NCBI GenBank assembly: GCA_017858255.1
Contig: JAFMBV010000006.1
Coordinates: 1-64,000, forward strand
Source: Bacteriovoracaceae bacterium
GTDB lineage: Bacteria; Bdellovibrionota; Bacteriovoracia; Bacteriovoracales; Bacteriovoracaceae
Length of the DNA stretch: 64,000 nucleotides
Reading direction: 5' to 3'
Shown here: in pieces, positions 1-64,000 of the stretch
Layout of the letters: every line of letters starts with the position of its first letter
Position numbering within the stretch: position 1 is the first letter of the stretch
Position numbers and translations under genes: made by a program
Notes under the pieces: generated by a model
Seen by the model: the letters and a program-made list of their open reading frames with translations, nothing else
The model's database searches: none
What the model was told of the DNA's origin: nothing

Positions 1-1
1 A

Positions 2-1150
2 CGGTACCTAGCGTCTCATTTTATTGCGCCTTTCGTTTTAGCGACATCATTCTTTGTGATCTTCCTGTTAACCTTCCAGCTATTTAGGTTGGTGAGGATT
101 GTCACCAATAAGGGTGTGGACCCTATGGCAATTTTTGAGCTTATGGGCCATATAGCGATTTCTTTTTTGCCTATGGCCGTTCCCCTGTCTGCTCTTTTCG
201 CCACCATTTATACCCTTAATAAGCTCTCAGAGGACTCTGAGATCGTGGCAATGCGCTCCTTTGGTCTTGAGAAATCAACCCTCATTACACCTTTTGTCGT
301 ATTGGGGATTTTTATTGCGGGTATGATTTTCGTACTAAATCGTAACCTTATTCCCCATTCAAAAACTCAATTTAAGAATACGATCATTCGCCTCAGCTCC
401 CAAGGCAATATGACGGATATAAAATCTGGTCAGTTTTTTACTGAAATTCCTGATGTCACTTTATTTGCAGAAAAGGTTTCCGGTGGTGGAACAAAGCTTC
501 AGGATGTTTTTATTCTTCAAAACAAAAAAAATATAGAGCAAATTATTTTCGCCAAGAGGGGAGCACTGATTAAGCAGCCCGTTGGGAAACTTCGTACCCC
601 AACTCTAAGGCTGCATTTAGAGGAAGGAAATATTGTGAAAGTCGATGGTGATAAAACCGTTGAGAAAATTCTATTCGCCGAATATGACTTTCCCGTTGTG
701 AGTGGTGGAGTCCTTCCAGGCTTTGTGACGAAAGATAGTATGCGCTCTAATGCTGAGCTGATAAAAGTTATTGATGAGAGAAAAAAACGCTTAGAAGAGT
801 TTGCACTGAAAAGTGAACTTAGTGGGGAAGAGACCTCTGAGAAAAATAATATTCTCTCAAACTTACCAAAGACGGAGCTAGAGTATTGGAGTCGATTTAA
901 CACTCCTTTGCAGGTGCTACTCTTTATCTTTTTGGGTTTTAGTTTAGGAATTAAAAAGGGACGAGGAAAAACTAAGAATTCTGGCTCTTTAGGCCTATTT
1001 TTCTTATTGGGCTATTATGTTCTCTTCTTTAGTGGAGTAAGTTTGGCCAGAAAAGGAAATGTTCCGGCCTTCGTGGTTATCTATTTGCCAACCCTATTGT
1101 CTCTTCTCTTAGGCGCTAGGCTTTATCAGAAGTTGGATTGGCAGTCCTAG
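2..1150 (+). CDS. LptF/LptG-family LPS export permease (5' end cut off)
   Basis: Inner-membrane permease of the YjgP/YjgQ family, which with LptBC extracts lipopolysaccharide from the inner membrane. The reading frame is open from base 2 and enters already inside the first transmembrane helix (RYLASHF... then FVIFLLTFQLFRL), so the true start lies outside the window; the GTG at 56 is internal. Further helices lie at about 60-85 and 95-120 of the visible part, followed by a soluble beta-jellyroll stretch and C-terminal helices (LLFIFLGFSLGI, LFFLLGYYVLFFSG). This two-plus-four helix layout is the family pattern. LptF and LptG cannot be told apart from a truncated copy without an alignment. It ends 51 bases before the convergent rodZ. 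Confidence 0.85.
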   Translation, partial: RYLASHFIAPFVLATSFFVIFLLTFQLFRLVRIVTNKGVDPMAIFELMGHIAISFLPMAVPLSALFATIYTLNKLSEDSEIVAMRSFGLEKSTLITPFVVLGIFIAGMIFVLNRNLIPHSKTQFKNTIIRLSSQGNMTDIKSGQFFTEIPDVTLFAEKVSGGGTKLQDVFILQNKKNIEQIIFAKRGALIKQPVGKLRTPTLRLHLEEGNIVKVDGDKTVEKILFAEYDFPVVSGGVLPGFVTKDSMRSNAELIKVIDERKKRLEEFALKSELSGEETSEKNNILSNLPKTELEYWSRFNTPLQVLLFIFLGFSLGIKKGRGKTKNSGSLGLFFLLGYYVLFFSGVSLARKGNVPAFVVIYLPTLLSLLLGARLYQKLDWQS

Positions 1151-1201
1151 AAATGTCTTAGAGAAATGTCTCGGAGAAAAACCTTGTTATCAAACCGCCG
1201 T

Positions 1202-2674
1202 CTATTGGTTTTTCTCTATCCATTCTTGTGAAGTTTGAACAGAGCCATCTTCTTTATAAATAAAGAGGGGCATCATGTAGTTTCCGGCATTCTCTTGAGG
1301 GAAAACTAAACTCTTAACACCAGTACGTGATTTCACAATCAGCGGTTTGTTATTTAAAAATATTCTAACAGCACCTAGGTTTCCAAGAAAAACTCGCGCT
1401 TCTTTGGCCCTAAAAAGTAGGGAGCGACCCTTCTTCAAGACAAACTTCTTTATCGGGTCATCATCACTCTTATAAGTGAGCCAAGAGTCGGACTTAACCG
1501 CCGTAATAAAAACGGCTTGAATTCCTTCGATGGGCGTTACCTTAAAATCATTAGGTAGAAGTTCATTAATCTTTTCAGCGGACATTTCATTGTCAAAGCT
1601 ATAAAGATTACTAGCTAGGGGATAGAATTTTCTTTTCTCTATTTCTTCTTCTTCTTTTTTAGCTGGAGCTGGTTCTTTATTTTTTTCTACTGCTTCAACT
1701 TTAACTTCTTTCTTTTCTTCTACGACAAGCTTGGGCTCTTCAGTCGCAACAACCTTTTTCTCAGGTGGGGTTGTTGTTTGTTCGTTAACTTCTGTCTCTG
1801 AAAGTTCGTCAGTAGTTTCTTGAAGAACAGCTTGAGCAGGTAGGTCATCTTGAAGAGGAGTTTCTGCATTGAGAGTCTGAGGAGTAATTTCGATGTCTTC
1901 CACGTCTTCTTGCACAGTCTCTACAGGTGCTACTTCAACTTGTGTATCAGAGCTTCTGGTTAGGAAGTAGCCGGCAACACCGACAATAATGATTATCATT
2001 GCAGCAATCATCGCTATTTTGGCGACAGGAAAGCTGTTGGCCATTTTTGGTGAGTTTTGTGGCTGAGGGATAACAACCTCTTGCTTTCGTTGAACACTTC
2101 CTGAAGCAGCATAGGTCTTATCTAGGAGATTTACGCAGAGATTAACATCGATACCTAAGAGCTTTGCATAACTCTTAACATAGCCGAGTACGTAGGCGCG
2201 ATCTGGTAGAGAACGGAGATCATCAGCTTCTAAGTATTCTAGGTTTGTTAAGCTTATTTTGGTTGATTGAGTCACATTCTTTAGAGAAATCCCAAGTCTT
2301 TGCCTTTCAGACTGTAAAAAAGCGCCTAAGGTAAAGACACTTTCTTCTTCATGAGAATCCTCTGAGTAGCTTTCACTCTCTTCAGCATAATGATCTTCTT
2401 CTGTATGGTTATCCGTAGTATTAGCTTCCATAGTATTGGATTCGATCGCTTCAGGGGCGTTTATTTTTTCGTCATGTTTTTCTTTGTGTTTCTCTTCGTG
2501 TTTTTCTTCAAACTTTTCTTGGTAGGGATCAACTAAGTCTGTATTTTCCATTGAGTTTTCTCCACTCCATTCATCAGCACTTTTTTCGGGAACATCTGCT
2601 AAGAATTCAGGATGTTCGTTACCGTCTTCGGCACTATTATGTTTCTTTCTGCTAGTTCGTCTTTTTTTTGCCAT
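1202..2674 (-). CDS. rodZ: RodZ-like HTH membrane protein
   Basis: Bitopic cytoskeletal adaptor that links MreB to the cell envelope. After an unusually long, acidic and low-complexity N-terminal extension of about 112 residues with KHEEK/KHKEK-type repeats comes a Cro/RodZ helix-turn-helix (about 113-185; LGAFLQSERQRLGISL, LRSLPDRAYVLGYVKSYAKL). One transmembrane helix follows (about 216-238), then a Glu/Lys/Pro/Thr-rich linker and a C-terminal DUF4115-type beta domain. E. coli RodZ is shorter (about 337 residues) and starts almost directly with the HTH. It follows a PilF-like TPR gene by 2 bases, the same pilF-rodZ order known in gammaproteobacteria. mreC/mreD lie 60 kb away in the same window. 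Confidence 0.85.
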   Translation of the reverse strand: MAKKRRTSRKKHNSAEDGNEHPEFLADVPEKSADEWSGENSMENTDLVDPYQEKFEEKHEEKHKEKHDEKINAPEAIESNTMEANTTDNHTEEDHYAEESESYSEDSHEEESVFTLGAFLQSERQRLGISLKNVTQSTKISLTNLEYLEADDLRSLPDRAYVLGYVKSYAKLLGIDVNLCVNLLDKTYAASGSVQRKQEVVIPQPQNSPKMANSFPVAKIAMIAAMIIIIVGVAGYFLTRSSDTQVEVAPVETVQEDVEDIEITPQTLNAETPLQDDLPAQAVLQETTDELSETEVNEQTTTPPEKKVVATEEPKLVVEEKKEVKVEAVEKNKEPAPAKKEEEEIEKRKFYPLASNLYSFDNEMSAEKINELLPNDFKVTPIEGIQAVFITAVKSDSWLTYKSDDDPIKKFVLKKGRSLLFRAKEARVFLGNLGAVRIFLNNKPLIVKSRTGVKSLVFPQENAGNYMMPLFIYKEDGSVQTSQEWIEKNQ

Positions 2675-2676
2675 AA

Positions 2677-3600
2677 TTAAAATGTCAGTGACTCTGCTGG
2701 CTTGTCACTTTTCTCCTTTTGGCGATTCTTTATCATCTTTCTTTCAATTTTATTAAGTTGGTACTGTAGTGCTTGTTTCTCATTAGATCTGAGCTTGTTT
2801 ATTTTTATTGTTTGGATCTGACGAGTGGCGAGTTTCGCTTGGGGACTTTCTGGAAATTTTTCCAAAATTTCTTCAAACTTAATTAGGGCCGCCCCATACT
2901 CGCCAAGGCTAACAAGGGAGAGAGCGTGTTGGTAGTAGGGGAGTGGGTTAGCAGCACATGTTCCTAAAGAGGCATTCTCAAATGAGATCGCCGCTTTGCC
3001 GTAGTCGTGATTTGAAAAAGAAATCTGTCCTAATTCAAAGTGAGCTGGGCAGTAGCTTTTATTTTCTTTGACGGCTTTCTTAAAGAGGCTGATGGCCTTA
3101 TTGACTCTGTTCTTTTTTAAATCCAAAAGACCTAAGTTGTAATAGACGCGAAATTGTTTTGGATATTCCAAATCTTTCGTAACCTCAAGATAAAGTTTTT
3201 CGGCTCGCTGATAGTTGCCTTCATAAAAATTAATAGAAGCGAGATTATTTTTAGCATCACTATTTTTAGGGTCTATCTCAATTGATCTTTCGAGGTGCTT
3301 AACCGCGTTCTTTGAATCTTTTTTAAAGTAATAGGCCATGCCTAAATTGTTATGATAGCGACTATCCTCATCAATTATTTCAACGGCCTTGAGTAAATTA
3401 GTTAGTGCCTTTGTGTACTCTTGGCCGACCAAGGCATTGGTGCCATAGTCATAATAAAGTTCAGCTTTCTTTTTGATGGGACTCATTTCGACAAAGTCAT
3501 TTGGACCTCTAGTGCTGGCACAACTCACAGCAAAAGCTGTGATTAAGAAAACCTTAAAGAGCTTTTCTAAAGTTTGGCCTGGAGTCCAAATAAAACTCAT
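2677..3600 (-). CDS. PilF/PilW-like TPR lipoprotein
   Basis: Outer-membrane-type lipoprotein with at least five tetratricopeptide repeats (LGMAYYFKKDSKNAVKHLERSI and similar units from about residue 55 to 240). The N-terminus has a hydrophobic signal ending in a lipobox (FAVSC). An ATG ten codons upstream is possible, but the start at 3600 has a strong Shine-Dalgarno (AAGGAAGG, 4 bases away) and leaves a sensible signal peptide. PilF-type proteins help assemble the type IV pilus secretin; that role here is inferred from repeat type, lipobox and position directly before rodZ. Promoter at 3675-3703. Confidence 0.75.
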   Translation of the reverse strand: MSFIWTPGQTLEKLFKVFLITAFAVSCASTRGPNDFVEMSPIKKKAELYYDYGTNALVGQEYTKALTNLLKAVEIIDEDSRYHNNLGMAYYFKKDSKNAVKHLERSIEIDPKNSDAKNNLASINFYEGNYQRAEKLYLEVTKDLEYPKQFRVYYNLGLLDLKKNRVNKAISLFKKAVKENKSYCPAHFELGQISFSNHDYGKAAISFENASLGTCAANPLPYYQHALSLVSLGEYGAALIKFEEILEKFPESPQAKLATRQIQTIKINKLRSNEKQALQYQLNKIERKMIKNRQKEKSDKPAESLTF

Positions 3601-3674
3601 TCTACCTTCCTTGGATTGGCCGAAAAACACTACCTTCTTTGGTGGTGTGTCATGACCATGTTAAATACCTCTAA

Positions 3675-3703
3675 ATTGTATTTAAACGCTTACTTTTAAT
3701 CAA
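3675..3703 (-). promoter_or_regulatory. sigma-70-type promoter for the TPR-rodZ operon
   Basis: On the minus strand TTGATT (3703-3698) is followed after exactly 17 bases by TACAAT (3680-3675), a good match to both boxes. It lies 75 bases upstream of the TPR start codon. The -35 box falls in a small tandem repeat (TTTAATCAAC-like unit, about 3695-3719). Confidence 0.6.
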
Positions 3704-3738
3704 CTTTAATCAACTTTAATGACGCTTTATTAAAAGAT

Positions 3739-4884
3739 TTAAAGCCGCTCTAGGATTACCAAAGATTCCAAATGGTGCGTTGCGGGAAAGAAGTCAAAAA
3801 ACGTGATTTTCTGTATGCGCCACTTTTTTGATTCTAAGAGATTTTTTAGGTCCCTAACTTGAGTTTGGGGGTTGCAAGAAAGGTAGGCTATTTGTTTTAA
3901 ATCTTTCGATAGATTTGGCTGGTTAAGGAATTTTGCAAAATTCTTTAGACCACTTCTTGGAGGGTCTATAATCATCTGCCAGTGATCAGTTGAATACACC
4001 GATTGCTGATTTCCGAGAACTTTATTTACTTTTTCGGGACCAAATTTACCAAATAGGTTCATATCTATAAAGGCCACTTTATAAGAGTCTTCATTTCCTA
4101 GATCCTGGTCACATATTACTCTTGGACCCTGATACCCTTCAGTCAAAAAACCGCTTCCACCAAATAACTCAATGGTACCAGTCGTTGGCGACTCTTTTTC
4201 TAAAGATTGACTAATTTGATTGCGGGCCAAATCGGCCATCTCTTGGTGGACTTGGCTAAAGCCACCTGACGAGTAGGGCTGATTGACTGTTGTCTTTAGC
4301 TCACCATTTAAGAGATAAAGCTCAATATGGCCTTCCTTTGGAGCATCTTTTGGAAGGAGGTTGTGCCAATATTTATCATTTTGATAAAACTTCTGGAGTT
4401 CTTTTTGGATGGGTTCTTTGGCGATCATGCAATTGGGTATTTCTAAAATACCCTCTCGGGTCTTAAAGCCAATAGATCCATCAACTAGATCATAAGAGAG
4501 TTGAATTCGATTGCGATAATTTAGTCTTTGGGGTGCTTCTATGTATTCAATTTCTTCTGGAGAAAATATCTCTTTAAATAAAAAACTATAGGCCTCTTTT
4601 TTATAAGAACCTTCTTTTTTGTAATTCATATTGAGATAGGCACAGCCTTGGCATTCATTAAAGTGAGGGCAGGGACTCTCTGTGCGTTCTTCAGACTGTG
4701 TCGTCAACTCTTGAATCTTGGCGAATTGAACTTTCGGGCCTTTTGTTTCGATAACTTCAGCAATCCCTTTGTCTCCAGGAATTGCTTTAGAGATAAAGGT
4801 AACTTTATCGTCAAGGAGCGAAACGCCCTGGCCAAGAGGATCAATTCTGATAATTTCAAAGGGGATGATTGTTTTGTTATTCAT
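3739..4884 (-). CDS. TrmA/RlmD-family RNA (uracil-5)-methyltransferase
   Basis: SAM-dependent enzyme that methylates C5 of a uridine in rRNA or tRNA. An N-terminal TRAM-like OB domain (1-55) is followed by cysteines C72, C78 and C81 (CPHFNECQGC) and C152, the four-cysteine iron-sulfur pattern of RlmD/RumA. The SAM loop is IELFGGSGFLT, then IIDPPRSGL, the catalytic nucleophile C337 in SCNP, and a C-terminal HHLESL motif carrying the base glutamate. At 381 residues it is slightly short for RlmD. The Fe-S cysteines favour a 23S rRNA m5U enzyme over TrmA, but the target position cannot be read from sequence. Divergent from trkH. Confidence 0.85.
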   Translation of the reverse strand: MNNKTIIPFEIIRIDPLGQGVSLLDDKVTFISKAIPGDKGIAEVIETKGPKVQFAKIQELTTQSEERTESPCPHFNECQGCAYLNMNYKKEGSYKKEAYSFLFKEIFSPEEIEYIEAPQRLNYRNRIQLSYDLVDGSIGFKTREGILEIPNCMIAKEPIQKELQKFYQNDKYWHNLLPKDAPKEGHIELYLLNGELKTTVNQPYSSGGFSQVHQEMADLARNQISQSLEKESPTTGTIELFGGSGFLTEGYQGPRVICDQDLGNEDSYKVAFIDMNLFGKFGPEKVNKVLGNQQSVYSTDHWQMIIDPPRSGLKNFAKFLNQPNLSKDLKQIAYLSCNPQTQVRDLKNLLESKKWRIQKITFFDFFPATHHLESLVILERL

Positions 4885-4999
4885 AGCTAATTCCTACCTA
4901 AATAGTCAGCTAAAGACTTGGAATTTATAATAAGGGTGAATTTTTTTCTCCTTTGTAACTAATATGAGGGCAAGGCCTTGTATGGTTTAACATAAGAGA

Positions 5000-6733
5000 A
5001 TGAAACCTCTATGGCAGAAATTGCCATTTTTATTGGAGTTGTTCCTCAATGGGACATTTATTCTCCTCTACTCTCTAAGGTCGATGGAAAAAATACCGTC
5101 GAGTTGGAGCATGGAATTGGTCACAAAAGTGATCTCTGGGGGTTCGTATGTTATTCCTCTCGTCATTTCTATTACTATCTTTGTTCAGTTTCTAAGTCTT
5201 AAAAGTCTTGAATCATTTTTTAGGCGCCACGTTTTTTCATTAACTGTTCTCATTCCACTACTGATCACCTGGGGCGATGAGCTTTTTGCTTGGTGGTTGG
5301 CCTCTGCTCATTTACTGAGCTCAATTTTGTCTCTCTATGATGATGAAGCAGGATCTAAAGATTCTCTTGAGGTTGATAAATTAAAAGAGGGGATATTTTC
5401 AGCACTGAGACTTAAGCCCGCGCAGCTCGTTCTACTATCCTTTTCAGCAGTGATTTTATTTGGAACCTTTTTTCTTATGCTGCCATTTTCAAGTGTTTCT
5501 GGAGAATCAATGGGCTTTATCGATGCCCTCTTTATGTCTACATCCGCAACGTGTGTAACTGGCCTTGGAGTAAAATCTTTGGCCACGGACTTTACACTCT
5601 TTGGTCAGATTGTCGTTTTGGTTCTTATTCAAATTGGTGGACTCTCGATTATGACTCTCTATTCCTCAATGACCATTCTGTTGGGCCGATCATTGGGAAT
5701 GAAAGATAGAGTTATTATGCAAGACCTTTTAGATGTCTCAAGTCTCGAGGAGCTCTTTGAGATGATTGTTGATATTATTAAATACACCTTTCTCATAGAA
5801 CTTTGGGGTGCCATCGTTTTGACGATTGCTTTTACCTTTGAAGGTTTTGAGTTCGGGACTGCTCTTTATTATGGGTTCTTTCACTCGATCTCTGCATTTT
5901 GTAATGCCGGCTTCTCACTCTTTGAAACCTCGCTTGAATCATATGCGACGAACCCTCTTATTTGCGGCACCATTATGGTTTTAATTACTTTGGGTGGCCT
6001 TGGATTTGTCGCTCTTAAAGAATTGAAAGAGGTTATTAGTACGGGCAAAAAGTTTGTTCGCTTAGGTGTTCACACGAAGGTCGTTTTAACGACCTCTCTT
6101 ATTTTGACCGTAGTTGGAACCGTCTTTATTTTCTTTGGTGAATTTCTTCACGCCTTTGATAGTTATACTTTGTGGGAGAAGTTACAGGTCTCTTTATTTC
6201 AATCAGTGACTTTGGGGACTGCAGGCTTTAACTCTGTTCCTCTGACAAATCTTCATACTTATACTCTCTATGCCATGACACTCTTTATGTTCATTGGTGG
6301 GTCTCCTGGATCAACAGCTGGTGGGGTGAAAACCACATCCTTGGCCATCTTGGTTCAGTCGATTACTTCTACCTTGAAGGGTCATAAAAGCGTGACCATT
6401 TTTGACCGGACCATACCCGGACCCATCGTCGTTAGGGCGACTGCTCTAATGTTTATCTCCATACTTATTACTAGCTTTTTTATTTTGGTTCTTATGCGAT
6501 TTGAACCAAATCAAAGTTTCTTAGGAATTTTCTTTGAGGTAATTTCGGCCTCTGGTACTGTTGGTCTCTCATTAGGAATTACTCCCTTTCTGTCTGCGGC
6601 TGGGAAGCTCTGTGTCTCCATGTTGATGTTCTCTGGACGAATTGGTCCGTTGACTCTGATCCTCGCGATAGGGCAGCAAGACTCATCGAAAGGCTCATTT
6701 GAATATCCAGATGGTAGGATCATGATTGGTTAA
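5000..6733 (+). CDS. trkH: Trk/Ktr potassium uptake membrane subunit
   Basis: Ion-translocating subunit of a TrkH/KtrB-type potassium (or sodium) symporter. The four pore loops characteristic of the superfamily are visible in order: TSATCVTGLG, SAFCNAGFS, SVTLGTAGFNSVP and SASGTVGLSLG, each with the selectivity-filter glycine. At 577 residues it has extra N-terminal helices compared with KtrB (about 450), so it is between KtrB and TrkH in size. The RCK regulatory subunit follows 93 bases later, as expected for a two-component uptake system. Confidence 0.9.
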   Translation: MKPLWQKLPFLLELFLNGTFILLYSLRSMEKIPSSWSMELVTKVISGGSYVIPLVISITIFVQFLSLKSLESFFRRHVFSLTVLIPLLITWGDELFAWWLASAHLLSSILSLYDDEAGSKDSLEVDKLKEGIFSALRLKPAQLVLLSFSAVILFGTFFLMLPFSSVSGESMGFIDALFMSTSATCVTGLGVKSLATDFTLFGQIVVLVLIQIGGLSIMTLYSSMTILLGRSLGMKDRVIMQDLLDVSSLEELFEMIVDIIKYTFLIELWGAIVLTIAFTFEGFEFGTALYYGFFHSISAFCNAGFSLFETSLESYATNPLICGTIMVLITLGGLGFVALKELKEVISTGKKFVRLGVHTKVVLTTSLILTVVGTVFIFFGEFLHAFDSYTLWEKLQVSLFQSVTLGTAGFNSVPLTNLHTYTLYAMTLFMFIGGSPGSTAGGVKTTSLAILVQSITSTLKGHKSVTIFDRTIPGPIVVRATALMFISILITSFFILVLMRFEPNQSFLGIFFEVISASGTVGLSLGITPFLSAAGKLCVSMLMFSGRIGPLTLILAIGQQDSSKGSFEYPDGRIMIG

Positions 6734-6785
6734 CGCATCAGCGGCACTTTGTGCCACACGCGCCTTAAGTCCCAAGAAATTCTTG

Positions 6786-6791
6786 TATAAT
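6786..6791 (+). promoter_or_regulatory. Putative -10 box upstream of trkA
   Basis: A perfect TATAAT sits 36 bases upstream of the trkA start codon, but I see no convincing -35 hexamer 16-18 bases before it. trkA may therefore have its own promoter as well as read-through from trkH. Confidence 0.35.
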
Positions 6792-6826
6792 TACTTAATA
6801 ATACTAAGTTTAGGAAGGAAGATTCC

Positions 6827-7519
6827 ATGATTGTCGCCGTGATTGGTTTAGGTACATTTGGGGCCAAAACAGCAATTCGCCTTTACGAAAAAGGTGCGGA
6901 AGTCATTGCGATCGACAAGGATGGTTCCCTCGTAGATAAAATTAAAGACCGTGTTACTCATGCTGTAAATTTAGATGTTACCGATGAGAGGTCTTTGCGC
7001 TCCCAAAATATTTCTGATGTTGATGTGGCGGTTGTGGCCATTGGTGATCATATTGAGCAGTCGATTATGGCCGTGACTATGCTTCGTAAACTTGGGGTTG
7101 GGCGAGTTATTGCAAGGGCAACCTCTGTTATACATGAGCATGTTCTCCATGAAATTGGTGCTTCTGAAATTATCAAAGTTGAAGATGAGATGGGAGAGAT
7201 TATTGCTTCCAAAATTGTTGCTCCTCACGTTTTGCAACGTTATAACTTTGCCGCAGGCTATTCGATCGTCGAACTAAAACTTGGCAAAAAGTTTGAAGGA
7301 AAGACACTCGTTGAGAGTAAAATCCGTCAAAATTATTCACTCAATATTGTGGCCCTTCAAAAGAAAGTGCCTTTTATTGCAGAAGACGGAAAAGCTGCTT
7401 ATAAGACAGAAATAAATGATTGCCCAATGCCGATGGATGTTATCGAAGCCGATGACATTGTGGTTTTGGTGGGAAGTGAGAAAAACTTTAATAAGCTCTT
7501 TGCAGAGCTAGCTGATTAG
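6827..7519 (+). CDS. trkA: Trk/Ktr regulatory subunit (RCK domains)
   Basis: Cytoplasmic gating subunit that binds NAD(H)/ATP and controls the membrane subunit encoded just upstream. It has one Rossmann RCK_N domain beginning with the glycine-rich loop GLGTFG (residues 7-12) and an acidic residue closing the second strand (AIDKD), then one RCK_C domain (about 140-225). With a single RCK_N/RCK_C pair and 230 residues it matches KtrA rather than the duplicated 458-residue TrkA of E. coli. Good Shine-Dalgarno (AGGAAGGA). The HAMP-PAS gene follows after 8 bases. Confidence 0.9.
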   Translation: MIVAVIGLGTFGAKTAIRLYEKGAEVIAIDKDGSLVDKIKDRVTHAVNLDVTDERSLRSQNISDVDVAVVAIGDHIEQSIMAVTMLRKLGVGRVIARATSVIHEHVLHEIGASEIIKVEDEMGEIIASKIVAPHVLQRYNFAAGYSIVELKLGKKFEGKTLVESKIRQNYSLNIVALQKKVPFIAEDGKAAYKTEINDCPMPMDVIEADDIVVLVGSEKNFNKLFAELAD

Positions 7520-7527
7520 GAGAATTC

Positions 7528-8763
7528 GTGAATCTTTCCCTGCGTGGACGAGTCACATGGAGTTTTATTATCGCCAACCTTGTTGTGTTGTCGCTGACCT
7601 TTATTGTCTTTCATTATCTAAATAACCTTAATAAAGATATTGAATCCATTACCGTCAAATCTAACAGAGTAGCCCTTTTAACTGATGAAATCAGGATTTC
7701 AGCAGTTTCTCTTTTAAAGTATCAAAGAAGAATTTTAACAAATAAACCAACTCCACAGCAGGTCGATAAGATTATCAATCTTTGTGAAGGTTTTACGTCT
7801 CAACTGCATACTCTTGATTCTCTTTACAAGAATCCTGATGCAAAGAAAGTTGTGGGCCAAATGCTCTCCTACGTCGATTCTTTAAAACTGGTTTTGAGTA
7901 AAGGTGCCCTCTTCAATAGGGGAGGCATGGGCATGACCACTATTGGGGAACTCTCTGATAAGATTCTTGACTCCTTTTCTGAGTTCCAAGATATCCAATA
8001 TTTTGAAACAGTAGAGAGAGATAAGAAGATTAAAAAGATTATCAGTGAAACTAAAAGACACATGATGATTGTTCTTATTATTGGTTTCCTCTTCACAATC
8101 ATTCTTGCGCTGGTTATCCCTGGGAAAATCGCCCTTCCTTTTAAAAAGATTAAAGACGCTATTCGAGAACTCCAAGATTGTAACTTTGACGTCAGTATCT
8201 ATTATTCACAAGACGATGAAATCGGTGAGATTGCTCGTGAGATGAATAAAATGATTCACTCCTTTAAAGTTTTTGAGGAGTTGCGTGCGGATAGAATTTC
8301 TGTTGAGAACAGAAAATTTGATGCACTTGCTAACCTCGTTAGAAGACCTGTGCTCGTGGCAAATGCTAATGGCGCCCTTATTTACCTCAATAATCAATCT
8401 TACTCATTGCTTCAGGTTCAATCAGAGGATGTCATCGGAAAAGAGATGGCAGAAACGGTTGTGCCGATGTCAATTATCGATACTTTTGAACTTGCTCTAA
8501 AGCGGCGCTCAAAAATTGAGAATAATGAAATAAAAATTCATGCTAAGCATCAAGAAGAAGACGAGAAGCCTGATGCCAAAGAGAGTGAAAAGGAAATAAA
8601 TTTAGTCGAAGGCGAAGTTATAGAAGCCCCTACTGGGGAAGAAGAAGAAGAGAAAGAACCTGAATATATTTATGTGGGTTATGCCAATGTTATCCCTATT
8701 CGTGGAAAAGAAAGTTCCCTAGATTATTACCTTATGGTACTGTCCAAAGAAGTATTTACCTAA
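7528..8763 (+). CDS. Membrane sensor-like protein: periplasmic helices, HAMP, PAS, no output domain
   Basis: A GTG start preceded by AGGAG. Transmembrane helix 1 is at about 10-30, followed by a long helical extracytoplasmic region (about 31-180), helix 2 at about 182-203 ([19 protein letters not shown]), a HAMP domain (about 205-255) and a PAS-like domain (about 265-410). The PAS is interrupted by a highly acidic stretch around residues 340-378. There is no HisKA/HATPase, GGDEF, EAL or methyl-accepting tail, so it lacks a recognisable output. It lies 8 bases after trkA, so it is probably co-transcribed and may sense a condition linked to ion uptake; that role is inference. It could also be a receptor for a separate partner. 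Confidence 0.7.
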
Positions 8764-8824
8764 AAATTGTTGCGTTGTGACAGGTGCGAACTGTTATATT
8801 GGCGCCGTCTTTTTGGATCATCGA

Positions 8825-10117
8825 ATGGATCAAAAGTTTATTAGAAACTTTTCTATTATTGCTCATATTGATCATGGCAAGTCGACCTTGGCCGATCGCC
8901 TGCTTGAGGCCACCGGTACGGTAACTAATCGTGAAAAGAAAGATCGTCTTCTCGATAATATGGATCTTGAAAAAGAGCGCGGCATTACCATTAAGGCGCA
9001 GACTGTTCGTCTGAAATATAAGGCCAAAGATGGTAACGATTACTATTTCAATTTAATTGATACTCCAGGGCATGTGGATTTTACCTATGAGGTAAGTCGC
9101 TCCTTGGCCTCTTGTGATGGAGCACTTCTTGTTGTCGATGCTTCTCAGGGTGTAGAGGCCCAGACCTTGGCCAATGTTTATATGGCCATGGAAAATGACC
9201 TTGAGATCATTCCCGTCATTAATAAAATAGATCTTCCTCACGCTGATGCCGAAAAGGTTAAAGCAGAAATTGAAGACATTATTGGCATTGAGGCCATGGA
9301 AGCCGATATGGTTTCTGCAAAGTCTGGTATCGGCATTGAAGGCCTTCTCGAAACCATTGTGGCCAAAGTTCCAGCGCCTGGGGGTAATCGTGAAGAGGAT
9401 CTCCAAGCTCTTATTTTTGATTCATGGTTTGACCCTTATAGGGGCGTTGTTGTGCTCGTTAGGATTATTAACGGGCGAATCAAAAAACGTGAAAAAATAC
9501 ATTTAAAAAGATCTGGTGGAGAGTACGAAGTTTTAAATATGGGTGTTAATGCTCCCTTTTATACAGAACTAGATGTGCTTTCAGCAGGCGATGTAGGCAT
9601 GCTTATTTGTGGTATCAAAACCATTCGTGACGTGAAGATTGGCGATACTGTTGTTTTGGCCAATAAGAAAAATACACCTGCTCTTCCTGGTTATACTGAA
9701 ATAAAGCCAATGGTTTTTTGCGGTATTTTTCCTGTTGAATCGAATGAATATGAAGATCTTAAAGACGCTCTTGAAAAATTAGCTCTTAACGATTCTTCAT
9801 TCACCTATGATCCTGAAACATCGGCTGCTCTTGGTTTTGGTTTTCGTTGTGGATTTTTAGGTCTGCTTCATATGAATATTATTCAAGAAAGGTTAGAGCG
9901 TGAATTTGACCTCTCTCTTATTTCGACAGCACCTTCTGTGAGTTACGAAGTTCGTCTACTCAATGGTGATACTAAGCTTATTTCAAATCCTTCAGAAATG
10001 CCTGAAGTCGGTGATTTTGAAACAATCGAAGAACCTGTCGTTTCCCTTTCTATACACCTTCCTAATGAGTTCGTAGGAAGCTTTGTGAAGAAAGACGTGG
10101 GCGTCAAACAAATATGA
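8825..10117 (+). pseudogene. lepA: lepA (EF4) N-terminal fragment, frameshifted
   Basis: Elongation factor 4, a ribosome-binding translational GTPase. This part carries the G domain (IDHGKST P-loop, switch region [17 protein letters not shown]), domain II and most of domain III ([16 protein letters not shown]). The start at 8825 ([18 protein letters not shown]) matches the family better than the GTG at 8777. The frame runs normally to LPNEFVG, then drifts into non-family sequence and stops at 10117. From 10078 the family sequence continues in another frame ([16 protein letters not shown]), so about 3-4 residues are missing and the frame is lost: the gene is broken by a small deletion or a sequencing error. 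The next fragment overlaps by ATGA. Confidence 0.85.
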
Positions 10118-10614
10118 AATACCTAACGGAAGATCGTGTTCAATTATTTTACGACCTGCCTTTAAGTGAAATGGTTTTTGATTTCTATGATAAATTAAAG
10201 TCCATGAGTAAAGGCTATGCCTCTATGGATTACGAGTTTAAGGGCTACGAACAAGCTGATCTCGTAAAAGTAGATGTTCTCCTAAATGGAGATAAAGTCG
10301 ATGCTCTCTCTCTTATTTGTCACAGAAGTAATGCTTTCTTTAAGGGAAGACACTTAACTCAAAAATTACAAAAGCTCATCGATCGCCAGCAATTTGATAT
10401 TGCCATTCAAGCGGCCATTGGAGCCAAAATTGTTGCGAGAGAGACTATAAAAGCTCTTCGTAAAAACGTTCTTGCCAAGTGTTATGGTGGAGATATTTCA
10501 CGTAAGAGAAAGCTGCTTGAAAAGCAAAAAGCAGGTAAGAAACGTATGAAAATGGTAGGAGCTGTTGAGGTCCCTCAAGAAGCATTCTTGGCCGTCCTAA
10601 AGGTGGATGATTAA
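10114..10614 (+). pseudogene. lepA: lepA (EF4) C-terminal fragment
   Basis: This holds the rest of EF4: the domain IV/V part ([23 protein letters not shown]...) and the EF4-specific C-terminal domain ([45 protein letters not shown]). Family-like sequence in this frame begins upstream of the ATG, at 10078, which shows it was originally one gene with the preceding fragment. The ATG at 10114 overlaps the upstream stop as ATGA, so reinitiation could in principle make the two halves separately. Whether either product is functional is unknown. Confidence 0.85.
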
Positions 10615-11265
10615 ATGCACGAGAGCTTGCGCCACCTTTTAGAGAAGGTGCTTACCCAATATTCTCGAGATGAATTCTACGATACTCTTTTAAAGGCCAA
10701 AGAGGATTACTTTCTAAAGACTGGTAAGGCCTTTGAAGAAGACGAGGATTATGAATCGCGCATGGCCTCTTTTAATGATTGGTATGTTCTTCAGTACCTT
10801 CCAGACACTTCGGGATTAACATTCTTTGAGCAATATACTGTTGGCCATGAGGTTTTAGCTGACCTTAAAGAATCAATTGAAATAACCAATCATAGTTTAT
10901 TTGAATATACCGGTACTTCTTTTCGAGGACAGCATCTTCTTAAAGATATTCTTCACGATGAAAAAATAACGTTGTCCAAAGTCCACTCTACTCCTTCAAT
11001 GGTAAAGGGAGATTTATTTATTGGACGAACAACTTTCTACCGTGAAGAAAATTACCTTTATAATGGTTTAAGAATCATGCCAAAAGAGGCGCGCTCACCG
11101 ATGAAAAAGGAAGCGAAGAAGGTAAGAAAATTAAATGATAGAAAGCAGGAACTCGACTTTCTCTTCTTTACCGAGGCCCTAAAAACCAAGTGGCAACGCT
11201 ATGGGCATGTGGATGTGAATAAAATCTTTGTTTTTCCAGAAAATCGAATCAACTCAACTCTTTAA
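10615..11265 (+). CDS. Hypothetical protein, 216 aa
   Basis: I do not recognise this protein. It has no signal peptide or membrane segment, is rich in charged residues and begins with a helical, acidic region (DEFYDTLLKAKEDYF, FEEDEDYESRM), with a basic stretch near 160-180 (MKKEAKKVRKLNDRKQ). Its ATG follows the lepA stop codon with no gap, so it is probably translated with lepA and was kept in frame independently of the lepA lesion. Ends 4 bases before a convergent gene. Confidence 0.6.
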   Translation: MHESLRHLLEKVLTQYSRDEFYDTLLKAKEDYFLKTGKAFEEDEDYESRMASFNDWYVLQYLPDTSGLTFFEQYTVGHEVLADLKESIEITNHSLFEYTGTSFRGQHLLKDILHDEKITLSKVHSTPSMVKGDLFIGRTTFYREENYLYNGLRIMPKEARSPMKKEAKKVRKLNDRKQELDFLFFTEALKTKWQRYGHVDVNKIFVFPENRINSTL

Positions 11266-11269
11266 AATT

Positions 11270-12283
11270 TTAGACGTTTTCCGTTACGACTTCTTTATCC
11301 TCAAAGTCCTCTGCCTCTTTGAGAGAGTGCTGACGCCCGCCAAAGATATAGGGCAAGAATCCAAATGAATTGATAAATACTAAGGCCACAAAGTAGAGAT
11401 TAAAGAAGTTTGCGCCACCATCAACACCAACAAAAGAGAATAGCTTTTCAAAAATCACATGACCAACCCCAAGCCCTGCAGGGGAAATTGGAACGGCTAC
11501 GGCCATGAAGCCAATAGGAATCAGAGTGATAATATATTGGAAGGGAACTTCGGTTCCATAAAAGGGTGAGCTTATTAAATAAAAGGCTCCAAAGTTAGTT
11601 GCCTGAAGAAACATAGAAATAAAAATACACTTAAAAAGTACCGTCTTATTGTCACCAATTGTCCAAACACTCATAAGTGTTTTATGAATTTTACTGCCTA
11701 GAACTGGAATAAGTGCAGAGAGTTTTAAGACCTTCTCTTGAAGGGCACGAGGGGCAAAAAGAAAAACAATGAAGCCAAGAGCCCCGACAAATAAAAGTAA
11801 ATTAAAGTGAACGAGGTTTTTCATTTGAGGCGAGAGACCTATAATTTCGGTGTAAAAAATTAAGCTACTCACTCCGAGAATGAGAAGGAGACCCATGAGT
11901 CCCAAGATTCGATCCATCAAAACTGAAGTAACTAAGTAGGTTTTACTCATTTTTGGATCTAAGTCTCTTATATAGAGCAACTTTATAAAATCACCTGTAA
12001 CTGCACCTGGTAAGAAGGAGTTGAAGAATAGGCCGATCCAGGTCACGCGCACCATGTCTAGAAAGGGAAATTTTGCTTGAGAATTAACTTTTAAAAGCCA
12101 GCGCCAACGAATAGAGGAAACAGCATCCTGGAAGACGAGGAAAAGGAGGCAAAAGAGCCAGCCATAACCAACTTTGAAGGATTCAGCGATGAGAGAAAAG
12201 TCGAGTTTTCCACTTTTTAAGAGCCAAGTCACAATGGCCACGGCCAGGATGACTTTTAAGGCCATTTTTAGCGAGTCGCGCAA
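11270..12283 (-). CDS. LPG_synthase_TM / AglD2-type flippase-like membrane protein
   Basis: A polytopic protein of 337 residues with about eight hydrophobic helices. It matches the family of the transmembrane region of lysylphosphatidylglycerol synthase and AglD-like proteins: VRVTWIGLFFNSFLPGAVTGDFIKLLYI near residue 80, and PIGFMAVAVPISPAGLGVGHVIFEKLF near 255-285, are the characteristic conserved blocks. There is no C-terminal soluble synthase domain, so it is not an intact MprF. Members are linked to lipid or polyprenyl-sugar translocation, which fits the divergent neighbour ugd, but the substrate is unknown. Confidence 0.75.
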   Translation of the reverse strand: MRDSLKMALKVILAVAIVTWLLKSGKLDFSLIAESFKVGYGWLFCLLFLVFQDAVSSIRWRWLLKVNSQAKFPFLDMVRVTWIGLFFNSFLPGAVTGDFIKLLYIRDLDPKMSKTYLVTSVLMDRILGLMGLLLILGVSSLIFYTEIIGLSPQMKNLVHFNLLLFVGALGFIVFLFAPRALQEKVLKLSALIPVLGSKIHKTLMSVWTIGDNKTVLFKCIFISMFLQATNFGAFYLISSPFYGTEVPFQYIITLIPIGFMAVAVPISPAGLGVGHVIFEKLFSFVGVDGGANFFNLYFVALVFINSFGFLPYIFGGRQHSLKEAEDFEDKEVVTENV

Positions 12284-12306
12284 AATCTATCCTTAGGTTG
12301 AGCACA

Positions 12307-12336
12307 TTGCTGAGAGTGTTTTTAAAGAACTATAAT
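12307..12336 (+). promoter_or_regulatory. Promoter of the ugd operon
   Basis: TTGCTG (12307-12312), an 18-base spacer and a perfect TATAAT (12331-12336), 71 bases before the ugd start. The spacer ends in AAAGAAC directly before the -10 box, a feature repeated upstream of the Fic gene and mreC. Confidence 0.55.
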
Positions 12337-12407
12337 GCCAGTCTTGGTGTTATTCGTTAAGATAAATGTGGTTAAATTAAAGTCAAAAATTTAAAAGGAT
12401 TTTTACA

Positions 12408-13730
12408 ATGATGGATGTTTCAGTAATTGGTACTGGTTATGTTGGATTAGTCAGTGGAACTTGTTTTGCAGAAATTGGTCACCATGTGACTTGCATTGAC
12501 ATAGACCCCCGAAAAATTGATCTCTTAAAAGACGGAAAGTCTCCTATATATGAGCCTGGATTAAATGATCTTCTTGGAAGAAATATTAAGGCCAATCGTT
12601 TAAAATTTTCTACAAGTTATGATTCCTGCGCTCATGCGGACGTAATTTTCTTGGCCGTCGGTACACCAAGTGGTGATGATGGAAATGCGGATCTTTCTTA
12701 TCTAGAAAGTGCTGCTGAATCAGTGGCCAATAATTTAAAAGATAAGGCGGTAGTGGTTATTAAATCTACTGTTCCTGTTGGAACTGGTAACCGTATCCGT
12801 GATCTAATCTCTCAAAAGACTCAGAAAGAATTCTATCTTGTTAATAATCCCGAATTTTTAAAAGAAGGTTCGGCCATTGAAGACTTTATGAGACCAGATC
12901 GTGTGATCATTGGCTCGCAAGAGGAATTCGCTGCTAAACAAATGGATGAGCTCTATGCGCCCTTACTGCGCCAAGGGAATCCTATTTATCATGTGAGTAA
13001 CTTGTCTGCAGAGATGACAAAGTATGCGGCGAACTGCTTTTTGGCGACCAAGATTTCTTTTATCAACGAAATAGCGAATCTTTGTGACAAGACAGGAGCT
13101 GACGTTGAACAGGTAAGAAAGGGAATTAGTTCTGATATCCGTATCGGGAAACACTTTCTTTATCCTGGTCCTGGCTACGGTGGTTCTTGCTTTCCAAAAG
13201 ATGTGAAGGCGCTGATTTATACTGCTAAAGAGTATGGTACGGAGCTTAAAATAGTCCAAGCTGCCGAGGATGTTAATGATAATCAAAAAACCGTAATGTT
13301 TGATAAAATGAAGAATCATTTTGCCGGAGACTTAAAAGGCAAGTCTTTTGCTTTTTGGGGTGTCGCTTTTAAGGCGAACACAGATGACGTCAGAGAAACA
13401 TCGGCAATTGCGATGGCCCGTGCCCTCGTGACGGCCGGAGCAGAAGTTCGTTTTTATGATCCTGTTGCCTCTGATAATTACTTGAAAATGATGGAAGAAT
13501 ACCCGGTGACAAATGGTAAACTTCATCCGATCGCAGATATGTATGAGGTTATGGAAGGTTGTGATGGCCTTATCACTATGACTGAGTGGCGTGAGTTTAG
13601 AAATCCCGATTATGCAAAGATGAAAGCAGCTTTGAAAACACCTGTAGTTTTTGATGCAAGAAACCTATTCGATACATTGAAAACTCAGGAAGCAGGCTTT
13701 TCTTACTATGCTATCGGTAAGCATATTTAA
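12408..13730 (+). CDS. ugd: UDP-glucose 6-dehydrogenase
   Basis: Oxidises UDP-glucose twice with NAD to UDP-glucuronate, a precursor of surface polysaccharide. The N-terminal NAD-binding motif GTGYVGLVSG is at 8-17. The middle dimerisation domain and the catalytic cysteine motif GPGYGGSCFPKD (about 253-264) follow, then the C-terminal UDP-binding domain (AFWGVAFKANTDDVRET). The length of 440 is typical. A second ATG at codon 2 is equally usable. First gene of a run of five closely spaced genes (nitrilase, kinase, PP2C, tail-anchored protein). Confidence 0.93.
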   Translation: MMDVSVIGTGYVGLVSGTCFAEIGHHVTCIDIDPRKIDLLKDGKSPIYEPGLNDLLGRNIKANRLKFSTSYDSCAHADVIFLAVGTPSGDDGNADLSYLESAAESVANNLKDKAVVVIKSTVPVGTGNRIRDLISQKTQKEFYLVNNPEFLKEGSAIEDFMRPDRVIIGSQEEFAAKQMDELYAPLLRQGNPIYHVSNLSAEMTKYAANCFLATKISFINEIANLCDKTGADVEQVRKGISSDIRIGKHFLYPGPGYGGSCFPKDVKALIYTAKEYGTELKIVQAAEDVNDNQKTVMFDKMKNHFAGDLKGKSFAFWGVAFKANTDDVRETSAIAMARALVTAGAEVRFYDPVASDNYLKMMEEYPVTNGKLHPIADMYEVMEGCDGLITMTEWREFRNPDYAKMKAALKTPVVFDARNLFDTLKTQEAGFSYYAIGKHI

Positions 13731-13745
13731 TAAAGAGGTCATTCC

Positions 13746-14534
13746 ATGAGAATTGCTGTTTTGCAGATGAAGTCATTGGAAGACTTTCATGAGAACCTAA
13801 AGGTTGTGCGTTCTTTTGCTGAAAAAGCTGCTAATGAAAAGGCAAAAATCCTATTTTTACCGGAATGTTTTTATTCTATGAGCGATGGGCTTAAGCCTAT
13901 TCCTTTTCTTGTGGAAGATCATAACGAGCACTACCAAAATATTTCAAAGATTGCGAAAGACTATGGTTTAAGTTTAGTTGGAGGCTCGGCCGCGACTAAA
14001 CTTAATGGAAACGTTGTGAATCGCGCTTATAATTTTGATTCTCAAGGTCAATCTTTAGGCCACTACGATAAAATAAATCTCTTTAGCTGTGACATCCAAA
14101 AAGAAGGCCAACGTAAATCCATTGATGAGGCGGACATATACACGCCAGGAAATACGCCCCAGCTTATAAACGTTGAAGGAATAAAAATTGGTCTGGGAAT
14201 TTGTTTTGATCTTCGCTACCCAGAAATGGCCCGCCAATATGTTAGAGAAGGGGCTCAGCTTTTAACTTTTGCATCCGCTTTTACTGTACCAACGGGCAAG
14301 GCCCATTGGCATACGCTGGTTAGGGCCAGGGCCATTGAGAATCAATGCTTTGTAGTTGCTGCCGCTCAATGGGGCCGCCACAATGAAAGAATTCAAACCT
14401 ATGGTCACTCCCTTGTTGTTGATCCTTGGGGTGATGTGCTCCTTGATGCTGAAGAAGGCGAAGGGCAATATATTATTGATTTAGATATGGAAAGAATTGA
14501 GACCGTTAGAAAATCGGTCAAGGTATTTAAATGA
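13746..14534 (+). CDS. Nitrilase-superfamily amidase (Nit1/Nit2-like)
   Basis: Carbon-nitrogen hydrolase with the Glu-Lys-Cys triad in the expected blocks: E in LFLPECFY (about 40), K in HYDKINLF (about 110) and C in GLGICFDLRYPEMA (about 153). The SAFTVPTGKAHWHTL block is typical of the Nit1/Nit2 branch, whose members hydrolyse deaminated glutathione or omega-amides; that makes a metabolite-repair role likely, but the substrate is inferred. The length of 262 is usual. Its stop overlaps the kinase start as ATGA. Confidence 0.85.
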   Translation: MRIAVLQMKSLEDFHENLKVVRSFAEKAANEKAKILFLPECFYSMSDGLKPIPFLVEDHNEHYQNISKIAKDYGLSLVGGSAATKLNGNVVNRAYNFDSQGQSLGHYDKINLFSCDIQKEGQRKSIDEADIYTPGNTPQLINVEGIKIGLGICFDLRYPEMARQYVREGAQLLTFASAFTVPTGKAHWHTLVRARAIENQCFVVAAAQWGRHNERIQTYGHSLVVDPWGDVLLDAEEGEGQYIIDLDMERIETVRKSVKVFK

Positions 14535-15265
14535 TAGAAAAATTAGAAGAATTTGATTTTAAAAAGGGGCGCTCATTAGCAGCTCGTTATACTGTGATGG
14601 AAAAGCTAGGTGCTGGTTGGGAAGGAGAGGTCTATAAAGTCCAAGAACTTCATACCGGCATTTGTCGAGCAGCCAAGTTTTTCTATCCTCATAGAAATCA
14701 AAAGCTAAAAGTGTCCACACGCTACGCAAAGAAATTAAATAAATTAGCATTCTGTCCAATTGTGATGAATTATCACACTCATGAAATTTTAACGATTAGG
14801 GGACATAAAGTTGCTTGTCTAATTTCAGAGTTCATTGAGGGCGAGATTCTATCTACTTTTATTAAGCGCCACCGTGGTGGAAGAATTGGTGTCTTTCAAG
14901 GACTTCACCTTTTGTATGCACTTGCCTTAGGGGTTGAGAGCATTCATCTCAATGGTGAGTATCATGGGGACCTTCATCTTGATAATATCATCATTAAAAG
15001 GGCCGGATTAGGTTTTGATTTAAAAGTCATTGATATGCACCATTGGGGTGACTCCAAGAAAGATAATCGTGATGAAGACATCATCAAAATGATTAATCTC
15101 TTTTTTGAATGCCTCGGTGGCCAAAAAGCTTATAAAAATCACCCACAAGAAATAAAAGACATTATTAAAGGGCTAAAAAGAGGCTTAATCCTTAAAGAAT
15201 ATAAAACTGTGTCGCATTTAAGAGTTCATCTAGAAACTTTGAATTGGAGACCTAATGGAAAATAG
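14531..15265 (+). CDS. Small atypical protein kinase
   Basis: A compact 244-residue eukaryotic-like kinase fold. Visible are the glycine loop GAGWEGEV (27-34), the ATP-binding lysine K49 in AAKFF, a catalytic loop HGDLHLDN (145-152, with D147 and N152) and a metal-binding aspartate D168 in IDMHHW in place of DFG. The C-lobe is short and lacks an obvious APE motif, so it may be closer to ABC1/RIO or sugar-kinase-like members than to PknB. No membrane helix or sensor domain. It overlaps both neighbours (4 bases with the nitrilase, 11 with the phosphatase), which suggests kinase and phosphatase are made together and act on the same target. Confidence 0.75.
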   Translation: MIEKLEEFDFKKGRSLAARYTVMEKLGAGWEGEVYKVQELHTGICRAAKFFYPHRNQKLKVSTRYAKKLNKLAFCPIVMNYHTHEILTIRGHKVACLISEFIEGEILSTFIKRHRGGRIGVFQGLHLLYALALGVESIHLNGEYHGDLHLDNIIIKRAGLGFDLKVIDMHHWGDSKKDNRDEDIIKMINLFFECLGGQKAYKNHPQEIKDIIKGLKRGLILKEYKTVSHLRVHLETLNWRPNGK

Positions 15266-16040
15266 CCTAGAACTTTTTCTTCACAACATAGAAGAGGACA
15301 CTCAGGATATTCTCGATTGGGGAGACTATCGTATTGGTTACTTTATTCAAAAAAATAAAACAAAGGGCTCTGAAAACCAAGATACTCTTTTCATTATGGC
15401 CCAAGATGACTTTTGTATTTTTGGCGTTGCCGATGGTGCTGGTGGCCACCCTAACGGTATGGAAGCGAGCTACTCTGTTGGAGAAACGATCTTTCAACAT
15501 GTCAGAGGAACTAAGTCCGCTGATGTTCAGCTCATCTCTTTAATTGAAAGTGCCAATAATAAGGTAAGAGAAAAATATCCTGAAGCTTTCACGACTCTCT
15601 CTTTTGCGGCCCTCTTTGCAAATGATTTACGCTCCTACTCAGTAGGGGACTCTGAAGTTCAGTATTATAATAATGCCGGGGAAATTATTTATAATAATAT
15701 TCCCCAATCTCCAGTTGGCTATGCGGTAGAGGCAGGAATGCTTTCTCAAGAAGAAGGTCTAGATCATAATGATCGTAATATTGTAAATAACTTAATTGGA
15801 GACGAGCATCTTCGCATTGAGGTCGCGAGTAAAGTTACTTTAAAGAAAGGCTTTACCGTGATTGTTGGCTCTGACGGAATATTCGATAATATTTCGCATG
15901 AAACCCTACATTCTCATGTTGGAAGTGGCTCATTTGAAGAAGGCTTTGAAAAGCTTTGCCAGCTTTGTCGTGATCGCGGAGATGACTGGCGCAAGGATGA
16001 TGATGTTAGCTTTATTTTGTTAAGAAAAGTTAGGGCCTAG
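15255..16040 (+). CDS. PP2C-family serine/threonine phosphatase
   Basis: Metal-dependent phosphatase of 261 residues. The metal-binding motifs are present in order: NQD (about 37-39), VADGAGGHPNG (about 56-66), VGDSEVQYY (about 130), VGSDGIFDNI (about 206-215) and DDDVSFILL near the C-terminus. No regulatory or membrane domain. It is the natural antagonist of the kinase overlapping its start; such pairs reverse each other's phosphorylation, which is established for PknB/PstP-type systems and inferred here. Confidence 0.9.
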   Translation: MENSLELFLHNIEEDTQDILDWGDYRIGYFIQKNKTKGSENQDTLFIMAQDDFCIFGVADGAGGHPNGMEASYSVGETIFQHVRGTKSADVQLISLIESANNKVREKYPEAFTTLSFAALFANDLRSYSVGDSEVQYYNNAGEIIYNNIPQSPVGYAVEAGMLSQEEGLDHNDRNIVNNLIGDEHLRIEVASKVTLKKGFTVIVGSDGIFDNISHETLHSHVGSGSFEEGFEKLCQLCRDRGDDWRKDDDVSFILLRKVRA

Positions 16041-16585
16041 TGGTCGTCTATAACCAAGATGAATTAAAGAAAATTTGGACATTTATCCTATTTCTTGGTG
16101 AAACTGAGGATGATAGAAAAATACTAACCCGAGAAATATTTCCTAAACTCTTCAATGAAAAAGGCGCTCTTCCTCTTGTCGCTAGCTTTGAATTTATTTT
16201 GGGGTATTGGAGAAGTGAAGTAGAAAGAGATGGTGCCTATTCTGTTCCTCTGAAGACCATGGTTATTGAAGACTTTGATGATCTCTATCGCTTAGCTCCA
16301 GACTTTAGAGTTTTTTGTCTTGAGAAAATATTTAATATGTCGCCAGCTGAAAGGTACAATTCGATTGTCTACGAAGAGGTTTGGAATTTTAGAGAAAAGA
16401 ACATCAAAAGTTTAATTGAAGGAAGTGATAGCGAAGAGGGAGTTCTTCTTCTACGCCACATTCAACGGGAAGTTTTGAAACCCGATGAAAAGAAAACAGG
16501 TCTTATGAAAAGAGCTGTCATGATCTTGATTTTTATAGGAATACTTTTTCTAATCTTTAGAGGGAGCCTTCTGGCAATTACTTGA
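16040..16585 (+). CDS. Hypothetical protein with C-terminal membrane anchor
   Basis: A 181-residue protein of unknown family. The GTG start overlaps the PP2C stop by one base. The body is soluble and acidic; the last 24 residues are a single hydrophobic helix (MILIFIGILFLIFRGSLL) that would anchor it facing the cytoplasm. As the last gene of a kinase-phosphatase operon it is a candidate substrate or membrane scaffold for them; this is inference. Its 3' end overlaps the convergent nfu gene by 8 bases. Confidence 0.6.
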   Translation: MVVYNQDELKKIWTFILFLGETEDDRKILTREIFPKLFNEKGALPLVASFEFILGYWRSEVERDGAYSVPLKTMVIEDFDDLYRLAPDFRVFCLEKIFNMSPAERYNSIVYEEVWNFREKNIKSLIEGSDSEEGVLLLRHIQREVLKPDEKKTGLMKRAVMILIFIGILFLIFRGSLLAIT

Positions 16586-16835
16586 AGTAAGGGTTATCGC
16601 CAGAGTCGTGGTCAGTAAGATCAATAACTTTTTCAATTTCAGGGAAATTTTGTTTAATTAATCTCTCCACACCGTCAGTTAAAGTCGCCTGTGAACTTGA
16701 GCAACCCTGACAGCCCCCTGTCATTTTAACGTAAACCTTATTGTTGTCGACGTCGATAAGTTCAATGTCGCCTCCATGGGCGGCAAGTGCAGGACGAACA
16801 TTGTCATCAAATAATTTTTCAAGCTGGCGAATCAT
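16578..16835 (-). CDS. NFU-domain iron-sulfur carrier
   Basis: An 85-residue stand-alone NifU C-terminal domain with the CxxC cluster ligand pair (GGCQGCSSSQATL) and the preceding IRPALAAHGGDIEL-type helix (here VRPALAAHGGDIELI). Dimers hold one 4Fe-4S cluster and pass it to apo-proteins. It lacks the A-type domain of NfuA. It starts with an ATGA overlap at the end of the glycosyltransferase gene. Possible client in the window: the methyltransferase with the Cys4 cluster. Confidence 0.9.
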   Translation of the reverse strand: MIRQLEKLFDDNVRPALAAHGGDIELIDVDNNKVYVKMTGGCQGCSSSQATLTDGVERLIKQNFPEIEKVIDLTDHDSGDNPYFK

Positions 16836-17728
16836 TTAATACTCCCTATCTTTTTAAAATTTTTATACTCGCCTATGCGGTAGCCGGTCAAGCTTTCTAG
16901 GGCATCAGATATTGCCAACCCCACGTTTTTCCATTCAAAAGCGAGGGGAAGAGCGAGGATGTCTAGGTTTTCTTGATTATCAGCAATCCACTTTTCCATT
17001 ACTAATGGATGGCGTTCTTCAAAGCTCTTTAGGCCCCAAATTCTTTGATAATTGAATTCTTTCGATTCGTGATCATTACCGTGATAAAGCTTGTTGAATG
17101 CTTTTACCTTTTCATTCATAAGCTGTGATTTTCTGGCCCAACCATAATGAAAAATACGGGCAGGAGTTTCTAAGCATTTAATCTTTTCGCCATTTGGCCC
17201 TTTAAAGCCTTGGGCATCTAAATAAGATTTTATGCCCTCACCATTTCTGATAAGGCGAACTTCTCTGCGGTAAGTATTGCGAGTGTGTTTTAGAATTTGT
17301 GGACTTCCATAGAAATGTCGGTATTGATAAATCAAACCGAGGACCTCTTTGTCTTGGTCCATATGCATTAGACCTTTTTTGATATGGTCAAAGTCATTTT
17401 CGTGGACGGCTTCGTCCCCTTGAATGTACTGACAATATTTTCCCTGGCACTCTGCTAAAGCGATATTTGTTTGCTGGCTTAAGATTAGTCCACGACTTGT
17501 GAGCTCGGGGTCCCAAAAAGATTTTAAGAATTTATATTTTTTATCGGGAAAGTTTTTTTGAAGATATTCCCAGGTGCCGTCATCTCTCTTACATTCAGGA
17601 TCATCAAAACCTACATTAATAATGACCTCGTCACAAAGAGGAGCAATACTTTCAACAGATTCTTTTATGGGATAACCCAACGTGAGACCATTTTTAATGA
17701 ATGTAAAACCAGAGAGGTTTGAAGACAT
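16832..17728 (-). CDS. GT-A glycosyltransferase-like protein (family 2 type)
   Basis: A 298-residue protein beginning with the nucleotide-sugar-binding pattern of family 2-like transferases (FTFIKNGLTLGYPIKESVES) and a metal-site candidate QGDEAVH near 103. The NVGFDDPECKRDDGTW segment matches the UDP-binding loop. No membrane segments. The acceptor is unknown. It sits between rsmE (9 bases upstream) and nfu (4-base overlap), so its genetic context gives no pathway hint. Confidence 0.65.
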   Translation of the reverse strand: MSSNLSGFTFIKNGLTLGYPIKESVESIAPLCDEVIINVGFDDPECKRDDGTWEYLQKNFPDKKYKFLKSFWDPELTSRGLILSQQTNIALAECQGKYCQYIQGDEAVHENDFDHIKKGLMHMDQDKEVLGLIYQYRHFYGSPQILKHTRNTYRREVRLIRNGEGIKSYLDAQGFKGPNGEKIKCLETPARIFHYGWARKSQLMNEKVKAFNKLYHGNDHESKEFNYQRIWGLKSFEERHPLVMEKWIADNQENLDILALPLAFEWKNVGLAISDALESLTGYRIGEYKNFKKIGSIK

Positions 17729-17737
17729 AGATGTATT

Positions 17738-18481
17738 CTAGCTTCTTGCGCGCATCATTGCCAATTGTCCAAGAGCTGCAAAGGTCGCGATTTCTACTCT
17801 TAATACTGAAGGTCCAAGAAAGACCTTTTGAAAACTTTGTGACTCTAGGAGTTCTTCTTCCTGTGTTGTCCAGCCCCTCTCAGGACCTATGGCGAGTGAA
17901 ATTTGATCTTTAGGAGCTAGGTTGTAGTCCATAAAGGTGTTCTTTGCCTCAAGGGAGAGAATAAAGCGTTTTCCATGGGCCAACTCAATTGCTTCATTAA
18001 GGTTTGAAACAATTGATATATTAGGTCGGTCCGCAAATACAGCACCTTGGGCCAGGCCAAGCTTTGTTAATTGGTGAAGGGACTCTTTTTCAAAAACCTT
18101 ACTGGTAAGGTAACTTTTTTCACTTAGGTCTGCCTTGAAAAAGATAAATTCCCTCACCCCCATGGAGGTGCCATGTTCGATAACCTTCTTTATAGTTGGA
18201 GGCCTTGAGGCGGCAACTAGTAATTGATAAGGTTGAGCGCTTCCGGCCCGAAGAGATTCAACTTCGAGGTGAACCTCATTTTCGATAATGTCCTTGATAG
18301 TGGCCTCGCCAATACCTCTTCCGAGAACGATGACTTTTATTCTAGAATCAACTTCTGCTTTTAGATGAGAGATAATGTGATCTGTGACCTCAGGATCGCG
18401 CAAGACGAATTCACTTTCTTCTTGGGAAGGTACTTCCTCATTTTGGCGTTCTTGTTGGTTTTCTAGGATAACTCGATTCAC
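17738..18481 (-). CDS. rsmE: 16S rRNA m3U1498 methyltransferase
   Basis: SPOUT-class methyltransferase that methylates N3 of U1498 in 16S rRNA. The C-terminal knot is clear: LAIGPERGWTTQEEELLES followed by KVFLGPSVLRVEIATFAALGQL, which forms the SAM-binding trefoil knot. The N-terminal PUA-like part is present (residues 1-80, more diverged). Length 247 is normal. Divergent from the gene at 18558, with an intergenic gap of about 75 bases holding the two start regions. Confidence 0.9.
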   Translation of the reverse strand: MNRVILENQQERQNEEVPSQEESEFVLRDPEVTDHIISHLKAEVDSRIKVIVLGRGIGEATIKDIIENEVHLEVESLRAGSAQPYQLLVAASRPPTIKKVIEHGTSMGVREFIFFKADLSEKSYLTSKVFEKESLHQLTKLGLAQGAVFADRPNISIVSNLNEAIELAHGKRFILSLEAKNTFMDYNLAPKDQISLAIGPERGWTTQEEELLESQSFQKVFLGPSVLRVEIATFAALGQLAMMRARS

Positions 18482-18557
18482 TATAGCTCACTTAAATTAA
18501 GGACTTGAAACACGCCAAGATAGCGGCCACTTGGAAAAACAGCAAGAAAGGAGTCCT

Positions 18558-19382
18558 GTGGTTGATCAATTCTACCTAATTAGGGTGCAGCAGCTGGGTC
18601 TTTCGTGGAGGTTTTTGGAAAAAATCCAAGAATGCTTTCAAGATAGAAATCTTATTTTTATAAGCTTTTGCCCCATTCGCAGACAAAAGGCAGAAGCTCT
18701 TGGAATTCCTTGGGTTCTTAATCCTTTTAATTGGTATTTATGGGGTGAAGTTGAGGCCCCAATTATTTGGTGGGATCAATGGCCAAGTTTCGCCGCGAAC
18801 CAATATGAACCTATGCGGCAACACTTCAGGGGAACCCAGGGGATTCATTATTTTTATCAATCCTTTTCATTAAAAAAGGAAGAATATATTTTTGAAAAGT
18901 CCTTTGGAGATTGGCAGCTCCTGCAGAGTCTTTATAAAGAGAAGGTTCCTATAATTCCTATTGTTTCTAATCCGTTGCTTATTTTAAAGCGCTACGAGGG
19001 AGAGGATCGTCGAGGACTCATTTTGAAAGATCCACGACGTTGGCCAAAAGAGAGCGGCCAAGAGCTTTTTATTCCCTTTTGTCTTTGGCGCCATTCCTCC
19101 TGTTTAGCTCTTGCAGGGCGCCACAGGGTACTCCTTGTAGCGGCAACGCCTCTTAAATCTTGGCATCATTGGTGTCTATGGGAAACCATTCTTGCTTGGC
19201 TTCTTTCAGGACAGCTTCAGCCCGATTTGCTAGGGTGGTGGAGTGAAAACAAAAATAGAGGGAATCCTCACGCGAAAGATTCCTTTTCAGGAAAGGCACG
19301 TCATTGGCACGCTTCTATTAAGGAGTGGTCGCTCTCTCTCTGTACTATTTTACGGCGGACAAGGTGGTGGAAAGAAGCATAA
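18558..19382 (+). CDS. Hypothetical tryptophan-rich protein overlapping recO
   Basis: An unrecognised 274-residue protein. The GTG at 18558 has a strong Shine-Dalgarno (AAAGGAG, 4 bases away), better than the TTG at 18531. It is rich in Trp, Arg and aromatic residues and has no signal peptide. The last 46 codons (19243-19382) lie in another frame over the start of recO; that tail is Arg/Trp/Ser-rich and looks like read-through of a lost stop codon rather than conserved protein. The gene may end near LLGWWSE in relatives. Confidence 0.5.
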   Translation: MVDQFYLIRVQQLGLSWRFLEKIQECFQDRNLIFISFCPIRRQKAEALGIPWVLNPFNWYLWGEVEAPIIWWDQWPSFAANQYEPMRQHFRGTQGIHYFYQSFSLKKEEYIFEKSFGDWQLLQSLYKEKVPIIPIVSNPLLILKRYEGEDRRGLILKDPRRWPKESGQELFIPFCLWRHSSCLALAGRHRVLLVAATPLKSWHHWCLWETILAWLLSGQLQPDLLGWWSENKNRGNPHAKDSFSGKARHWHASIKEWSLSLCTILRRTRWWKEA

Positions 19383-20046
19383 GGCCTCCACTTTGGAGCT
19401 AGGCTATATGATGAAAGTCGAGCTTGGTCACACTCGCTCTACCAGTGATCTTCACCGGGCCAAGGAATGGTTACCTCTTTGGAGCTATGAGCACATTCGC
19501 CTAAATCATCGCGCCTTTTCTTTGATGTGCTTATTTCTAGAGATCATGTCTAATATTAGTCCTGAAGAAAGTTTACACGATAGCCATAGTGAGTTTGATG
19601 ACACGATGGAGGGACTGTTTCGAGTGCTCAGTAATGCCGTCGTACACCTTGAAGAGAGAACCAAGGTAAAGAAGTGTGATCCTTATAGTGAATTAACTAT
19701 TTTCTTAGGGAAGCTCCTTATTGAGCAGGGTGTGTTTCCCATTCGCGATAACTGCACCTTTTGTGATTGCCCTTTAGAAAAGTTAGCTCAAATTTATTTG
19801 GTAACTGATCACGGAGGATTTTCTTGTGGTGAGTGCACGACTCAAATTGAAGGTGCTGTCACGAGTTCTTCAAGAGAGGGACGTGAGCTTTGGGAGCTTT
19901 TGGGAAGTGTGGCGAATCAGCGTTACCAGGAGCTTAATGAGCTTAAGTTGGAAAACCGGGATGTTGTTCATACCCTCTTAAATTATTTCTATTATCAGTT
20001 TCAGTTTCAACCCCATAACTTTAAAAGTTTGAAGATGGTCTTATGA
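19243..20046 (+). CDS. recO: DNA repair protein RecO
   Basis: RecF-pathway mediator that binds DNA and anneals strands. The N-terminal OB fold is recognisable (KIEGILTRKIPFQERHVIG, LSVLFYGGQGGGKKH), then a helical domain and a zinc-finger-like segment with CTFCDCPL and FSCGECT (about 185-215), the usual RecO pattern. Length 267 is normal. The GTG start sits 140 bases inside the previous gene; the OB fold would be lost with any later start, so the overlap is real. Confidence 0.85.
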   Translation: MKTKIEGILTRKIPFQERHVIGTLLLRSGRSLSVLFYGGQGGGKKHKASTLELGYMMKVELGHTRSTSDLHRAKEWLPLWSYEHIRLNHRAFSLMCLFLEIMSNISPEESLHDSHSEFDDTMEGLFRVLSNAVVHLEERTKVKKCDPYSELTIFLGKLLIEQGVFPIRDNCTFCDCPLEKLAQIYLVTDHGGFSCGECTTQIEGAVTSSSREGRELWELLGSVANQRYQELNELKLENRDVVHTLLNYFYYQFQFQPHNFKSLKMVL

Positions 20047-20087
20047 TTTTTGACATTGAGTGTCTTTAATCTTTAGAATTGGAATAT

Positions 20088-21797
20088 ATGTTTGATCTCG
20101 TTCGTTTTAAACTCTACCCCTACATTGCGCCTCATAAGAGGCGAGCTCTAGGGGCCATTCTTTTATCTTTTGCTCTCGCCGCAATTGGCGGGGCTCAAGT
20201 TTCATTGGTTAAGCCACTTTTTGATAGAGGCTTAAGTGCGAGCGCAAGTCGAGAAGACGCTTTGATTCTCGCACTTCAGTTGTTGGCACTAGGACTACTT
20301 AACTTTCCCTGTCGTTTCTTTCACTTTTATTGGTTGCGCTATATTATGGATCGCGCGACCTGCTCGGTTCGTGAGGAAATTTTTTCAAAGCTTATGAGAC
20401 TACCGGCCAGCTTTTTTGGAAAAAGCAAACAAGGTGATCTAATTTCCCATATTTTAAATGACACGAATATATTTGCCCAAGGCTTTAAGGCAACGATTGA
20501 TCTTATCAGAGAACCTCTAAAGGCCGTCGTTTATTTGAGCATGGCCTTTTGGGCCGACTGGCAATTAACAATTATCATTTTTGTTTTAGCGCCTTTTCTC
20601 ATCACAATCTTTGGTGTCAGTGGCAGAAAAGTAAAAAAGAATCAGGGTGATATTCAAAGAGAGCAAGGGGAACTTACCCACAGCATTGCTGAGGGAATCA
20701 GTGCTCATAAAATTACAAAAGCTTTTAATTTACAAAATTTTGTCTTTAGTCGTTTTGCAAAGACTCAAAAGAGTTTCTTTACGGCACAAATGAGAACGAC
20801 TTTTGTAGAGGAGATGGCCCATCCTTTCGTTGAAGTTATTGGTGCCATGGCCTTTGCTGGAGTGATTGTTTTTGCTCATCATCGTATTCAAATTGGAGAG
20901 ACAACAATAGGAGAGTTCATCTCTTTCATTGCTGCTTTGGCCCTTTTTATGGATCCGATTCGAAAATTTTCTCAGGCAAATGTTAAACTCTCTCAAGCGC
21001 AAGCGGCCAGTGAACGAATTCACAAACTTTTAGATACTCCTGAAGAAGTTGATCAAGGTCTTATTTCTGAAGCGGAGTTTTCTGAAGGAATTATTGTTGA
21101 GGGACTAAAGTTTTCTTATGGCGAAGGTGATGTCATTAAGAACCTTAATTTAAAAGTTAATAAGGGTGAGAAAATTGCTCTTGTGGGACTCTCTGGCTCA
21201 GGTAAGTCGACCCTCATAAATTTACTTCTAGGTCTCTATCCTTTTAGTGAAGGAAGAGTACTGATCGATGGTAAGCCTTTACAAGACTACAGTCTTCATG
21301 GGCTTCGCAGTTTCTTTGGTCTTGTCAGCCAAGATATCTTTCTTTTTAACGATACGATTCTTAATAATTTGTGCTTAGGAAAAAACTTTAGTGATGAGCA
21401 AATTGCTGAGGCGTTAAATGTTGCCTACTGTGATGAGTTTATCAATAAGCTTCCTGATGGTCTTGAGACGATTGTTGGGGATCGAGGCACCCGCTTATCA
21501 GGTGGTCAGCAGCAAAGGATCACTATTGCTCGTGCCTATCTTCAAGAGAGTCCTATCCTTCTTTTTGATGAGGCGACTTCTGCTCTTGATAATGAATCAG
21601 AAAAAGTTGTTCAAAAAGCTCTTGAAAACCTCGCTGGTCATAAAACGGTTATCGCGGTTGCTCATCGTCTGTCGACGATTCAAGATTACGACCGAATCTA
21701 CGTTCTTCATGAAGGTTCTTTAGTTGAAGAGGGAACTCATAAGGAACTTTGTGCTCTTGGCGGAGAGTACGCAAAACTCTATGAACTCTCTCAATAG
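20088..21797 (+). CDS. MsbA-like lipid A/lipid ABC exporter
   Basis: Half-size ABC exporter, 569 residues. An N-terminal six-helix membrane domain (1-310) is followed by a nucleotide-binding domain with Walker A GLSGSGKST, signature LSGGQQQR, Walker B ILLFDEATSALD and the H-loop AVAHRLST. Length and domain order match MsbA, which flips lipid A-core, but other lipid or drug exporters look alike. Start at ATG 20088; the TTG at 20079 lacks a ribosome site. It ends 2 bases before the convergent protease gene. Confidence 0.8.
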   Translation: MFDLVRFKLYPYIAPHKRRALGAILLSFALAAIGGAQVSLVKPLFDRGLSASASREDALILALQLLALGLLNFPCRFFHFYWLRYIMDRATCSVREEIFSKLMRLPASFFGKSKQGDLISHILNDTNIFAQGFKATIDLIREPLKAVVYLSMAFWADWQLTIIIFVLAPFLITIFGVSGRKVKKNQGDIQREQGELTHSIAEGISAHKITKAFNLQNFVFSRFAKTQKSFFTAQMRTTFVEEMAHPFVEVIGAMAFAGVIVFAHHRIQIGETTIGEFISFIAALALFMDPIRKFSQANVKLSQAQAASERIHKLLDTPEEVDQGLISEAEFSEGIIVEGLKFSYGEGDVIKNLNLKVNKGEKIALVGLSGSGKSTLINLLLGLYPFSEGRVLIDGKPLQDYSLHGLRSFFGLVSQDIFLFNDTILNNLCLGKNFSDEQIAEALNVAYCDEFINKLPDGLETIVGDRGTRLSGGQQQRITIARAYLQESPILLFDEATSALDNESEKVVQKALENLAGHKTVIAVAHRLSTIQDYDRIYVLHEGSLVEEGTHKELCALGGEYAKLYELSQ

Positions 21798-21798
21798 C

Positions 21799-22779
21799 CT
21801 AGTTTAAATAAGGCGCTAAAAGCTTTAAGAACTCAGGGCTAAATTTTTGAATATGCATACCATTGTTCCAGTCTTCTTCCTGAATTCCATTACTACAGCG
21901 CTTGCCCGTAGTATTGCATAGATTCCAACGATCACAATCAGCTGATTTATCGACGTAAAAGTCAGCATTTCCTCGCACTAAAATTCCTACTGCTTCACCC
22001 TGATCATTCAGAACAGGAGAGCCACTGTTGCCACCAACAGCATCTAGGTTTGCTTCAAAATATTGAGGGCCCTTCCTCATATTCTGAACAAAAGCGCTAC
22101 CGGCGTACTTTAGAGGAAGTCCGGAGGGAAAGCCCATAATGTGAACAGGCATGCTTGGAGTAATAGTTTTCTTTGAAATTTTAAAATGATGGCGCTTTGG
22201 GTATTTCGTTTTTAGGCGAATGAGAGCGAAGTCCATTCTATTTTCATCCTCTCCCGTGTTTTCAGCAAAGAGGACCTCTTGGCAGTTTGCTAGGTTTTCT
22301 TTTGGTAAAATACTAAGGATGTCTTGGTTAGCTTCCTTTAAGAAATAATCAAAGAGCCAGTTGAAATCACTACACATGGCGGTTACTTCATTTCTGGCAC
22401 TTCCGGCGTTTACCATGCAATGACCTGCAGTAAGAAAGAGGTCTTCACTGATAAGAAATCCGGTACAGGAAATCATTGATGTTACTTGTCCTGCAAATTT
22501 TTCCGAAGGGCATAGAGCATAATGATCTGTCATGGTGGGAAAATCTAGCTTAAGAAGGTTTCCGATCTCCTCTACAAAAAAGGGCGAAGTCCAACTCCCT
22601 ACACCACTGGCCATATTTTTAAATTTCATGGGCATTTGGTAGAAGTCTCGACGATTGTCACTGGCAAAAATCGCCTTTGGATCTTCTGGAATAAGGATAT
22701 TTTTCGCTTTCACAATCGCCAAAGAAGGGTTGGAAATTAGGATTATCGACACTATTTTTAGGATATTTGATAAGTTCAT
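21799..22779 (-). CDS. Secreted trypsin-like serine protease
   Basis: An S1-fold protease with the triad in three visible blocks: His in FLTAGHCMVN, Asp in MDFALIRLKT and Ser in GNSGSPVLNDQG. The N-terminus from the ATG at 22779 is a signal peptide (NLSNILKIVSIILISNPSLA). Earlier in-frame ATGs exist but leave 14 charged residues before it. Several cysteine pairs (CTGFLISED, CDRWNLCNTTGKRC) suggest disulphides. It is exported, so it may be one of the degradative enzymes a predatory or scavenging lifestyle uses; that is inference. 326 residues. Confidence 0.85.
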   Translation of the reverse strand: MNLSNILKIVSIILISNPSLAIVKAKNILIPEDPKAIFASDNRRDFYQMPMKFKNMASGVGSWTSPFFVEEIGNLLKLDFPTMTDHYALCPSEKFAGQVTSMISCTGFLISEDLFLTAGHCMVNAGSARNEVTAMCSDFNWLFDYFLKEANQDILSILPKENLANCQEVLFAENTGEDENRMDFALIRLKTKYPKRHHFKISKKTITPSMPVHIMGFPSGLPLKYAGSAFVQNMRKGPQYFEANLDAVGGNSGSPVLNDQGEAVGILVRGNADFYVDKSADCDRWNLCNTTGKRCSNGIQEEDWNNGMHIQKFSPEFLKLLAPYLN

Positions 22780-22958
22780 ACCTAATGCGTACCTATAAGT
22801 ATGAAGCCTGCCCATGTACATGAGTTGAGTTTGTAATCTTTACTTTGAATTCTTGCTATTGCGCAGTGTCTAAACTGCAGGTTCTCATGCCCTTAATCTT
22901 TTACCTTTTTGCCCTTTAAGGTATAGTTCCGCTAGATCATCAAATTTAGGAGAGCAGT

Positions 22959-24284
22959 GTGTCAGAAAGTAATTTGAAGTCGATGGGCGACCTTTCAAGC
23001 CTATGTAAGCGCCGTGGTTTTTTATTTCAAAGTTCAGAAATTTATGGAGGTGTAGGTGGCTGTTACGACTACGGACCTTTGGGGATTGAACTTAAGAAAA
23101 ATCTCCAAAATCGCTGGTGGAAATCCATGACTTACAGAGAAGATGTTGTAGGTATTGATTCTTCAATTCTGATGAACCCAATGGTTTGGAAAGCTTCGGG
23201 TCACGTTGATGGATTTAGTGATCCGATGGTTGATTGTAAAGAATGTAAGAATCGTTTTCGTGCTGATAAAATTGATACAAGTAAGCCGTGCCCAAATTGT
23301 GGAACAAAAGAGAAGTTTACTGAACCACGAGATTTTAATTTGATGTTTAAAACCCAAATGGGTCCAGTTGAAGATACTTCTTCCACTGTTTATCTACGAC
23401 CAGAAACGGCTCAAGGAATTTTCACAAACTTTCAAAATGTTCAGTCCTCACTACGAATGAAGCTTCCTTTTGGTATTGCCCAAGTGGGGAAGGCCTTTCG
23501 TAATGAAATTACTCCAGGTAACTTTATTTTTAGAATGCGTGAATTCGAACAAATGGAAATGCAATATTTTGTAAAACCCGGAACTCAAAGTGAAGCCTTC
23601 GAGAAATGGCAAGAAACAAGATTGGCCTGGCACCTCGCCAATGGTATTCGCAAAGAAAAACTGCGTTGGCATGAGCATAAGGGAACCGAGTTGGCACACT
23701 ATGCTGATCGCGCTTTCGATATTGAGTATGAATTTCCTCAGGGATGGGACGAGATGGAGGGGATCCACTCTCGTACGGATTTCGATCTTGGCCGTCATGA
23801 AGAATTCTCTGGGAAGTCTCAAAAGTACGTCGATCAAACTGACGGTAATAAAAAATATATTCCATATGTTGTTGAAACATCTGTTGGTCTAGACCGTTGT
23901 ACTTTATCCATCATGTGCGATGCCTACCGTAAAGAGTTTGAAGGAGATAAGGAAAAGGAACGTGTGGTTCTTAAGCTTGACCCTAAGGTCGCTCCTATAA
24001 AAGTAGCAGTTCTACCTCTTATGAAAAAAGATGGATTAGAAGAAAAGGCCCGTAACCTTTTTCAAGATCTTCAGCAAGACTATATGTCTGAGTTTGATGT
24101 TGCTGGCTCTATTGGTAAACGCTATCGTCGCCAAGATGAGATTGGAACTCCCTATTGTGTGACTATTGATTACGACACATTAGAAGATGGAACGGTAACC
24201 ATTCGGGACCGAGATGCTATGACACAAGAACGAGTTCCGATGGAAAATGTCGCGGGATACTTAAGAGATAAATTAAAGTTTTAA
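22959..24284 (+). CDS. glyS: Glycyl-tRNA synthetase, single-chain type
   Basis: Class II glycyl-tRNA synthetase of the alpha2 type. Visible are the N-terminal [16 protein letters not shown], motif-type blocks ([25 protein letters not shown]) and a zinc-binding segment with CKEC and CPNC (about 88-106). The C-terminal anticodon-binding domain follows ([12 protein letters not shown]...). At 441 residues it is the short eukaryote-like form rather than the bacterial alpha/beta heterotetramer. GTG start. ppdK begins 11 bases after the stop, so the two may be co-transcribed. Confidence 0.92.
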
Positions 24285-24295
24285 AGGCCAAGATT

Positions 24296-26959
24296 ATGAC
24301 GAAATGGGTGTACAGCTTTAGCGCTGAAAATACTGAAGGAAATAGGGAAATGAAACCCTTGCTAGGTGGCAAGGGTGCTAATCTGGCTGAGATGAGCTCA
24401 TTGGGCCTACCAGTTCCTCCTGGTTTTACGGTTACTACCGAAGCTTGCTTGGATTACGATAAAAGTGGTCAAAAAATAAATGATGAAATCAGCTCTCAAG
24501 TGAGAGAGGCCTTAGAGCAAGTTGAGAAAGTAACGGGAAAGTCATTTGGTGATGATGAAAATCCTCTTCTCTTTTCTGTTCGCTCAGGGGCCCGTGCTTC
24601 CATGCCCGGAATGATGGACACCGTTTTAAACCTGGGCATGAATGATAATTCAGTGCAGGGCCTGGCAAAACAGACGGGAAATCCTCGCTTTGCATGGGAC
24701 AGCTACCGTCGCTTTATTCAAATGTACGCCAATGTCGTAATGGGCTTCAATGTTTCCATGCTTGAGGCAACACTTGAGGATTTGAAAGAAGCAAGAGGCG
24801 TAAAAGAAGATACCGAGCTTACGTCAGAAGATTGGCAAGAGCTTATCGTTGTTTATAAGAAAATCATCTTAGAAGAGACGGGCAAGACCTTTCCAACAAG
24901 TCCTATGGATCAGCTTTGGCAAGCAGTTGCCGCCGTATTTGGTTCTTGGAATAATCCACGGGCCATAAAGTACCGTGAAATAAATGACATTCCTCATGAG
25001 TGGGGAACGGCAGTTAACGTGCAGTCTATGGTCTTTGGAAATATGGGCGAAGAATCAGGCACAGGTGTTTGTTTCACGCGTGACCCAAGTACCGGTAAAA
25101 AAGTATTCTTTGGGGAATACCTCATGAATGCTCAGGGTGAGGATGTTGTGGCGGGGATTAGAACGCCCGCACCTATTAATGAATATTCAAAAAATGAATC
25201 CAATAAAAAGCTAAAGACCTTAGAGGAAGTGCAATCATCTTCCTATAATACTCTTGTTGATATTTATCAAAAGCTTGAAGCGCACTATAAAGACATGCAA
25301 GATATCGAGTTTACTATTGAAAATGCGAAGCTTTATATCCTTCAAACAAGAAATGGAAAAAGGACAGCTGCAGCGGCAATTACTATTGCTGCGGACTTAG
25401 TGACAGAGGGAATCCTCAGTAAGAAAGAGGCCATCTTAAGAATTAATCCTGAAGATCTAAATCAGCTACTTCATCCGCGCTTAGACCCGAATGCCAAAAC
25501 TCAATTATTAGCTTCTGGCCTGCCCGCTTCTCCTGGAGCAGCGTCTGGCACGATATGTTTTTCCTCTGAGGCAGCATCCTTGAAGGCTGAAAATGGCATT
25601 AAAGTTTTGTTGGTTAGGCAAGAGACTTCTCCCGAAGATATTTCGGGTATGGTTGCGGCTCAAGGAATTTTAACAGCGAGAGGTGGAATGACTTCTCATG
25701 CTGCTGTTGTTGCAAGAGGGATGGGCAAGCCTTGTGTGGCCGGCTGTTCTGACATGACCATTAACTATGCTGAACAAACAGTAAAAATTGGTAGTGAAAC
25801 ATTTAAAGAAGGTGACCCTCTAACCATAGATGGGGCCACTGGTGAAATAATGAAAGGTATTGTCCCTACAATCTCTGCCAAAATTAGTGAGGAGTTTGCT
25901 TCTTTTATGAGATGGGCGGATGAATTTAGAACATTAGGTGTGCGAACGAATGCTGATAACCCCGAGGATACAGAGGTCGCTCTAAAATTTGGTGCAGAGG
26001 GGATTGGTCTATGTCGAACGGAGCATATGTTCTTTGCGCCTGAGAGAATTTTAGCTGTGAGAGAAATGATTTTCTCTCAAACACTCGAGGAAAGAGAGAA
26101 GGCCTTAACGAAAATTCTTCCTTTTCAGAAATCTGATTTTGAGGCGATCTTTAGGAAAATGAAAGGCAAGCCGGTAAATATTCGTCTTTTAGATCCTCCT
26201 CTTCATGAATTTCTTCCTCATCATAAAGATGAAAAGCTTGAATTGGCTGAATATTTAAAGATAAGTCTTGAAGAAGTTGAAGCTCGTGCTGAAAAGCTTC
26301 ATGAATTTAATCCTATGTTGGGACATCGTGGTTGTCGTTTAGCTGTTACTTATCCTGAAATTTATAAAATGCAAGTAAGAGCAATAGCCGAAGCCGCTGT
26401 TGTTGTTGTTGTTGAAGAAGGCATTGATGTATTGCCTGAAATTATGATTCCTTTAGTTGGTCTCTCTGGAGAGTTGAAATTTCTAAGAGGGGAAGTCGAA
26501 GAAGTTTTAAAAGCTGTCTGGAAAGAAAAAGGAAAAGAAGTTAATACAAAAATTGGAACTATGATTGAGCTGCCACGCGCAGCCATTACGGCCGCAGAGA
26601 TAGCCAAGCATGCTGATTTTTTCTCTTTTGGAACCAATGATCTTACTCAAACAACTTATGGTCTATCTCGTGATGACTCTGGGAAGTTTTTACCGGAATA
26701 TCAGAGACGTGAGCTAATGCGCCACGATCCTTTCGTTGCCTTGGACCAAGAAGGTGTAGGCTTCTTAGTAACTCATGCTGTTAGAGAGGGAAGAAAAACT
26801 AACTCATCTATGCATATGGGTATTTGTGGTGAGCATGGTGGAGAACCAAGTTCAATAGACTTTTGTCATCGTGCAGGTTTGGATTATGTTAGTTGTTCAC
26901 CTTTTAGAGTACCGATTGCTCGTTTAGCAGCGGCTCAATCTGCCCTTAAGAACAGTTGA
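24296..26959 (+). CDS. ppdK: Pyruvate, phosphate dikinase
   Basis: Interconverts pyruvate, ATP and phosphate with phosphoenolpyruvate, AMP and diphosphate. The N-terminal ATP-grasp domain (GGKGANLAEM, then VRSGARASMPGMMDTVLN) precedes the swivelling phosphohistidine domain (GGMTSHAAVVARGMGKPC, the active His in TSHAA) and the C-terminal PEP/pyruvate barrel (GFCRTEH-like GLCRTEHMFF, LPEIMIPLVG, SFGTNDLTQTTYG, CGEHGG). Length 887 is normal. Allows gluconeogenic or reversible PEP supply. Its stop overlaps the next start as TTGA. Confidence 0.95.
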   Translation: MTKWVYSFSAENTEGNREMKPLLGGKGANLAEMSSLGLPVPPGFTVTTEACLDYDKSGQKINDEISSQVREALEQVEKVTGKSFGDDENPLLFSVRSGARASMPGMMDTVLNLGMNDNSVQGLAKQTGNPRFAWDSYRRFIQMYANVVMGFNVSMLEATLEDLKEARGVKEDTELTSEDWQELIVVYKKIILEETGKTFPTSPMDQLWQAVAAVFGSWNNPRAIKYREINDIPHEWGTAVNVQSMVFGNMGEESGTGVCFTRDPSTGKKVFFGEYLMNAQGEDVVAGIRTPAPINEYSKNESNKKLKTLEEVQSSSYNTLVDIYQKLEAHYKDMQDIEFTIENAKLYILQTRNGKRTAAAAITIAADLVTEGILSKKEAILRINPEDLNQLLHPRLDPNAKTQLLASGLPASPGAASGTICFSSEAASLKAENGIKVLLVRQETSPEDISGMVAAQGILTARGGMTSHAAVVARGMGKPCVAGCSDMTINYAEQTVKIGSETFKEGDPLTIDGATGEIMKGIVPTISAKISEEFASFMRWADEFRTLGVRTNADNPEDTEVALKFGAEGIGLCRTEHMFFAPERILAVREMIFSQTLEEREKALTKILPFQKSDFEAIFRKMKGKPVNIRLLDPPLHEFLPHHKDEKLELAEYLKISLEEVEARAEKLHEFNPMLGHRGCRLAVTYPEIYKMQVRAIAEAAVVVVVEEGIDVLPEIMIPLVGLSGELKFLRGEVEEVLKAVWKEKGKEVNTKIGTMIELPRAAITAAEIAKHADFFSFGTNDLTQTTYGLSRDDSGKFLPEYQRRELMRHDPFVALDQEGVGFLVTHAVREGRKTNSSMHMGICGEHGGEPSSIDFCHRAGLDYVSCSPFRVPIARLAAAQSALKNS

Positions 26960-27858
26960 AAGACAGAGCACGGAAAATCATATTAGCGAGTTGGCCTGCT
27001 CAAGATTTTGATCATTTGGGCCTATGTTTTTTTAATCTGAAGTCGGGAGAGAAGGATTTTCTTGAGTTTCATCAAGGTGTTGAGAAATCTCTTGAAAATT
27101 TTTATTTTGATCTTGCTAGTATTACCAAAGCAATGACTATGGGGGCTTTGGCCACCATGAACCCGAGCTTATTTGAAGGCGATAAACGCCTTTTACTAGA
27201 GCATAGGGGAGGTCTTCCTCGTTGGGCAATACTTGGTAAGAAGTCTTGGCAGGAAACTGTTCTTAAATTTCCCATTAAAGATTCTTCAACGGAATATTCT
27301 GATTTATCTATGTTGCGCCTGATGCTTATGATTGAAGAGCAAGAGGGAAAAAATCTTAAAGACTTGGTAAGTGGTTATTGGCATAAGGAGCTTTGCTTTT
27401 GGAAAGACATGCCAGCACATGCTATTTGCCCAGATACAGGTTTTAGGCAGAGGGAAGTTATCAACGGTGAAGTCAATGACGATAACTGTTTTAAGATAAA
27501 TCGCTTTTGTTCCCATGCAGGCCTTTTTGGAACCCTTACTGGAACTATTGAAAGTCTCTTTAATTTGGAAAATCAATACGGCCTCTTGAAACACATGAGT
27601 CGATCTTTTAAAGAGTCGAGGGTAGAGCGTTACCTCTATGGTTGGGACACTGTTGAAGACCCTAACGTTTCTTTAGCAGGAGTTGGTTGCCCTTCTCATA
27701 CCTTTGGTCACTTGGGCTTTACTGGCACAAGTGTTTGGATCGATGCAGATTCAGGAAAGGGCTGGTGTTTACTCACAAATTCTACCAAGAAATACTGGTA
27801 CCATCGCCAAGAGCTGACTAAGCTAAGACAGTCCCTTGGTGCCCTTCTTTGGCAGTAA
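26956..27858 (+). CDS. Beta-lactamase-fold serine hydrolase-like protein
   Basis: A cytoplasm-predicted 300-residue member of the class C beta-lactamase/PBP fold. Evidence is the SxxK motif SITK inside FDLASITKAMT (residues 55-60), a Tyr motif YSD at about 115, and the HxGFTGT motif HLGFTGTSVWID near the end. No signal peptide is seen, and the fold appears shortened versus AmpC (about 360). The TTG start overlaps the ppdK stop. It could be an esterase or peptidase-like hydrolase; the substrate is unknown. Confidence 0.7.
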   Translation: MKDRARKIILASWPAQDFDHLGLCFFNLKSGEKDFLEFHQGVEKSLENFYFDLASITKAMTMGALATMNPSLFEGDKRLLLEHRGGLPRWAILGKKSWQETVLKFPIKDSSTEYSDLSMLRLMLMIEEQEGKNLKDLVSGYWHKELCFWKDMPAHAICPDTGFRQREVINGEVNDDNCFKINRFCSHAGLFGTLTGTIESLFNLENQYGLLKHMSRSFKESRVERYLYGWDTVEDPNVSLAGVGCPSHTFGHLGFTGTSVWIDADSGKGWCLLTNSTKKYWYHRQELTKLRQSLGALLWQ

Positions 27859-27925
27859 TTATAGCTGCTTAGATGTTATTCTCAAGTCTTTTACTCAAGT
27901 ACCGATAAGCTCTTATTAAAGAACT

Positions 27926-27931
27926 TATAAT
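27926..27931 (+). promoter_or_regulatory. Putative -10 box of the Fic lipoprotein gene
   Basis: A perfect TATAAT ten bases before the ATG at 27941, preceded by TTAAAGAACT. The short distance would give an almost leaderless transcript. No clear -35. Confidence 0.4.
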
Positions 27932-27940
27932 AGGTATTTT

Positions 27941-30082
27941 ATGAGAAATACGCTTATTCGATTGGTTATAGCGGCGCTTTTATTTCAAGCTTGTAGTTCC
28001 ACTGGATTAAGTGGAAGACGTGGGCCTGCCGCTGAAAACTTTACCTGCAAAGAATTAATCACAGAAGTTCTTCAAATTAAATTTATCCTCACAAGAAAGC
28101 GTTTTCTAAAAGCGTTAAAAAAAGAATATCCGAGTGCAAAGTCTAAGATTGTTGAGAAGAATTTAGATGCTCTTCTTTTTATCGATTATTCACACGCCTT
28201 TAATGTCTTAAATGACATTCATCTTGGCGATGGGCGACTTTTTTCGGAGTCAATTTTCGATCTTTATTCAAATACAGGTGGCGGACGGGCCTTTCAAAAT
28301 TATATGAAGGCGACTAAGTATCTCTTTGAAAATAAACCAGTAATTAATATCAACACTCTTAAGGAAGTTCACAAGAGAATGATGAGTGGTGCTATTGATG
28401 GAATTCCTGCAGAGAGAATTGGTGTTTTCAGAAAAGAAGATATTATTGGAAATGTTCCCACGGGTTATGAAATTAATGAAAAGCAATATCAAGCTTTAGT
28501 AGATAACCCTTATATCAACGCCACCGAATTATTCGCAGGTAATAAGGGTTATACAGGTCAAATTGGCTACCCTAATGCGACTAAGAATACTCCTGAAATA
28601 ATGGAAATGGTAAAAAGGAGCAATAGGGACCTCCATGATGATCTTGTTAAGTTTCAGGCCGGCCAGGGCGGCGACTTTGGGGATTTGACGGGAAGGCTCA
28701 TCAATCAACTGACAGAAGATCTGCTCGATTGGTTTGTTAAACAAAGAGATCAGATCGGCACGATAAAGTCTGTTGCTGGATTTAAAAAGTTTGCCAAGCT
28801 AGTCGCAGAATTTCAACGAAGCATGGTTTCTATCCATCCTTTCTATGATGGTAATGGGCGCTCGATTAGACAATTCTCACTTTATTACCCTTTTTGGTTA
28901 GAGGGGTTACCACCTCCACGAATGGTGGACGTCAATAACGATATTTATAACTCTCTCGATGAATGGACAGACCAGATAACTCAAGGGGTTTATAGCTCCC
29001 ACGCACTCTACACACAATTAACAAAGAGGCTAGAGCAAGGTCTTCGTCTTGGTGCTACCCCAGAACTTCTTTATCCAAAAACTCCACGTAAATATGGCCG
29101 TACTTTTCGTAGTCAAAAACCAAAGAAGACAATAGCGAATCATAAACTCGTTGATGTTAAAACAGGCCAATTTGCTGAGTTTGTAAATACTAAGCTTCTT
29201 AATGATGATGAGCTTATGGCCCAGTTTGAATCGAACCCTAATGATGTTTTGGATGGATTGATTAAAAAGTATATTGAATTCGCTCAAAACTCGAATATGC
29301 ACTACAGACACGCTAAGTTTGGGGATGAAATTATTGGCCTTGAACTTGTCGACCAGGATTTTATTGAAACTTTTGGCAATCGCAGTTTTTTAGATCCAGA
29401 GAAATGGAATTATAAAATGAAGCGTTGGTATAAAGATCAAACCTTATGGAGAGGACTCTCACGCACGGAAGAAGTTGAAGAGAGTGAAATCGTTTCGATG
29501 TTTGAGTCTCTTCACTATCAATTTGTATCAAATAGAACGATGGGTTTTACGGACAATTCAGAACGTCTACAAGACGAGCTTCTACTTGATTGGGCCAATT
29601 ATAATAATAATCTTGTTAATGGTGGGCTAGTGCGTATGGCAAAAGATCATTCTGAATCAGGGGAACTCTATCCTGTAAGTTATGGTTATTCGCTCTCTGA
29701 AAAGTGGGAAGTCGGCCGGGCCTTCGCTATGGGGGCCATGGTTGTTGCTCCCTACGGCAAACACTGGGATTATCAACATCTTCTTAAATCAAGAGTTGTC
29801 GTGGGATTGAAGCAGGCCAACAAAGATGTGGAGTTATCCCGATTAAAACAGTTGAGACCGGAGTTTTCTTATAAATACCCGCGCCAAAAAGAAGTTATGG
29901 GAATTGGTGCTGCTGACCCTGATTCAGTAATGTTTGTTCAGTTAATTGATGCTGAAGGAGATGCATTTCTTACCTATGCTAGAAACCCTAAGAAGCCGAG
30001 TGAAATATTGGTTTTTGAAGGTGACGTACGTGATGAGAAGAAGCTTCCTCGCAGTCCTTTAAGAAAAATCAACTTACGCTAG
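27941..30082 (+). CDS. Lipoprotein with a Fic domain and a possible ADP-ribosyltransferase domain
   Basis: A 713-residue exported lipoprotein: signal peptide ending in the lipobox LFQAC (C18). Residues about 270-330 hold a complete Fic motif HPFYDGNGRSIR (H299 to R310), the core that transfers AMP or other nucleotides or phosphates to target side chains; it includes the catalytic histidine, the metal-binding acid and the phosphate-binding GNGR. The C-terminal third has spaced blocks resembling the R-S-E signature of ADP-ribosyltransferases: LWRGL (R504), YSLSEKWEVGRAFA (S584, S586) and YPRQKEVMG (Q649, E651). Fic is clear; ART is a pattern match only. No chaperone or antitoxin gene is adjacent. 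Its place in the envelope is unusual for a Fic enzyme and points to targets in the periplasm or outside the cell. Confidence 0.75.
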   Translation: MRNTLIRLVIAALLFQACSSTGLSGRRGPAAENFTCKELITEVLQIKFILTRKRFLKALKKEYPSAKSKIVEKNLDALLFIDYSHAFNVLNDIHLGDGRLFSESIFDLYSNTGGGRAFQNYMKATKYLFENKPVININTLKEVHKRMMSGAIDGIPAERIGVFRKEDIIGNVPTGYEINEKQYQALVDNPYINATELFAGNKGYTGQIGYPNATKNTPEIMEMVKRSNRDLHDDLVKFQAGQGGDFGDLTGRLINQLTEDLLDWFVKQRDQIGTIKSVAGFKKFAKLVAEFQRSMVSIHPFYDGNGRSIRQFSLYYPFWLEGLPPPRMVDVNNDIYNSLDEWTDQITQGVYSSHALYTQLTKRLEQGLRLGATPELLYPKTPRKYGRTFRSQKPKKTIANHKLVDVKTGQFAEFVNTKLLNDDELMAQFESNPNDVLDGLIKKYIEFAQNSNMHYRHAKFGDEIIGLELVDQDFIETFGNRSFLDPEKWNYKMKRWYKDQTLWRGLSRTEEVEESEIVSMFESLHYQFVSNRTMGFTDNSERLQDELLLDWANYNNNLVNGGLVRMAKDHSESGELYPVSYGYSLSEKWEVGRAFAMGAMVVAPYGKHWDYQHLLKSRVVVGLKQANKDVELSRLKQLRPEFSYKYPRQKEVMGIGAADPDSVMFVQLIDAEGDAFLTYARNPKKPSEILVFEGDVRDEKKLPRSPLRKINLR

Positions 30083-30143
30083 AAAATATCTCCAAAGAAT
30101 TACTTTTCCGGCTTGGACCCTTGGTGGCCTGGTATTAGAATGG

Positions 30144-31613
30144 GTGTTGAATCTCACTAATAAAGGCCCGTACGTGAACTTAAATAATAAACTCGACCTA
30201 AATAGTCTCTTAAACAAAAAAGAGAGCATTAAGAAAATATTCTTCTATAGAATCTGTGGCACCGGAATGGGGGCCGCAGCTTGTTTACTCAGAGAGAAGG
30301 GTTATGAAGTTGAAGGCGGAGACCTAAACTTCTTTCCTCCTATGTCTGATTACTTAAAAAATACTGGAATTCCTCTTCATGATCTCGAGAACTTTGATTG
30401 GAAGTCATTGGATAGTTTTGATTTAGTTGTGGTGGGTAATGTTGTTCCTCGAAACGGCGAAGATGCTCGTAAAATTGAAGAGTCTGGAATTCCTTTCTGT
30501 TCATTTCCCGCAGTCTTAGGAGCCTTTGTTCTTCACGACTTTAATGTCGTTGGTGTGGCGGGAACTCACGGTAAAACAACCACAACCTACTTTCTTTCTC
30601 AGATGTTTGAAAAGATGGGCCAAAACCCAGGTTACCTCATTGGCGGAGTCTTAGAAGGTCAGCCTTCTTCCAAACTTGGAAATGGTCGTTACTTCTTTAT
30701 TGAAAGCGATGAATACGACTCAGCCTACTTTGAAAAGATATCAAAGTTTAGAAGCTACTCTTTAAATCATATGATTTTAACTTCCTTAGAATTTGATCAT
30801 GCAGATATATTTGATGATATCGAAGACATAAAGAAGGAATTTGAACCAGTGATTCAAAACCTAAAGGGCCATATCATCGCCAATATCGACTATAGTGGAG
30901 TGGAAGATATAAAAGTTAAATATCCTGAAAGAAATTGGCATCCTTATGGGGAGCATTCCGATAGAGGACCTCGTACCCTAAACAAAAGTTCCGATAAAAC
31001 TCTCTTTGAAATAAACCTTGCTGGCAATTGGGAGCGCTTTGAAACCAATGTTGTTGGTGAGCATAATATTTTAAATCTGAGTACTTGTATAATTTTCGCT
31101 CATGCTGAAAACCTTTCTCTAGAAGAGATTAGGGCCTCAATCACAGACCTCAAGTTTGTGAAGCGTCGTCAAGAAATTCGTGGAACTTATAAAGGCGCCC
31201 TCGTGATTGATGACTTCGCTCACCACCCTAGAAGTGTCGCTTGTACAATTGAGACTATTAAAACCCAGTATCCTAATAAAGAAATTGTGGTTGTATTAGA
31301 ACCTAACTCTGCGACTGCTCGGAGTAATATCTTTCAAGAAGAGTTTGCAAACTCATTGCTGCAAGCGAATCATGTCATTTTCGCCAAACCAGAAAGGGCC
31401 ACGTCAGTAAAGAGTGCCCAAAACCTAGATTTTGACCTTTTACAGCAGGAATTAAAAGGGGTGAGTATCCCGAGTGATATTGCTGTTGATCTTGAAGTCT
31501 TAAGGGAGCTAATCGATAAGCTGGTAAGTGAAAATAGTCTTTTACTTATTTTGAGTAATGGAACGTGCTTGGGTCTCTGGAAATCTGAGTTTGTTCAAAA
31601 GTTAGAGCGCTAA
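30144..31613 (+). CDS. mpl: Murein tripeptide ligase Mpl
   Basis: Mur-ligase-fold enzyme that re-attaches recycled L-Ala-gamma-D-Glu-meso-DAP to UDP-MurNAc. Evidence: CGTGMGAAACLL in the N-terminal domain, the ATP loop GVAGTHGKTTTTYF, the Mpl-type block FFIESDEYDSAYFEKISKF, LEFDHADIF, and VIDDFAHHPRSV in domain 3. The start is uncertain: the GTG at 30144 gives about 25 extra residues before the conserved part, and TTG or GTG codons at 30147 and 30174 also exist. Overlaps the next gene as TAATG. Indicates recycling of peptidoglycan fragments. Confidence 0.88.
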   Translation: MLNLTNKGPYVNLNNKLDLNSLLNKKESIKKIFFYRICGTGMGAAACLLREKGYEVEGGDLNFFPPMSDYLKNTGIPLHDLENFDWKSLDSFDLVVVGNVVPRNGEDARKIEESGIPFCSFPAVLGAFVLHDFNVVGVAGTHGKTTTTYFLSQMFEKMGQNPGYLIGGVLEGQPSSKLGNGRYFFIESDEYDSAYFEKISKFRSYSLNHMILTSLEFDHADIFDDIEDIKKEFEPVIQNLKGHIIANIDYSGVEDIKVKYPERNWHPYGEHSDRGPRTLNKSSDKTLFEINLAGNWERFETNVVGEHNILNLSTCIIFAHAENLSLEEIRASITDLKFVKRRQEIRGTYKGALVIDDFAHHPRSVACTIETIKTQYPNKEIVVVLEPNSATARSNIFQEEFANSLLQANHVIFAKPERATSVKSAQNLDFDLLQQELKGVSIPSDIAVDLEVLRELIDKLVSENSLLLILSNGTCLGLWKSEFVQKLER

Positions 31614-33316
31614 TGCCATACATCTTACTCTTTTCAATATTCTTATCTTTTAATACTTTTGCAAATGATTTGGGAAAGCTTGCGAAGTTTGTAAAGCTTA
31701 ACGAGGGCCAAATTAGAAAAAATTATTGGAAGCACCATGAAGAATTTTTTAAGAAAAATTGTCGTCCTGGTATGGAAGAGGAGTTTTGGAATAAGTTTCG
31801 AGGCTTTCGCGGTGATGGCCATTATTTGCCAAGGTCTGTTGATGGAAAGTTAGATCGAAAAACTTTAAATCGCTTTGTTCCAGAACTGATTAAGAAGAGA
31901 AAATGGATTCGTAGTCAGAGAGAAAAATTAGAAAAGACAAGTGACTTTGTAGAGCTTTTAAAAGAATTAAAAGTCTTAGAAAGTAGCGTTGAGCAACTCA
32001 TCCAATATAAAGAACAGTATGAGGAAGCTACAGACGACTCTGCAAAGGTTTCTGTAAAGAATAAGTCCAAATACTTATTTATTAGCTTTAAACGAGATTT
32101 TTTAAATTTTTTGAAAAAGACCCCTTTTCTTACAAGCTATCGCTATCCTGTTGATCACTTTGAGCTGAGAGAAAACTACGATGAAGTTAAGGGGGGAGAA
32201 GAGAAAGAGGTTAAGGCCAGAGCAAATGAAGTCTATTTTTACCGTAAGATTGTCCAAGATGGTGCTCAGAACCCTAACCGCTCTCATAGCGATACCTTCT
32301 TAAGGGCGATGCTAGATACTCTTTCTCTTCATATGTTGGAAAACCCTGAGTTTATTCCTGAAAATATTCGTTATGATCTTTACTCCGCTTTTTATGGTTT
32401 AGAGAAACAATTAAAGCGCGGTCCTAAGAAGCAGGCAAAGAGACTACAGGAATGGGAAGACCGAGTTGCACGCATGCTCGAATATTATGAATCACTGAAA
32501 AAAAATAGAGTTAAAGTAGGTGGCCACTATGAAACAGGTGACCAGATCATAGAAACCCAAGCCAAGGCGCGGGCCGACTTAAAGAAATTCGTTTATGAAA
32601 AACATGAAGAGGTTTATGACTTTTGGGCCAAGAAGGAAGAGGTTTATCGCGCCCTCTATGTTGTCACGACAATTCTCTTCAATGAAGTTGGAAGTATTGA
32701 TGCGCCTTTTGCTCTGGAAAGAAAAGATGTCTCTCAGGTTGTTTTAAATAGAGTCAACAATCCTAAGTATAACTTTATTCCTGATAGTGATTTTCTCTAT
32801 CCTTACCTGAACGATGAAGGCAAAAAGGGACCCTTAGAGGATTACCCATGGCTTAATGTTCTCTTCAAAGAAGGGGAGTTTTCCTTCACTTATTATTTCA
32901 TTCATGGGGCCATCCGTGTTGCCTGTCCTGATATGACAGGTGTTGGGAAAAAGTTAAGGAAGAAGAATTTAGAGATAGCGATAGAACGCTTAAAAGATCC
33001 CTTGGGTCCCTTTAAAGGCTTAAGGTATTTCTCTCGTGCCAGCATGCTTGGACGAATAAGCATGGATGGCATCTGGTCTGACTATAACCCTATTACGGAG
33101 AGGGCCGGTGTTTTGTTGCCAAAGAGAAGGAGGCTTAACCTTCTCAAAGATTATCGATCAGGTGACTACAAATACCGCTATCATTTCTATGATGACCAAG
33201 GCCGCCAATTCAAGGTGGTTGAGATAAAAAAAGATGTGTACGCGTTAGAAACAAAGACACAACTGTTTCACTCTTATAGAAATCCTCACTACTTCAAGTA
33301 CTTTGAAAAAAAATGA
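31613..33316 (+). CDS. Secreted protein, possible SleB-like wall hydrolase
   Basis: A 567-residue exported protein: signal peptide at 1-17 (MPYILLFSIFLSFNTFA). The first 330 residues are charged and largely helical. The region around residues 345-385 (TTILFNEVGSIDA, SQVVLNRVNNPKYN) resembles the catalytic block of SleB-type cell-wall hydrolases, in which the Glu of [GN]E is catalytic. This is a short-motif similarity only. It is translationally coupled to mpl, so a role in wall turnover is plausible. The C-terminal part (460-567) is unrecognised. Confidence 0.5.
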   Translation: MPYILLFSIFLSFNTFANDLGKLAKFVKLNEGQIRKNYWKHHEEFFKKNCRPGMEEEFWNKFRGFRGDGHYLPRSVDGKLDRKTLNRFVPELIKKRKWIRSQREKLEKTSDFVELLKELKVLESSVEQLIQYKEQYEEATDDSAKVSVKNKSKYLFISFKRDFLNFLKKTPFLTSYRYPVDHFELRENYDEVKGGEEKEVKARANEVYFYRKIVQDGAQNPNRSHSDTFLRAMLDTLSLHMLENPEFIPENIRYDLYSAFYGLEKQLKRGPKKQAKRLQEWEDRVARMLEYYESLKKNRVKVGGHYETGDQIIETQAKARADLKKFVYEKHEEVYDFWAKKEEVYRALYVVTTILFNEVGSIDAPFALERKDVSQVVLNRVNNPKYNFIPDSDFLYPYLNDEGKKGPLEDYPWLNVLFKEGEFSFTYYFIHGAIRVACPDMTGVGKKLRKKNLEIAIERLKDPLGPFKGLRYFSRASMLGRISMDGIWSDYNPITERAGVLLPKRRRLNLLKDYRSGDYKYRYHFYDDQGRQFKVVEIKKDVYALETKTQLFHSYRNPHYFKYFEKK

Positions 33317-33366
33317 ACTTTAGGTGCATTTAGGGAAAGTTTTTAATAGCTAAATGTTGTCCATTT

Positions 33367-33473
33367 GCGGTACCACAGGTATTATCTGCCATTAGTGTAA
33401 TATTTATTTAGTAAAATTTATTTAGTACCGCCCTGTTATTTTTAAGGGAGCTCAATTAAAAGGAGTTTTTCCA
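33367..33473 (+). promoter_or_regulatory. metK leader with inverted and direct repeats
   Basis: Between 33317 and 33473 there is no gene. GCGGTAC (33367-33373) is the exact reverse complement of GTACCGC (33425-33431), and ATTTATTTAGTA occurs twice (33402-33413, 33416-33427). CCCT/AGGG (33431-33434, 33445-33448) could form a second small stem. I cannot match it to a known SAM riboswitch class. Confidence 0.35.
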
Positions 33474-34627
33474 TGCTTAAGGATTACGTATTTACTTCAG
33501 AATCTGTTACTGAAGGTCACCCAGATAAAATGGCCGATGGGATTTCTGATGCCATACTAGATGCCATGTTAAAAGAGGATCCAAACTCTAGGGTTGCTTG
33601 TGAGACAATGATTACAACGGGAATGGCCGTTATTGCTGGCGAGATCACAACTAAGGCCCAGGTAGATTTCCAAGAAATAGTTAGAAGTAAAATTAAAGAT
33701 ATTGGCTACGATCATTCTGACAAAGGATTTGATTGCAACACTTGTAGTGTTCTCGTTGCGATTGATAAGCAGTCTCCGGATATCGCTCAAGGCGTTAATG
33801 TTGGAGAAGGCGATCATAAGGATCAAGGCGCTGGTGATCAGGGCTTGATGTTTGGTTATGCTATCAATGAGGCTGATAACTACATGCCTTATACAATTGA
33901 CCTTTCTCATAAGCTTGCCATGCGTTTGACTGACATACGTAAAAATGGACCAGGAACTCTTTTAAGGGCCGATGGTAAGACGCAAGTTTCTGCGGAATAT
34001 GTAGATGGAAAAATTAAGAGACTAAAAAATATTGTTATCTCTACTCAACATGCAGAGGAGATGACACAAGATCAGGTTCGTGAACTTCTAAGAGAAGAAG
34101 TTATTAATAAAGTGATTCCTTCAGAGCTAATGGATAATGATACGAAAGTTTGGCTAAACCCTACTGGAAAATTTGTTATCGGTGGCCCAATGGGAGATTG
34201 CGGTCTAACGGGCAGAAAGATTATTGTTGATACTTACGGTGGCCATGGTGCTCACGGTGGTGGAGCATTCTCTGGTAAAGATCCTTCAAAAGTTGATCGC
34301 TCAGCAGCTTACGCCGCTAGACATGCAGCAAAGCATATCGTTGCAGCTGGCCTAGCTGATAGAGCTTTAGTTCAGGTGGCCTACGCTATTGGTGTTGCAG
34401 AGCCTATGAGTTTCCTTGTCGAGACTTACGGTACTGAAAAGGTAGACCTTACTAAGCTTACTGCAGCAGTAAATGAAGTTTTTGATATGAGACCAAAGGC
34501 GATCATTGATAGATTGGATCTCTTAAGACCAATTTACTCAGCTAGTTCTGCTTATGGTCACTTTGGCCGTGATATTTTTCCTTGGGAAAAGCTCGATAAA
34601 TTAGATGTGCTTAAGGGAATGTTTTAA
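33473..34627 (+). CDS. metK: S-adenosylmethionine synthetase
   Basis: Makes SAM from methionine and ATP. The signature blocks are present: [18 protein letters not shown] near the start, [12 protein letters not shown] (about 120) and [22 protein letters not shown] (about 265-285). Length 384 is typical. The ATG has AAGGAG 8 bases upstream. Monocistronic by layout: leader above, terminator directly below. Confidence 0.97.
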
Positions 34628-34651
34628 TTAATTAAAAATTTAAGTATTTCG

Positions 34652-34681
34652 AAAAGCCCCTTATTTAAGGGGCTTTTTTTT
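34652..34681 (+). terminator. Rho-independent terminator after metK
   Basis: AAGCCCCTTA and TAAGGGGCTT form a 10-bp stem (34654-34663 and 34665-34674 region) followed by eight Ts, 25 bases after the metK stop. Confidence 0.92.
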
Positions 34682-34716
34682 ACTGCGATATACTGATGTT
34701 GCGCTAGAATAAAGTC

Positions 34717-34956
34717 ATGACCTCTTTCCTAGATGCCCTATATTTCATATTCCGTTACATCCCTTTTTGGTCTATTCCACTAATGATGATCTTTATTCAA
34801 TTTGGTTATATATACTGGATTAAAGATGTCAGGTGGGTTGCTCAAGTTTTCTACGGTATAGCTGCATTTTGCGGACTATTTCTTATTTACTATATATACG
34901 CGGGAAGTCCCGATAACTCGGCGCGCATCCTTGATAGTTTCATTCGAAACATATAA
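34717..34956 (+). CDS. Small two-helix membrane protein
   Basis: A 79-residue protein with two hydrophobic helices (about 18-36, 44-64) and a short charged loop (WIKDVRW), nothing else recognisable. The ribosome site is weak. It lies alone between the metK terminator and the NtrC-type gene, so it is probably transcribed by itself. Sequence looks protein-like (aromatic membrane anchor residues), but I would not call it certain. Confidence 0.5.
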   Translation: MTSFLDALYFIFRYIPFWSIPLMMIFIQFGYIYWIKDVRWVAQVFYGIAAFCGLFLIYYIYAGSPDNSARILDSFIRNI

Positions 34957-34986
34957 TTAACTCACTGATTTTATTGATGTTAGAAA

Positions 34987-35042
34987 AGGAAAGTCTTTCC
35001 TGGTGTCGATAAATTGACACTGCTTGAGTGTTTGGCTACGAT
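34987..35042 (+). promoter_or_regulatory. Promoter with two dyads, NtrC-type regulator gene
   Basis: TTGACA (35014-35019), 17 bases, TACGAT (35037-35042), putting the start near 35049. Two palindromes precede or overlap it: AGGAAAG-T-CTTTCCT (34987-35001) and GTGTC-N8-GACAC (35003-35020), the second covering the -35 box. They look like operator sites. Confidence 0.55.
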
Positions 35043-35067
35043 TTTTAAATCACCCAAGGAGTTGAGG

Positions 35068-36648
35068 GTGCGAAACTCAAGGAACACTGTGAAAGATTTT
35101 GAATTTCTACACGCGACTTTCGAAGAAAAAAATAAAGTCGATGAGAATCGTCCACTTCCCACAATCTATTTGGTTGAAGATGATCAACTCTTAGGACGGG
35201 CCGTTCAAAGATACTTGAAGAAATCTTTAGGACTTGAGGTCGTATTTTTTGATAATCCTTCAAATTGTATTGAATATTTAAATAAAGAAAAGCTCGCTAA
35301 TCCTGAAATGGATCCATTCTGTTTGGTTTCAGATATTAGTTTCAATGAATGTGGCACAGATGGTCTTCTTCTGATTGACCTTCTTAAAGAAAGAGGCCTA
35401 GATTTTGTCTCTATAGTCATGACTGGATTTGCATCTATCGAAACTGCTATTATGGCGACGAAGAAAGGTGTTTTTCATTATCTAACAAAACCATTTGAAT
35501 TAGAGATACTCTCTGACCTTGTCGTTAAGGCCTTAACTCTAAAGCTAGGCTTTCCCCTTGAGAGATTAAACCAGGCCAAGAGGAAGCAAGAGAAGACTCA
35601 TGTAAGCCGTCAAAGCTACGGTCCTGTCGGTTCAAAAATTACTTTAGAAAGCCCGCAAGAAGAAGATATGTTCTGTGGCATGATTGGTCGTTCTCCTCAA
35701 ATGAAAAAGGTGTTTGAGAGAATCCTTAAAGTCGCCAATAGTGATTCAACAGTCCTAATTAACGGTCCATCAGGTACAGGTAAGGAACTGGTAGCTAAAG
35801 CAATTCATCGCTTAAGTTCTAGAAGTTCTAATGATCAGATCAGTGTTAATTGTGGGGCCATTCCAGGTGAGCTTCTTGAGTCTGAGCTTTTTGGCCATGT
35901 GAAAGGAGCTTTCACGGGGGCCATCTCAGATAGAAAAGGTCGTTTTGAGTCAGCAGATAAGGGAACAATCTTTTTGGATGAGATTGGTGATATGCCTTTG
36001 CTACTCCAAGTAAAACTTTTACGAGTTCTTCAAAATAGAGAAATCGAGCGTGTTGGTGGAACCGGTACGACTCCAATTGATGTGAGAATTATAACGGCAA
36101 CCCATCGCGATTTAGATAAAGCTGTTGCTGAGAATGATTTTCGAGAGGATCTTTTTTATCGTTTAAACGTTATACCGGTACAATTGCCAGCATTATCTGA
36201 AAGAAGAGAGGATATTCCTCTTTTGATTAGCTACTTCTTATCTCGCTTTGTTTCAGCGGATGGAAGAAATAATATTGATTTTGCTGATGATGTCCTAGAG
36301 ATCCTTCTGACCTATGATTGGCCAGGAAACGTTCGAGAGCTTGAAAACTTGATCGAGCGCCTAGTTATTTTAAGAGGTGGCAATACTGTTAAGATTTCGG
36401 ACTTGCCTGCTAAATTTCTGCATCATAGACCGGATAAAAAACATGCTTATCAAGGTCTGATTTCCTTACCTAAGGAAGGAATTGATTTGAAAAAAACTTT
36501 GTCTGAAATTGAAGACTCTTTAATAGGCCAGGCACTAGAGCATACCAATGGAAATAAAAATCAAGCTTCCAAACTTTTGCATATGAACCGAACAACACTC
36601 ATCGAAAAGATGAAGAAGAAAGGTTTAATGGAAAACCAATTCCAATAA
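35068..36648 (+). CDS. NtrC-family sigma-54-dependent response regulator
   Basis: A 526-residue response regulator of three domains. The receiver (about 30-150) has the phospho-acceptor Asp in LVSDIS, Thr in MTGFA and Lys in LTKPF. The AAA+ domain (about 205-440) has Walker A GPSGTGKE, the sigma-54 contact loop GAFTGA and Walker B IFLDEIGDM. The C-terminal Fis-type HTH is NGNKNQASKLLHMNRTTL. GTG at 35068 is chosen because AAGGAG lies 6 bases before it and the promoter -35 box sits at 35014. No histidine kinase is adjacent. By position it probably controls the flagellar operon or the sigma-54 pilus promoter downstream. Confidence 0.9.
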   Translation: MRNSRNTVKDFEFLHATFEEKNKVDENRPLPTIYLVEDDQLLGRAVQRYLKKSLGLEVVFFDNPSNCIEYLNKEKLANPEMDPFCLVSDISFNECGTDGLLLIDLLKERGLDFVSIVMTGFASIETAIMATKKGVFHYLTKPFELEILSDLVVKALTLKLGFPLERLNQAKRKQEKTHVSRQSYGPVGSKITLESPQEEDMFCGMIGRSPQMKKVFERILKVANSDSTVLINGPSGTGKELVAKAIHRLSSRSSNDQISVNCGAIPGELLESELFGHVKGAFTGAISDRKGRFESADKGTIFLDEIGDMPLLLQVKLLRVLQNREIERVGGTGTTPIDVRIITATHRDLDKAVAENDFREDLFYRLNVIPVQLPALSERREDIPLLISYFLSRFVSADGRNNIDFADDVLEILLTYDWPGNVRELENLIERLVILRGGNTVKISDLPAKFLHHRPDKKHAYQGLISLPKEGIDLKKTLSEIEDSLIGQALEHTNGNKNQASKLLHMNRTTLIEKMKKKGLMENQFQ

Positions 36649-36947
36649 AATTCAGTTCCCGACGGCCATGATCCTTTATTTAGCCAATGCTTATGGTCGG
36701 TGACCCTTTGGCACCACTGCCTTCTAAATAGTGGAATTTTATAAGGAAAAAGTACTGACTCAAATTAGTCAAAATTGTTACTAGGAATTTTATTCCTGTG
36801 AGCAAAATTTTCCTTTTTATTTACGCAGGAAGAGGTAAAATGATTGAGATGGAAGACTTAGGAAGAGTCTGACCACAAGCAATTTTAAAAGGGTTTAGTT
36901 CAAAGCATCTGCTAAAGCTAAACCGTGAAACAGGAAGTTTCAATTTC
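36649..36947 (+). promoter_or_regulatory. 299-base leader with short ORF and hairpins
   Basis: No gene. It holds, in order: a small dyad AGGAAT-TTT-ATTCCT (about 36783-36797); a ten-codon ORF at 36840-36872 (MIEMEDLGRV) with AGGAAGAGG 4 bases upstream; a stem GGTTTAG/CTAAACC (36892-36898 with 36918-36924) with an inner AGC/GCT stem; and a mini-hairpin GAAAC-AGGAA-GTTTC (36927-36941) whose loop is the Shine-Dalgarno of the next gene. Confidence 0.4.
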
Positions 36948-39638
36948 ATGATAAAAAAGTTCATCAAATTTTTGACACTAATTCAGCTCATTCTTGGGGT
37001 TGTTTTTACCTGTTCAGAAACTTTTGCCGAAGTCGTTAAGCAAGAGAACGCAAAAACTCACTTACGTTGGAATGTCTTTACTGCAAAAGAAAATATCGTT
37101 GTTGAGAAACGTGGCGATCGTCTCTTTCTTAAAACTTTAAACTCGCAGTTCTTTGATACTGCAAAAAAAGACTTAGAGGCCTTAAAGAAAAACAATCGTT
37201 ATATAAAGAAGCTAACTTTCGTTGAACCTCGTGGAGAAAACAATGTATCCACAATCGAAATTTCTCTCGCAGGAGATGATGTCGAAGTTTTTAACTTCTA
37301 CAGAGAGAGAGATCAAAAACATGTTTTTGATTTCTGGAAGGAAGGAAGTGATGAGCAGACATTTAAGGAATTAGAAAAGCAAGCAAAGAAGATGAAAGCG
37401 GAAAAAGCTGGAGTCGCTAAGGCCAAAGCTGCATCGGCTCCGTTTTTAAAGAAAAAACAAGTTGCCACTAAGAAAGTGAGTAAATCAAAGCCTAGAACAA
37501 AGATAGAGCGAAACGTTGGTTACCGAGACTTTAGATATGGTGCCTCCTTTATATGGGATTATGAATCATTTGGGCCAGAGCTGAAAATTTCATTTGATCT
37601 TAGAACAAAGACACCAGAGTACTTTTATCCCATTAAAAATAGAGAGTATTCTAAATCTGAAAAAGAAGCCCATTTACAGTTGGCCATCAACTTATTTAGA
37701 AAAAAGAAATATGGTCTTATGTATAAATCCATAAAACTTTTTCAAGAGAAGTATGGAGCTGACTCTGAGATTGATCTTTTAGAGTACCTAAAGGCAAATG
37801 CTATATTAAGAGACAATATAAATGGTGGAAATCTTGAACCTGTAAAGATGGCCATTAATATGCTCTCTTCGATTGCTGGTAGAACTAAAAATTATGATTT
37901 GCAAAAATCTATCTATAAATATCTTTTTGCTTACCATAAGAAGAATAAGGAATATGTTGAATCACTGACTATTGCAAAACGCTTCTATGTTAACAGTAAA
38001 GAGAACTTTGATTCTGAAGAGAGTCAATATGCAGCTGAGGCCATTATTTATAATTTGGCCAAGTTAAATCAAGTTGATAAAGTTTCGGAAGTAATAAAAG
38101 AAAAGACGATTGTAAAAATTCTACCAAAAAGTAAGCTACTCGCTTACGAGATTTATGTTCATCACAAGCTTGGAGATATAGATAAGGTATTATCAATATA
38201 TGAAAAAAATAAGTCTGGATTAGCAAAACCTATTGCCCCATCCATCCTCTTCAATGTAGCGGAAGGCTACTTCCAGAAAGCTTCCTTTGATAAGGCGATA
38301 AAGTTATTTGATCAGTTCATTACTGAGCACAGTTATCATACTCATTCATCTCACGCGCGTTTACGATTGGCGCTAACGTTTGAAATCACTGAAAAAGATA
38401 TTAACCAAACGCTAGTTCTTTATAAAAACGCGATTAATCGTTCACAAGATAGTCTGATAAGTGCAGAGGCAAGAATTCGTTATGCCGCTATAAAGTCAAT
38501 TCGCAAATTTAAATTAAAAGAGCAAGACCTTGAAAATAGGGCCTTCCTAGATATTGATGAGAATGTTCAATTATCAATGGATCATAAAAAGTTGCTTTGG
38601 TTGACCAGATTGAGAGCTTTTGTCGTCGATAAACAATATGAAAATGCATTGGCCTATCTCTCTGCTCTACCACTAACTTCTCTTAAGCCTGTTGAAAGAA
38701 GAGTTTTTCAAGCAGATGGTGCCGAAGTCGTATATGGCATTATTCAAAAAGAATATGAGAAAAGTGAATACTCTAAAGTCGTAAAAGAGTGGAGTAAATT
38801 CAAGAATACTTATGTTAGGAAAGTGGCAAACGATCCTTATATGAACTTTATTGTAGGTCAAAGTTACCTCCAGTTAGGTTTATATGATGGTTTTGAGAAT
38901 CTCTATGGGGATTTTAAAAAGCTTGCGAAGACTCCTGAGAGAACTTTTCCAATCTGGATACCAAGAAGAAGAGAAGAGAATACTGATGAAATGATTTTCG
39001 AGTTAGGGATCATCAAGGATATAAAATTAAAAAATTGGGACCTGGCCAAAAGGGGACTACAGCAAATCGTAAATATAAATAATAGAAGTAACCAAGTTCA
39101 TTACTACTCAGGGTTGATTGAATACGCATTAAAAAACTACAGGGCCTCTGCTATGAGTTTTGAGCGTTTTCTGTCTGGTCAGAAGAGTCAAACGATCTTC
39201 GACCCAATGGAGCTCTCAGGAATGATCAATAAATATACTGATACTCTCTACCAAATGGGCAAACTTTCAAAGTTCCAAAAGGTAACTGAGGCCATTTTGT
39301 CCGACACCAAAAATTATGCACCAGATAATCCTTTCATGAAATCAATGAGGGAAAGGCTTGAGTACCTCAATATTGAAATTCTTGCAGGTGATGGAACGGC
39401 TAAGTCCTCACTATTATTAGAGGCTAAAATTCTGGACTTTATGAAGGTATATCCTGGAACGGATTATACAGGACGATGTAATTATCTTTTAGGCATGGCA
39501 CTTGCAAAGAATAACAAACCACTTAAAGCGAAAGAGCTTTTTGAGAAAATACTACAGGATCAGGACGCCCCTGCTTCTATTAAGGAATTAGTTAGGTCTG
39601 AGCTATCGCTTATGGCCATAAAAGAACGAACGATATAG
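36948..39638 (+). CDS. Exported TPR protein, flagellar neighbourhood
   Basis: An 896-residue protein with an N-terminal signal-type hydrophobic stretch (LTLIQLILGVVFTC, cleavage near SETFA). A Lys/Ala-rich linker (about 140-170) precedes many helix-pair repeats of TPR type (for example about 240-270, 420-460, 800-870: NYLLGMALAKNNKPLKAKELFEKIL). It opens the gene run that continues into the flagellar operon. Its size and repeats suggest a periplasmic scaffold or assembly factor for the motor; that is inference. No enzymatic domain is visible. Confidence 0.65.
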   Translation: MIKKFIKFLTLIQLILGVVFTCSETFAEVVKQENAKTHLRWNVFTAKENIVVEKRGDRLFLKTLNSQFFDTAKKDLEALKKNNRYIKKLTFVEPRGENNVSTIEISLAGDDVEVFNFYRERDQKHVFDFWKEGSDEQTFKELEKQAKKMKAEKAGVAKAKAASAPFLKKKQVATKKVSKSKPRTKIERNVGYRDFRYGASFIWDYESFGPELKISFDLRTKTPEYFYPIKNREYSKSEKEAHLQLAINLFRKKKYGLMYKSIKLFQEKYGADSEIDLLEYLKANAILRDNINGGNLEPVKMAINMLSSIAGRTKNYDLQKSIYKYLFAYHKKNKEYVESLTIAKRFYVNSKENFDSEESQYAAEAIIYNLAKLNQVDKVSEVIKEKTIVKILPKSKLLAYEIYVHHKLGDIDKVLSIYEKNKSGLAKPIAPSILFNVAEGYFQKASFDKAIKLFDQFITEHSYHTHSSHARLRLALTFEITEKDINQTLVLYKNAINRSQDSLISAEARIRYAAIKSIRKFKLKEQDLENRAFLDIDENVQLSMDHKKLLWLTRLRAFVVDKQYENALAYLSALPLTSLKPVERRVFQADGAEVVYGIIQKEYEKSEYSKVVKEWSKFKNTYVRKVANDPYMNFIVGQSYLQLGLYDGFENLYGDFKKLAKTPERTFPIWIPRRREENTDEMIFELGIIKDIKLKNWDLAKRGLQQIVNINNRSNQVHYYSGLIEYALKNYRASAMSFERFLSGQKSQTIFDPMELSGMINKYTDTLYQMGKLSKFQKVTEAILSDTKNYAPDNPFMKSMRERLEYLNIEILAGDGTAKSSLLLEAKILDFMKVYPGTDYTGRCNYLLGMALAKNNKPLKAKELFEKILQDQDAPASIKELVRSELSLMAIKERTI

Positions 39639-39681
39639 AAAACCGGCCCAAGGATTGGGTTCAATATTGACAGGAGGTCAA

Positions 39682-40611
39682 ATGGAAACGGTAAATGTTG
39701 AGCTATTTGGAAGAGATCCAAAAGTACAAAAGGCTGTAAATGTAGCAGCTAATGTTTCTGTAACAAAAGCGCCAGTTCTCATTGCTGGTGAGGCAGGTGT
39801 TGGTAAGCGAACACTTGCACGTTACATCCACGAAAATTCAAGTCGAGCATCAAAGCCATTCGAAATGGTTGATTGCGGTGCAGACGCGAAGACAGTCGAA
39901 AACCACATCCTAGGTTGGAGAGACGAGGAAGGTCGCTTTAATAAAGGCGTACTGGAGAAGGCTAATACTGGTTCAGTTGTATTTGCTAACATCGACGGTC
40001 TCGAAGATGAGTTCCAGAAAAAACTACATAAAATTGTTTCAGAGTTATCTGATTACGATATTGATGTTCGCATCATTGCCACGACAACAAAGAACCTATC
40101 AAAGCTTGTAGGATCTGGTCGCTTTTATCGTGGTCTATATACGCTTGTAAGCAACAATGCTTTGAGCCTGACACCCCTACGTGAAAGAGCAAACGATTTA
40201 GAAATGATGGCACAACACTTTGTAAGTGAATTCTGCCAGGACAGAAAACTAACGATTGACTCTAGTGCAATGGATAAAATACTTGGTCATTACTGGACAC
40301 ATAATGTTCACGAACTAAGAACTGTGATTGAAAGCTCAGTTGCCAATTGTACCGGTGAATTCCTAACGGAAGCTGATCTAGAAATAGGTGAGAAAAAAGC
40401 CGTCAATATGATTAGTGATGATGACAACGAAGGAATTCGTTTAATGTCATTAAAAGAAGCTGAAAAGCTTTTAATCAAAAAAGCACTTATTCATACAAGT
40501 GAAAATAGAACTCAAGCGGCTAAGATATTAGGTGTTTCGATTAGAACACTTAGAAATAAGATTAATGAATACCGTTCAGATGGGAACGTTTATTTCGTTA
40601 ACTTAAGATAA
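39682..40611 (+). CDS. Degenerate sigma-54-activator-like AAA+ protein
   Basis: A 309-residue relative of NtrC-type activators without a receiver domain. Walker A is intact (GEAGVGK, 36-42), but the GAFTGA loop that contacts sigma-54 is absent (ILGWRDEEGRFNKG in its place) and Walker B is altered (VVFANIDGL, where FLDEI is usual). The sensor II/arginine block TPLRERANDLEMMAQHF is present, and a Fis-type HTH closes it (NRTQAAKILGVSIRTLRNKI). It probably binds DNA but is unlikely to remodel sigma-54 holoenzyme in the usual way. Start chosen for the perfect AGGAGGT 3 bases before ATG 39682. Directly precedes flgB. Confidence 0.8.
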   Translation: METVNVELFGRDPKVQKAVNVAANVSVTKAPVLIAGEAGVGKRTLARYIHENSSRASKPFEMVDCGADAKTVENHILGWRDEEGRFNKGVLEKANTGSVVFANIDGLEDEFQKKLHKIVSELSDYDIDVRIIATTTKNLSKLVGSGRFYRGLYTLVSNNALSLTPLRERANDLEMMAQHFVSEFCQDRKLTIDSSAMDKILGHYWTHNVHELRTVIESSVANCTGEFLTEADLEIGEKKAVNMISDDDNEGIRLMSLKEAEKLLIKKALIHTSENRTQAAKILGVSIRTLRNKINEYRSDGNVYFVNLR

Positions 40612-40663
40612 TAAAACGATTGACCTCCACAATCCCAACCGGGTGCGAGGTGAAGGAGATGTT

Positions 40664-41071
40664 ATGAATATAGAGGATAAAACAATCAAGGCTTTGGCGG
40701 CTTCGCTCAACTTCCGTCAAATGCGCCAAGAAGTAATCTCTAGTAATGTCGCCAACGCTGATACGCCCGGTTATAAAGCAAAGAGAGTCGATTTCGAATC
40801 GGCCTTAGCGCGCGCTTTAGATGTTGATGGGGAAATGCAGATGAAAACCGATGACGATGGCCATTTCGATGTGGGAAATGGTGGCTTCAACAATCTAGAG
40901 CCAGAAATCTATGAAGATAGTAACGGTGTCGTCTCTCTAGACGGTAATACTGTGGATCGTGAACAAGAAATGGCAAAGATGGTTGAAAACAAGATTCTTT
41001 ATGATGCAGCTGTACAGCTGTTAAATAAGAAAATTGGTCTCATGAAATATGCCATCTCAAATGATCGTTAG
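40664..41071 (+). CDS. flgB: Flagellar proximal rod protein FlgB
   Basis: Rod protein with the N-terminal block NFRQMRQEVISSNVANADTPGYKAKRVDFE and the C-terminal rod motif MVENKILYDAAVQLLNKKIGLMKYAI, which form the conserved rod helices. 135 residues from the ATG at 40664 (AAGGAG upstream), not the GTG at 40643. Exported through the flagellar type III apparatus. First structural gene of the operon, followed by flgC after 9 bases. Confidence 0.95.
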   Translation: MNIEDKTIKALAASLNFRQMRQEVISSNVANADTPGYKAKRVDFESALARALDVDGEMQMKTDDDGHFDVGNGGFNNLEPEIYEDSNGVVSLDGNTVDREQEMAKMVENKILYDAAVQLLNKKIGLMKYAISNDR

Positions 41072-41080
41072 GAGTAAGAA

Positions 41081-41521
41081 ATGGATTTTTTAACAAGTTT
41101 AAAAATTAGTTCATCAGGCCTAGCGGCAAACAGAAAAAGAATGGGAGCGATCTCATCTAATATTGCCAATGCACAAACGACGAGGACTGCTGAAGGCGGT
41201 GCCTATCGTAAAAAAGAAGTGGTTTTTGGTAGTGAACCAGCAAGAGAGTCCTTTGGTGAAATACTCGAAGGCGAGCTAGATGAAAAAGCTCAATCGGTAC
41301 ATGCCACAGAGGTTATCTCTTCAGATAGACCTCCTGTATTAAAGTATGAACCAGATCATCCAGATGCGAACGACCAGGGTTATGTAGCGTACCCTGATAT
41401 AAATATAATGGAAGAAATGGCAGACATGATATCCGCTTCAAGAGCTTACGAAGCCAATATTAGTGCCTTGAATACGACAAAATCTATGGCGATGAAGGCC
41501 TTGGAGATTGGGAAGAATTAA
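41081..41521 (+). CDS. flgC: Flagellar proximal rod protein FlgC
   Basis: Rod component. N-terminal SLKISSSGLAANRKRMGAISSNIANAQTTRT and C-terminal MEEMADMISASRAYEANISALNTTKSM are the paired rod helices. 146 residues. TAGGAG before the ATG. The usual flgB-flgC-fliE order is kept. Confidence 0.95.
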   Translation: MDFLTSLKISSSGLAANRKRMGAISSNIANAQTTRTAEGGAYRKKEVVFGSEPARESFGEILEGELDEKAQSVHATEVISSDRPPVLKYEPDHPDANDQGYVAYPDINIMEEMADMISASRAYEANISALNTTKSMAMKALEIGKN

Positions 41522-41550
41522 TTAAGGCTTGAAGACGTCAGGAGGACATG

Positions 41551-41922
41551 ATGGCCATTCAAAATGTAGGAACAATTCAAGATATACTTAATCGCTATGA
41601 TGCGAAAAGTTGGTCTCGTTCTGCCGAGATGAAGGGCGTAAACGATTACCAATGGGTAGAGGAGTTAGATGGCCTAAGTCCAACACCTGAGTCTAAAGGT
41701 TATTCAACATTTGGTGACTTCCTTGCGAACTCAATAAATGACGTGAACACCCTGCAATCAAAAGCAAATGAATCTATACAAAAACTTGTTACAGGTGAAA
41801 ATAAAAATATTCACGAAACGATGTTATCAGTAGAAAAAGCAGAAATGGCATTTAAGAGCATGAATCAAATTAGACAAAAAGTTCTAGATGCATATCGAGA
41901 AGTAATGAAAATGCAGGTTTAA
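41551..41922 (+). CDS. fliE: Flagellar hook-basal body protein FliE
   Basis: Links the MS ring to the rod. The C-terminal FliE motif is clear: VEKAEMAFKSMNQIRQKVLDAYREVMKMQV. Two adjacent ATGs exist; 41551 is 5 bases from AGGAGG and is preferred to 41548. The N-terminal 60 residues are longer than in E. coli FliE (104 aa) but carry no motif. Confidence 0.92.
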   Translation: MAIQNVGTIQDILNRYDAKSWSRSAEMKGVNDYQWVEELDGLSPTPESKGYSTFGDFLANSINDVNTLQSKANESIQKLVTGENKNIHETMLSVEKAEMAFKSMNQIRQKVLDAYREVMKMQV

Positions 41923-41978
41923 TCTGCATTAAGAGCTGTCCTTAGGATGAGGAATGGCTAATTTTTAGGAGGATTTCC

Positions 41979-43667
41979 GTGCAAGACATAATTGAAAAAG
42001 TCTTCCAAAATTTTAAAGAGTTTTTCGTCGGCCTAGACTTTAATAAGAAAGTCGGTTTAATTGCCACGACGACGCTAATTATTGGTGCCCTTTTTAGTAT
42101 GATTTTATGGGTTACTGATACGCGCTACGAAATTCTTTATTCGGACCTTAATAAGGAAGATTCTCAAAAGATTCAGATTCTTTTGGAAGAAAAGAATATT
42201 CCAAAGCTTGTTGTTAATGATGGAAAGGTTATTAAAATACCTGAAGACATGGTCAACAAATGGCGTCTTGAAATTGCTACTTTGGGAGTTAATTTCAGCG
42301 GTACTGTTGGTTATGAAGTCTTTGATAAACAAAGCTTTGGAACAACATCTTTTGTACAAAAGGTAAATAAGCAAAGGGCCCTAGAGGGTGAGCTTGTTAA
42401 GACGATCAAGTATATTAGAGGTGTAAAAAGGGCCAGGGTTCACTTAAGTATTCCAGAGAGTAGTCCCTTCGTAAGTGAAAAGAAAGCACCTACCGCTTCT
42501 GTTGTATTAGAACTAAACCGTGGTGTTTCACTAACATCAGCAGAAATAAAAGGTGTGGGCCAATTGGTTTCAAGTTCTGTTGATGGAATGAGACCAGAGA
42601 ACGTTGTGATTTTGGATGATCGCGGTAAAAAGCTTTCCGATAATATTGGCGATGCGATGACCGCATATACGGCCAACCGAGTCGCTCTTGAGCAAAAGAT
42701 GAATGCTCAATATGAAAGGCAAATTGAAGAGATACTCGCAAAGGTTGTAGGGCAAGGAAAAGTTATTGCTAAGGTCTCTGTGAACATGGACTTTACGACT
42801 TCAGTCTCTACCGAGACAACTTATGATTCAGAAAATAAGGCAACTCTATCGGAAGTAGAGAATAGTCAAAAACTAAATGGTGCAAGGCCTAGTCCACAAG
42901 GGATTCCGGGGGCTCGTTCAAACCTGCCTGGGGAAACACCACAGCCTGGTATTCCTGAAACCAGAAATAATGTTGATAAGAAGCTTACAACACGTAACTA
43001 CAATGTTCCTTCTAAGGTAACAAAATCTAAGAAGCCATCTGCTGGTCTTAAGAATGTTACTGCGGCCGTAATGATTGATGGAAGACGCGTTCCAGTAATG
43101 GATGCTGAAGGCAACCCTTCTCTTACAGAATCAGGCTCTCAGAAGATGCGTTATGAGCCGTGGAGTGAAGCTGATCTAGCGAATTTCTCGGCAATCGTTA
43201 GTTCGACGATTGGAATGTCAGATCGTCGGGGCGATAAACTCGTTATCAAAAACATGGAGTTTGCGAAAGAAGATACTGACGCAATTGAAGCCCTTTTAAG
43301 AGAAAAAGCCAATAGAGAACTTATCAAGAATATCATTAAGTATCTAACGATTGGTCTTGCGATTAGTCTCTTCTTCTTCTTGATTGTTCGTCCCTTTGTT
43401 CAGTGGATTACTGACAATACGGTAGAGTCTGTTGAAGATTTCTTACCTCGAACACTTGAAGAACTAGAAAGAGTACAGGCAAATCAAAAATTACCTGGTC
43501 TCGAAGATGCTCTTCCTCAGATGGAAGAAAAAATTAACCCTGAAAAAATTGAAGGGAATATGCTTCGAGAAAAAATTATTTCCTTGGTGGAGGCGAACCC
43601 ATCTAAGGCAGCACAAATTATACATGAAATGATTCATTCGCAAGAATCTGATAAATCAATTGCCTAA
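41979..43667 (+). CDS. fliF: Flagellar MS-ring protein FliF
   Basis: Inner-membrane ring that carries the motor and export gate. Transmembrane helices at about 27-47 and 445-467 (LTIGLAISLFFFLIVRPFV), with the secretin-like ring-building domains between them (YSDLNKEDSQKIQILLEEKNIP, SSSVDGMRPENVVILDD). A Pro/Gly-rich insert at about 300-330 is typical. C-terminal cytoplasmic tail for FliG. GTG start with AGGAGGA. 562 residues. Confidence 0.95.
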   Translation: MQDIIEKVFQNFKEFFVGLDFNKKVGLIATTTLIIGALFSMILWVTDTRYEILYSDLNKEDSQKIQILLEEKNIPKLVVNDGKVIKIPEDMVNKWRLEIATLGVNFSGTVGYEVFDKQSFGTTSFVQKVNKQRALEGELVKTIKYIRGVKRARVHLSIPESSPFVSEKKAPTASVVLELNRGVSLTSAEIKGVGQLVSSSVDGMRPENVVILDDRGKKLSDNIGDAMTAYTANRVALEQKMNAQYERQIEEILAKVVGQGKVIAKVSVNMDFTTSVSTETTYDSENKATLSEVENSQKLNGARPSPQGIPGARSNLPGETPQPGIPETRNNVDKKLTTRNYNVPSKVTKSKKPSAGLKNVTAAVMIDGRRVPVMDAEGNPSLTESGSQKMRYEPWSEADLANFSAIVSSTIGMSDRRGDKLVIKNMEFAKEDTDAIEALLREKANRELIKNIIKYLTIGLAISLFFFLIVRPFVQWITDNTVESVEDFLPRTLEELERVQANQKLPGLEDALPQMEEKINPEKIEGNMLREKIISLVEANPSKAAQIIHEMIHSQESDKSIA

Positions 43668-43694
43668 GGGCAAGATAGTTAAGGAGAGGTCGTT

Positions 43695-44726
43695 GTGTCC
43701 GCTGAAAACTTAGATCCAGATACAGAATATAGCTTACTTTCCGGTCAGGATAAGTCTGCTATTCTTTTGAGCTCCTTAGGTGTTGATACAACTCAGCTCA
43801 TCTTTGAGCATATGCGTGACAACGACGTTAAGCGCATGATCAACGCCATGTCGAATATTAATAGAGCTCCTATTTGGATGATTAAAAAAGTATTGGAAGA
43901 ATTTTATACCCAACTTAACGAAGAAAATGATCTCCTCTTTTCTGATAACAGAGGAAGGGACTTTATTGTTAATGCTCTTGGTGAAGATAGAGCAAAGCAG
44001 CTTCTTGGCCAAATTGTCGATGTAGGTACTTCAAATACTCTCGAGTCGCTTGAGCTTGTTGATACGAGAACGCTCGCTAACTTCTTAATTAATGAGCATC
44101 CACAAACTATCGCACTTATCGTTGCTCATTTGAATCCTGAAAGAAAGGTAGACGTCTTAAGAAGACTTCCAGAAGGTCTTCAGGCAGAAGTCGTTCTTAG
44201 GGTCGCTAATCTAGATTACGTTTCTCCAGAACTTATTGCTCAACTTGATGATGTCTTGAAAACTGAACTAAGTACTCTTGGTTCAATTGATACCAATCAG
44301 CTTGGTGGTGTGGAACCGATCGCAGATATGCTTAACCTTATGGATAAGAATTCTGAGAAAAATATCATGTCTCGTGTTGAGGAAAAAGATCCTGAACTTG
44401 CGGAAGAAATTAGAAAACTTATGTTTGTTTTTGAAGATCTTGTTTATGTTGATGACAAAGGTATTCAAGCAATTCTTAAAGAAGTTGATAATGCTAAACT
44501 TGTTATCGCCCTTAAAACCGCGAATGATGAGATTAGATCGAAACTCTTTAAGAACATGTCGAATCGAGCAGCAACTCTTCTCATGGAAGATTTGGACTCT
44601 CTTGGGCCGACAAAGTTATCCGATGTTGAAAAAGCACAGGCAGAGATTGTTCAGAAATGTAAGGATCTTGAATCGCAAGGGAAGTGTTTTATCTCTCGCG
44701 GTGGAGATGGAGACGCTCTTGTTTAA
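43695..44726 (+). CDS. fliG: Flagellar motor switch protein FliG
   Basis: C-ring switch protein. N-terminal ring-interacting domain (AILLSSLGVDTTQLIF), the middle EHPQTIALIVAHL motif (about residues 133-145) and the C-terminal charged torque helix region (ILKEVDNAKLVIALKTANDEIRSKLFKNMSNRA, DDKGIQ upstream) are all present. GTG start preceded by AAGGAG. Length 343 is normal. Confidence 0.96.
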   Translation: MSAENLDPDTEYSLLSGQDKSAILLSSLGVDTTQLIFEHMRDNDVKRMINAMSNINRAPIWMIKKVLEEFYTQLNEENDLLFSDNRGRDFIVNALGEDRAKQLLGQIVDVGTSNTLESLELVDTRTLANFLINEHPQTIALIVAHLNPERKVDVLRRLPEGLQAEVVLRVANLDYVSPELIAQLDDVLKTELSTLGSIDTNQLGGVEPIADMLNLMDKNSEKNIMSRVEEKDPELAEEIRKLMFVFEDLVYVDDKGIQAILKEVDNAKLVIALKTANDEIRSKLFKNMSNRAATLLMEDLDSLGPTKLSDVEKAQAEIVQKCKDLESQGKCFISRGGDGDALV

Positions 44727-44747
44727 TGATTTTTATAAGGATTGTGC

Positions 44748-45752
44748 ATGAAAGATCTTCAAGACCTCTTGAAAGATAAAATTGAGAAATACGAGTTTCA
44801 AAATTTATTTGAAGACTCGGAGACTAAGAAGGGTCTATCGGAATTTCAATTCCAACCTTTAAGAAAAGATCAGGTTCTTGACGTACAAGAGCACGAGAGA
44901 ATTATTAAGATCGAGCGTAAAGTAGCGAATCAAAGTAACTTTGAAATAGCACCTATTGTTCGTGAACACCGAGGCATGAATCGCCAAGAGGATCTTGAAA
45001 GACAAAGGTTGATTCAAGAAGAAGTTGAAAAACAACTTCTACGCATCCAGAGTGATGCCTATAAAGAAGGTTTTGAAAAAGGTCTTTTGGACGGGCAAGA
45101 AGAAGTCTTTAATCAGACGAGAGCTGGGGTTGAGCAAAAACTTGAGGGTCTAGCGGAGATGATTGAAGAGGTTCTAAAAACTCAAGAGGACCTTCTTGCT
45201 CAAGAAAAAATGGACGTATATCGTACGATTAAAAACTTAACGAAATGGATTGTTTTAAAAGAAATCGAACAAGACGGTGATTATGTTGTTCGTCTACTAG
45301 ATAAATTGTTAAATGAACTTCAAGTTAAAAGTAATGTGCTGATTCAGATTGATCGTAAGTCGTTTGAAGATAAACCAGATATTTTGCAGATACTTGAAGA
45401 AAAAATTGGCGAACTAAAGAATGTCCGACTTGAAATTGATTATGATATTGAGGGACCAGGTATTGTTGTTACTAGTGAAAATGGAATCATTAACGGGAGC
45501 CTAAGAGAGCAATTTCGTAATCTATCACGTCTATTCGAGTCTGTAGGGCTAACGGAAAATGAGCCCTTAGAAGATGTGTTTGAGGATGGAAGAATCAATT
45601 TATCTAAAGTGGATGACAACGACACTTCTTTGAATACGGCACCAGATAATCCTGTCGAAAATCTCGATAATGACAGCGATAGTGAAACTAATAACCAAAT
45701 TGAAAGTAGCGAAGACGAAAGTCCCGACGAGGGAGACGATAGTGAGTCTTGA
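44748..45752 (+). CDS. fliH: Flagellar export apparatus protein FliH
   Basis: Cytoplasmic stator of the export ATPase FliI. The central coiled coil (EEVEKQLLRIQSDAYKEGFEKG, about 85-110) includes the GxxxG-like helix region, and the C-terminal domain (LTKWIVLKEIEQDGDYVVRLL) resembles the ATPase-stator fold. The ATG at 44748 is preferred to TTG 44742. The C-terminal 45 residues are an acidic low-complexity tail (NDSDSETNN...) not usual in the family. Overlaps fliI by 11 bases. Confidence 0.85.
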   Translation: MKDLQDLLKDKIEKYEFQNLFEDSETKKGLSEFQFQPLRKDQVLDVQEHERIIKIERKVANQSNFEIAPIVREHRGMNRQEDLERQRLIQEEVEKQLLRIQSDAYKEGFEKGLLDGQEEVFNQTRAGVEQKLEGLAEMIEEVLKTQEDLLAQEKMDVYRTIKNLTKWIVLKEIEQDGDYVVRLLDKLLNELQVKSNVLIQIDRKSFEDKPDILQILEEKIGELKNVRLEIDYDIEGPGIVVTSENGIINGSLREQFRNLSRLFESVGLTENEPLEDVFEDGRINLSKVDDNDTSLNTAPDNPVENLDNDSDSETNNQIESSEDESPDEGDDSES

Positions 45753-47106
45753 TCTCGGGGCCATTCACAAAGCTTATGAGTATCAAACTCCTTATCAGAA
45801 GGTCGGAAAAGTCGTGTCCAATAACGGTTCCGTTTATGAGATTAGCCTCGGACGTGCTGTTATTGGTGCCAATGTAGAGTTTGTTACTGAGTTTGGTGAT
45901 AGTTCTCTAGGAGAAGTGGTCGCAATAAAGGGTAATCGTTGTTTAGCGATGCCTTACGACGAATTACCAGGCATAAACTCTGAAACAAGAGTTTATTTAA
46001 AAGGTCTAACAACCCAAATAAAAATCTCCTATGAAATGCTCGGACGGGTGGTCGATTTTCAAGGTAATCCTATCGATGATAAGGGACCTATTGAAGGTGA
46101 TAAAGAATTAAGGTCTATCTTCGGAGAAGCTCTTAATCCACTCCAGAGGCCTCCTATAAAAGAGGCGTTGGATACAGGTATCCATTCCATTAATTGCTTT
46201 ATGACTGCTGGAAAAGGTCAGAGGTTGGCGATCATGGCCGGCTCTGGTGTTGGTAAGTCTGTTACGATGGGTATGATTGCAAAGAATACGAATGCGGATA
46301 TAAATGTTATCGCCCTTATTGGTGAACGTGGACGGGAAGTCTTAGAGTTTATCGAAGGGGACCTTGGTGAAGAAGGGCTCAAGCGCTCTGTTGTTATTGT
46401 CGCTACTTCTGACCAATCTCCTTTAATTCGTGCAAAAGCTGCTTATAGTGCAACGACCATTGCTGAATATTTTAGAGATCAAAATCATGATGTCCTTTTC
46501 ATGATGGATTCTATTACCCGTTTCGCTATGGCGTATCGGGAAATTGGTCTCAATGCAGGAGAGCCACCAGGGCAAAAAGGTTACCCACCTGGCGTCTTTG
46601 CGCGCTTACCAAAACTTATGGAAAGAGCAGGTACGAAGGCAAACTCAGGTACCATTACTGGTCTTTATACGGTACTTGTTGAAGGTGGAGATATGGATGA
46701 GCCTATCGCCGATGCAGTTCGTGCTATTTCTGATGGTCACATAATCTTGAGTCGTGACTTAGCAGCGAAAAACCAGTTCCCAGCTATTGATATTCTTCAG
46801 TCGTTATCCAGGGTAATGAATAAAGTCGTCAGTAGAGAACACCGCATTGTCTCCTCCCATTTAAGGGATCTAATGGCAGCTTATAAAAATAACGAAGACC
46901 TAATCAATGTTGGTGCTTATGCGGCCGGAAGTAATATTAAGGTCGATAAGGCGATAGCTATCTATGACGATCTTATGGAACTAATGAGACAGATTCAAGA
47001 CATGAATGAGCCAATGAGTATTGAAGATTTATTTGATCAGATGGTTGAGCTGGCCCGCAAGGCGGAGAACTCTGTCGGAGTGTCGACCAATGAAGGGGCT
47101 AACTAA
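45742..47106 (+). CDS. fliI: Flagellum-specific ATPase FliI
   Basis: F1-like ATPase of flagellar type III export. Walker A GSGVGKSV (about 166-173), GERGREVLEF and Walker B VLFMMDSITRFAMAYREI are clear, plus the family block AGEPPGQKGYPPGVFARLP. The GTG at 45742 (GAGGGAG upstream) gives the usual 454 residues; the longer frame from 45670 is inside fliH. Confidence 0.95.
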   Translation: MSLDLGAIHKAYEYQTPYQKVGKVVSNNGSVYEISLGRAVIGANVEFVTEFGDSSLGEVVAIKGNRCLAMPYDELPGINSETRVYLKGLTTQIKISYEMLGRVVDFQGNPIDDKGPIEGDKELRSIFGEALNPLQRPPIKEALDTGIHSINCFMTAGKGQRLAIMAGSGVGKSVTMGMIAKNTNADINVIALIGERGREVLEFIEGDLGEEGLKRSVVIVATSDQSPLIRAKAAYSATTIAEYFRDQNHDVLFMMDSITRFAMAYREIGLNAGEPPGQKGYPPGVFARLPKLMERAGTKANSGTITGLYTVLVEGGDMDEPIADAVRAISDGHIILSRDLAAKNQFPAIDILQSLSRVMNKVVSREHRIVSSHLRDLMAAYKNNEDLINVGAYAAGSNIKVDKAIAIYDDLMELMRQIQDMNEPMSIEDLFDQMVELARKAENSVGVSTNEGAN

Positions 47107-47561
47107 TGGCCAAAAGGTTTAGTTTCAAGCTTGAGGGCTTATTAAAATTACGTCATTTTAAAGAAGAGCAGCTTAAAGTAGAGCTTGGTAAAATTAATTC
47201 AGATATTCAAAATACTAAAAATCGTATTAAAGAGTTACAGCAACATATTGATGAAGCTTATATTTCTCAAGAGCAGGCCATGAAAGAGAAAGTTGATGGT
47301 CAGTTTGCTCGTTTCTTCCCGTATTTTATTCAGGCCAAACGTGAAGACATTAAAAACCAAGAAAACCTTCTTTATAGCTTAGAGAGAAAATATCAAAGTA
47401 AGCTGAGAGAAGTGAGTTTGGCCATGGGTGAGAGTAAAGTTATTTTGAATATGAAAGAAAAAGAAAAAACTTCTTGGAAAAAAGAGAAAGATAAAAAAGA
47501 ACAAGAAGATATTGAAGAAATTATCGGTATGAGAAGAGTATTTAAGGAGAAGAGCATATGA
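47106..47561 (+). CDS. fliJ: Flagellar export protein FliJ
   Basis: A 151-residue, almost entirely coiled-coil protein (residues 20-145), the FliI-binding central stalk and export chaperone escort. N-terminal FSFKLEGLLKLRHFKEEQLK is the family start motif. Starts on the last base of the fliI stop (TAATG) and overlaps the next gene as ATGA. Confidence 0.85.
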   Translation: MAKRFSFKLEGLLKLRHFKEEQLKVELGKINSDIQNTKNRIKELQQHIDEAYISQEQAMKEKVDGQFARFFPYFIQAKREDIKNQENLLYSLERKYQSKLREVSLAMGESKVILNMKEKEKTSWKKEKDKKEQEDIEEIIGMRRVFKEKSI

Positions 47562-48106
47562 AAAAATATCTATTTATCTTTTGCCTTTTCTATATTGGTT
47601 TCAGTTTGGCCGTAGATGAAAAGCCGAATAGCGAATCTAAAAATTATACAGAGAAAGAGTTTCTTGATGCTGTTGATAAGGCCGTTAACAATCGCTTGGA
47701 AAGATTTAAACCTAAAAATTTGGTTGATCTTAGTAAAGAGTTTATGAAGAAGGAACGTGCCTTACAGTTAAGGGAATTAGAGATACAAAAACGAGGAGAA
47801 TCTCTGAAAGCGTCACAGGATGATTTAGGGAAAAAACTCAGGGAGCTCCAGGCAAGAAGTGGTAAATTACTTGGCTGCCTTGATGAAAATGATCAAAACC
47901 AGAAGAAAAGAGTCAACCATATGGTTGATGTTGTCTCCGGGATGAAACCTCAGAATGCCGCCGACGTGCTCTCTGTGCAAGACGTAGGCATAGCTGTGCG
48001 TATTTTGGGTGCACTAGCACCTGACAAAGTTTCTAAGATATTTAATGCCATGGATAAGGAAATATCTGCCCGACTTCAAAAACAGTTCATGAGTATGAAA
48101 AAATAG
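47558..48106 (+). CDS. MotE-like flagellar protein
   Basis: A 182-residue exported protein. Signal peptide (FIFCLFYIGFSLAVDE), a coiled coil (about 60-105) and an MgtE-N-like C-terminal domain (VSGMKPQNAADVLSVQDVGIAVRILGALAPDKVSKIFNAM). This layout is that of MotE, a periplasmic chaperone for the stator protein MotC in alphaproteobacteria; in other phyla this protein is known from fli operons. The exact client here is unknown. Confidence 0.75.
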   Translation: MKKYLFIFCLFYIGFSLAVDEKPNSESKNYTEKEFLDAVDKAVNNRLERFKPKNLVDLSKEFMKKERALQLRELEIQKRGESLKASQDDLGKKLRELQARSGKLLGCLDENDQNQKKRVNHMVDVVSGMKPQNAADVLSVQDVGIAVRILGALAPDKVSKIFNAMDKEISARLQKQFMSMKK

Positions 48107-48138
48107 ACTCTGACATAACGTGTTAACTCAAGGATGAG

Positions 48139-49446
48139 ATGCAGGCCAACCAAATAACAAATTCAGATCTTTTAGCGCTCCTGTCAGGAAGTGCTACAAA
48201 GGGAACCAAAGGTGCTGGTTCTTCTGATGCTGTTTTAGGTGAGTTTTCTCAACTCTTAGAAACACAAGGTTCTTTAGAAGGGTTGAGTTCAGATGATCTT
48301 CTAAACTTCTTTAAAAGAGGTAACGGTCAGCAAGAGAATTCTGCAATAGATGAATTAATGTCAAAGCTTCAAAGTAGCGAAGGCCAAGATCTTCTTAAAA
48401 GCTTAAATTTAAAAGATGGCGTTTTTACAAATCAAGAGGGCGAAGTCTTAGACCCTAAGTCTATGCTACAAGAATTAAATGTAAGTGAAGATGTTAGTGA
48501 ATCACTTACAAAAAATAATCCCATAAATACTAAATCTTCAAATAGCTTAAAGTCACAATTCAATCATAAAATGCCAAACGTTGAGGGCACTCAAAATCTA
48601 TCATTGAAAAAGAATGTAAATAATTCTCCTGATGTTAAATCTGCGGAAGACTTCTTGGCTCAGAGGAATGCGTTACAAAATAAGGCTCACGTACAAATTC
48701 AAAATAATAGACCAGTCCTTAAAAACATTAACCCTGGTCTTAGTCAGTATCGTAAAGAAAGTATTGTTACTGATAAGAGAGTGATTCGTTCCAATTCGAT
48801 TGATGGTTTTGAGCCACAAGTAGAATCTTCAAGTGATTTCCAAATGAGTGAGGTCTTCGAAGGTAATGGCGAGAATCAATTAGAAATACAAAATCTTCAA
48901 ACAAGTAAAAACTCTAGCGGTAAAGACAGTCAATTCTCTACAAAAGTTCAAGTCGTAGACATTAGTCAAATAAGTGCTGAAAATAAAACTGAGCTTATCA
49001 ATAAGGTCAGTGGATATATTGAGCAGTCCTATGTTGCCGGACAAGATTCTGTTGAGATGGTTGTAAAGCATGAAGAGCTTGGTCACTTTAGAGTTGCTGC
49101 TAATCGCACAGGTGCTGGTCAGCAGATTGATCTTGAAATAAATGCTATGAGTAAAGAGGGGCATCAGTTCTTCGTCGATAATGAGAGTGAACTAATTAAG
49201 AGTCTTACTCAAAATGGAGTTAAGATTTCCGATTTTAAAATAACTGCCAATAGTGAACTAGTTGGATTGACGGAAGGAAAGTCACAGCTAAGTGACAACA
49301 GTTCACAAGGACAGGGAAGTAGTGAAAGCTCATCTCAGTCTCAATATAGTCAAAAGGGACAAGGACAAGAGAGTTCTAACCAAGAAAGAAGACGCCAACT
49401 TTGGAAAAATGCTCAAGAGCATCAACAAAGTTTTCAAGCAGCTTAG
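48139..49446 (+). CDS. fliK: Flagellar hook-length control protein FliK
   Basis: Molecular ruler and export-specificity switch. The N-terminal 280 residues are low-complexity, Ser/Asn/Gln-rich and disordered as expected. The C-terminal Flg_hook domain is recognisable (DSVEMVVKHEELGHFRVAAN, GQQIDLEINAMSKEGHQFF, LTQNGVKISDFKI), followed by a Ser/Gln-rich tail. 435 residues. Placed between the MotE-like gene and flgD, as in many operons. Confidence 0.88.
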   Translation: MQANQITNSDLLALLSGSATKGTKGAGSSDAVLGEFSQLLETQGSLEGLSSDDLLNFFKRGNGQQENSAIDELMSKLQSSEGQDLLKSLNLKDGVFTNQEGEVLDPKSMLQELNVSEDVSESLTKNNPINTKSSNSLKSQFNHKMPNVEGTQNLSLKKNVNNSPDVKSAEDFLAQRNALQNKAHVQIQNNRPVLKNINPGLSQYRKESIVTDKRVIRSNSIDGFEPQVESSSDFQMSEVFEGNGENQLEIQNLQTSKNSSGKDSQFSTKVQVVDISQISAENKTELINKVSGYIEQSYVAGQDSVEMVVKHEELGHFRVAANRTGAGQQIDLEINAMSKEGHQFFVDNESELIKSLTQNGVKISDFKITANSELVGLTEGKSQLSDNSSQGQGSSESSSQSQYSQKGQGQESSNQERRRQLWKNAQEHQQSFQAA

Positions 49447-49459
49447 TTAAGGGATTTTA

Positions 49460-50359
49460 ATGCCAGATATTGGTAACCCAAATGCAACAAAGAACTCTTT
49501 TCGAAATATTTCGAGATACAATGGTCCGTCTCGTAACGAACCCAATAATCCAAACTCCTTTAAGAAAAATGATCAAAATGTAGGCGATGTTTTAAATGAG
49601 TTATCAGGCGCTCGTCGTGATGAAAAATTCGTTGATAAGGATCAGCACAATCGTATGGGTAAAGATGCTTTCTTAAAGCTACTCTCAACCCAACTTGCTA
49701 ATCAGGATCCTTTCAAGCCAGTTGATCAAAAAGAGTTTGCTGCAGATATGGCCCAGTTTGCTCAATTAGAACAATTAACAAATATGAACACAAAGATGGA
49801 TAAATCATCTGGTAACAATAATGAACAGCTCAAATATATGGGAGCTAGCTTTATTGGTAAGGCCATTCATACTTCTGGTACGGGAATTCCTTACGATGGA
49901 GAGAAGAACGCCGTAAATTTACCATTTCATCTGCCACGTCCGGCCAAGAATGTACTAATAAGAATTTTTGATAAATCAAATAATCTAATTGCTCAAATCG
50001 AAAGAGAGAGCATGGGAAGTGGCGCTAATAGTGTTACTTGGAATGGCGGACAAATGGATGGTATTCGCGCTGTTAAAGGCGATTACCATTTTGATGTTCA
50101 AGCATTCGATGAAAAGTTTCAACCCTTTAAAGGGGAGACTCGTGCAGAAGGTATTGTGACAGGTGTAAGCTTCGAAAACGGTGAAACAATGCTTACTGTA
50201 GGTGGTAACAAGAAAGTCGCCCTTAGAGACGTGGACTCATTTTTTAAGCCTAAACAAAAACACGCTGCGGCAAAAAGTCCCCAAATGGCAAAGGGATTGA
50301 AGTCTAAGGCTAACGCGGCCTATAATAATATGAGTGAACAAAATCATCAAGGTGATTAA
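49460..50359 (+). CDS. flgD: Flagellar hook capping protein FlgD
   Basis: Cap on which the hook is polymerised. The conserved block DAFLKLLSTQLANQDPFKPVDQKEFAADMAQFAQLEQLTNM (written here in parts: KLLSTQLANQDPFKP, FAADMAQFAQLEQ) and the FlgD Tudor/FNIII-like domain (RIFDKSNNLIAQIERESMGSG, GDYHFDVQAFD) are visible. 299 residues with a basic, Ala-rich C-terminal tail. Confidence 0.92.
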   Translation: MPDIGNPNATKNSFRNISRYNGPSRNEPNNPNSFKKNDQNVGDVLNELSGARRDEKFVDKDQHNRMGKDAFLKLLSTQLANQDPFKPVDQKEFAADMAQFAQLEQLTNMNTKMDKSSGNNNEQLKYMGASFIGKAIHTSGTGIPYDGEKNAVNLPFHLPRPAKNVLIRIFDKSNNLIAQIERESMGSGANSVTWNGGQMDGIRAVKGDYHFDVQAFDEKFQPFKGETRAEGIVTGVSFENGETMLTVGGNKKVALRDVDSFFKPKQKHAAAKSPQMAKGLKSKANAAYNNMSEQNHQGD

Positions 50360-50365
50360 AAGATA

Positions 50366-50776
50366 ATGGGTAAACAAGGACAAATTAATAGCATGCTCAT
50401 CCCTAATGTTTCGAAACTTCCGAAACATAGCAAGGTTGATAAAGCTAAGTCTGGCCAAGATGTTAACCCAAGTGAGTTTAAAAATTTACTTCAAGAAAAA
50501 GTCGGAACTCCACAAGGAGAAAGACCGATTCAACTCTCTGTTCATGCAGCGAAACGCTTGAAAGAGAGAAACTTGGAGATGGATAACGCTGAGTTTTTTA
50601 AATTAAGATCTGCCTTTAAAAAGTTACAAGAAAAAGGTGGTCAAGACTCTCTCGTTATCACAGATAAAGCAGCATATATTGTGGATGTGGCCAACAACAA
50701 AGTGGTTACAGCTATTGATAAAGAAAATATTGCAGAGAATGTTTTTACTAAAATTGACTCTACAGTATTGGTTTAA
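50366..50776 (+). CDS. Flagellar operon protein (FlbE-like/TIGR02530 type)
   Basis: A 136-residue protein of the small family found between flgD and flgE in many bacteria. Signature: SVHAAKRLKERNLEMD, then GGQDSLVITDKAAYIVDVANNKVVTAIDKEN and NVFTKIDSTVLV. Function is not established. I place it by motif and by this classic position. Confidence 0.75.
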   Translation: MGKQGQINSMLIPNVSKLPKHSKVDKAKSGQDVNPSEFKNLLQEKVGTPQGERPIQLSVHAAKRLKERNLEMDNAEFFKLRSAFKKLQEKGGQDSLVITDKAAYIVDVANNKVVTAIDKENIAENVFTKIDSTVLV

Positions 50777-50909
50777 AATTTTTAAGGTTGTCATTAACCG
50801 GGATAAATAAGCTGGTCCTTTTCGGAGGCTTAAAGTTTGAGGCCGTAGCCCTCTTTCAAATCCTAGGTAAATGATGTGTAGAAAACAATAGGAGTCTAGG
50901 AGGGACACT
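50777..50909 (+). promoter_or_regulatory. flgE leader with possible competing hairpins
   Basis: A 133-base gap before flgE. GAGGCT (about 50824) can pair with AGCCCTC (about 50848), while TTTGAGG and CCCTC..TCAAA can pair instead. I cannot match it to a riboswitch class and see no sigma-28 promoter. Confidence 0.25.
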
Positions 50910-52190
50910 ATGGGAATCTTGCGCTCGTTTAACATTGGAGTTTCAGGTCTGTCGGCCATGGGACAAGGTCTAAGCGTTATTTCTGATAACATTTCAAATT
51001 CGAGTACTTATGGATTTAAATCCTCTCGTGCAGAATTCCAAGATGTGTTAGCTCAGTCACTTAAGGGTATCGACGGTGGAGATCAGCTTGGAGCTGGTGT
51101 GAAGCTTGGTCACGTAAAAGCGATTATGACCCAAGGTGATGTTGCTAGAACAGAATCAATTACCGATTTAGCGATCAACGGAAACGGTTTCTTTAGAGTC
51201 GAAGCTCCTTTTGGATACGGCTATACTAGAGACGGTTCTATGAACTTTGATAAGGAAGGTTTCCTCGTTAGTGGTGATGGTAATAAAATTCAAGGTTTCA
51301 TGGCTTCAGAAAAAGGTGAAATCACCAATCAAGTAGGGGCCATTAAATTAGGGAATACGACAATTCCTGCTGAGGCCACTACAAAAATTGATCTAAGTAT
51401 GAACTTAGATTCAAGAGTTAAGATAAAGCAATTTAACCCTAATGAGCCAGAAGATACCTCCAACTTCTCTCATTCTGTAACAGTTTATGACAACGTAGGT
51501 ACCGCAAGACTAGTTACTGTTTATTATAATAAATCTGCTAATAATAACTGGGACTACCGAGTTATGGCCGATGGAAAAGATGCTAACAATGCCGAGCCAG
51601 GAAAAATGGTTGAGATGGCTGCTGGTAAGCTTGTCTTTAATGACAAAGGTGTTCTTCAGGAAGAGGTCGTAAATAGCAACTCGTTCAATTTTAATCAAGG
51701 TGCTGGTCAAAATCAGCAAATTAAAATGAGCTGGGGTGAGTCTATCTCTGAAGGTGGTACAGGTCTTGATGCTACAACTCAGTATGGTTCAGACTCTGCA
51801 ATTGGAAGGCACACGCAAGATGGTGCTACTGCCGGTACATTAGGATCACTATCATTTAATGATGACGGTATTCTAACTGCAGTTTACGACAATGGTGAAT
51901 CTCGCAATATTGCTTCAATTGCCATTGCAAAGTTTGAAAATAACGAAGGACTTTTTAAAGTAGGTAAGAACCTTTTTAAAGAGTCTCGTAAGTCAGGTCA
52001 AGCGGCCCTGGGCAAACCCGGTGAAAGTGGGCGTGGTGAAGTTCTTTCTAAATCAATAGAGCTCTCAAACGTTGATATCGCCACTGAGTTTGTAGAACTC
52101 ATGAAAGCACAACGAAACTTTTCAGCGAACGCAAAAACTCTTCAAACTTCTGATGAAATGTTACAGGAAGTTCTTAGCATTAAGAGATAA
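50910..52190 (+). CDS. flgE: Flagellar hook protein FlgE
   Basis: Builds the hook. N-terminal FNIGVSGLSAMGQGLSVISDNISNSSTYGFKSSRAEF and C-terminal LSNVDIATEFVELMKAQRNFSANAKTLQTSDEMLQEVLSIKR form the paired D0 helices (shown as families in short parts: NISNSSTYGFK, FVELMKAQRNFSANAKTLQT). A D1/D2 insert lies between. 426 residues. AGGAGG 6 bases upstream. Last gene of the flagellar run. Confidence 0.95.
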   Translation: MGILRSFNIGVSGLSAMGQGLSVISDNISNSSTYGFKSSRAEFQDVLAQSLKGIDGGDQLGAGVKLGHVKAIMTQGDVARTESITDLAINGNGFFRVEAPFGYGYTRDGSMNFDKEGFLVSGDGNKIQGFMASEKGEITNQVGAIKLGNTTIPAEATTKIDLSMNLDSRVKIKQFNPNEPEDTSNFSHSVTVYDNVGTARLVTVYYNKSANNNWDYRVMADGKDANNAEPGKMVEMAAGKLVFNDKGVLQEEVVNSNSFNFNQGAGQNQQIKMSWGESISEGGTGLDATTQYGSDSAIGRHTQDGATAGTLGSLSFNDDGILTAVYDNGESRNIASIAIAKFENNEGLFKVGKNLFKESRKSGQAALGKPGESGRGEVLSKSIELSNVDIATEFVELMKAQRNFSANAKTLQTSDEMLQEVLSIKR

Positions 52191-52234
52191 TTAACTAGGA
52201 TGGTTAATTAACAATCAGAAGAAGAGATCGAAGG

Positions 52235-52266
52235 GAAACCCCGCTTGCAGGCGGGGTTTCTTTTTT
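52235..52266 (+). terminator. Strong terminator ending the flagellar run
   Basis: GAAACCCCGC (52235-52244), loop TTGCAG, GCGGGGTTTC (52251-52260), then six Ts, 45 bases after flgE. A perfect 10-bp stem. Confidence 0.95.
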
Positions 52267-52392
52267 CGTGCTTTAAAAATATGGCACTTTTTAAGATTTT
52301 TTGAGCTCTTATGTGCTTGTTTTTTCATGAGCTGGTTTTGCCTCGAAAAAGGTTTAAAATTTCATCGTTATGATTTATGAGGAGCATGAACA

Positions 52393-53145
52393 ATGGAAGC
52401 ACAGTCAAAACTTATTAGGGTTATTTCAATTGTGGCCTTCTTATTAATTACTGAGCCTTTCTTTAAAGTGGCAGTGATGAAAATACAAACCGGCTTAGAG
52501 TGGAGTTTGGTGTGGTCAAATATCTTAGAGAACTCTCATAGCTTTTCACGCTTTTTTCTATTTTGGATATTGTCTCCACTAACTGGTATTTTTCTTTTGA
52601 CCTACTCTTCAGTGGCCTATGCGCTTTACTTCTTACTGAGTGGCTTTAGGCTTTACCTCCTTTTGAATTATACCCCTTTTGATTGGCCCTATTTCTCCAC
52701 ACATCCTCCCTTTAGTGCTTACCTTTTTGAAATCGTTAATATCACCTTGTTTTCCTATCTCTTTTATCCATTAGTGCAGCGATTTATTCTAAGCCGATAT
52801 CTGAGAAACTATTGGGACGCGAGAGGACGCATTGAATGTAAGTTTGACGCCTATCTCTTTATAGAAGGTTTTGATTGTGCGCAGTTGGGTATTGTTAGAA
52901 ATATTAGTAGTGGTGGCCTTAGTATTGAAGTTCCAAAGCTTGATCATAAGGTTGAGATGGGAAAAGTTTCGTTTATTGACCCTTTTGGTGTTCCCTTCTC
53001 TTGTGATTTTAAATGTGCCAGTAAGAGAGATAGTGGTGGTTCTGTTACTCTTGGTCTTGAGTTTCAAAATATCACACCTAAGGAAAAGATCTATCTAAGG
53101 TCCTCCTTTAAAGAGTTCTTACCTGTCGAAAATTTAAACGTATAA
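52393..53145 (+). CDS. Membrane protein with C-terminal PilZ-like domain
   Basis: A 250-residue protein: three or four hydrophobic helices (about 10-30, 58-100, 115-130) and a soluble C-terminal domain (about 135-245) with the PilZ core NISSGGLSIE and the closing GLEFQNITPKEKIYLRSS. The first PilZ element, RxxxR, is not clear (RGRIECKF is the best candidate), so cyclic-di-GMP binding is unproven. It sits between the flagellar operon and the pilus operon, a plausible place for a switch between swimming and attachment. Confidence 0.65.
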   Translation: MEAQSKLIRVISIVAFLLITEPFFKVAVMKIQTGLEWSLVWSNILENSHSFSRFFLFWILSPLTGIFLLTYSSVAYALYFLLSGFRLYLLLNYTPFDWPYFSTHPPFSAYLFEIVNITLFSYLFYPLVQRFILSRYLRNYWDARGRIECKFDAYLFIEGFDCAQLGIVRNISSGGLSIEVPKLDHKVEMGKVSFIDPFGVPFSCDFKCASKRDSGGSVTLGLEFQNITPKEKIYLRSSFKEFLPVENLNV

Positions 53146-53258
53146 AATTCTACACATTTTTCAATAGTATTCGTTTTACCAAGGGGTTAAGAATTGCCTC
53201 CTGGTGTCTTTATTTCACGTAAGTGACAAAAAGTTTTACAATTAACTTATCACTACAA

Positions 53259-53280
53259 CCTGTAAACGGACTTTTACAGG
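53259..53280 (+). promoter_or_regulatory. Inverted repeat upstream of the pilus promoter
   Basis: CCTGTAAA (53259-53266), six-base loop, TTTACAGG (53273-53280): a perfect 8-bp dyad without a T run. It ends 20 bases before a sigma-54 promoter, the place for an activator or repressor site. Confidence 0.55.
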
Positions 53281-53299
53281 TTTGGTTTCCGGTTTTTCT

Positions 53300-53315
53300 T
53301 GGCATGATTTTTGTA
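53300..53315 (+). promoter_or_regulatory. Sigma-54 promoter of the pilus operon
   Basis: TGGCATG-ATTT-TTGTA: the -24 element TGGCA with GG at 53301-53302, four-base spacer and -12 element TTGTA, at the exact consensus distance (TGGCACG N4 TTGCA, two mismatches). Transcription would begin near 53327, 29 bases before the pilin ATG. Confidence 0.7.
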
Positions 53316-53355
53316 TCAATAATTGTCAGAAAGAATCATCCCCCACGGAGGAAAT

Positions 53356-53826
53356 ATGAAAAAGTCTTTAATTCTGGCCCTATTTTTATCATTCACTGCA
53401 CCTATGGCCTTCGCAGAACAGGGCACACTTCTTTTAAGAGGTGAGGTTTTAGAGGTTCTTTCTATTGATGTTGTTGCAGAAGCTGGTGCCACGACTCTTG
53501 ATTTGTCTGCATCTCCGACAAACCTTAAGGTTGCTACTGTACAAGAGGGATCCAACTCGAAAACGGGATATAAGATTAATATGAGCTCTGCTGGTAACGG
53601 TTTTCTTAAAAACGGTACCTTAGATTCTTTGGCCTATGAAATTAACTACGGAGCCTTTGGTTTCATTACTCCTACAACAGCTGGGACCGATGTTAAAACT
53701 CAATTAGTAGGTGGTGTGTATGGTGTGTTTACCGACGTAAACATTAAATATACTGGAAAGCCTGCGGTAGAGATGACTGAGGGTATTTATGAAGATACAT
53801 TAACCTTCACAATTTCAGCTAATTAG
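53356..53826 (+). CDS. Major pilin-type subunit, archaic chaperone-usher pilus
   Basis: A 156-residue secreted beta protein: signal peptide (MKKSLILALFLSFTAPMAFA), then a compact Ig-like domain with the usual C-terminal strand GIYEDTLTFTISAN, which resembles the spore-coat-U/Csu type GxYxDT motif. ATG at 53356 with GGAGG 5 bases upstream. First gene of a pilus operon with its own sigma-54 promoter; a strong hairpin just after it suggests it is the abundant product. Confidence 0.7.
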   Translation: MKKSLILALFLSFTAPMAFAEQGTLLLRGEVLEVLSIDVVAEAGATTLDLSASPTNLKVATVQEGSNSKTGYKINMSSAGNGFLKNGTLDSLAYEINYGAFGFITPTTAGTDVKTQLVGGVYGVFTDVNIKYTGKPAVEMTEGIYEDTLTFTISAN

Positions 53827-53862
53827 AGAGTCAAATTTTAAGATCTTAAGTTTATTATAGAA

Positions 53863-53900
53863 ATACCCGACTAGTTAAGTATGACTAATCGGGTATTTTT
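53863..53900 (+). terminator. Terminator-like hairpin after the major pilin, spanning the next start codon
   Basis: Bases 53863-53875 pair with 53884-53896: 12 of 13 pairs with one C-A mismatch, followed by TTTTT (53896-53900) and a T-rich run. The 8-base loop contains the ATG (53881) of the small pilin gene. It would end or attenuate most transcription after the pilin. Confidence 0.7.
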
Positions 53901-54162
53901 GATTTTATTCCTATTTATCTTTCATTTTACGGCCAGTGCGCGTGGCACCGCCAGCCTTCAGCTCGCTGCTAGGGTATATTCAAGTCTAAGTGTTACAGGT
54001 GGAGTTGTTGGAGGAGGAAACTCTGAAGCTAGCGCCTCTAATGCGCGAATTAAAACAAATATGCCGATTGGAAGCTATATTGTCTATGAAGACCAGGGGT
54101 CTAGTCGAAATCAGTATAAAAAAGAAAAAGGCTATCGAAAATTGATAGTGGAAGTTAAGTAA
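53881..54162 (+). CDS. Small secreted pilin-like protein
   Basis: A 93-residue protein with a signal peptide (VFLILFLFIFHFTASA) and a short mature part (RGTASLQLAARVYSSLSV...) whose start parallels the major pilin (QGTLLLRGEVLEVLSIDV). It is about half a pilin domain, so it may be a remnant or a minor anchor. No Shine-Dalgarno; its ATG is in the loop of the hairpin. 87 bases separate it from the chaperone gene. Confidence 0.45.
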   Translation: MTNRVFLILFLFIFHFTASARGTASLQLAARVYSSLSVTGGVVGGGNSEASASNARIKTNMPIGSYIVYEDQGSSRNQYKKEKGYRKLIVEVK

Positions 54163-54249
54163 CCCTTAACTAAGGTTTCCAAAACATTTAAAATATTAAA
54201 GAAGCAAGAGCATGGATTTCTTGTAATCGCCTATGGACAGGTAGCCTTT

Positions 54250-54981
54250 ATGAATAAATATCTTAAATATCTCACGCTCCTTTTTCTCTTAACGACCAAT
54301 TCATTGGCCTTCGAGTTGAGTCCCATGACTTTAGAGTTGGTTCCAGATTCTGGCGAACGAAATGCTGTTTTTACGATTACGAATGATAGTAAAAAGCCAA
54401 TAGCCGTTCAGATCCATTTAACGAAAAGAGTGATGAGTGAATTTGGAAAGGAAACGAATCCAGATGCAGGAGATAAGTTTTTAATTTTTCCCGATCAATT
54501 AATTGTTAAGTCAGGGGAGAAGAGAGCGATTAAAGTTTCCTATTTAGAAAAAGGAGAGATTAAAGAGGAGGAGGCATTTCGTTTTGTAGCTGAACAATTA
54601 CCAATTGATTTAGATAAATTAAAAAAAGGTCAGTCCACTAATATAAAAATTTTACTGAAGTATCGAGCAGCATTTTATTTAAGCCCAGAGAAGGGTGAGG
54701 GAAGAGTTTCTTTAAACTCTTATGATTTGAATACGAAAACTCAGAAATTAAAGATGAAAGTTGAAAATAAGGGGAATAAGCACATTCTCTTAAGAAAACA
54801 TGCGATTGCTTTTAAAATTGGTGAGATTAAATATATCCTAAAAAGTGAGGAGATGGCGGGCTTCTTTGGTGAGAATATTCTTGCTGGAAGCAGTAGGATC
54901 TTTAAGCTTAAAATCCCAAGGCGCTTGCTCACTCCCTTAAGTAAGACACGAAAGTTTAAGGTGAGTTTAGTAAAAATTTGA
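54250..54981 (+). CDS. PapD-like periplasmic pilus chaperone
   Basis: A 243-residue exported protein: signal peptide (LKYLTLLFLLTTNSLA), then two Ig-like domains. The G1-strand/donor region is PDQLIVKSGEKRAIKVSY and the chaperone signature-like block RFVAEQLPIDL. It binds nascent pilins in the periplasm and donates a strand. The stop overlaps the usher TTG start (TTGA). Confidence 0.8.
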   Translation: MNKYLKYLTLLFLLTTNSLAFELSPMTLELVPDSGERNAVFTITNDSKKPIAVQIHLTKRVMSEFGKETNPDAGDKFLIFPDQLIVKSGEKRAIKVSYLEKGEIKEEEAFRFVAEQLPIDLDKLKKGQSTNIKILLKYRAAFYLSPEKGEGRVSLNSYDLNTKTQKLKMKVENKGNKHILLRKHAIAFKIGEIKYILKSEEMAGFFGENILAGSSRIFKLKIPRRLLTPLSKTRKFKVSLVKI

Positions 54982-57401
54982 AAAACCTCTCAATCCTAAT
55001 ATTTTTCTTGAGTGTAGTGCTTTCAATGACAGCAACTGCGGAGGTCGATCTTTTTGAAAAGGTTTTTCAAAAAAAGACGGAAAAGGTTGTTTCTCTACCA
55101 CTTTTTTTTGAGGGAAGTTTTCTTGGCGAGGTGCTGGCCAAAATCACCAACGGAGCGAGCTTAAAAAGTATAGAGAAGTCCTCACTCAAAAACTTAATCG
55201 AGAATAATCTCAGAGAGGAAATTGTTTCTAAGATATTGGTATCTGATAAGAATTATTTATCTAAAAAAGAATTAGGGTCATTGGGAATAACCACAGGCTT
55301 TGATTCTAAGAATCTTTATGTATTTATCGAAATTCCAAGTCATCTAAGAAGATTAAAAGGAGCAGATCTTTCGTTCAATCGCATACCTCGTTGGGCCAAT
55401 GGAGCCAAGAAGTCTCAAGGGGTTTCTGGTTTCCTGAATTTATTTAATTACTATAATGACAGTGATCTCGTGGCCAATGATTCTTATACTAGTGATCAAA
55501 GTCTTAATTTAAATTTTGGAAATTTGTCCCTACTAGGTCAGACGAGTTGGCAAAGAGATAGTGAAAGTCGCTTTATACGACAAGACTTTAGACTAACATA
55601 TGATTGGCAAGAACATCTTATTAGGGCCCAGCTTGGAGATTTAAATTACCAGGTATCAGATTATCAATCATTTCAATCAGGTGCTGGGCTTCTTGTAAGT
55701 ACCAATTTTAATTTAAATCCTTATCGTCTATTTAACCCAATGAGTTTTAGAGAAATAACATTAAATGCACCGTCGAGGGTTAGGGTTTTTATCAATGAAG
55801 TTTTGGTGCAAACGCTAAGACTACCCTCTGGAAGGCATCGTTTAGATAACTTACCCCTTAACGAAGGTATCAACAATATTCGACTTGAAATTCAAGATAA
55901 TCGTGGAAGACAGGAAGATGTTTCTTTTACGGGAACGACAAGCTTTTCATTAATTGGTCGTGGTCTGCATGACTTTACTTATGGGGGGGGAGTACCAGCA
56001 GAGGATGCTCTTGGTGACCGTAGATATGATACAAATTATAAGAAATACTTTTATGTCGCGAATCACCTTTATGGCCTTAATGATTCTGTGAATGTTGGCT
56101 ATGGTTTAATGGGGAACTCCTTACAACGTTTACTTTCAGTAAAAGGATTGATGCAAAACTCTTGGGGACTTTCCACTCTTAATGTCTCTGGAGCTCAATT
56201 ATTAAAACCATCTACTGGCAATGGCGGGGTGGGGAGTGCAGCACGCTTCACTCACTTGTTTAGAGATTATCAGAATAAAGAACGTCGTTTAAGGACTTTT
56301 GATCTAGCGTTGGAATACCTAGGGGTTGGCTTTGTGCCAATGGAGACACTTGTTGAAAGACAGGAAGCAAGTGTCAGACCAGAAATTGGTTATACTCAGT
56401 TTCTAAGTGATTATTTAAATGTGCGATTGAGAGTCTCGTATCGATTTAACTCAAAAAACACGAATGAAAACTTCTATAATGGGTCTCTTGCCAGCACTCT
56501 TTTATTTAAGCGCTTTTACCAGATTAGCGGTCAATACTCTTTTTCGGGATTCCGTTCAGGTGAAAAAGACCATCAACTCCTCTTTTCTTTTAATTGGTCT
56601 CTTCCATCTTCTGGTCAAGTTATAACGACTTCCTATAATACCAAAACTTATGAGTCTACTGGGCAGATGTCTTTTACTGGCCAGGGGAGACCTAGTCGTT
56701 GGCGAGGTCAAGGAAATATTCGTAAAAGCCCCCAGCGAAAGCAATATGAAGTTGAGCTTGGTCGTGAGTCCCAAAGGTATAATGCTAACTTTAGTTATTT
56801 AATGAGAGATGGTAATGATGGTGTAGATTCTCGTACTAAGACAGCGAATTTTAGTACTGCTTTGGCCTTTGCAGGCGGACAGTTCTCATTAAGTAGACCC
56901 ATTAATGAAAGTTTTGCCTTGGTCGCAACATCTGGTGCGATACGTGATTACAGTTTGTATTTAAATAAAAATAGTGATCACTATGAAGCAGAGACTGGAA
57001 TATTGGGCAGCGCTGTCTTGCCAAATTATCAAGCATACCGTTTTTATCCTATTCGTATTGATAGTCGAGCTCTGCCATTTGGGATGGAAGTTCCTCCTGA
57101 GGAAGTCGTTGTTGAAGCCCCTTATCGTGGTGGTGTACTTATTGATATTTTCTCAAAGCAAACTAAGGCCCTCGTCGGGAAAGTAAGCGTGAAGGGAATA
57201 CCCATTCCTTTGAAAACGGGGCGGCTTGTTGGCGCTGATAAGTCTAGTTATAACTTTTTTACGAATCGAAAAGGACGCTTTCTCGTTGAATCTATTTTAC
57301 CAGGGAAGTATCAGTTATCTATTGAAGGACGATTTCTGGGAGAGCTGAATATTCCTAAAGAGGGCGATTCAGTTACTAGATGGGAGCATAATTATGAATA
57401 A
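54978..57401 (+). CDS. Outer-membrane usher
   Basis: An 807-residue usher: signal peptide (MKNLSILIFFLSVVLSMTATA), N-terminal domain, a long beta-barrel with many alternating aromatic strands (for example YNDSDLVANDSY, LSLLGQTSWQRD), and the plug/middle motif PSRVRVFINEVLVQTLRLPSG with LNEGINNIRLEIQDNRG. C-terminal domains at about 700-807 (GGVLIDIFSKQTKALVGKVSVKG, SILPGKYQLSIEG). It exports and polymerises pilins. Slightly short compared with FimD (about 830-880). TTG start. Confidence 0.88.
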   Translation: MKNLSILIFFLSVVLSMTATAEVDLFEKVFQKKTEKVVSLPLFFEGSFLGEVLAKITNGASLKSIEKSSLKNLIENNLREEIVSKILVSDKNYLSKKELGSLGITTGFDSKNLYVFIEIPSHLRRLKGADLSFNRIPRWANGAKKSQGVSGFLNLFNYYNDSDLVANDSYTSDQSLNLNFGNLSLLGQTSWQRDSESRFIRQDFRLTYDWQEHLIRAQLGDLNYQVSDYQSFQSGAGLLVSTNFNLNPYRLFNPMSFREITLNAPSRVRVFINEVLVQTLRLPSGRHRLDNLPLNEGINNIRLEIQDNRGRQEDVSFTGTTSFSLIGRGLHDFTYGGGVPAEDALGDRRYDTNYKKYFYVANHLYGLNDSVNVGYGLMGNSLQRLLSVKGLMQNSWGLSTLNVSGAQLLKPSTGNGGVGSAARFTHLFRDYQNKERRLRTFDLALEYLGVGFVPMETLVERQEASVRPEIGYTQFLSDYLNVRLRVSYRFNSKNTNENFYNGSLASTLLFKRFYQISGQYSFSGFRSGEKDHQLLFSFNWSLPSSGQVITTSYNTKTYESTGQMSFTGQGRPSRWRGQGNIRKSPQRKQYEVELGRESQRYNANFSYLMRDGNDGVDSRTKTANFSTALAFAGGQFSLSRPINESFALVATSGAIRDYSLYLNKNSDHYEAETGILGSAVLPNYQAYRFYPIRIDSRALPFGMEVPPEEVVVEAPYRGGVLIDIFSKQTKALVGKVSVKGIPIPLKTGRLVGADKSSYNFFTNRKGRFLVESILPGKYQLSIEGRFLGELNIPKEGDSVTRWEHNYE

Positions 57402-58326
57402 ACTTTTTTCTTTCCCCATTGTTTTAATGTTTTTTGGATTCAATTCGTGGGCCCTTACTGACTGTGGTCTTAGTCTTGATATTAATAATATTTCCTTTCC
57501 TTCTGCGGGAACCTCTCAAACCTTTACTGCCAATGTAACCTTGACGAGAACAAACACTACCGGACAATGCAAAAAATTTAATATTGGTTTCTCAACAGGT
57601 ACTTCGGGTAATTACATGCGACGGGCCTATAGTGGCAGTAAATATATTTCTTATAACCTTTATAAAGATAATATAACGAATGTCTCATTAAAGTCATTGG
57701 CAGATAACTCAAATAAAAATGAATTGATTAAAATTAACTTCAAAAAAAAGTCAGACATTTCTAAGAGCGTCACCTTCGAAGCTAGGTTGCCGGTACCAAA
57801 TGATGGACGCTCTATATTAGCAAAGGGTAACTATATTGATACAATTCAAGCCACTGTAGAATCTAAGAATGGTCAGGCACAAAGTGTTGCTAAAAACTTT
57901 CAAGTTGCGCTTAACATTCAACCAGAGATTAATATTTCCTTAGCAAGTCCCTCTACTCCTTTTGATCCGACTTCTACTTCTTATACGCTTGAGTTCGTTC
58001 CTATTGTTGAAGGGGATTCTCGTCAAGTTGATCTTAAAGTTAGATCCAATGCTGGTTACACAGTATCTATAGAGTCGTTTAATGGTGGATATCTCAAACA
58101 TAAGAATGATGGAAACTTTACCATTCCTTATCAGTTTACTGTTGAAAACGGGGCCGCGCGCTCTTTTGGCGGGGCAAATATTCCCATTACTCTTGGCAGT
58201 TCTTCTGGAGTTACACCGCTTGATGGAGTTAAGTTTGGTTTAAGCTTTATTATCGGCAGCCCTGCCGGAAAAATGGCCGGGGAATATGAAGATACAATAA
58301 CTGTCGTGGCCACTAGCACTGATTAG
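57394..58326 (+). CDS. Two-domain tip adhesin-like pilus subunit
   Basis: A 310-residue secreted protein: signal peptide (LFSFPIVLMFFGFNSWA). The N-terminal domain starts with CGLSLDINNISFPSAG and holds a Cys pair (with GQCKKF), the archaic spore-coat-U type. The C-terminal domain ends in GEYEDTITVVATSTD, the pilin motif seen in the major subunit. A large two-domain subunit coded last in the operon is the usual place of a tip adhesin (CsuE-like). Overlaps the usher by 8 bases. Confidence 0.65.
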   Translation: MNKLFSFPIVLMFFGFNSWALTDCGLSLDINNISFPSAGTSQTFTANVTLTRTNTTGQCKKFNIGFSTGTSGNYMRRAYSGSKYISYNLYKDNITNVSLKSLADNSNKNELIKINFKKKSDISKSVTFEARLPVPNDGRSILAKGNYIDTIQATVESKNGQAQSVAKNFQVALNIQPEINISLASPSTPFDPTSTSYTLEFVPIVEGDSRQVDLKVRSNAGYTVSIESFNGGYLKHKNDGNFTIPYQFTVENGAARSFGGANIPITLGSSSGVTPLDGVKFGLSFIIGSPAGKMAGEYEDTITVVATSTD

Positions 58327-58413
58327 TTTTGCTTATGACAACTTGCTTTGTATCTTATTTTATTTATTGAACATCTTTAGCTAATTTATCCCTAAGTTAA
58401 ATAGGGAGGACAT

Positions 58414-59061
58414 ATGTCTAAAGATTTGAGTCGAAGAAATTTATTAAAAAAACTCGCGGTCGCTATTCCAGTGGGAATTGTGGGAAAGTCAGCGCTTGCT
58501 AAAACATGTGGCATAACGCCAGAGCAAACGGAAGGGCCTTTTTATCCCATTGCCGATCAGTTAGATAAGAATACTGATTTAACGAAGGTCACTGGCCGTT
58601 CGGCACAAGCACTAGGGGAAGTCTGTTTTATTGCTGGTGTCGTTCAAGATGAGTTTTGCCAACCAATTCCTGGGGCACTTGTCGAAATATGGCAGGCCTG
58701 TGTAACAGGTAAATACAATCATCCTGCAGACCCTAACCCCGCTAAAATTGATCCAAACTTTCAGTATTGGGGACGAACAGTTACAGACAAGAACGGTGAG
58801 TACCTTTTTAAAACAATCGTTCCTGGTGCATATCCAGCTACTTCGACTTGGGTAAGACCACCTCACATTCATTTTAAAGTACATTTACGTGGTTACGAGG
58901 AATTAACAACTCAGATGTATTGGAAAGGGAATCCATTGAATAAGAACGATCGAATCCTCCAGTCTATGAGCATGAGGGAGAGGGAACTCGTAGAAGTAGA
59001 CTTTAGTGATAGGCGTGGATCACCGTATGGTCAGTTTAATTTAACTCTTAAAGCGCTCTAA
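58414..59061 (+). CDS. Tat-exported intradiol-dioxygenase-like protein
   Basis: A 215-residue protein with a twin-arginine signal (SRRNLLKKLAVAIPVGIV). The mature part has the intradiol dioxygenase fold: TEGPFYP, a candidate ligand Tyr in GKYNHPADP and the iron-ligand pair in RPPHIHFKVH, ending with the YGQFNLTL strand. In cytoplasmic relatives these bind Fe3+ through Tyr2 His2 and cleave catechols; extracytoplasmic members are of unknown role. SD GGGAGGA. Terminator at 59068. Confidence 0.8.
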   Translation: MSKDLSRRNLLKKLAVAIPVGIVGKSALAKTCGITPEQTEGPFYPIADQLDKNTDLTKVTGRSAQALGEVCFIAGVVQDEFCQPIPGALVEIWQACVTGKYNHPADPNPAKIDPNFQYWGRTVTDKNGEYLFKTIVPGAYPATSTWVRPPHIHFKVHLRGYEELTTQMYWKGNPLNKNDRILQSMSMRERELVEVDFSDRRGSPYGQFNLTLKAL

Positions 59062-59067
59062 TAAATG

Positions 59068-59093
59068 GCCCTCTATTAAGGAGGGCTTTTTTT
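59068..59093 (+). terminator. Terminator after the dioxygenase-like gene
   Basis: GCCCTC (59068-59073), 7-base loop, GAGGGC (59081-59086) and seven Ts, 6 bases after the stop codon. Confidence 0.85.
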
Positions 59094-59189
59094 ATTTTAC
59101 TAGATTTTTCTTATTGAGTGTTTTTCTCTAAGTCATTGAAAATACACTTGTCAGTTGTTGTAATGATTATCCGAAGGCTAGGAATCTAT

Positions 59190-59240
59190 ATGATGCTGTG
59201 CGAAGGTTGGCCAGATAGAACAGCTCCATAGCATCATTTA
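59190..59240 (+). promoter_or_regulatory. Structured leader of the YiiX-like gene
   Basis: ATGATGCTGTG (59190-59200) can pair with CATAGCATCAT (59227-59237): 11 bp with one G-U. CGAAGG-YT-RG occurs twice (59172-59181 and 59201-59210), once inside the loop. It lies 33 bases before the start codon. Confidence 0.4.
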
Positions 59241-59270
59241 AGTAAATGTTAGCAGAGGCTTGAGGCAACT

Positions 59271-60872
59271 ATGAGAAATAATCTTATTCTTATCTTTATA
59301 ATAATATCTTCAATGAGCAGTGCTTGGGCGGACGTCCATGCTCTAGATAAGAGTATTGAGAGCCTAGATAATTTAAAGACCCAGATTAATGAGTTGAGCT
59401 TTCAAAAAAGTGCCGGGCCTATCGCATATTATACAAATCTAAAAAATATTGGCGAAGAGTTAAAAAAGATAGCACCTGATTTTCATAAAGAAGTTCTTCG
59501 TGATCTTGAGGTCGAAAAGCCCCTCCATGGTGCTCAGTTAACTCTACTTCATAAAATTGTAGGTGTATTTGTAGAACTCGATTATAAGTTGATTAAAATA
59601 TCAGAGGCCTCTATTAATCAAACACTAAGGGTACTTTCTCTTTTTGATCGTTATGAGAATTTCAATATAATTTATCTTCCTTTCTACAAAGAAAAAAAGT
59701 TTCGAAGGTTAGTAAATGCTGAAGATAGCTCTTATGAAGTTGAAAGAAAGGAATTAAAACGCCAACTTAGACTTTTGATTAATAAAAAAGAAATAGAAGC
59801 AACAAAGGGCCTCTTTCATAAATTTAAGGAAAAAGTTAGAAGAGGCGATATTAGAAGATCTGATCCACTTGTCTCTGTCACTCTTAATCATTCCTCTGGG
59901 AAGCTTATCAATCAAAAGAAGTTTTGGAGTAAGTGGCGTCGTAGGTTAGTGGGCCAAACTCTTGCCGACTTTGGATCAAGGGTTGGTTCTAATATTGTTC
60001 ACCACCTAAGTGGGGCCTTTGGAAATAGTGCTGGATCAATTCGTTGGCGTAAGGGTTGGTTATGGAAGAATGAAAAAATTCGAAAAGAAATCCATGGGCA
60101 GCTAAAACCTCTTGATATCATCACTGAAAAAGTTAGCTACACACCGACAGACTTTTTTATCCCAGGTCATTTTGGTCATAATGCCATCTGGCTGGGGACG
60201 AAAGAACAGCTTGAGGCCTTAAACTTATGGAATGGCCCTACTATTAAACCCTATCAAAAAGATATCTTGGCCGGTCGATCAATTATTGAGACTGACCGTT
60301 CTGGCACTCATCTTAAGTCTCTTGAAGATTTTATGAATGTAGATGAGTTTGGTCTTTTAAGATTTCGTAAAGATACACTTGATGTCCAAAGCGAAAGAGA
60401 GAAGGTTTTAAAAATTTATGAAGTGGCCTTGGCTCAACTTGGAAAGAAATATGACTTTAACTTTGACGTTGAGACAACTGATAAGCTGGTATGCTCTGAA
60501 CTCCTCTATCAATCATTTGGTTCCGTAAATTGGCCAACAGAGCCTTATGTTGGCCGTACAACTATTTCTCCTGACAATGTGGTCTCCCTTGCTCTTTTTG
60601 AGAACCCTCCCATCGATTTGATTTATTTTGCAAAGGGAACAAAATCAGGTCAAATCGTTTATAAAGACAATGATGATCTTGCGAGTGACATTGGTTTTGT
60701 TGAAAAAGATGGAGTCTATAAGAGGCCCTACAAAGTTTGTAAGAACGAGAGAGTCAATAAGCCTGGTGAGCGCGGCAGCGAGACCATCAATAAGAGAACT
60801 TGTGAGACAAAGCTTGAGGATTTGATTTATATCCCTCATCGCCCTCTGCCGGACCTAACTGTCAGCTTTTAA
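59271..60872 (+). CDS. Secreted YiiX/NlpC-P60-type papain-like enzyme
   Basis: A 533-residue exported protein: signal peptide (NLILIFIIISSMSSAWA), a charged helical domain (about 20-220), then a permuted NlpC/P60-type domain of the YiiX kind with His in PGHFGHNAIWLG (about 297-308) and the nucleophile Cys in DKLVCSELLYQSFG (about 405-418). Such enzymes act on peptides or lipids in the envelope; the substrate here is unknown. Preceded by a structured leader. Confidence 0.75.
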   Translation: MRNNLILIFIIISSMSSAWADVHALDKSIESLDNLKTQINELSFQKSAGPIAYYTNLKNIGEELKKIAPDFHKEVLRDLEVEKPLHGAQLTLLHKIVGVFVELDYKLIKISEASINQTLRVLSLFDRYENFNIIYLPFYKEKKFRRLVNAEDSSYEVERKELKRQLRLLINKKEIEATKGLFHKFKEKVRRGDIRRSDPLVSVTLNHSSGKLINQKKFWSKWRRRLVGQTLADFGSRVGSNIVHHLSGAFGNSAGSIRWRKGWLWKNEKIRKEIHGQLKPLDIITEKVSYTPTDFFIPGHFGHNAIWLGTKEQLEALNLWNGPTIKPYQKDILAGRSIIETDRSGTHLKSLEDFMNVDEFGLLRFRKDTLDVQSEREKVLKIYEVALAQLGKKYDFNFDVETTDKLVCSELLYQSFGSVNWPTEPYVGRTTISPDNVVSLALFENPPIDLIYFAKGTKSGQIVYKDNDDLASDIGFVEKDGVYKRPYKVCKNERVNKPGERGSETINKRTCETKLEDLIYIPHRPLPDLTVSF

Positions 60873-60973
60873 AAGTAATCAAAAATTTGTCTTAAGTTTT
60901 TAAGGGCCTAAAGTTGATGTGTTGGTCTGAAGAATTGGCAAAAATTCTTGGGATTTCCGTTCAAGATAAATGA

Positions 60974-61213
60974 TTAATCGTCTGCCCCATTAGAGCCTAT
61001 GGCCTCAACAGGACATGCTGCCAATGCCTCAAGGCACTCTTTTAGGTCCTGTTCAGTTTGGGGCTGGGCCTTAACAAAAGCGTGGCCATCATCATCGTTC
61101 ATTTCAAAGAAGCGAGGTGCCTCACAAACACAAGCATCACAAGCAATGCACTGGTCATCAACATAGAATTGACCCCGTACATTTTGCTCCCACTTTGCTG
61201 TTTTATCTGCCAT
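60974..61213 (-). CDS. 4Fe-4S ferredoxin
   Basis: A 79-residue single-cluster ferredoxin: CIACDACVC (CxxCxxC) near residue 19 and the fourth ligand in ACPVEAI near 67. Acidic throughout. It would carry electrons in the cytoplasm; no partner enzyme is adjacent. 17 bases after the PpiD-like gene on the same strand, so probably co-transcribed. Confidence 0.9.
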   Translation of the reverse strand: MADKTAKWEQNVRGQFYVDDQCIACDACVCEAPRFFEMNDDDGHAFVKAQPQTEQDLKECLEALAACPVEAIGSNGADD

Positions 61214-61230
61214 GAGGACTTAATCGATTG

Positions 61231-62721
61231 TTAAAGTTTAACGTATTGTTTTACAGCAACTTCGTCCCCAATTTCTTTTAGGACGGCCTGCTTGATTTTG
61301 TTTGATAAAACCATTTGTAGCCCATTCTTTTCTTTCTCGCGATCAAAAGGAGGAAGATCTTTGTTATAAGATTTCTCAATGGCCACAATAAGATTTTTTC
61401 CCGTTATGTCGAAATTATAAAAATTAGCTTCTTTATCTTTAAGACCGTTGAAAATATCTTTGTTTTGTTCTGCTCCAATATTGATTTGACCAAGAGAACC
61501 TTCAAAGCGGTTAAACTGCACATTCTCATCTAAAGCAAAACCATATTTCTTCTTAAGCTTTGTGACCTCTTTCATATTTCTACTTTTAAGAGCAGAAGCA
61601 ACTTTTTCAGAAACCTCTTTCATTAAAGCTTTTAGCTCATCTTCTTTTGTTTGGCGGATGAGCTCTGTAGCGATCTCCTTTTTAAAGTCACTGTATTTAG
61701 CTTCCTTTCCTTCTACTCTTTTTTCTACATAAATTAGGTGGTAACCGAAATTAGTTTTTACTGGTGCTGAGACTGATCCTGGACGTAACTTAAAAGCTAC
61801 TCTTTCAAACTCAGGTACCATTTTTCCACGTCCGAAAATACCTAAAGAACCGCCCTTTCCTTTTCCGGTAGGGTCCTCAGTATATTTGTTGGCCATTTTC
61901 TTAAAATTGCTTGAATTAACTTTCTTAGCAATTTCCTTGATTTTTTGCTCTGCTTTTTCAGTTTCACCACCTGGTGTTCTGATCAGAATATGTGATGCCT
62001 TCACTTTCTCTGGTACATCGAGGGCAGACTTTCTTTCTTTGAATAAGTTCTCAGTTCTGGCGTTGTTTGCTTCATTTTTAAGGTATTCATTTATTTCACT
62101 CTGAGAAACGGTAATAAACTTTCTCAGGCCTTCTTCATTAACCTCGGCAACATTAGCGTTGTAGCGCATGGCCTTGAATCTACCGATCTCATCAATGTAA
62201 CGATCACTTACTGGGTATTTACTGAAAAGCGTTTGAGCGTTGTCGGTGTAAACTTGATTCGTAATATCTTTCTCAAAGTCTTGAGGGCTTAAGCCATTCG
62301 CCGCAAGAAGACTCTTGTATTTATTAATGTCGAATTGTCCGTTTGTTTGAAAGAAATCAAATCTCTTAATGGTTTCTTTTATTTGCGTCGGGGCTGCAGT
62401 AATGCCTGCTCTATTGCTGAACTCAAGTTGAAGTTTAGATTGGACTAAATTTCTGAGTGCAGTATCTTTAATACCGAACTTTTCTATATCTTGGCTGGTG
62501 AGATCTTTTCCACCAAAAATAGCATTCTTAAAGAAGTTTATTTGGCGGTTGTACTCCATTTGATATTCCCGCGCTGTAATAGGGAAGCTCCCTACCTTTG
62601 CGACAGCATTAGGAGAGCCTTTCATGGATTCGTATCCTGTGAACATAAAGGACACGACAATTAGGCCGATAAGAAAAGTGACGAAAAAGTTGGAAGTTGT
62701 TTTCTGAAAAGTACTGCTCAT
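61231..62721 (-). CDS. PpiD/SurA-like periplasmic folding factor
   Basis: A 496-residue membrane-anchored chaperone-isomerase. One N-terminal helix (FFVTFLIGLIVVSFMFTGY, about 12-31), a SurA_N-type helical domain (about 40-200), and one parvulin domain (about 240-335) with ASHILIRTPGG, GGSLGIFGRGKMVPEFERVAF and FGYHLIYVEKR. PpiD in E. coli (623 aa) has the same layout with one parvulin domain. It would help fold outer-membrane and secreted proteins, of which the window has many. Divergent from mreC. Confidence 0.85.
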   Translation of the reverse strand: MSSTFQKTTSNFFVTFLIGLIVVSFMFTGYESMKGSPNAVAKVGSFPITAREYQMEYNRQINFFKNAIFGGKDLTSQDIEKFGIKDTALRNLVQSKLQLEFSNRAGITAAPTQIKETIKRFDFFQTNGQFDINKYKSLLAANGLSPQDFEKDITNQVYTDNAQTLFSKYPVSDRYIDEIGRFKAMRYNANVAEVNEEGLRKFITVSQSEINEYLKNEANNARTENLFKERKSALDVPEKVKASHILIRTPGGETEKAEQKIKEIAKKVNSSNFKKMANKYTEDPTGKGKGGSLGIFGRGKMVPEFERVAFKLRPGSVSAPVKTNFGYHLIYVEKRVEGKEAKYSDFKKEIATELIRQTKEDELKALMKEVSEKVASALKSRNMKEVTKLKKKYGFALDENVQFNRFEGSLGQINIGAEQNKDIFNGLKDKEANFYNFDITGKNLIVAIEKSYNKDLPPFDREKEKNGLQMVLSNKIKQAVLKEIGDEVAVKQYVKL

Positions 62722-62871
62722 TTTAAATTACCCTTTTATTTCACAAAGCTGCCTTAAATGGCTTAAAATCGAATCATCATTATGAAACAGGGTCGCCTTT
62801 TCGACAAGTTGTGCTTTTGGTTGACTGCCTGGTTTATAAAGAACTTATTTTAAGGAAGAAAGGTTCTCATT

Positions 62872-63786
62872 GTGCGTCTAATCGAAGACAAAGACCGCCG
62901 TCAGCGGGCAATTTTAAATATCATCGTTTTGCTTGTTGCATTTGTTGGTGTCGCTAAGCGTAGTCAGACACTCGAAGAGACATCTACCTTCGAAAATATC
63001 CTTATAGATAGCTTTTCGCCCATTCAGACGTCTGTGACTAGCGTACGAACCCAAGTATCGAGCTTCTTTGACCATTATTTGGCGAATATTTCGGCATCAC
63101 GGAAGAATGTTGACCTGCGCAAAAGAGTTGGCGACCTAGAAAATAGCATCAATGGTTTTGAAGAACTCGAAAAAGAAAATAAGCGCCTTAAGGATTTACT
63201 ACAATTTGGGCAAGGCATTGGTTATAAAAAAATATTGGCGCAGGTTGTTGCGTGGGATGCGTCAAGTGACTTTCGAGTAATTAGAATTAATAAAGGTCTC
63301 TCTAACGGGGTGCGGCTACAGTCTCCTGTCGTAACTTCTCAAGGCCTAGTTGGTTACATCTATAGACTGACCGATCATTTTGCCGACATCCTCACAGTTC
63401 TCGATAACAACAATAGGGTTGATGGCCTTATTCAAAGGGTGCGCGCACACGGTATTGTTGAAGGCTTCAATAATGAGAAAAGTATCATGAAGTACGTCTC
63501 AAGGGCCGAGCCAATTATTTTAGGTGATGTTGTTATTACCTCTGGTCTTGGAAATATTTATCCCAAAGGCATACACGTGGGCACTGTCTCCAGAATTGAA
63601 AGAGAGAGCTATGGGATAACTCAAAATGTTGAGATAACTCCAGCGGTTGATTTTGGTCGTCTAGAAGAGGTTGTTATTTTGTCTGCTGAAGGCGATGAGC
63701 AGAAAAAGCGTGAGTGGGAAGCTTTGGACCAAATGGATGAGGCCCAAGAAAATCAATCTCGTAGTAATTCAGGGAGAGGTCGATGA
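62872..63786 (+). CDS. mreC: Rod shape-determining protein MreC
   Basis: Periplasmic scaffold of the elongasome. Membrane helix near residues 14-30 (AILNIIVLLVAFVGVA), a coiled coil (about 75-115; NVDLRKRVGDLENSINGFEELEKENK) and two beta domains with VVAWDASSDFRVIRINKG, LVGYIYRLTDHFADILTVLDNNNRV and DVVITSGLGNIYPKGIHVG. GTG start. 304 residues. Overlaps mreD as ATGA. Works with MreB, RodA and the RodZ homolog at the other end of the window. Confidence 0.93.
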   Translation: MRLIEDKDRRQRAILNIIVLLVAFVGVAKRSQTLEETSTFENILIDSFSPIQTSVTSVRTQVSSFFDHYLANISASRKNVDLRKRVGDLENSINGFEELEKENKRLKDLLQFGQGIGYKKILAQVVAWDASSDFRVIRINKGLSNGVRLQSPVVTSQGLVGYIYRLTDHFADILTVLDNNNRVDGLIQRVRAHGIVEGFNNEKSIMKYVSRAEPIILGDVVITSGLGNIYPKGIHVGTVSRIERESYGITQNVEITPAVDFGRLEEVVILSAEGDEQKKREWEALDQMDEAQENQSRSNSGRGR

Positions 63787-64000
63787 AAGGTGATTGGTTA
63801 AAACTTATAAGACCTCTCGGTATTACTCTTCTTATTTTGATTGTCTTAGAGATCTTTTCTACGGCCTTGGTGCCGATGCTTGGTCTAACAAAGTATCGTA
63901 TACCTTTTAATATCCTTATTATTCTCTACTTAGGTTTTAAGTTGGAGACTCCTTATACTTCGCTTTTAATCTTTGTCCTTCAATATACCCATTCCTTCTT
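63783..64000 (+). CDS. mreD: MreD-like membrane protein (3' end cut off)
   Basis: The ATG at 63783 overlaps the mreC stop. The first 72 codons code for hydrophobic helices (ITLLILIVLEIFSTA, IPFNILIILYLGFKL) with the usual MreD N-terminal layout, and the frame is still open at the window edge. Identified mainly by position after mreC. Confidence 0.75.
   Translation, partial: MKGDWLKLIRPLGITLLILIVLEIFSTALVPMLGLTKYRIPFNILIILYLGFKLETPYTSLLIFVLQYTHSF

What the first reader, a model, noticed from the sequence alone, without database searches (positions are those of the whole stretch)
27941..30082. Lipoprotein carrying a Fic domain and a possible ADP-ribosyltransferase domain
Seen directly: lipobox at C18, full Fic motif HPFYDGNGR (299-307), and C-terminal blocks LWRGL (R504), YSLSEKWEVGRAFA (S584/S586) and PRQKEVMG (Q649/E651) in the R, S-x-S, Q/E-x-E order of ADP-ribosyltransferases. 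Known: Fic enzymes transfer AMP and related groups; ART toxins use that R-S-E set, and Q-x-E is common in Asn/Gln-modifying members. Two nucleotide-dependent modification domains on one outer-envelope lipoprotein would be an unusual effector or self-modification system, of interest in a predatory lineage.
Basis: partly seen in the sequence, partly recalled or inferred. Interest (0 to 1): 0.75.

Follow-up and report, generated by a model that had tools for sequence, protein, structure and literature searches.

The report
Exported two-enzyme Fic–ADP-ribosyltransferase protein
A marine relative of predatory bacteria, together with Bdellovibrio-like genomes and their kin, encodes an exported protein that joins two protein-modifying enzymes, a Fic transferase and a previously unannotated cholera-toxin-like ADP-ribosyltransferase, which looks like a secreted weapon or tool aimed at other cells.

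Summary
Window 27941-30082 (+) encodes one uninterrupted 713-aa protein with a PROSITE-type lipobox (C18), a canonical Fic motif (HPFYDGNGRSIR, 299-310) and the ordered R504 / S584-x-S586 / Q649-x-E651 set at the stated positions. The motif order alone is weak (3% of shuffles show it). Homologs and structure make it strong. The C-terminal domain has no Pfam or PDB sequence match, yet R504, S584 and E651 are three of 11 invariant columns in a 21-sequence alignment, and 55 of 57 homologs across the phylum keep all three. AlphaFold2 (pLDDT 91) gives an ART fold with each residue on the expected strand. All 50 PDB fold matches listed are ART toxins. The Fic half matches AnkX and FICD folds and lacks a conserved autoinhibitory motif. 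ART residues survive in four homologs whose Fic motif has decayed; the reverse was never seen. Most homologs have Sec-type N-termini, but only 12 of 53 have a lipobox, so lipidation is a lineage trait. Paralogs reach 2233 aa. The gene sits in an interchangeable-cargo spot between a beta-lactamase-like gene and an mpl-like Mur ligase gene. Best reading: an exported bifunctional effector acting on another cell. Target and delivery are untested.

The parts
27941..30082 (+). Complete ORF of the Fic-ART protein (713 aa plus stop)
   Evidence: full-length homolog L032, 81% identical
27941..27991 (+). Sec/lipoprotein signal peptide, residues 1-17
   Evidence: hydrophobic stretch 5-15, Arg near N-terminus, PROSITE-type lipobox
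27992..27994 (+). Lipobox cysteine C18, followed by Ser (not Asp) at +2, consistent with outer-membrane sorting by the E. coli rule
   Evidence: sequence; pattern test; the sorting rule is from general knowledge
28289..29038 (+). Fic domain, approximately residues 117-366 (mostly helical, with conserved G161/R164)
   Evidence: Pfam Fic; AF2 model; Foldseek AnkX 4.3e-6 and FICD 4.4e-4
28835..28870 (+). Fic catalytic motif HPFYDGNGRSIR, residues 299-310
29126..30079 (+). C-terminal region with ADP-ribosyltransferase fold, residues 396-713; core beta strands 497-693
   Evidence: AF2 pLDDT 90.8; Foldseek to ART toxins; hmm match 396-713
29450..29452 (+). R504, ART catalytic Arg on the first core strand (497-508), in LWRG
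   Evidence: invariant in A1/A2; strand assignment
29690..29698 (+). S584-L585-S586, ART S-x-S motif (STS in most homologs) on strand 582-586
   Evidence: S584 invariant, S586 nearly invariant
29885..29893 (+). Q649-K650-E651, ART Q-x-E motif at the start of strand 651-655 (E-x-E in some distant members)
   Evidence: E651 invariant in A1/A2, E in 55 of 57; Q in 51 of 57
26956..27858 (+). Context, upstream gene: beta-lactamase-like protein (left border of the cargo spot)
   Evidence: Pfam Beta-lactamase 2.5e-7; neighbour in relatives
30144..31613 (+). Context, downstream gene: Mur ligase, probably mpl (right border of the cargo spot)
   Evidence: Pfam Mur_ligase domains; matched in all 59 genomes searched

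Best explanation
It is an exported, probably outer-membrane-anchored, bifunctional effector. The N-terminal Fic domain would transfer a nucleotide-derived group (most likely AMP from ATP, possibly phosphocholine as in AnkX) to a protein hydroxyl. The C-terminal R-S-E ADP-ribosyltransferase with Q-x-E would transfer ADP-ribose from NAD+ to a non-arginine acceptor (Asn, Gln or a nucleobase are the precedents). Both cofactors are cytoplasmic, so the enzyme is expected to act inside, or after leakage of, another cell: prey during predation, or a competitor or protist. Export would keep an unregulated Fic/ART pair away from the producer's own cytoplasm. Shown by sequence and structure prediction: both folds, intact catalytic residues, export signals, conservation. 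Inferred: enzymatic activity, donors, target, delivery into another cell, predatory role.
For: ART fold with R504/S584/E651 on the expected strands; fold matches only to ART toxins, including interbacterial Rhs ART toxins, TMt 0.70-0.73. Triad near-invariant down to about 20% identity across the phylum. Fic fold and canonical motif, matching AnkX and FICD. No conserved [S/T]xxxE[G/N] inhibitory motif, as in constitutively active Fic effectors. Sec-type N-termini across most of the family, 12 of 53 with a lipobox. No recognisable antitoxin, immunity or ADP-ribosylglycohydrolase gene beside it in the neighbourhoods examined. Present in genomes whose chromosome lengths match B. bacteriovorus HD100 and Tiberius and a Halobacteriovorax (identification by length from memory). 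Published review: Bdellovibrio lacks T3SS/T4SS/T6SS and has a very large Sec-dependent secretome (PMC7174725).
Against: No biochemical data. Patchy presence (55 of 369 Bdellovibrionota genomes) means it is not a universal predation gene. No delivery route into another cell's cytoplasm is identified for it. D303, expected to coordinate Mg2+, is Asn in most homologs (32 of 57), although Asp here. Fic decays in four homologs, so the Fic half may matter less than the pairing suggests.
Confidence: 0.55

Rival explanations
1. The ART is the working enzyme and the Fic domain is secondary: a scaffold, a targeting module, or a regulator that modifies the ART or its target.
For: Four homologs have lost the Fic catalytic residues but keep R-S-E (L046, L048, L100, L106), and none shows the reverse. 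D303 is commonly replaced by Asn.
Against: 50 of 57 members keep both catalytic sets, including the window protein, Bdellovibrio-like proteins and the giant paralogs. H, N and R of the Fic motif are well conserved outside the decayed lineages.
Confidence: 0.25
2. It modifies proteins of the producer's own envelope (self-modification or envelope regulation), using nucleotides that reach the periplasm or surface.
For: Predicted outer-membrane lipoprotein in this clade; beta-lactamase-like and Mur ligase neighbours hint at an envelope locus.
Against: NAD+ and ATP are not normally available outside the cytoplasm (general knowledge). The neighbours mark an interchangeable-cargo spot, not a fixed partnership: the gap is under 300 nt in 18 of 32 genomes and holds unrelated genes in nine. 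Most homologs are not lipoproteins and many lie elsewhere.
Confidence: 0.1
3. The C-terminal domain is an ART-fold protein that does not ADP-ribosylate targets (an NAD+ glycohydrolase that drains NAD+, or a binding domain).
For: No sequence match to any characterised ART; TM-scores to cholera toxin A1 are moderate, about 0.5 by target length.
Against: The catalytic R-S-E and Q/E-x-E set is retained in 55 of 57 and lies in the most conserved part of the domain, including the upstream Q/E position typical of transferases.
Confidence: 0.1

Closest known systems
R-S-E (cholera-toxin-like) ADP-ribosyltransferases, e.g. cholera toxin A1, pertussis S1, Scabin, Rhs toxins TreX/TreTu
   Same: Predicted fold; Arg on first strand, S-x-S strand, [QE]-x-E before the late strand; Q-x-E as in several non-arginine enzymes
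   Different: No detectable sequence similarity to PDB chains or Pfam models for the window domain (one homolog, L018, gives only Scabin-like E=0.021). Fused to a Fic domain and a Sec signal; no B subunit, Rhs cage or immunity gene seen
AnkX (Legionella Fic phosphocholine transferase) and FICD/HYPE (Fic AMPylase)
   Same: Best fold matches of the N-terminal half; canonical HPFxDGNGRxxR; weak phmmer match to AnkX, E=0.008
   Different: No ankyrin or TPR repeats detected, no conserved inhibitory motif, exported with a signal peptide, and followed by an ART; far below the NCBIfam AnkX cut-off
Polymorphic toxins with Tox-ART-RSE or Tox-Doc domains (PMC3482391)
   Same: The same two enzyme classes are listed there as separate toxin domains
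   Different: Here both sit in one conserved protein with a fixed C-terminus, no variable toxin tip and no recognisable immunity gene

Membership tests
Fic/Doc (PF02661) | HxFx[D/E]GNGRxxR catalytic loop | tested here: met
   HPFYDGNGRSIR 299-310; Pfam E=1.9e-7, 32.2 bits against a cut-off of 24
Fic/Doc (PF02661) | Fic helical fold | tested here: met
   Foldseek AnkX 4.3e-6, FICD 4.4e-4
Fic/Doc (PF02661), class II/III subtypes only | Autoinhibitory [S/T]xxxE[G/N] motif | tested here: not met
   Absent from the window protein and not at a conserved column in homologs; not a requirement of the family as a whole, since effector Fics often lack it
Fic/Doc (PF02661) | Nucleotidyl or related transfer activity | not testable with these tools
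   needs an enzyme assay
R-S-E ADP-ribosyltransferase | ART alpha/beta fold | tested here: met
   AF2 pLDDT 90.8; top-50 PDB fold matches all ARTs or ART toxins, best E=6.4e-4
R-S-E ADP-ribosyltransferase | Conserved Arg, S-x-S, [Q/E]-x-E on the expected strands | tested here: met
   R504 in strand 497-508, S584 in strand 582-586, E651 at start of strand 651-655; conserved in 55 of 57
R-S-E ADP-ribosyltransferase | The three residues line one pocket in three dimensions | tested here: inconclusive
   Model coordinates could not be measured; inferred from strand positions and fold matches
R-S-E ADP-ribosyltransferase | NAD+-dependent transferase activity | not testable with these tools
   needs an enzyme assay
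A described ART family (Pfam, NCBIfam or PDB sequence) | Sequence-profile match | tested here: not met
   No match for this domain; points to an undescribed ART family
Outer-membrane lipoprotein | Signal peptide with lipobox Cys | tested here: met
   PROSITE-type pattern met at C18; met in only 12 of 53 complete homologs
AnkX-type phosphocholine transferase | AnkX-family score (NCBIfam cut-off) | tested here: not met
   Best homolog 26 bits against a cut-off of 1400; donor not testable here
Polymorphic toxin / toxin-immunity system | Adjacent immunity or antitoxin gene | tested here: not met
   Window neighbours are beta-lactamase-like and Mur ligase genes; no recognised candidate in six other loci viewed

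The most novel reading that the evidence does not exclude
A family of exported dual-modification enzymes spread across a phylum of predatory bacteria: a Fic transferase and a new clade of ADP-ribosyltransferase in one polypeptide, delivered without a T3, T4 or T6 secretion system, that covalently modifies targets in prey. It would be a new type of prey-modifying enzyme for Bdellovibrio-like organisms.
Probability: 0.3. Interest if true: 0.85.

Novelty: new variant of a known kind. Interest (0 to 1): 0.62.

Why it matters
How predatory bacteria gain access to prey cytoplasmic contents is an open question named in a recent review (PMC10225642). It also adds an ART clade that current Pfam, NCBIfam and PDB sequence searches do not detect. 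In the literature library available here, no paper was found describing a Fic-ART fusion or any Bdellovibrio ART or Fic effector.

Tried and rejected
Motif order as evidence by itself: rejected, 3% of shuffles reproduce it. Sequence-profile search of the C-terminal domain against PDB and Pfam: nothing significant. Search for relatives in viral contigs, plasmids and phages: none; the viral fold library gave only weak matches, the best of them Fic-like, and no Fic-ART fusion. Mobile-element origin: no support. Conserved operon partner idea: rejected, because the beta-lactamase-like/mpl junction usually has no gene between and sometimes has unrelated genes. Fic autoinhibition motif: not conserved. 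N-terminal extensions of the giant paralogs: no confident domain. Distribution outside Bdellovibrionota was barely tested: one genome-contig scan with a single sequence found only L032.

Full report
Observation. The window encodes a single uninterrupted 713-aa protein at 27941-30082, + strand. Pfam recognises only the Fic domain (E=1.9e-7); residues 334-713 have no Pfam match.

Homologs. The own genome holds a paralog inside a 2231-aa protein (L033). A search of 98 relatives found matches in 25, and a profile of the C-terminal domain found it in 55 of 369 Bdellovibrionota genomes in several families. The record L032 is a Bacteriovoracaceae MAG, which places the window organism. In a 20-sequence alignment of the module the invariant columns include N305 of the Fic loop and R504, S584 and E651. 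In a 21-sequence alignment of the C-terminal domain 11 of 319 columns are invariant, among them R504, S584 and E651 (about 3e-5 for three named columns by a simple hypergeometric that ignores unequal column constraint). Over 57 members, 50 keep both catalytic sets and 55 keep R, S and E. Five have ART without the Fic residues, but L018 is cut by a contig end, leaving L046, L048, L100 and L106. None has Fic without ART, and two diverged members (L107, L109) have neither. Distant members replace Q649 by Glu (E-x-E), which in known ARTs goes with arginine specificity (general knowledge).

Structure. AlphaFold2 on the family alignment gave pLDDT 88 for the full protein and 91 for the C-terminal domain alone. 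R504 lies in strand 497-508, S584-S586 in strand 582-586 and E651 opens strand 651-655, the canonical R-S-E layout. Foldseek against PDB with the C-terminal model listed only ARTs and ART toxins in its top 50: cholera toxin A1 (E=6.4e-4), Xenorhabdus Rhs toxins TreTu and TreX (TMt 0.70-0.73), pertussis S1, PltA and Scabin among them. E-values are modest and TM-scores to the larger toxins are about 0.5, so this is a distant ART. The full model matched AnkX (4.3e-6) and FICD (4.4e-4) for the Fic half, and again cholera toxin A1 and TreTu/TreX with alignment lengths that fit the C-terminal domain.

Export and regulation. C18 satisfies a PROSITE-type lipoprotein pattern, with Ser at +2. Twelve of 53 homologs with complete N-termini have a lipobox; most others show a hydrophobic Sec-type N-terminus (a pattern and hydropathy test, not a trained predictor). 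No [S/T]xxxE[G/N] inhibitory motif occurs in the window protein, and none is conserved in the family. D303 is Asp here but Asn in 32 of 57.

Genomic setting. Upstream are glyS, ppdK and a beta-lactamase-like gene; downstream an mpl-like Mur ligase, a 567-aa protein and metK (the glyS, ppdK and metK names are read from the sequences). This order surrounds the Fic-ART gene in L032, L035, L037, L038, L086, L087 and, with extra genes, the Fic-decayed L046. Comparing the two bordering genes across 32 genomes of the family in which both lie on one contig: 18 have a gap under 300 nt, five carry a Fic-ART-family gene, and nine carry other genes, including a family of about 1270-aa predicted lipoproteins with no Pfam domain. 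The junction is therefore a recurrent cargo spot, not an operon with a functional partner. Other homologs, including the Bdellovibrio-like ones and the giant paralogs, lie elsewhere. A tree groups the giant proteins together with a few shorter ones (100/98 support).

Interpretation. Two cytoplasmic-cofactor enzymes in an exported, apparently unregulated protein of a lineage that includes predators are best explained as an effector acting in another cell. Bdellovibrio is described as lacking T3SS, T4SS and T6SS and as having an exceptionally large Sec secretome (PMC7174725), which fits Sec export. Target, donor of the Fic reaction and route of delivery are unknown. The ART-only survivors suggest the ART is the indispensable half. 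Whether the window organism itself is a predator was not tested.

Literature. Library searches found no paper on a Fic-ART fusion or on Bdellovibrio Fic or ART effectors. The polymorphic-toxin survey lists Tox-ART-RSE and Tox-Doc as separate toxin domains (PMC3482391). The polyvalent-protein paper discusses ARTs but contains no mention of Fic (PMC5512222). The library lacks most subscription papers, so absence there is weak evidence.

Verdict. The biological role is inferred. It is a new variant of known kinds: an undescribed ART clade in a new combination.

Noticed in passing
27858-30144 and the same junction in relatives (L120-L130): The beta-lactamase-like/mpl junction is a recurrent cargo spot in Bacteriovoracaceae: gap under 300 nt in 18 of 32 genomes, a Fic-ART-family gene in five, other genes in nine.
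   Followed up: partly
L120:383-4186, L124:2101-5934, L125:357-4184, L121:3503-5974: A family of large (824-1278 aa) predicted exported proteins, mostly lipoproteins, with no confident Pfam domain occupies the same spot in other genomes, 37-44% identical to each other.
   Followed up: partly
L033:4149-10841 (own genome) and L036, L039, L041, L042, L045: Giant 1450-2233-aa paralogs carry the Fic-ART module at the C-terminus behind a long N-terminal region with no confident domain.
   Followed up: partly
L093:6144-8609 and 8609-10921: One Bdellovibrio-like genome has two abutting tandem copies of the Fic-ART gene.
   Followed up: no
L052:6533-10186: A distant Fic protein with ART-like motifs (YRG, SYS, EKE) is fused to a C-terminal WD40 propeller.
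   Followed up: no
L123:430-1206, L128:271-1011, L129:237-992: At the same cargo spot, three genomes carry homologous exported proteins; L123's matches the catalytic domain of phosphatidate phosphatase APP1 (E=3e-21).
   Followed up: no
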